Of a stretch of DNA of 11,262 nt, positions 1-11,262 are shown one piece after another. The first letter of the stretch is position 1. Each line of letters opens with the position of its first letter. The notes under the pieces were generated by a model. The model had not been told where the DNA came from. It ran no database searches and worked only from the letters and a program-made list of their open reading frames with translations. Source of the stretch: Candidatus Roizmanbacteria bacterium RIFCSPLOWO2_01_FULL_44_13 (GTDB taxonomy: Bacteria > Patescibacteriota > Microgenomatia > UBA1406 > GWC2-37-13); the NCBI GenBank assembly GCA_001789855.1, contig MGAT01000009.1, positions 1-11,262 of the forward strand. The letters run 5' to 3'. The position numbers and the translations under genes were made by a program.

Positions 1-1727
1 AGACTGTTTTGGACGGGTTAAAAAAATTGGAATATCGAGGCTACGATTCCTGGGGAATTGTCGTCAAGGACAAATCGTCCAATAAATTACAAGTCGAAAA
101 ACACGTCGGAAAAATAGGAGAAGCAACGACATCTTTACCTTCGGGTCGCATCGCCATCGGACATACCCGCTGGGCCACTCACGGTGGAGTCACCGACGAA
201 AACGCCCACCCCCATCTCGACTGTACGGAAAGAATTGCGGTAATTCATAACGGCATTGTCGAGAACTATCTAGAATTTAAAGAAAGCTTGTTAAAAAAGA
301 ACCATAAATTTTTGTCGGAAACCGACACCGAAGTGGTCGCCCATCTGGTCGAAGACGAGCTGAAAAACCATTCGCTCAAAGACGCCGTCTTAAAAGTTTT
401 CAACGGCCTTATTGGCTCAAATGCGATAGGAGTCATCGACTATGCAACGGAAACAATCGTCGCGGTAAGAAATGGTTCTCCCCTAGTCATTGGAATCGAT
501 GATACCAATGGCCAATATTTTTTGGGTAGCGACGTTCCCGCATTCCTAAAATATACCAATAAAGTCTATTTCTTGGAGGACAATGACGCAGTCGTCATCG
601 ATAAAAATAGCGTACGGCTATATGAGATAAAAACGGGTGCGGAAAAAGAATTAAAACTCCAAAATCTTGATTGGCAGTTGGAGGACGCGGAAAAAGGCGG
701 CTACCCGCACTTTCTCTTAAAGGAAATTATGGAACAAAAGGATACGATTGCTAGAGCGGCGGCCATCAACGAGAACGAACTGGCCAAGGTAGCTGATTTT
801 ATCAAACAAGGTTATAAACCGGTTTTTATCGGTTGCGGAACCGCTTCTTACTGTGCGCTCGCCAGTAAATATTTTTTTGCCAGCGCCGGAATTGAATCAG
901 AATTTTACGGCGGTTACGAATTCTCGCCTTTCTCCAAATTTATTGACGAGAAAACCGTTGTCTTGGCAATATCGCAGTCGGGAGAGACGGCCGATACGCT
1001 CATAGCAGTGCGTGCCGCCAAGGGAAACGGAGCAAAAATCGTTGCCGTCGTTAACGCCAGAGGGTCGACTTTGGAAAGATTGGCAGACATCGTTCTTCCG
1101 GTTGGCGCGGGACCGGAAATTGCCGTTGTTTCCACGAAAGCCTTTACTTCCCAACTGGCAACAATGTATCTTTTAGCGAAAGCCGCGACGGGAAAACTAA
1201 CCGAAGCCCAAAAACAAATTAAGGAATTGAAAAAAGTTTTGGCAAACTGGATGAATGACGGATTGACCGAAAAGATAATCGACATGGCCAAATCTTTACT
1301 CAAAGAAGAACACGCCTATCTTATCGGTAAACACTTGAATTACCCGGCCGCTCTTGAATTTGCCTTAAAGCTCAAAGAATCCTCTTATTTGCACGCCGAG
1401 CCCTTTGCCGCCGGAGAGCTGAAGCACGGCGTCATTACTCTAATCCAAAAAAATACGCCTTGTTTCGTCTTGGCTTCGCCGGATGAGGTTAAAGGAGAAG
1501 TTCTCTCGAGCGCCGCGGAGTTGAAGGCCCGCGGTGGGAGAATTATTGGCGTTGCCCCCTACCAAGCGGCCGAGTTTGACGAAGTCATCAAAACGCCGGA
1601 TCTCGGTGACTTGACAATTCTGCCGAATATCATCGTCGGACAGCTTTTGGGATATTATCTGGGAATCGGCCGGGGCGCCGACCCGGATAAACCGAGAAAC
1701 CTAGCAAAAAGCGTTACAGTAAAATAG
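1..1727 (+). CDS. glmS: Glutamine--fructose-6-phosphate aminotransferase (isomerizing), 5' truncated
   Basis: Cytosolic enzyme that makes glucosamine-6-phosphate from fructose-6-phosphate and glutamine, the first step towards UDP-GlcNAc. The reading frame is open from base 3 to the window edge, and the visible protein already begins inside the family motif GLKKLEYRGYDS. The true start with the catalytic Cys2 (MCGIVGY-type) therefore lies upstream, and the TTG at 9 is not the start. Seen in order: glutaminase motifs HTRWATHG (about residues 52-59 counted from base 9) and IHNGIVENY (about 79-87); first SIS domain with GCGTASY and SQSGETADT; a second SIS domain with KHLNYPAALEFALKLKE, then the HAEPFAAGELKHG motif; and the C-terminus NLAKSVTVK, which matches the usual end of the family. 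About 575 codons are present of an expected 600. The next gene follows after 3 nt in the same frame, suggesting co-transcription. Confidence 0.97.
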   Translation, partial: TVLDGLKKLEYRGYDSWGIVVKDKSSNKLQVEKHVGKIGEATTSLPSGRIAIGHTRWATHGGVTDENAHPHLDCTERIAVIHNGIVENYLEFKESLLKKNHKFLSETDTEVVAHLVEDELKNHSLKDAVLKVFNGLIGSNAIGVIDYATETIVAVRNGSPLVIGIDDTNGQYFLGSDVPAFLKYTNKVYFLEDNDAVVIDKNSVRLYEIKTGAEKELKLQNLDWQLEDAEKGGYPHFLLKEIMEQKDTIARAAAINENELAKVADFIKQGYKPVFIGCGTASYCALASKYFFASAGIESEFYGGYEFSPFSKFIDEKTVVLAISQSGETADTLIAVRAAKGNGAKIVAVVNARGSTLERLADIVLPVGAGPEIAVVSTKAFTSQLATMYLLAKAATGKLTEAQKQIKELKKVLANWMNDGLTEKIIDMAKSLLKEEHAYLIGKHLNYPAALEFALKLKESSYLHAEPFAAGELKHGVITLIQKNTPCFVLASPDEVKGEVLSSAAELKARGGRIIGVAPYQAAEFDEVIKTPDLGDLTILPNIIVGQLLGYYLGIGRGADPDKPRNLAKSVTVK

Positions 1728-1730
1728 AGT

Positions 1731-2261
1731 ATGAAGAAAAAGGCCTTGGTCGGGGCTTTGATTATTTTGCTCGCTTATATTTTTGGCGTCAACTTGTCGG
1801 ACCTAAAATCGTTTCAGAAAACTTTCTTTCCAACTCCTACTCCTACCCTATCTCCAAATCAAATTACCAAAGCCGAAGTTTTATCCGTTATCGACGGGGA
1901 TACAATCATAATCGAAGGCGAACAGAAAGTTAGATACGTCGGCATAGACTCGCCGGAAGTCGACGAGTGTTTTAGCGAGGAGGCTTTGGCAGAAAATAAA
2001 AAACTGGTTGAGGGAAAAACCATCAGATTGGAAAAAGACGTCTCGGAAAAGGACAAATACGGAAGACTTTTGAGGTATGTTTATGTTGATGATTTATTCG
2101 TCAACGAATATTTGATAAAGCGAGGGTTTGCAAAAAATATGGGAATAAAGCCGGATTTAAGATACTATCAACTATTCAAGAATGCCCAAATGGAGGCAAA
2201 AGACTTTAATCGCGGATTATGGTCTGCGTGTTTGACTTTGACACCAAAAGCGAACCAATAA
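1731..2261 (+). CDS. Membrane-anchored thermonuclease-like (SNase fold) protein
   Basis: Predicted staphylococcal-nuclease-family phosphodiesterase acting outside the membrane, probably on DNA or RNA. Residues 5-20 form a hydrophobic signal or anchor segment after MKKK, followed by a PTPTPTLSP linker (34-42). The SNase domain spans about 47-168. The active-site residues of the family are present: VIDGDT (D55, D57, T58), R68 in RYVGIDSPE with D73 and E76, and R112 in KYGR. Cysteines at 80 and 167 could form a disulfide, as expected for an exported protein. It starts 3 nt after glmS; AGAG just before the ATG is only a poor ribosome binding site. Its last 56 bp overlap the convergent permease gene. 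An anchored nuclease would suit nucleotide scavenging by a CPR-type cell, but that role is inference. Confidence 0.93.
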   Translation: MKKKALVGALIILLAYIFGVNLSDLKSFQKTFFPTPTPTLSPNQITKAEVLSVIDGDTIIIEGEQKVRYVGIDSPEVDECFSEEALAENKKLVEGKTIRLEKDVSEKDKYGRLLRYVYVDDLFVNEYLIKRGFAKNMGIKPDLRYYQLFKNAQMEAKDFNRGLWSACLTLTPKANQ

Positions 2262-3099
2262 CAATAAACAAGGCAGCCACCCAAAAATTTCCCGTTACCT
2301 TTTCGCCGATTAGTAAACTGGCGGCAATAGCGGTAAACGGAACTTGGACATAAAGAATCAGCGAGGAAAAAACCGGCGACCCGTATTTAACCGCGTATTG
2401 ACCCAACAAATAATAGAGGCTCGTTCCGACTACGCTGACATACAAAATAGAAGCAACCGAGACGAGAGAAATGTCAAATCGATTAACATCCAATAAATTT
2501 AATTCCGCAGGCAAAAATAATAAACTCGCGAGCACTGTCGTCAAATTAAAGACAGAAGTTATATACACGGGTGAATATTTTTTTTGAAGGCTTTTGGAAA
2601 AAATCAAATAAAAAGAATACGAAACCGCACCAACAAAAATCAAAACAATGCCGACAAGATTATCCAAAGACGAAAATCCAATCACGGTGCTTGAAAAGAA
2701 TAAAATCAAAGATCCTAAAAAACCCAGCAGCACTCCCAATATTTTGATCCATGTTATTTTTTCGTTGAGGACAAAATACGAGAGAATACTGACAATTATT
2801 GGAACCATAACGTAGATGAGCGTACCTATGTTAGCCGGAATAAAACGGACGGCGAGAATAAAGAGAATGATATTGATGGTAGAAAGAAGCGTCACCGGTA
2901 CAACTTCCAATATATTTTTTATATTTGGTTTTTCCTTTAAAAAAATCGGCAGTATAAAAACCAAGGCGATGACAAATCTCAACAGCGTAAAAGCAAAAGG
3001 CGGGATTGTTTGTAATCCTATTTTTATAAGAGGCACGACCGCGCTTCCTAAGATTGCTGCCAAAAAAACCGCCAATAACGCAAGCGTTGTTCCTTTCAT
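2206..3099 (-). CDS. EamA/DMT-superfamily permease
   Basis: Integral membrane protein of 297 aa, the usual length for the drug/metabolite transporter superfamily. It has about ten hydrophobic segments arranged as two EamA repeats (roughly 7-135 and 147-288). An early helix holds GSAVVPLIKIGLQTIPPF, and a later one holds VVGTSLYYLLGQYAVKYGS, typical of the second repeat. The substrate cannot be told from sequence; members export amino acids, nucleosides or other metabolites. The start codon shares one base with the stop of the upstream micro-ORF (TAATG) and lies 10 nt beyond the folC stop, so translation is probably coupled. No good Shine-Dalgarno is visible. The 3' end overlaps the convergent nuclease gene by 56 bp. 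Confidence 0.92.
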   Translation of the reverse strand: MKGTTLALLAVFLAAILGSAVVPLIKIGLQTIPPFAFTLLRFVIALVFILPIFLKEKPNIKNILEVVPVTLLSTINIILFILAVRFIPANIGTLIYVMVPIIVSILSYFVLNEKITWIKILGVLLGFLGSLILFFSSTVIGFSSLDNLVGIVLIFVGAVSYSFYLIFSKSLQKKYSPVYITSVFNLTTVLASLLFLPAELNLLDVNRFDISLVSVASILYVSVVGTSLYYLLGQYAVKYGSPVFSSLILYVQVPFTAIAASLLIGEKVTGNFWVAALFIVIGSLLVSKSNTQTIIRD

Positions 3100-3212
3100 T
3101 AATCTTTTTTATCCATCCAAAAAAGCATTGGCATTAAAATGAGAGTAAAAAGAATTCCTACCCAGCTGCTTTCGATTCCGCTTAAGACTTCTGTTGCCAT
3201 AGCGGTTATCAA
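3099..3212 (-). CDS. Putative membrane micro-ORF (33-37 aa) nested in the folC 3' end
   Basis: Small open frame in a different register from folC. From ATG at 3200 it encodes 33 aa; from an in-frame TTG at 3212 it encodes 37 aa. I prefer the TTG because GAAGG (3219-3223) sits 6 nt before it, while the ATG has no well-spaced site. The product has a short polar N-terminus (MATEVLSGIESS), one hydrophobic span (WVGILFTLILMPMLFW) and a charged tail (MDKKD), the layout of a single-pass membrane peptide. Its TAA shares a base with the eamA ATG (TAATG), a classic coupling arrangement. The overlapping folC frame here has no family-like sequence. Function unknown. It may be a genuine small protein or a leader that delivers ribosomes to eamA; chance is possible at this length. 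Confidence 0.5.
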   Translation of the reverse strand: MITAMATEVLSGIESSWVGILFTLILMPMLFWMDKKD

Positions 3213-4488
3213 CTTTAACCTTCGACCTTATTATACTATACACAGCGCTCAAAAGATAAAGGCTGCCGGTAATGGCAACGTACTTTGATTTTTTCTTCAA
3301 CAATTCCTTAACCGCTTTTTTATTGTCGGGAATAAAGATCATTTTTGAAATCTTTTTCTTTTTCAAATAGTCAACAATCATCTCTCCTTTTTCTGATTTA
3401 ATTGTCAAGTCCATCCCTTTGGTGATAAAACTTGTCACGATAATATCTGATGCGGCCGGAATAATTTCGTTGAGCATCGCTTTATATTTTTTTCCTTCCT
3501 TGAACGCGACCAGAAACGGAATTTTTTTCTTCGTTAAGTTTTTCAAACTTTTAATAAAACTCGCCATTTTTTGTTTATTGTGGGCGCCGTCGGCGATGAC
3601 GGTTCTCCCCCGTTTGACAAAGACGTCCATCCTGCCGGGAAAATGCGCTTCCAGCAATGTCCTCCTGATTTTATTTCTGTCGACTTTAAACTCGTCCCTT
3701 TCGCCTAAATGATAAAGGGCGGTAAGAGCCAAACTGCAGTTTTCTCTCTGGTATAAGGCGGGGGAATTTAATTCCAAACCTTCCAATTTTTCTCTTGCAT
3801 AAATCAAGCTGCCTTTTTTTTCTTTGACTCTTTTCTCGAATACCGACCTCACCGGCTTAACTTGCCTGTGGGTGATCAACGTATTATTTTTCTGGATAAT
3901 GCCGGATTTCTGTCGGGCGATTTTATCCAGACTATTACCGAGAATCTCTGTGTGATCCAATCCTATCCTCGTAATAACGCATAATTTATCGCTTCTTTTA
4001 ATGGTGTTGGTGCTGTCGTACAAGCCGCCTAGACCGGTCTCGACGACGGCATAGTCAACTTTGTTGTTTGCGGAAAACTGAAAAAATAAAGCAATCATCA
4101 GGTCAAAATAGGAAGATTTGCCATACCGGGATCTCTCCATCTTTGTAATCTTCGGCGCGATTTGATTTAAGGTTTCGACAAATTCTTTTTTTGAAATCAA
4201 GCGGTTATTTATCTGGCAGCGTTCCCTGATGTCGATCAGGTGCGGCGATACCGTCAAGCTTACCGTAAATCCGTGGGCGGCCAACAATTGGCTGATGTAA
4301 AAAGCAGTTGACCCTTTGCCGCTCGTCCCGGCCACGTGAACCACTTTCAATGAATTTTGCGGGTCACCCAACAAAGCCAAAAGATGGACGGCCCGTTCAT
4401 GACCGAACTGGCCGGCAAATTTTTTGTTCAGTTCAGTCGGGATATGGTCGTAAACAAATTTCAGAGCTTCACGGTACGAACCTATCAT
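3109..4488 (-). CDS. folC: Folylpolyglutamate synthase / dihydrofolate synthase
   Basis: Cytosolic Mur-ligase-family enzyme that adds glutamate to (dihydro)folates with ATP. The P-loop is at GTSGKGST (54-61). Further family motifs are SPHLIDIRER (81-90), ETGLGG (150-155), GLDHTEILG (176-184) and DGAHN (300-304). The C-terminal domain ends at GSLYLLSAVYSII (408-420), where family members normally stop. A basic tail of about 35 residues (426-459) follows and resembles no FolC sequence I know; its DNA also encodes the nested micro-ORF. The ATG is supported by GAGG 9 nt upstream. The gene starts 4 nt after the transporter stop and belongs to the same minus-strand operon. The dihydrofolate synthase activity versus polyglutamylation only cannot be separated by eye. 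Confidence 0.95.
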   Translation of the reverse strand: MIGSYREALKFVYDHIPTELNKKFAGQFGHERAVHLLALLGDPQNSLKVVHVAGTSGKGSTAFYISQLLAAHGFTVSLTVSPHLIDIRERCQINNRLISKKEFVETLNQIAPKITKMERSRYGKSSYFDLMIALFFQFSANNKVDYAVVETGLGGLYDSTNTIKRSDKLCVITRIGLDHTEILGNSLDKIARQKSGIIQKNNTLITHRQVKPVRSVFEKRVKEKKGSLIYAREKLEGLELNSPALYQRENCSLALTALYHLGERDEFKVDRNKIRRTLLEAHFPGRMDVFVKRGRTVIADGAHNKQKMASFIKSLKNLTKKKIPFLVAFKEGKKYKAMLNEIIPAASDIIVTSFITKGMDLTIKSEKGEMIVDYLKKKKISKMIFIPDNKKAVKELLKKKSKYVAITGSLYLLSAVYSIIRSKVKVDNRYGNRSLKRNRKQLGRNSFYSHFNANAFLDG

Positions 4489-4492
4489 ATTA

Positions 4493-5140
4493 TCATTCCT
4501 CTTTTCTTAACCATTTTACACCGAGATAGACAAAAGGCGTGACAATCGCCGACATAAAGCATTTTAACAACCAATACGGAATAATTATTCCCGCCAAAAA
4601 TACTAAATTATCATTGAACGGCCTGTCCAAAGCGTAAAACGCCAGGGTGATAAAAATCGCTGTGTCAAAAAAAAGCGAAATTATATTAGAAAGATTGTTC
4701 CTGAACCAAAGAACTTTTTTACCCAAGGCCTCCCTCAACCTGACAAAAATCAAAAGATCCAACATGTCGGCAATGGCAAAAGCCAAAAGCGAGGCTGCAG
4801 AAATTCTAAGCGACTGCTTGAAAATCAGATCATAGGCCGGTTCCGACGGAACAAATCTTGTTGACGGGGGTAAAACGGTAAAAAAAGCCGTCACCAGAAT
4901 AAGGAAAAAAACCATCGTTATCCCCGATCTGATCACTCCGCGGGCTTTCTCCTTACCGTGAACTTCGACGATAATGTCGTTGATCGAATAGACCAAAGGG
5001 ATTAAAAAAATCGCCACGCTGGCGTTCAAGGCAAAGCCGCCAATTTTTCCTATAGGAAATGTTTTTCCTCCCATCAGTTCGGCGACGACGATCGCGAAAA
5101 TGTAAAAAGAAATCAAAAAGTCTAATTTATTTATTTTCAT
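4493..5140 (-). CDS. yhhQ: VUT-family queuosine precursor transporter (YhhQ-like)
   Basis: Inner-membrane protein of 215 aa with about six hydrophobic segments. It matches the VUT/YhhQ family: IPLVYSINDIIVEVHGKEKAR (about 47-67, with D55) corresponds to the family's conserved D-x-x-x-E/R-x-x-G-x-x-x-AR stretch. The block RISAASLLAFAIADMLDLL (112-130) followed by RLREAL, and LSNIISLFFDTAIF (150-163, D160), match the second half. Family members import queuosine precursors such as preQ0/preQ1 for tRNA modification. ATG at 5140 is taken; a TTG at 5146 would add two residues, and neither has a clear Shine-Dalgarno. It is the first gene behind the promoter at 5238-5266 and is followed after 4 nt by folC. 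Assignment to the family is firm; the exact substrate is inferred. Confidence 0.88.
   Translation of the reverse strand: MKINKLDFLISFYIFAIVVAELMGGKTFPIGKIGGFALNASVAIFLIPLVYSINDIIVEVHGKEKARGVIRSGITMVFFLILVTAFFTVLPPSTRFVPSEPAYDLIFKQSLRISAASLLAFAIADMLDLLIFVRLREALGKKVLWFRNNLSNIISLFFDTAIFITLAFYALDRPFNDNLVFLAGIIIPYWLLKCFMSAIVTPFVYLGVKWLRKEE
4498..4501 (-). promoter_or_regulatory. Shine-Dalgarno of folC
   Basis: GAGG lies 9 nt before the folC ATG and inside the last codons of the upstream transporter. It is one of the few recognisable ribosome binding sites in the window and fixes the folC start at 4488. Confidence 0.6.
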
Positions 5141-5231
5141 GGTCAAAAATTTAATTGATAAAAGGAAAGCCGTACCGGAGTTAAACCTGAGGAGAAAAGT
5201 TGTTTAGAGGATCGGTTCTTGGATTCATATT
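5141..5231 (-). other. Predicted 5' leader of the transporter-folC operon
   Basis: About 90 nt between the predicted transcription start (near 5231) and the transporter ATG, the longest non-coding leader in the window. Queuosine-precursor transporters are often controlled by preQ1 riboswitches, so I looked for one. I could not find a convincing preQ1-I stem and A-rich tail, only short weak complementarities such as CCGGTACGG. Function undetermined. Confidence 0.35.
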
Positions 5232-5237
5232 ATCTGA

Positions 5238-5266
5238 ATAATAAAGTAAAAAAACTACAATGTCAA
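5238..5266 (-). promoter_or_regulatory. Sigma70-type promoter for the transporter-folC-permease operon
   Basis: Minus strand: a perfect -35 TTGACA (5266-5261), a 17-nt spacer and -10 TATTAT (5243-5238). This is the best housekeeping promoter in the window. Transcription would start near 5231. It lies 15 bp outside the nuclease island, so the insertion left it intact. Confidence 0.75.
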
Positions 5267-5281
5267 ATGTGTTAGTTTTAA

Positions 5282-5303
5282 ATAATGACAATTTTTATAT
5301 TTA
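5282..5303 (+). repeat. Left 22-bp direct repeat (secA-end copy)
   Basis: Matches 5945-5966 at 21 of 22 positions; the only difference is A at 5291 versus T at 5954. Read on the minus strand it gives KYKNCHY, compared with KYKKCHY in SecA, and the frame continues as LKLTHLTL to a TAG at 5257-5255. This may be the displaced old end of secA. Confidence 0.75.
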
Positions 5304-5324
5304 TTGACATTATTTATACTTTAT
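5286..5324 (+). repeat. Tandem degenerate repeat of the same unit
   Basis: Two adjacent units of 19 and 20 bp (5286-5304 and 5305-5324), both starting TGACA and ending TTTAT, with an AT-rich centre. The first belongs to the left direct repeat. The second is a more decayed copy that on the minus strand reads KYK followed by a stop. It includes the first ATG of the nuclease gene. Confidence 0.5.
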
Positions 5325-5943
5325 GATTTACTTAATTATGCAAAGAACAAAAGATAAAAGATTTAAAAAAGATTATTCTAAAGAAGATATTTTAGATTAT
5401 CTTAAAGGTGTGTATAAAATACTCAAAAAATCACCCACATATAGAGATTTAAATAATTTTCCAGGACCCTCTCCAAGAACTATTGTTAGAAGATTTGGAT
5501 TTTGGTCAACAGCTTTGAAGCAAGCCGGGATTCGCCCTCATACATATCAACTTATCAAAGGCGAACCCTCTTTTATAAGAAAAAATTGGAGAAATATGTC
5601 GGATAAAGAAATCGCACATAAATTGGGAGTTCAATCATATGTAATAAGATACTACAGAATGAATTTTAACTTATGGAAAAATAGAAAAGGAACTGCTCGA
5701 TCTACTTTCAGAAAAGAAGCGTTAAGAATTTATGGAAGCCAATGCGAAGTTTGTGGTCTTGGTATCTGTGAATGGCATCATATAATTCCTAAGTCAAAAG
5801 ATCCTAAACATTGGTGTATACTCTGTCCTTTGTGTCATGAGGTAATAACAAGAAAACTAGTAGTTATAAAAAACCGTAAAGAGTTAAGAACAAAGCTCCT
5901 ACCTTTTATAAAGGAACTTTACACAAAACTAAGAATTAATTAG
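5323..5943 (+). CDS. HNH endonuclease with homing-associated N-terminal repeat
   Basis: Predicted DNA endonuclease of 206 aa (201 aa if ATG at 5338 is used; neither start has a Shine-Dalgarno, and the second avoids the MIYLI overhang). Residues 20-70 resemble the homing-endonuclease-associated repeat, with SPTYRDLNNFPGPSPRTIVRR then FGFWSTALKQAG. Residues 88-120 look like a helix-turn-helix (MSDKEIAHKLGVQSYVIRYY). The C-terminal HNH fold has zinc pair C141/C144, catalytic-type H152-H153 (EWHHIIP) and zinc pair C168/C171 followed by H172. The position usually held by Asn (five before C168) is His163 here, a tolerated variant in some families. Codon use is strongly AT-biased, unlike all neighbours, which points to recent acquisition. 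It overlaps the convergent secA stop by 8 bp. The biological target is unknown; self-homing is inferred from the flanking repeats. Confidence 0.88.
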   Translation: MIYLIMQRTKDKRFKKDYSKEDILDYLKGVYKILKKSPTYRDLNNFPGPSPRTIVRRFGFWSTALKQAGIRPHTYQLIKGEPSFIRKNWRNMSDKEIAHKLGVQSYVIRYYRMNFNLWKNRKGTARSTFRKEALRIYGSQCEVCGLGICEWHHIIPKSKDPKHWCILCPLCHEVITRKLVVIKNRKELRTKLLPFIKELYTKLRIN

Positions 5944-8641
5944 GATAATGACATTTTTTATATTTAACGGGTTTTCCTGTTTTCGGATCAATTTTTCCGC
6001 ACCAGCAAGGATCATTTCTTCCTGGTTTTTTGGCCGGGCTTTGCGTAACCGGTGGCGCTGCCGGTTTTTCTTCCTCGCCCACCGTAGCTTTAGCGGAGGC
6101 GGGTTTTTGTTGGAAGGGATCAGTTCTCGATGCGGACTTATAAACCGCCTCTTCTTTTTTTTCCTCAACCGGCGCCACTTGAATTTCAACCTTAAACAAC
6201 CTTCTGGTTACTTCATAATTTATCTGGTTCATTAAATTTTCAAACATCGAATAGGCGGAGTTTTTGTATTCGACCAGTGGATCGAGCTGGGCGTAACCGC
6301 GAAGGTTTATCCCTTCGCGCAAATCCTCAATTGCCGTCAGGTGGTCCATCCAATGCTTGTCGATCGCGCCCAGGAATATCGACTTGACTATCTGACCCCA
6401 TAGACCGGCGCCAAATTTTTTCTCTCTGGTTTTAAATTCGTCGGAAACTTTTTCCATACAAAAGTTCATCAAACCTTCCTGATTTTTGTCTGCCAAGTTT
6501 TTATCAAAAGTTTTCTCCTCATATTCGATAATCAGTTTCAGTTCCTGTTTTAATTTTTCTTTATCATCGTCCGTCAGCGTTTCCGGGGTGGTAAAAATGA
6601 TATTTAGCAAAGAGGAAATTTCTTCTTGATAGACTTCTTCAACGTTTTCATACAATCCTTTTATGTCTTTATCACCGGAAGCGACAATTTTTCTCCGCAG
6701 CGTATAAATTATTTCTCTTTGTTTGTTTAGAACGTCGTCGAATTCTACCAGGTGTTTTCTGATGTCAAAATTAAAACCTTCTACCTTGACCTGGGCTTGT
6801 TCGATTGCCCGAGACACCATCGAATGAGTTAGGGGCTGGTCTTCCGGGAATTTCAAAAACGTCATCAAATTAGAAATTTGTTCTCCCCCAAAGATTCTCA
6901 TCAGGTCATCTTCCAAAGAAACGAAAAATGTTGACTGTCCCGGGTCGCCCTGCCTGCCGCTTCGACCCCTCAACTGATTATCTATCCTTCGCGACTCATG
7001 CCTTTCCGTACCAATGACATAGAGCCCGCCCAATTTCACGACTTCGTCGTGTTTTTTTTGCCAGTTGTTTTTTTCTTTGGTCGGTTCGCCGCCGAGGATA
7101 ATGTCGACTCCGCGCCCGGCCATATTCGTGGCAACCGTGATTGCCCCTTTTTCTCCGGCTTTGGCGATAATGGCGGCTTCCCTTTCGTGGTTTTTAGCAT
7201 TCAATAGTTCGTGGGGAACGCCTTTTTTTTTCAAAAGGCCGGAGAGATATTCGTTCTTATCAATCGAGGTGGTACCGACCAAAACCGGACGGCCGGCTTT
7301 AAAAGCATTGGCGATTTCCTCAACCACGGCGTTGAACTTTCCCGTCTCCGTCTTATATATCATATCCGCTTCGTCGCGCCTCACCATCGGCAAGTGGGTC
7401 GGCACAACCAATACATCGGTTTTATAAATCTTGTGGAATTCCTCAGCTTCGGTCGCGGCCGTCCCGGTCATGCCGGCCAATTTCTTGTACATGCGGAAAT
7501 AATTCTGAAGCGAGACCGTCGCCAAGGTTTTTGACTCCCTTTGAATTGGCACGTTTTCCTTGGCTTCGATCGCCTGGTGCAGTCCTTCGGAAAATCTCCT
7601 TCCGTGAAGGAGTCGCCCGGTGAACTCATCGACGATAATCACCTGACCGTCTTTGACGATGTAATCGCGGTCAATTTTAAAAAGAGTCCGGGCCTTGAGG
7701 GCCGCCTCGATGTGAAACAAGGTATCGAAATCTTTTTCATAGACATTGTCGACGCCGAGGATGGACTCGATTTTTTTCACGCCGCCTTCGGTCAGGCTCG
7801 CGGTTTTCAGTTTTTCGTCAATAATATAATCTTCCTTATCGGTTAGTTGGGAAACAATCGTCGCGTGGCGGTAATACTTCGAGGTGTCCTCGGCAAAGGG
7901 AGCGGAAATGATGTGGGGAGTGCGCGCCTCGTCGATCAAAACCGAATCGGCCTCGTCGATGATGGCATAGTTAAATCCCCTTTGGACTATGTCATTGCTT
8001 TGTGCCGCCATATTGTCGCGCAGGTAGTCAAAACCGAACTCGCTGTTTATCCCGTAAGTAACGTCTGCCAAATAGGCTTCTTTCCGGGTTATCGGTTTAA
8101 GGTGGCTCAACCGCCAGTCGCTTGTTTCTTCGCCCTTATATTTCGGGTCAAACAAAAAAGATTTATCGGAAATCATCGCCGCCGTGGTCATTCCTAGAAA
8201 ATCAAATATCATACCCATCCATCCGGCGTCCCGGCGGGCAAGATAGTCGTTAACCGTAACCAGGTGGGTCCCAAGGCCGGTCAAGGCGTTCAGATAGAGA
8301 GCCGGGGTAGCCGACAAGGTTTTTCCTTCTCCGGTTTTCTGTTCGGCGATTTTGCCTTCGTGCAGTCCAATCGCCGCGATCATCTGGACGTCGAAGTGGC
8401 GTTGCCCCAAGGTTCTTCGCGCGGCTTCCCGGACAAGTGCGTAGGCCCAAGGAAGATGAAAATTCAGTTTTGTCGCGTCTCCGGCTATTTCCTCTTTGAG
8501 TCTTTTAGTCTCGTGGACAAAATCGGCGTCTTTTAGGGCACGGGCCTTGTCTTCTAGTTGGTTTATTTCTTCAACCCTTTTTTTTAGCCGGTTGATTTCC
8601 TTCTGGTTAAAGTCGAAAAAACGACGTATGAATTTGAACAT
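5936..8641 (-). CDS. secA: Preprotein translocase ATPase SecA
   Basis: Motor ATPase that pushes unfolded precursors through SecYEG at the membrane. Counting from ATG 8641 (901 aa): Walker A TGEGKT near 103-108, DEAD box IIDEADSVLIDEARTP near 227-241, MTGTAATEAEEF, NMAGRGVDIILGG, the arginine-finger region RRIDNQLRGRSGRQGDPG, and the wing/scaffold motif IDKHWMDHLTAIEDLREGI. The C-terminus is a SEC-C zinc motif with C879, C881, C897 and H898, stretched by a DPKTGKP insertion. An ATG at 8656 would add MTKSL, but it lies inside a palindromic repeat, whereas MFKFIRRFFDFNQKEI is a natural SecA beginning; AAAGAG lies 4 nt before the preferred ATG. The last codons form one arm of the 22-bp direct repeat, and the stop overlaps the nuclease gene by 8 bp. 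Confidence 0.97.
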   Translation of the reverse strand: MFKFIRRFFDFNQKEINRLKKRVEEINQLEDKARALKDADFVHETKRLKEEIAGDATKLNFHLPWAYALVREAARRTLGQRHFDVQMIAAIGLHEGKIAEQKTGEGKTLSATPALYLNALTGLGTHLVTVNDYLARRDAGWMGMIFDFLGMTTAAMISDKSFLFDPKYKGEETSDWRLSHLKPITRKEAYLADVTYGINSEFGFDYLRDNMAAQSNDIVQRGFNYAIIDEADSVLIDEARTPHIISAPFAEDTSKYYRHATIVSQLTDKEDYIIDEKLKTASLTEGGVKKIESILGVDNVYEKDFDTLFHIEAALKARTLFKIDRDYIVKDGQVIIVDEFTGRLLHGRRFSEGLHQAIEAKENVPIQRESKTLATVSLQNYFRMYKKLAGMTGTAATEAEEFHKIYKTDVLVVPTHLPMVRRDEADMIYKTETGKFNAVVEEIANAFKAGRPVLVGTTSIDKNEYLSGLLKKKGVPHELLNAKNHEREAAIIAKAGEKGAITVATNMAGRGVDIILGGEPTKEKNNWQKKHDEVVKLGGLYVIGTERHESRRIDNQLRGRSGRQGDPGQSTFFVSLEDDLMRIFGGEQISNLMTFLKFPEDQPLTHSMVSRAIEQAQVKVEGFNFDIRKHLVEFDDVLNKQREIIYTLRRKIVASGDKDIKGLYENVEEVYQEEISSLLNIIFTTPETLTDDDKEKLKQELKLIIEYEEKTFDKNLADKNQEGLMNFCMEKVSDEFKTREKKFGAGLWGQIVKSIFLGAIDKHWMDHLTAIEDLREGINLRGYAQLDPLVEYKNSAYSMFENLMNQINYEVTRRLFKVEIQVAPVEEKKEEAVYKSASRTDPFQQKPASAKATVGEEEKPAAPPVTQSPAKKPGRNDPCWCGKIDPKTGKPVKYKKCHYPN
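5945..5966 (+). repeat. Right 22-bp direct repeat, within the secA 3' end
   Basis: Partner of 5282-5303. On the minus strand it encodes SecA residues KYKKCHY, including the last zinc ligands Cys and His of the SEC-C motif. After it secA has only two more codons (Pro, Asn) and TAA, which would belong to the inserted segment. Confidence 0.75.
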
Positions 8642-8650
8642 AAGGCTCTT

Positions 8651-8728
8651 TGTCATTCGAAGCGTTGCGAAGAATCTAGCGAAGCGTCAACTCCGTTGAC
8701 TAGATCCCTCGACAGGCTCGGGATGACA
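8651..8728. repeat. Palindromic dispersed-type repeat between secA and the exported-protein gene
   Basis: Two 29-bp arms, 8651-8679 and 8700-8728, pair as inverted repeats at 21 of 29 positions. They begin TGTCAT on opposite strands and end at CTAG. The centre carries a perfect hairpin, GTCAAC-TCC-GTTGAC, at 8686-8700. A further TGACA-GTGGG-TGTCA palindrome (8724-8738) runs into the stop codon of the next gene. The arms resemble the TGTCATCCCGAGC...GGGATCTAG palindromes scattered through many bacterial genomes. RNA from either strand could fold into a long hairpin, so it may also act as a partial terminator or mRNA stabiliser before secA. Confidence 0.7.
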
Positions 8729-8735
8729 GTGGGTG

Positions 8736-9416
8736 TCATTTAATAAAATACTCCTGTGGAATGAGCAAAAGTTTTTTAGCCGTATACGTATTGTCGGTAA
8801 TTTCCGGCGTTTTTTTCACCACAAAATGAATTGTATCCCCTTCTTTGATTTTAGAAAAGCCGGTCGATTCGATTTCAACGGTTTCGATATTGACGATCGA
8901 CTGTTTGGTCGCCGTCTCGATGTCGAGGGTTATTTCTTCCTTGGCGGTGGTCACCACTGTTATGGAAAAATTGTCTTTGTCGACCTCGCTCACCCGACCG
9001 ATCAAGACGAGAAAATTCTCGTCGACAAAAACGGCGTTGGCGGAAATGGTTTTATCGGTGACTACACCGGTGACGATAATATAATCGTCGGCGATAATGT
9101 TTTCGCTTTTAATTTCTTTTTTAGTCGTTCCGGCAATTTGGAAATATTTGGTCAAATCGGGGTCGAGTTTGACCTGATATTCCTCGGCGGCGTTGGTTTT
9201 TATCTTGATTACGTTGTTTTCATTTGACTGAACAAATCCCGATATCGCCTTATTATTTTTTTGTCTCAACTCTTCCACTTTGTCGGCGACTTTTTCCTTT
9301 AAAATGTCGATTGCACTCTCATCGGTTGCTTCCTGGCTAAAAACCGAGCTGGTCGCAAAAAGAGCCGAAGAAACTAAAGCCAACAGAATTATTAAATAAG
9401 CAAGTATTTTTTTCAT
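8736..9416 (-). CDS. Exported protein with two beta-rich modules, function unknown
   Basis: 226 aa. Residues 1-28 are a Sec signal peptide (MKK, a hydrophobic core, then a Ser/Ala-rich region before SQEA), and the rest is polar. A Lys/Glu-rich helical stretch (about 35-55) precedes two similar beta-rich modules. The first runs from ISGFVQSNENNVIKIKT to VTDKTISANAVFVDE, the second from LIGRVSEVDKDNFSITVVT to the C-terminus. This alternation of a short GxV strand, an intervening DNxFxI strand and a later xGDxIxxxV strand recalls DUF5666-type OB-fold repeats, but I hold that only as a suggestion. Its ATG overlaps the stop of the upstream gene by 4 bp (ATGA), so it is translated with it. The stop codon lies in the edge of the palindromic repeat. 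Confidence 0.88.
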   Translation of the reverse strand: MKKILAYLIILLALVSSALFATSSVFSQEATDESAIDILKEKVADKVEELRQKNNKAISGFVQSNENNVIKIKTNAAEEYQVKLDPDLTKYFQIAGTTKKEIKSENIIADDYIIVTGVVTDKTISANAVFVDENFLVLIGRVSEVDKDNFSITVVTTAKEEITLDIETATKQSIVNIETVEIESTGFSKIKEGDTIHFVVKKTPEITDNTYTAKKLLLIPQEYFIK

Positions 9417-9847
9417 AGTTCGGAGTCAAGGAAATAAACTTTTAAGTCCTTTTCCTGCGCTCTCATTGTCTTGTCTTTCGGATAGGCGACGATTTTTATG
9501 ACGTTCTCACCGAGCGCCAAAGGAAAATCAATTTTAAAGTTATTACTGGTCGTTCGCGCCGTCATATCGCGTATAGGAGATTGGATCACGAGGAGACTGT
9601 CTTTTTCCATCTTGCCCGTGAGAGTAATGCTGTTTTTGTCGACGATTGTCCCGTCGGAGGGGCTGGTTAACTCGAGGCCTTGGATTTGCTTTAATGGCTC
9701 ACCCAAAAGTTGTTGTTCTTTTCCTTTAGGACCGATTGCTTTATTTCGAGCCAGTTCGATATCTTTGCCTTTAAAAAGAATGAGGAGAGCGACAATCCCT
9801 CCGAGTGCTAGGCCGAAGACAATCGCAATCACCGTTTCTTTTTTCAT
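9413..9847 (-). CDS. Membrane-anchored small protein with an Ig-like (glucodextranase-B-like) domain
   Basis: 144 aa. Residues 5-25 form one transmembrane anchor (VIAIVFGLALGGIVALLILF). A linker follows, then from about 58 a beta-sandwich-like domain. LTSPSDGTIVDKNSITLTG and LALGENVIKIVAYPKD are the strand patterns seen in extracellular Ig-like/glucodextranase-B domains, which usually serve as spacers or binding modules at the surface. No catalytic motif is visible. It overlaps nnrD and the following exported-protein gene by 4 bp each (ATGA), so the three are co-translated. AAAGAG 8 nt before the ATG is a plausible ribosome binding site. Confidence 0.85.
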   Translation of the reverse strand: MKKETVIAIVFGLALGGIVALLILFKGKDIELARNKAIGPKGKEQQLLGEPLKQIQGLELTSPSDGTIVDKNSITLTGKMEKDSLLVIQSPIRDMTARTTSNNFKIDFPLALGENVIKIVAYPKDKTMRAQEKDLKVYFLDSEL

Positions 9848-10701
9848 AGCCGTAACTCTTTAAATTTTTCGGGTAATTTTTTAATTATATCTCTTACATT
9901 ATACCAATATCCCAATCCTTTAAACAGTTCCTCTGCGGTTGCCTTGAGAAGAAGAGAGGCGGCGACGGCTGAAAATAGAGCATCATTTTTGGCATAAAAC
10001 GAAACCGTCAATCCTCCCAAAACATCGCCCGTTCCTCCCTTGGTTAACCCGGCGTTTCCGCCTTCGACAACATAACTTTCGATTCCGTCGCTCAGAATAT
10101 CGACGATAGCTTTAAGCAAAATAATACAGTTGTATTTGGCGGCGGTTTCTTTGACGATTTTTTCTTTCTCCTCCAGTGTTTTGTCAATAATAGAAATGCC
10201 AAACATTTGGTCAAATTCTTTTTGGTGCGGAGTAACGATTGGTTTTTGTTTGAGGCCAAGAAGCCAACCCGGTTCCATCATCTGAAGAGCGCCGGCGTCA
10301 AAGACAAACCTTTTCTCCGGAAATTTTTTAATCAATTTTCGCGTTTCCTCCTTAGCGCGTTCCCCCTCCTTGCCTTCGCGCATCATGCCCGGGCCGACCA
10401 GGATAGCGTCGTCTTCAGCGACGTAATGGTACAAGTCTTTTTGGGGAACGATAATTCCGTTGCGGAAAACCTTTTTCAAAGAAAGGAATATTTCTTCGTT
10501 TTCCGGAGTCGAGGCGTAGTGAACCATGTCGGAAAAGTGCGAAGCCACCTCGGCTGCCCAGAGGGAGGCGGCGTGAAATAAAGAAGAGCCGCCGACAATC
10601 ATTACTTTGCCGTTTTGACCTTTATGACTTTCTTTTTCGGGAAGTTTTATTTTTCCAAAAATGGATTTTACCGATTCTATGTCAGAGGTTTTGATAATCA
10701 T
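9844..10701 (-). CDS. nnrD: ADP/ATP-dependent (S)-NAD(P)H-hydrate dehydratase
   Basis: Ribokinase-fold repair enzyme that dehydrates damaged NAD(P)HX back to NAD(P)H. The 285 aa equal the C-terminal (YjeF_C/CARKD) half of the bifunctional enzyme. KGQNGKVMIVGGS (27-39) is the typical beginning. Other motifs are GPGMMREG (103-110), TPHQKEF (157-163) and GGNAGLTKGGTGDVLGG (214-230) with the catalytic Asp226. The N-terminal epimerase (NnrE) half is absent and not next to it. The ATG at 10701 has no Shine-Dalgarno and only 20 bp separates it from divergent alaS, so its promoter must lie in or next to the alaS start. It heads the run of four minus-strand genes ending with secA. Confidence 0.93.
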   Translation of the reverse strand: MIIKTSDIESVKSIFGKIKLPEKESHKGQNGKVMIVGGSSLFHAASLWAAEVASHFSDMVHYASTPENEEIFLSLKKVFRNGIIVPQKDLYHYVAEDDAILVGPGMMREGKEGERAKEETRKLIKKFPEKRFVFDAGALQMMEPGWLLGLKQKPIVTPHQKEFDQMFGISIIDKTLEEKEKIVKETAAKYNCIILLKAIVDILSDGIESYVVEGGNAGLTKGGTGDVLGGLTVSFYAKNDALFSAVAASLLLKATAEELFKGLGYWYNVRDIIKKLPEKFKELRL

Positions 10702-10704
10702 TAG

Positions 10705-10713
10705 TGATATAAT
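10705..10713 (+). promoter_or_regulatory. Extended -10 promoter of alaS
   Basis: TGATATAAT on the plus strand is TGN followed by a perfect TATAAT (10708-10713). No good -35 is seen at 16-18 nt upstream, as is usual for extended -10 promoters. Initiation 7-8 nt downstream falls at about 10720-10721, directly before the alaS ATG at 10722. Confidence 0.6.
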
Positions 10714-10721
10714 TTTACAAT

Positions 10722-11262
10722 ATGTTGTTGACCCACGTCCAGCTTAGAGAAAAATTTGCCAAATTCTGGCAAGGCCGCGGACACCTCGAAATTCCTCCCA
10801 TTCCCCTCGTTCCCCAAAACGACCCGACGACCTTGTTTACCGGGTCGGGGATGCAGCAGCTCGTCCCCTATCTTCTCGGGGAAAAACACCCGCTGGGAAA
10901 ACGATTATACAACATCCAGCCGTGCTTCAGGAGCCAGGACATCGAAGAGGTGGGCGACAACCGCCACACGACTTTTTTTGAGATGATGGGCAACTGGTCC
11001 CTGGGAGATTACTTCAAGGAAGAGCAGTTGACTTGGTTTTGGGAATTCTTGACTAAAGAATTGAAATTTTCTCCCGACAAGCTCTCGGTGACGGTTTTTG
11101 CCGGGGACAAAAAAAACAATCTCCCTGCTGACGAGGAATCTATCAGAATCTGGAAAAAATTGGGCTTGCCGGAAAACCGAATCTTCAAATACGGCCCGGA
11201 AAAGAACTGGTGGTCAAGAGCCGGCGTCCCCGATAATATGCCCGTCGGCGAACCGGGCGGGC
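10722..11262 (+). CDS. alaS: Alanyl-tRNA synthetase, 3' truncated by the window
   Basis: Class II synthetase charging tRNA-Ala. The frame is open from ATG 10722 to the window edge, 180 codons seen of an expected 600-900. Family signatures are REKFAKFWQGRGHLEIPP (9-26), LVPQNDPTTLFTGSGMQQ (29-46, motif 1 region), FRSQDIEEVGDNRHTTFFEM (69-88, motif 2) with MMGNWSLGDYFKEE after it, and KNWWSRAG (161-168). The tRNA-recognition, editing and C-Ala domains lie beyond the window, so it cannot be told whether they are all present. There is no Shine-Dalgarno and almost no leader after the predicted transcription start. It diverges from nnrD across 20 bp. Confidence 0.95.
   Translation, partial: MLLTHVQLREKFAKFWQGRGHLEIPPIPLVPQNDPTTLFTGSGMQQLVPYLLGEKHPLGKRLYNIQPCFRSQDIEEVGDNRHTTFFEMMGNWSLGDYFKEEQLTWFWEFLTKELKFSPDKLSVTVFAGDKKNNLPADEESIRIWKKLGLPENRIFKYGPEKNWWSRAGVPDNMPVGEPGG

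Follow-up and report, generated by a model that had tools for sequence, protein, structure and literature searches.

An HNH nuclease gene at the 3' end of secA in a Candidatus Roizmanbacteria genome: a probable homing element that re-codes the SEC-C loop

Why do the last codons of secA, an essential gene, stand on both sides of a small nuclease gene in the genome of an uncultured bacterium, Candidatus Roizmanbacteria bacterium RIFCSPLOWO2_01_FULL_44_13? We addressed this question in the window, by which we mean the whole analysed stretch of 11,262 nucleotides, and in related genomes. The features that bear on it are as follows.

4493-5146, minus strand: queuosine precursor transporter gene, the first beyond the displaced tail (PF02592; TIGR00697 above its cut-off).
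5282-5303, minus strand: left copy of the 22-bp repeat (copy B), carrying the displaced secA tail KYKNCHY, with counterparts in four other nuclease loci.
5304-5325, minus strand: degenerate tandem tail (copy A), significant at 4 of the 5 nuclease loci tested; proposed left end of the element.
5304-5995, no strand: proposed mobile unit of about 0.7 kb, comprising left end, possible promoter, HNH gene and re-coded secA 3' end.
5323-5943, plus strand: HNH nuclease gene (PF18780); ATG 5338 fits homologs best (201 aa), and the ORF is open from ATG 5323 (206 aa).
5936-8656, minus strand: secA, 906 aa, stop codon 5936-5938 (SecA_DEAD, P-loop_SecA, SecA_SW and PP_bind domains).
5945-5966, minus strand: right copy of the 22-bp repeat, with the tail codons of the working secA, KYKKCHY.
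5966-5995, minus strand: long SEC-C loop KIDPKTGKPV, between CWCG and KYKKCHYPN; proposed right part of the element.

A repeat search of the window recovered the 22-nt direct pair, 95% identical (21/22). Local alignment of the two unit ends scored 39, with a maximum of 26 across 200 shuffles; this score and the tail copies at related loci rule out a chance origin of the pair. The enclosed segment (5304-5944, 641 bp) has a GC content of 30.6%, against 44.1% in the window outside 5282-5966. Translated in the direction of secA, the right copy gives KYKKCHY-PN-stop and the left copy KYKNCHY-LKLTHLTL, followed by TAG. The sole sizeable ORF of the segment is the nuclease gene, whose product matches PF18780 (HNH_repeat, a homing-associated repeat) with an E-value of 1.3e-11; its stop codon, at 5941-5943, falls one base ahead of the right repeat, and the gene overlaps secA by 8 nt. 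We found no site-specific recombinase, the mark of integrase-type islands, in 5304-5944, where the HNH gene alone is convincing. An earlier note on this DNA had described same-orientation repeats around an AT-rich segment, a right copy encoding the SecA codons, a left copy in the secA register, and a single HNH-repeat gene stopping one base short of the right repeat with no integrase beside it; that description holds throughout.

The degenerate copy adjoining the left repeat, which like the unusual SecA loop goes unmentioned in the earlier note, has a best match of 14/18 to the tail (P 0.004), and its complement carries TTGACA at 5304-5309, a possible -35 box for the nuclease gene. The distance from the motif TGYTGGTGYGG to the left tail is 705, 709, 735 and 712 bp at four uninterrupted loci. 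At about 0.7 kb, the unit is in our view likely to be a free-standing homing element, made up of an HNH gene with a putative promoter of its own and a re-coded secA 3' end, and bounded by secA tail on both sides. An Rfam scan of 4400-6600 gave one sub-threshold match, to a family other than group I or group II introns (E 0.47), and scans of five related loci gave nothing above threshold, which argues against an intron or known RNA element.

The nuclease family comprises 158 proteins at E ≤ 1e-3, counting the window protein. PF18780 is found in all 36 aligned members, in which the C..C, E.HH and C..CH residues are invariant; PF01844 (HNH) is matched in 19 of the 36, a set that includes the window copy, which is itself unmatched. 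Profile comparison also gave a weak match to a PDB chain derived from IscB (E 0.0045). Among 120 listed family proteins, 15 end in a peptide that corresponds to an antisense secA tail (at least 6/7 matching), compared with 0 of 600 internal windows; this strict count takes in P0003, the protein of carrier genome G147, and the G147 tail is itself one of the reference tails. We relied on the strict cut-off because a looser one gave a weak contrast (24/120 against 35/600 for the null).

Within 373 genomes of the class, nuclease homologs at E ≤ 1e-10 occur in six, the window's and five others from three further families, the latter 48-66% identical to the window protein. Their position is fixed: all six lie tail-to-tail with secA and overlap its end by 4-44 nt. 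The search for HNH-repeat genes beside other secA 3' ends that the earlier note proposed found them in other families. The gene was absent from ten same-genus genomes searched whole, contrary to the clade-wide conservation that would speak against insertion. At five of the six loci, a second copy of the secA tail is found on the far side of the nuclease; no nearby second tail of the carrier type was found at the sixth (G122), whose HNH gene is truncated. These loci support an insertion at the SEC-C codons that duplicated them and rebuilt the end of secA, with the other copy left on the far side, as the note had proposed. A phylum sample held 12 genomes besides the window's own with matches to the nuclease (best E 6.4e-8); these and three weak class matches (G198, G231, G240) were kept out of the six carriers, and no secA end was found at their loci, which span about 1.5 kb or less on each side. 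Named relatives among these CPR bacteria include Daviesbacteria and Woesebacteria. Viral contigs yielded no relative of the nuclease and no exact match to one second-type tail end form, and viral spread of the element was set aside.

What distinguishes the secA ends of all six carriers is the SEC-C loop. At the position of KIDPKTGKPV, 113 of 118 nuclease-free SecAs have three residues (SGK type), and all six carriers have nine or ten, in frame with the secA tail; three non-carriers (G007, G047, G113) share the long type (Fisher p 1.9e-8, uncorrected for phylogeny; 8 of 132 loci, those with no parsed secA end, were left out of the census). On a SecA tree of 112 genomes, which omits 12 further loci for short sequence, nuclease presence is scattered and needs six changes. 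The loop tracks the nuclease in 6/6 independent pairs on this tree (a few of the 200 pairings gave 5), with a median sign-test p of 0.031 (range 0.031-0.0625). Searches of G007, G047 and G113 gave no convincing nuclease remnant (one match, E 0.044), and because the long loop is present there without one, nuclease loss in these genomes is an assumption on our part. The same three genomes are what favours a reading in which the long loop adapts SecA to the needs of the host and the HNH protein acts in regulation or defence in connection with that variant; given the homing-associated repeat, the short loops of close relatives and the lack of any defence family above noise, we attach almost no weight to this reading. 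The best PADLOC match had an E-value of 0.013, and a defence system was rejected. An old HNH gene that merely neighbours secA, where secA codons were duplicated locally in an unrelated event, is also very improbable; tail duplications do occur without the nuclease (for example in G682 and G656), but such a neighbour sits badly with six changes on the SecA tree, the same position in four families and the co-occurrence of loop and second tails.

The loop also corrects the earlier account of the secA end. The idea that insertion gave secA a new Pro-Asn-stop end is wrong, as that end is common in nuclease-free relatives. Nor do empty sites read into an LKLTHLTL-type end, which was expected of them: nothing like it occurs among the 118 nuclease-free ends parsed. 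Relatives with a Pro-Asn-ending secA and no left copy do exist, as the note had envisaged, but they represent the empty state and do not refute insertion. LKLTHLTL after the left copy is best read, from the sequences compared, as a decay product, because no nuclease-free end resembles it and the displaced copy in G147 still ends HYPN-stop.

A close pair of genomes, G157 and G296, whose SecA C-terminal halves are 90% identical, allowed the junction comparison suggested in the earlier note. G296 has the long loop and the nuclease, and its second tail lies at 7503; G157 has a short loop and no nuclease, and a search for a second tail found none. Past the second tail, from 7542, G296 is similar to part of the G157 downstream region, the counterpart in G157 beginning about 690 nt after its tail. 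Differences from the G157 tail number 9/36 for the working G296 tail and 10/36 for the second one, in a segment too short to show foreignness, and assigning one as native and the other as imported on this basis was uninformative.

We considered whether the nuclease is a passenger, one cargo among several at a general hotspot at the secA 3' end that is filled by an integrase acting in trans or by homologous recombination between tail repeats. This is a real rival because the secA end is a wider insertion hotspot, although we judge it unlikely. Of 111 nuclease-free genomes, 13 carry tail-like copies in the 2.2 kb that follow secA, 3 of them 20-120 nt away and 10 at least 360 nt away, and hence the site attracts other insertions. 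By inspection, putative genes between such tails are Fic-like (G156), nucleotidyltransferase-like (G204) and membrane-protein-like (G185 and G656). The context GGTACC..CAYTTC recurs in several of these tails; a pattern for this end is present in 41 of the 373 class genomes (reversed control, 0), and the second tail of carrier G147 fits it with two mismatches, resembling tails behind other genes. However, all 13 nuclease-free genomes with tail copies keep the three-residue loop, in contrast to the long loop of 6/6 carriers, so the secA-side junctions differ. Furthermore, the nuclease gene runs into the end of secA at every locus, unit length is near constant at the four uninterrupted loci, and the left boundary, ..TGTCAA, is unlike that of passenger tails at 4/5 nuclease loci tested.

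Sequence identities (for nucleases, over 110 shared residues, the G122 and G296 genes being broken, with non-homologous ends) bear on how the element spread. Between families f1 and f5, nuclease identity is 66% and SecA identity 50%, and the G122 nuclease is 63% and 58% identical to those of the f1 and f5 carriers; two f14 nucleases are only 56% identical to each other, against 69% for SecA. Two nucleases of genus g84 are 69% identical, as are their SecAs, which fits inheritance within the genus; we dropped this pair as evidence of transfer because the two identities are equal. An AU test did not reject a single f14 nuclease clade (p 0.36), and on the nuclease tree a grouping of G000, G281 and G147 was marginally rejected (p 0.045). 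With equal identities in the g84 pair and a single f14 clade not rejected, the case for transfer rests mainly on the f1-f5-f14 identities and the scattered distribution.

Taking the unit as a homing element, we infer that it moves, and a possible cycle can be drawn. In secA genes that lack the nuclease, the enzyme would cut at the conserved codons of SEC-C, near CG-SGK/KYK.CHYP; in 6/6 carriers the nuclease gene lies beside a secA whose loop is altered relative to the empty allele, which suggests the loop as the cut site. The break would be repaired from element-bearing DNA, with the secA body and the duplicated tail as arms. The recipient would retain a working SecA whose longer loop no longer matches the cut site, and may thereby be immune. 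The second tail would be the native secA end, displaced by the element, stranded beyond the nuclease gene and then decaying. Later nuclease loss, for example by recombination between tails, would leave the long loop as a scar. More tentatively, and with somewhat more doubt than belief, we suggest a joint reading in which the last codons of secA are a docking site in these CPR bacteria: the HNH element re-codes the SEC-C loop and so makes its own target immune, the duplicated tail, about 22 bp long, serves as a portable homology arm across families, the loop persists as a lasting scar, and other cassettes use the same displaced-tail principle, building arrays behind secA.

If the homing reading is true, a selfish nuclease offsets its landing with a working substitute for the gene end that it breaks, and the element would account for abrupt change in a zinc-binding motif that is otherwise conserved. 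The reading predicts that short-loop secA DNA is cut and long-loop DNA is not, gives this HNH family a defined candidate target in the secA end, and flags secA 3' ends as CPR insertion hotspots. Among titles and abstract openings of open-licence PMC literature on secA, homing endonucleases and Patescibacteria, we found no account of such an element.

Several known systems resemble the secA unit in part. In islands of the SGI1 type, the target gene is rebuilt and flanked by att-like direct repeats, and those at 3' ends carry a recombinase; the secA unit has no recombinase. Like the secA unit, SGI1 at trmE is inserted at the 3' end of a protein-coding gene (PMC8409611). The CPR homing endonucleases of the LAGLIDADG type share with the secA unit their CPR hosts and a site-tied position across distant hosts, but lie in rRNA gene insertions (PMC11270868); the terms HNH and secA are absent from the main text of that article. 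The secA unit differs from the free-standing endonucleases of T4-like phages in its bacterial chromosome, in the re-coded end of an essential gene and in that cutting here is something we infer. In intronless homing of these phages, the allele carrying the nuclease gene is immune. The phage enzymes, like that of the secA unit, are encoded by a stand-alone gene beside the target (PMC2988022). By analogy, we read the secA element as working like the mORF/C-terminus elements of fungal mitochondria, described in PMC3630166 for Allomyces atp6 and for Glomus atp6, atp9, cox2 and nad3. There too, an endonuclease ORF lies at the gene's 3' end, a foreign C-terminal segment replaces the native one, and the native C-terminus remains downstream of the nuclease (PMC3630166). 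The Glomus elements are mitochondrial, encode LAGLIDADG or GIY-YIG nucleases and are co-transcribed with the host gene (PMC3630166), whereas the secA unit is bacterial and of the HNH type, with a convergent gene overlapping secA and a second tail of only about 20-30 bp. If our reading is right, a mobility strategy of fungal mitochondria also operates in bacteria, and on a secretion gene that is essential.

We re-read the window and recovered the two 22-bp direct repeats described in the earlier note, with the same coordinates and reading registers. The 641 bp that they enclose have a GC content of 30.6% (44.1% in the remainder of the window), and Pfam identified a single convincing gene there, encoding an HNH_repeat protein, which overlaps secA tail to tail by 8 nt.

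Features of the window
5282..5303, minus strand, left repeat, reading as SecA SEC-C codons
5323..5943, plus strand, HNH nuclease gene with homing-associated repeat (PF18780)
5945..5966, minus strand, right repeat, 21/22 identical to the left
5936..8656, minus strand, secA
8650..8745, directly upstream of secA, interspersed-repeat-like stretch GTCATTCGAAGCG..GGGATGACA with complementary ends (by eye)

Pfam gave no HNH domain match in the window's own copy of the nuclease; of the 36 family members aligned, 19 have a match to that domain and all 36 contain the homing-associated repeat. The family search returned 158 proteins at E <= 1e-3, counting the window's own, and the source names among the matches listed include Daviesbacteria and Woesebacteria. 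The gene was found in 6 of 373 genomes of the class sample (E <= 1e-10), leaving out of this count weaker matches elsewhere, in whose short loci our script did not find a secA end. Ten same-genus genomes, each searched whole, lack the nuclease. It is convergent with secA in all six carriers, and in five of these loci a second secA tail, on the secA strand, lies beyond it.

Nuclease carriers: family, overlap of nuclease open frame and secA end, second tail
G000 (window): f1; 8 nt; KYKNCHY
G281: f5; 4 nt; KYNCCHY
G147: f14; 32 nt; HFKHCHYPN-stop
G122: f14; 32 nt; nuclease truncated at its N-terminus
G296: f30; 38 nt; KWKKCHYPASS-stop; nuclease gene split by ~3.3 kb
G678: f30; 44 nt; WKKCHYPKLE-stop

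The C-terminal peptide matches an antisense reading of surveyed secA tails (at least 6/7) in 15 of 120 listed family proteins, including P0003 from the already counted G147, and in 0 of 600 internal windows; therefore, judging from proteins without their genomic context, the nuclease/secA junction is probably more widespread than the six loci. Near both breaks of the split gene in G296 (L101 3984-7275) are similar protein-level stretches, NRAPLF.PRPHPRRCGARI, which suggests a repeat-bounded insertion.

Shuffled downstream DNA yielded at most one match to the second-tail pattern per 242 kb. In four of the five loci a degenerate tandem copy, which carries TGTCAA close to its end, precedes the second tail (P 0.0005-0.004); no such copy precedes that of G147 (P 0.70). 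Read on the opposite strand, this motif is TTGACA and lies where the nuclease gene begins; it may serve there as a promoter element. The distance between TGYTGGTGYGG in secA and the second tail is 705, 709, 735 and 712 bp in the four uninterrupted loci; hence, the length of the nuclease unit varies little. In G678 a further tail follows 407 bp beyond the second, behind a 118-codon open frame that is cysteine-rich, so that two displaced tails stand in tandem (L100 3688-4117), as if two insertions had been stacked.

We parsed secA ends from 124 of 132 loci tried. The SEC-C loop, between CWCG and KYK.CHY, has 9-10 residues in all six carriers (e.g. CWCG-KKKSDGTPV-KYKNCHYPN) and 3 residues in 113 of 118 non-carriers. 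Three non-carriers (G007, G047 and G113) share the carriers' long loop, and two (G032 and G048) have a different one with CGMINA; this other end type reads ..GKPYKYKKCGMINA.. (L021 and L170), and no nuclease of this HNH family was seen adjoining it. For the association of loop and nuclease, Fisher p is 1.9e-8, uncorrected for kinship. A SecA tree was built from 112 genomes with the tail excluded; on this quick tree, which has many weak branches, the nuclease needs six changes and the loop nine. The loop follows the nuclease in six of six independent pairs on the tree (in a few of the 200 pairings, five), and the sign-test p has a median of 0.031 and a range of 0.031-0.0625. The proposal that Pro-Asn-stop is a new secA end did not hold: it is the old end, since G003, the window's nearest SecA relative, has a short loop and a SecA ending in PN.

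An empty site is offered by G157, whose SecA C-terminal half is 90% identical to that of G296; it has a short loop, and a search of its whole genome found no nuclease. Their DNA aligns up to the CWCG codons except for a variable linker, and from there the G296 loop is longer. The G296 second tail lies at 7503, and from 7542 the sequence resembles the G157 downstream region; the matching sequence in G157 begins ~690 nt past the tail, and thus the pair is not perfectly collinear. The two G296 tails differ from the G157 tail at 9 and 10 positions over 36 nt, which does not tell the native one apart.

Across 110 shared residues, the f1 and f5 nucleases are 66% identical and their SecA C-terminal halves 50%; the f14 pair shows 56% for the nucleases and 69% for SecA, and the G122 nuclease is closer to those of f1 (63%) and f5 (58%) than to its f14 partner (56%). 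In a tree test, a single f14 nuclease clade was not rejected (p 0.36). For the two nucleases of genus g84 identity is 69%, as it is for their SecAs, consistent with inheritance within that genus. Transfer between families is likely.

Directly observed are the site of the gene, the length of the unit, its linkage to the long loop, the second tails and its scattered distribution. The mechanism that we infer as most likely is that the HNH protein would cut an empty secA at its SEC-C codons, whose conservation, imposed by the zinc motif, would make them a suitable homing target. An element-bearing copy would then serve as the repair template and bring in the nuclease and a re-coded secA end, the long loop would abolish the cut site, and the three nuclease-free genomes sharing it would be scars. 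The nuclease might instead be one cargo among others landing at a secA hotspot, a reading whose main support is that 13 of the 111 nuclease-free genomes with 600 nt or more of sequence after secA have tail-like copies there, none of them farther than 2.2 kb from the gene. Ten of the 13 lie at >= 360 nt, and G204, G185 and G156 have two or three copies in tandem. All 13 keep the short loop, and we therefore regard them as a second kind of use of this site.

Several tail-like copies share the context GGTACC..CAYTTC. A pattern for this end matched 41 of 373 class genomes (reversed control, none), a few matches being secA itself, e.g. in G205, G228 and G680, where SecA has FK at this position; the second tail of carrier G147 fits with 2 mismatches. 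Carrier G122 has three second-type tails ~8.4, 13.3 and 18.4 kb beyond secA; its truncated nuclease adjoins secA, and the tails are spread over ~18 kb of other genes (L243 487-18870, secA strand). Downstream of secA in L193, L194, L195, L196, L197, L199 and L205, the second-type displaced tail GGTACC..CAYTTCAARAARTGYCAYTAYCC, with variants, stands behind cargo genes, sometimes in arrays, and several of these units begin after secA with a similar ~130 nt, ..CCCAGCCTCA..ACCACATGG.. (by eye). In G682 the whole SEC-C motif is duplicated (RNDPCWCGSGKKWKKCHYPELQ) behind a ~200-codon open frame (L084 ~740-900, secA strand), and after this duplicate comes a third tail-like copy, which is shorter. In G656 (L185), a 105-codon membrane-protein-like frame is flanked by further tail-like codons, at 34 and 360 nt past the stop of secA.

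Homing endonucleases of CPR bacteria are known from rRNA insertions; the main text of that source contains neither HNH nor secA (PMC11270868). Among open-licence papers, judged by titles and the starts of abstracts, we found no secA case of such an element. A comparable arrangement is described in mitochondria, in a study reportedly by Beaudet and colleagues: in atp6, atp9, cox2 and nad3, an endonuclease ORF brought along a foreign C-terminus that took the place of the native one, which was displaced, the first case being Allomyces atp6 (PMC3630166). The secA element is alike in anatomy, but differs in nuclease type, orientation and domain of life.
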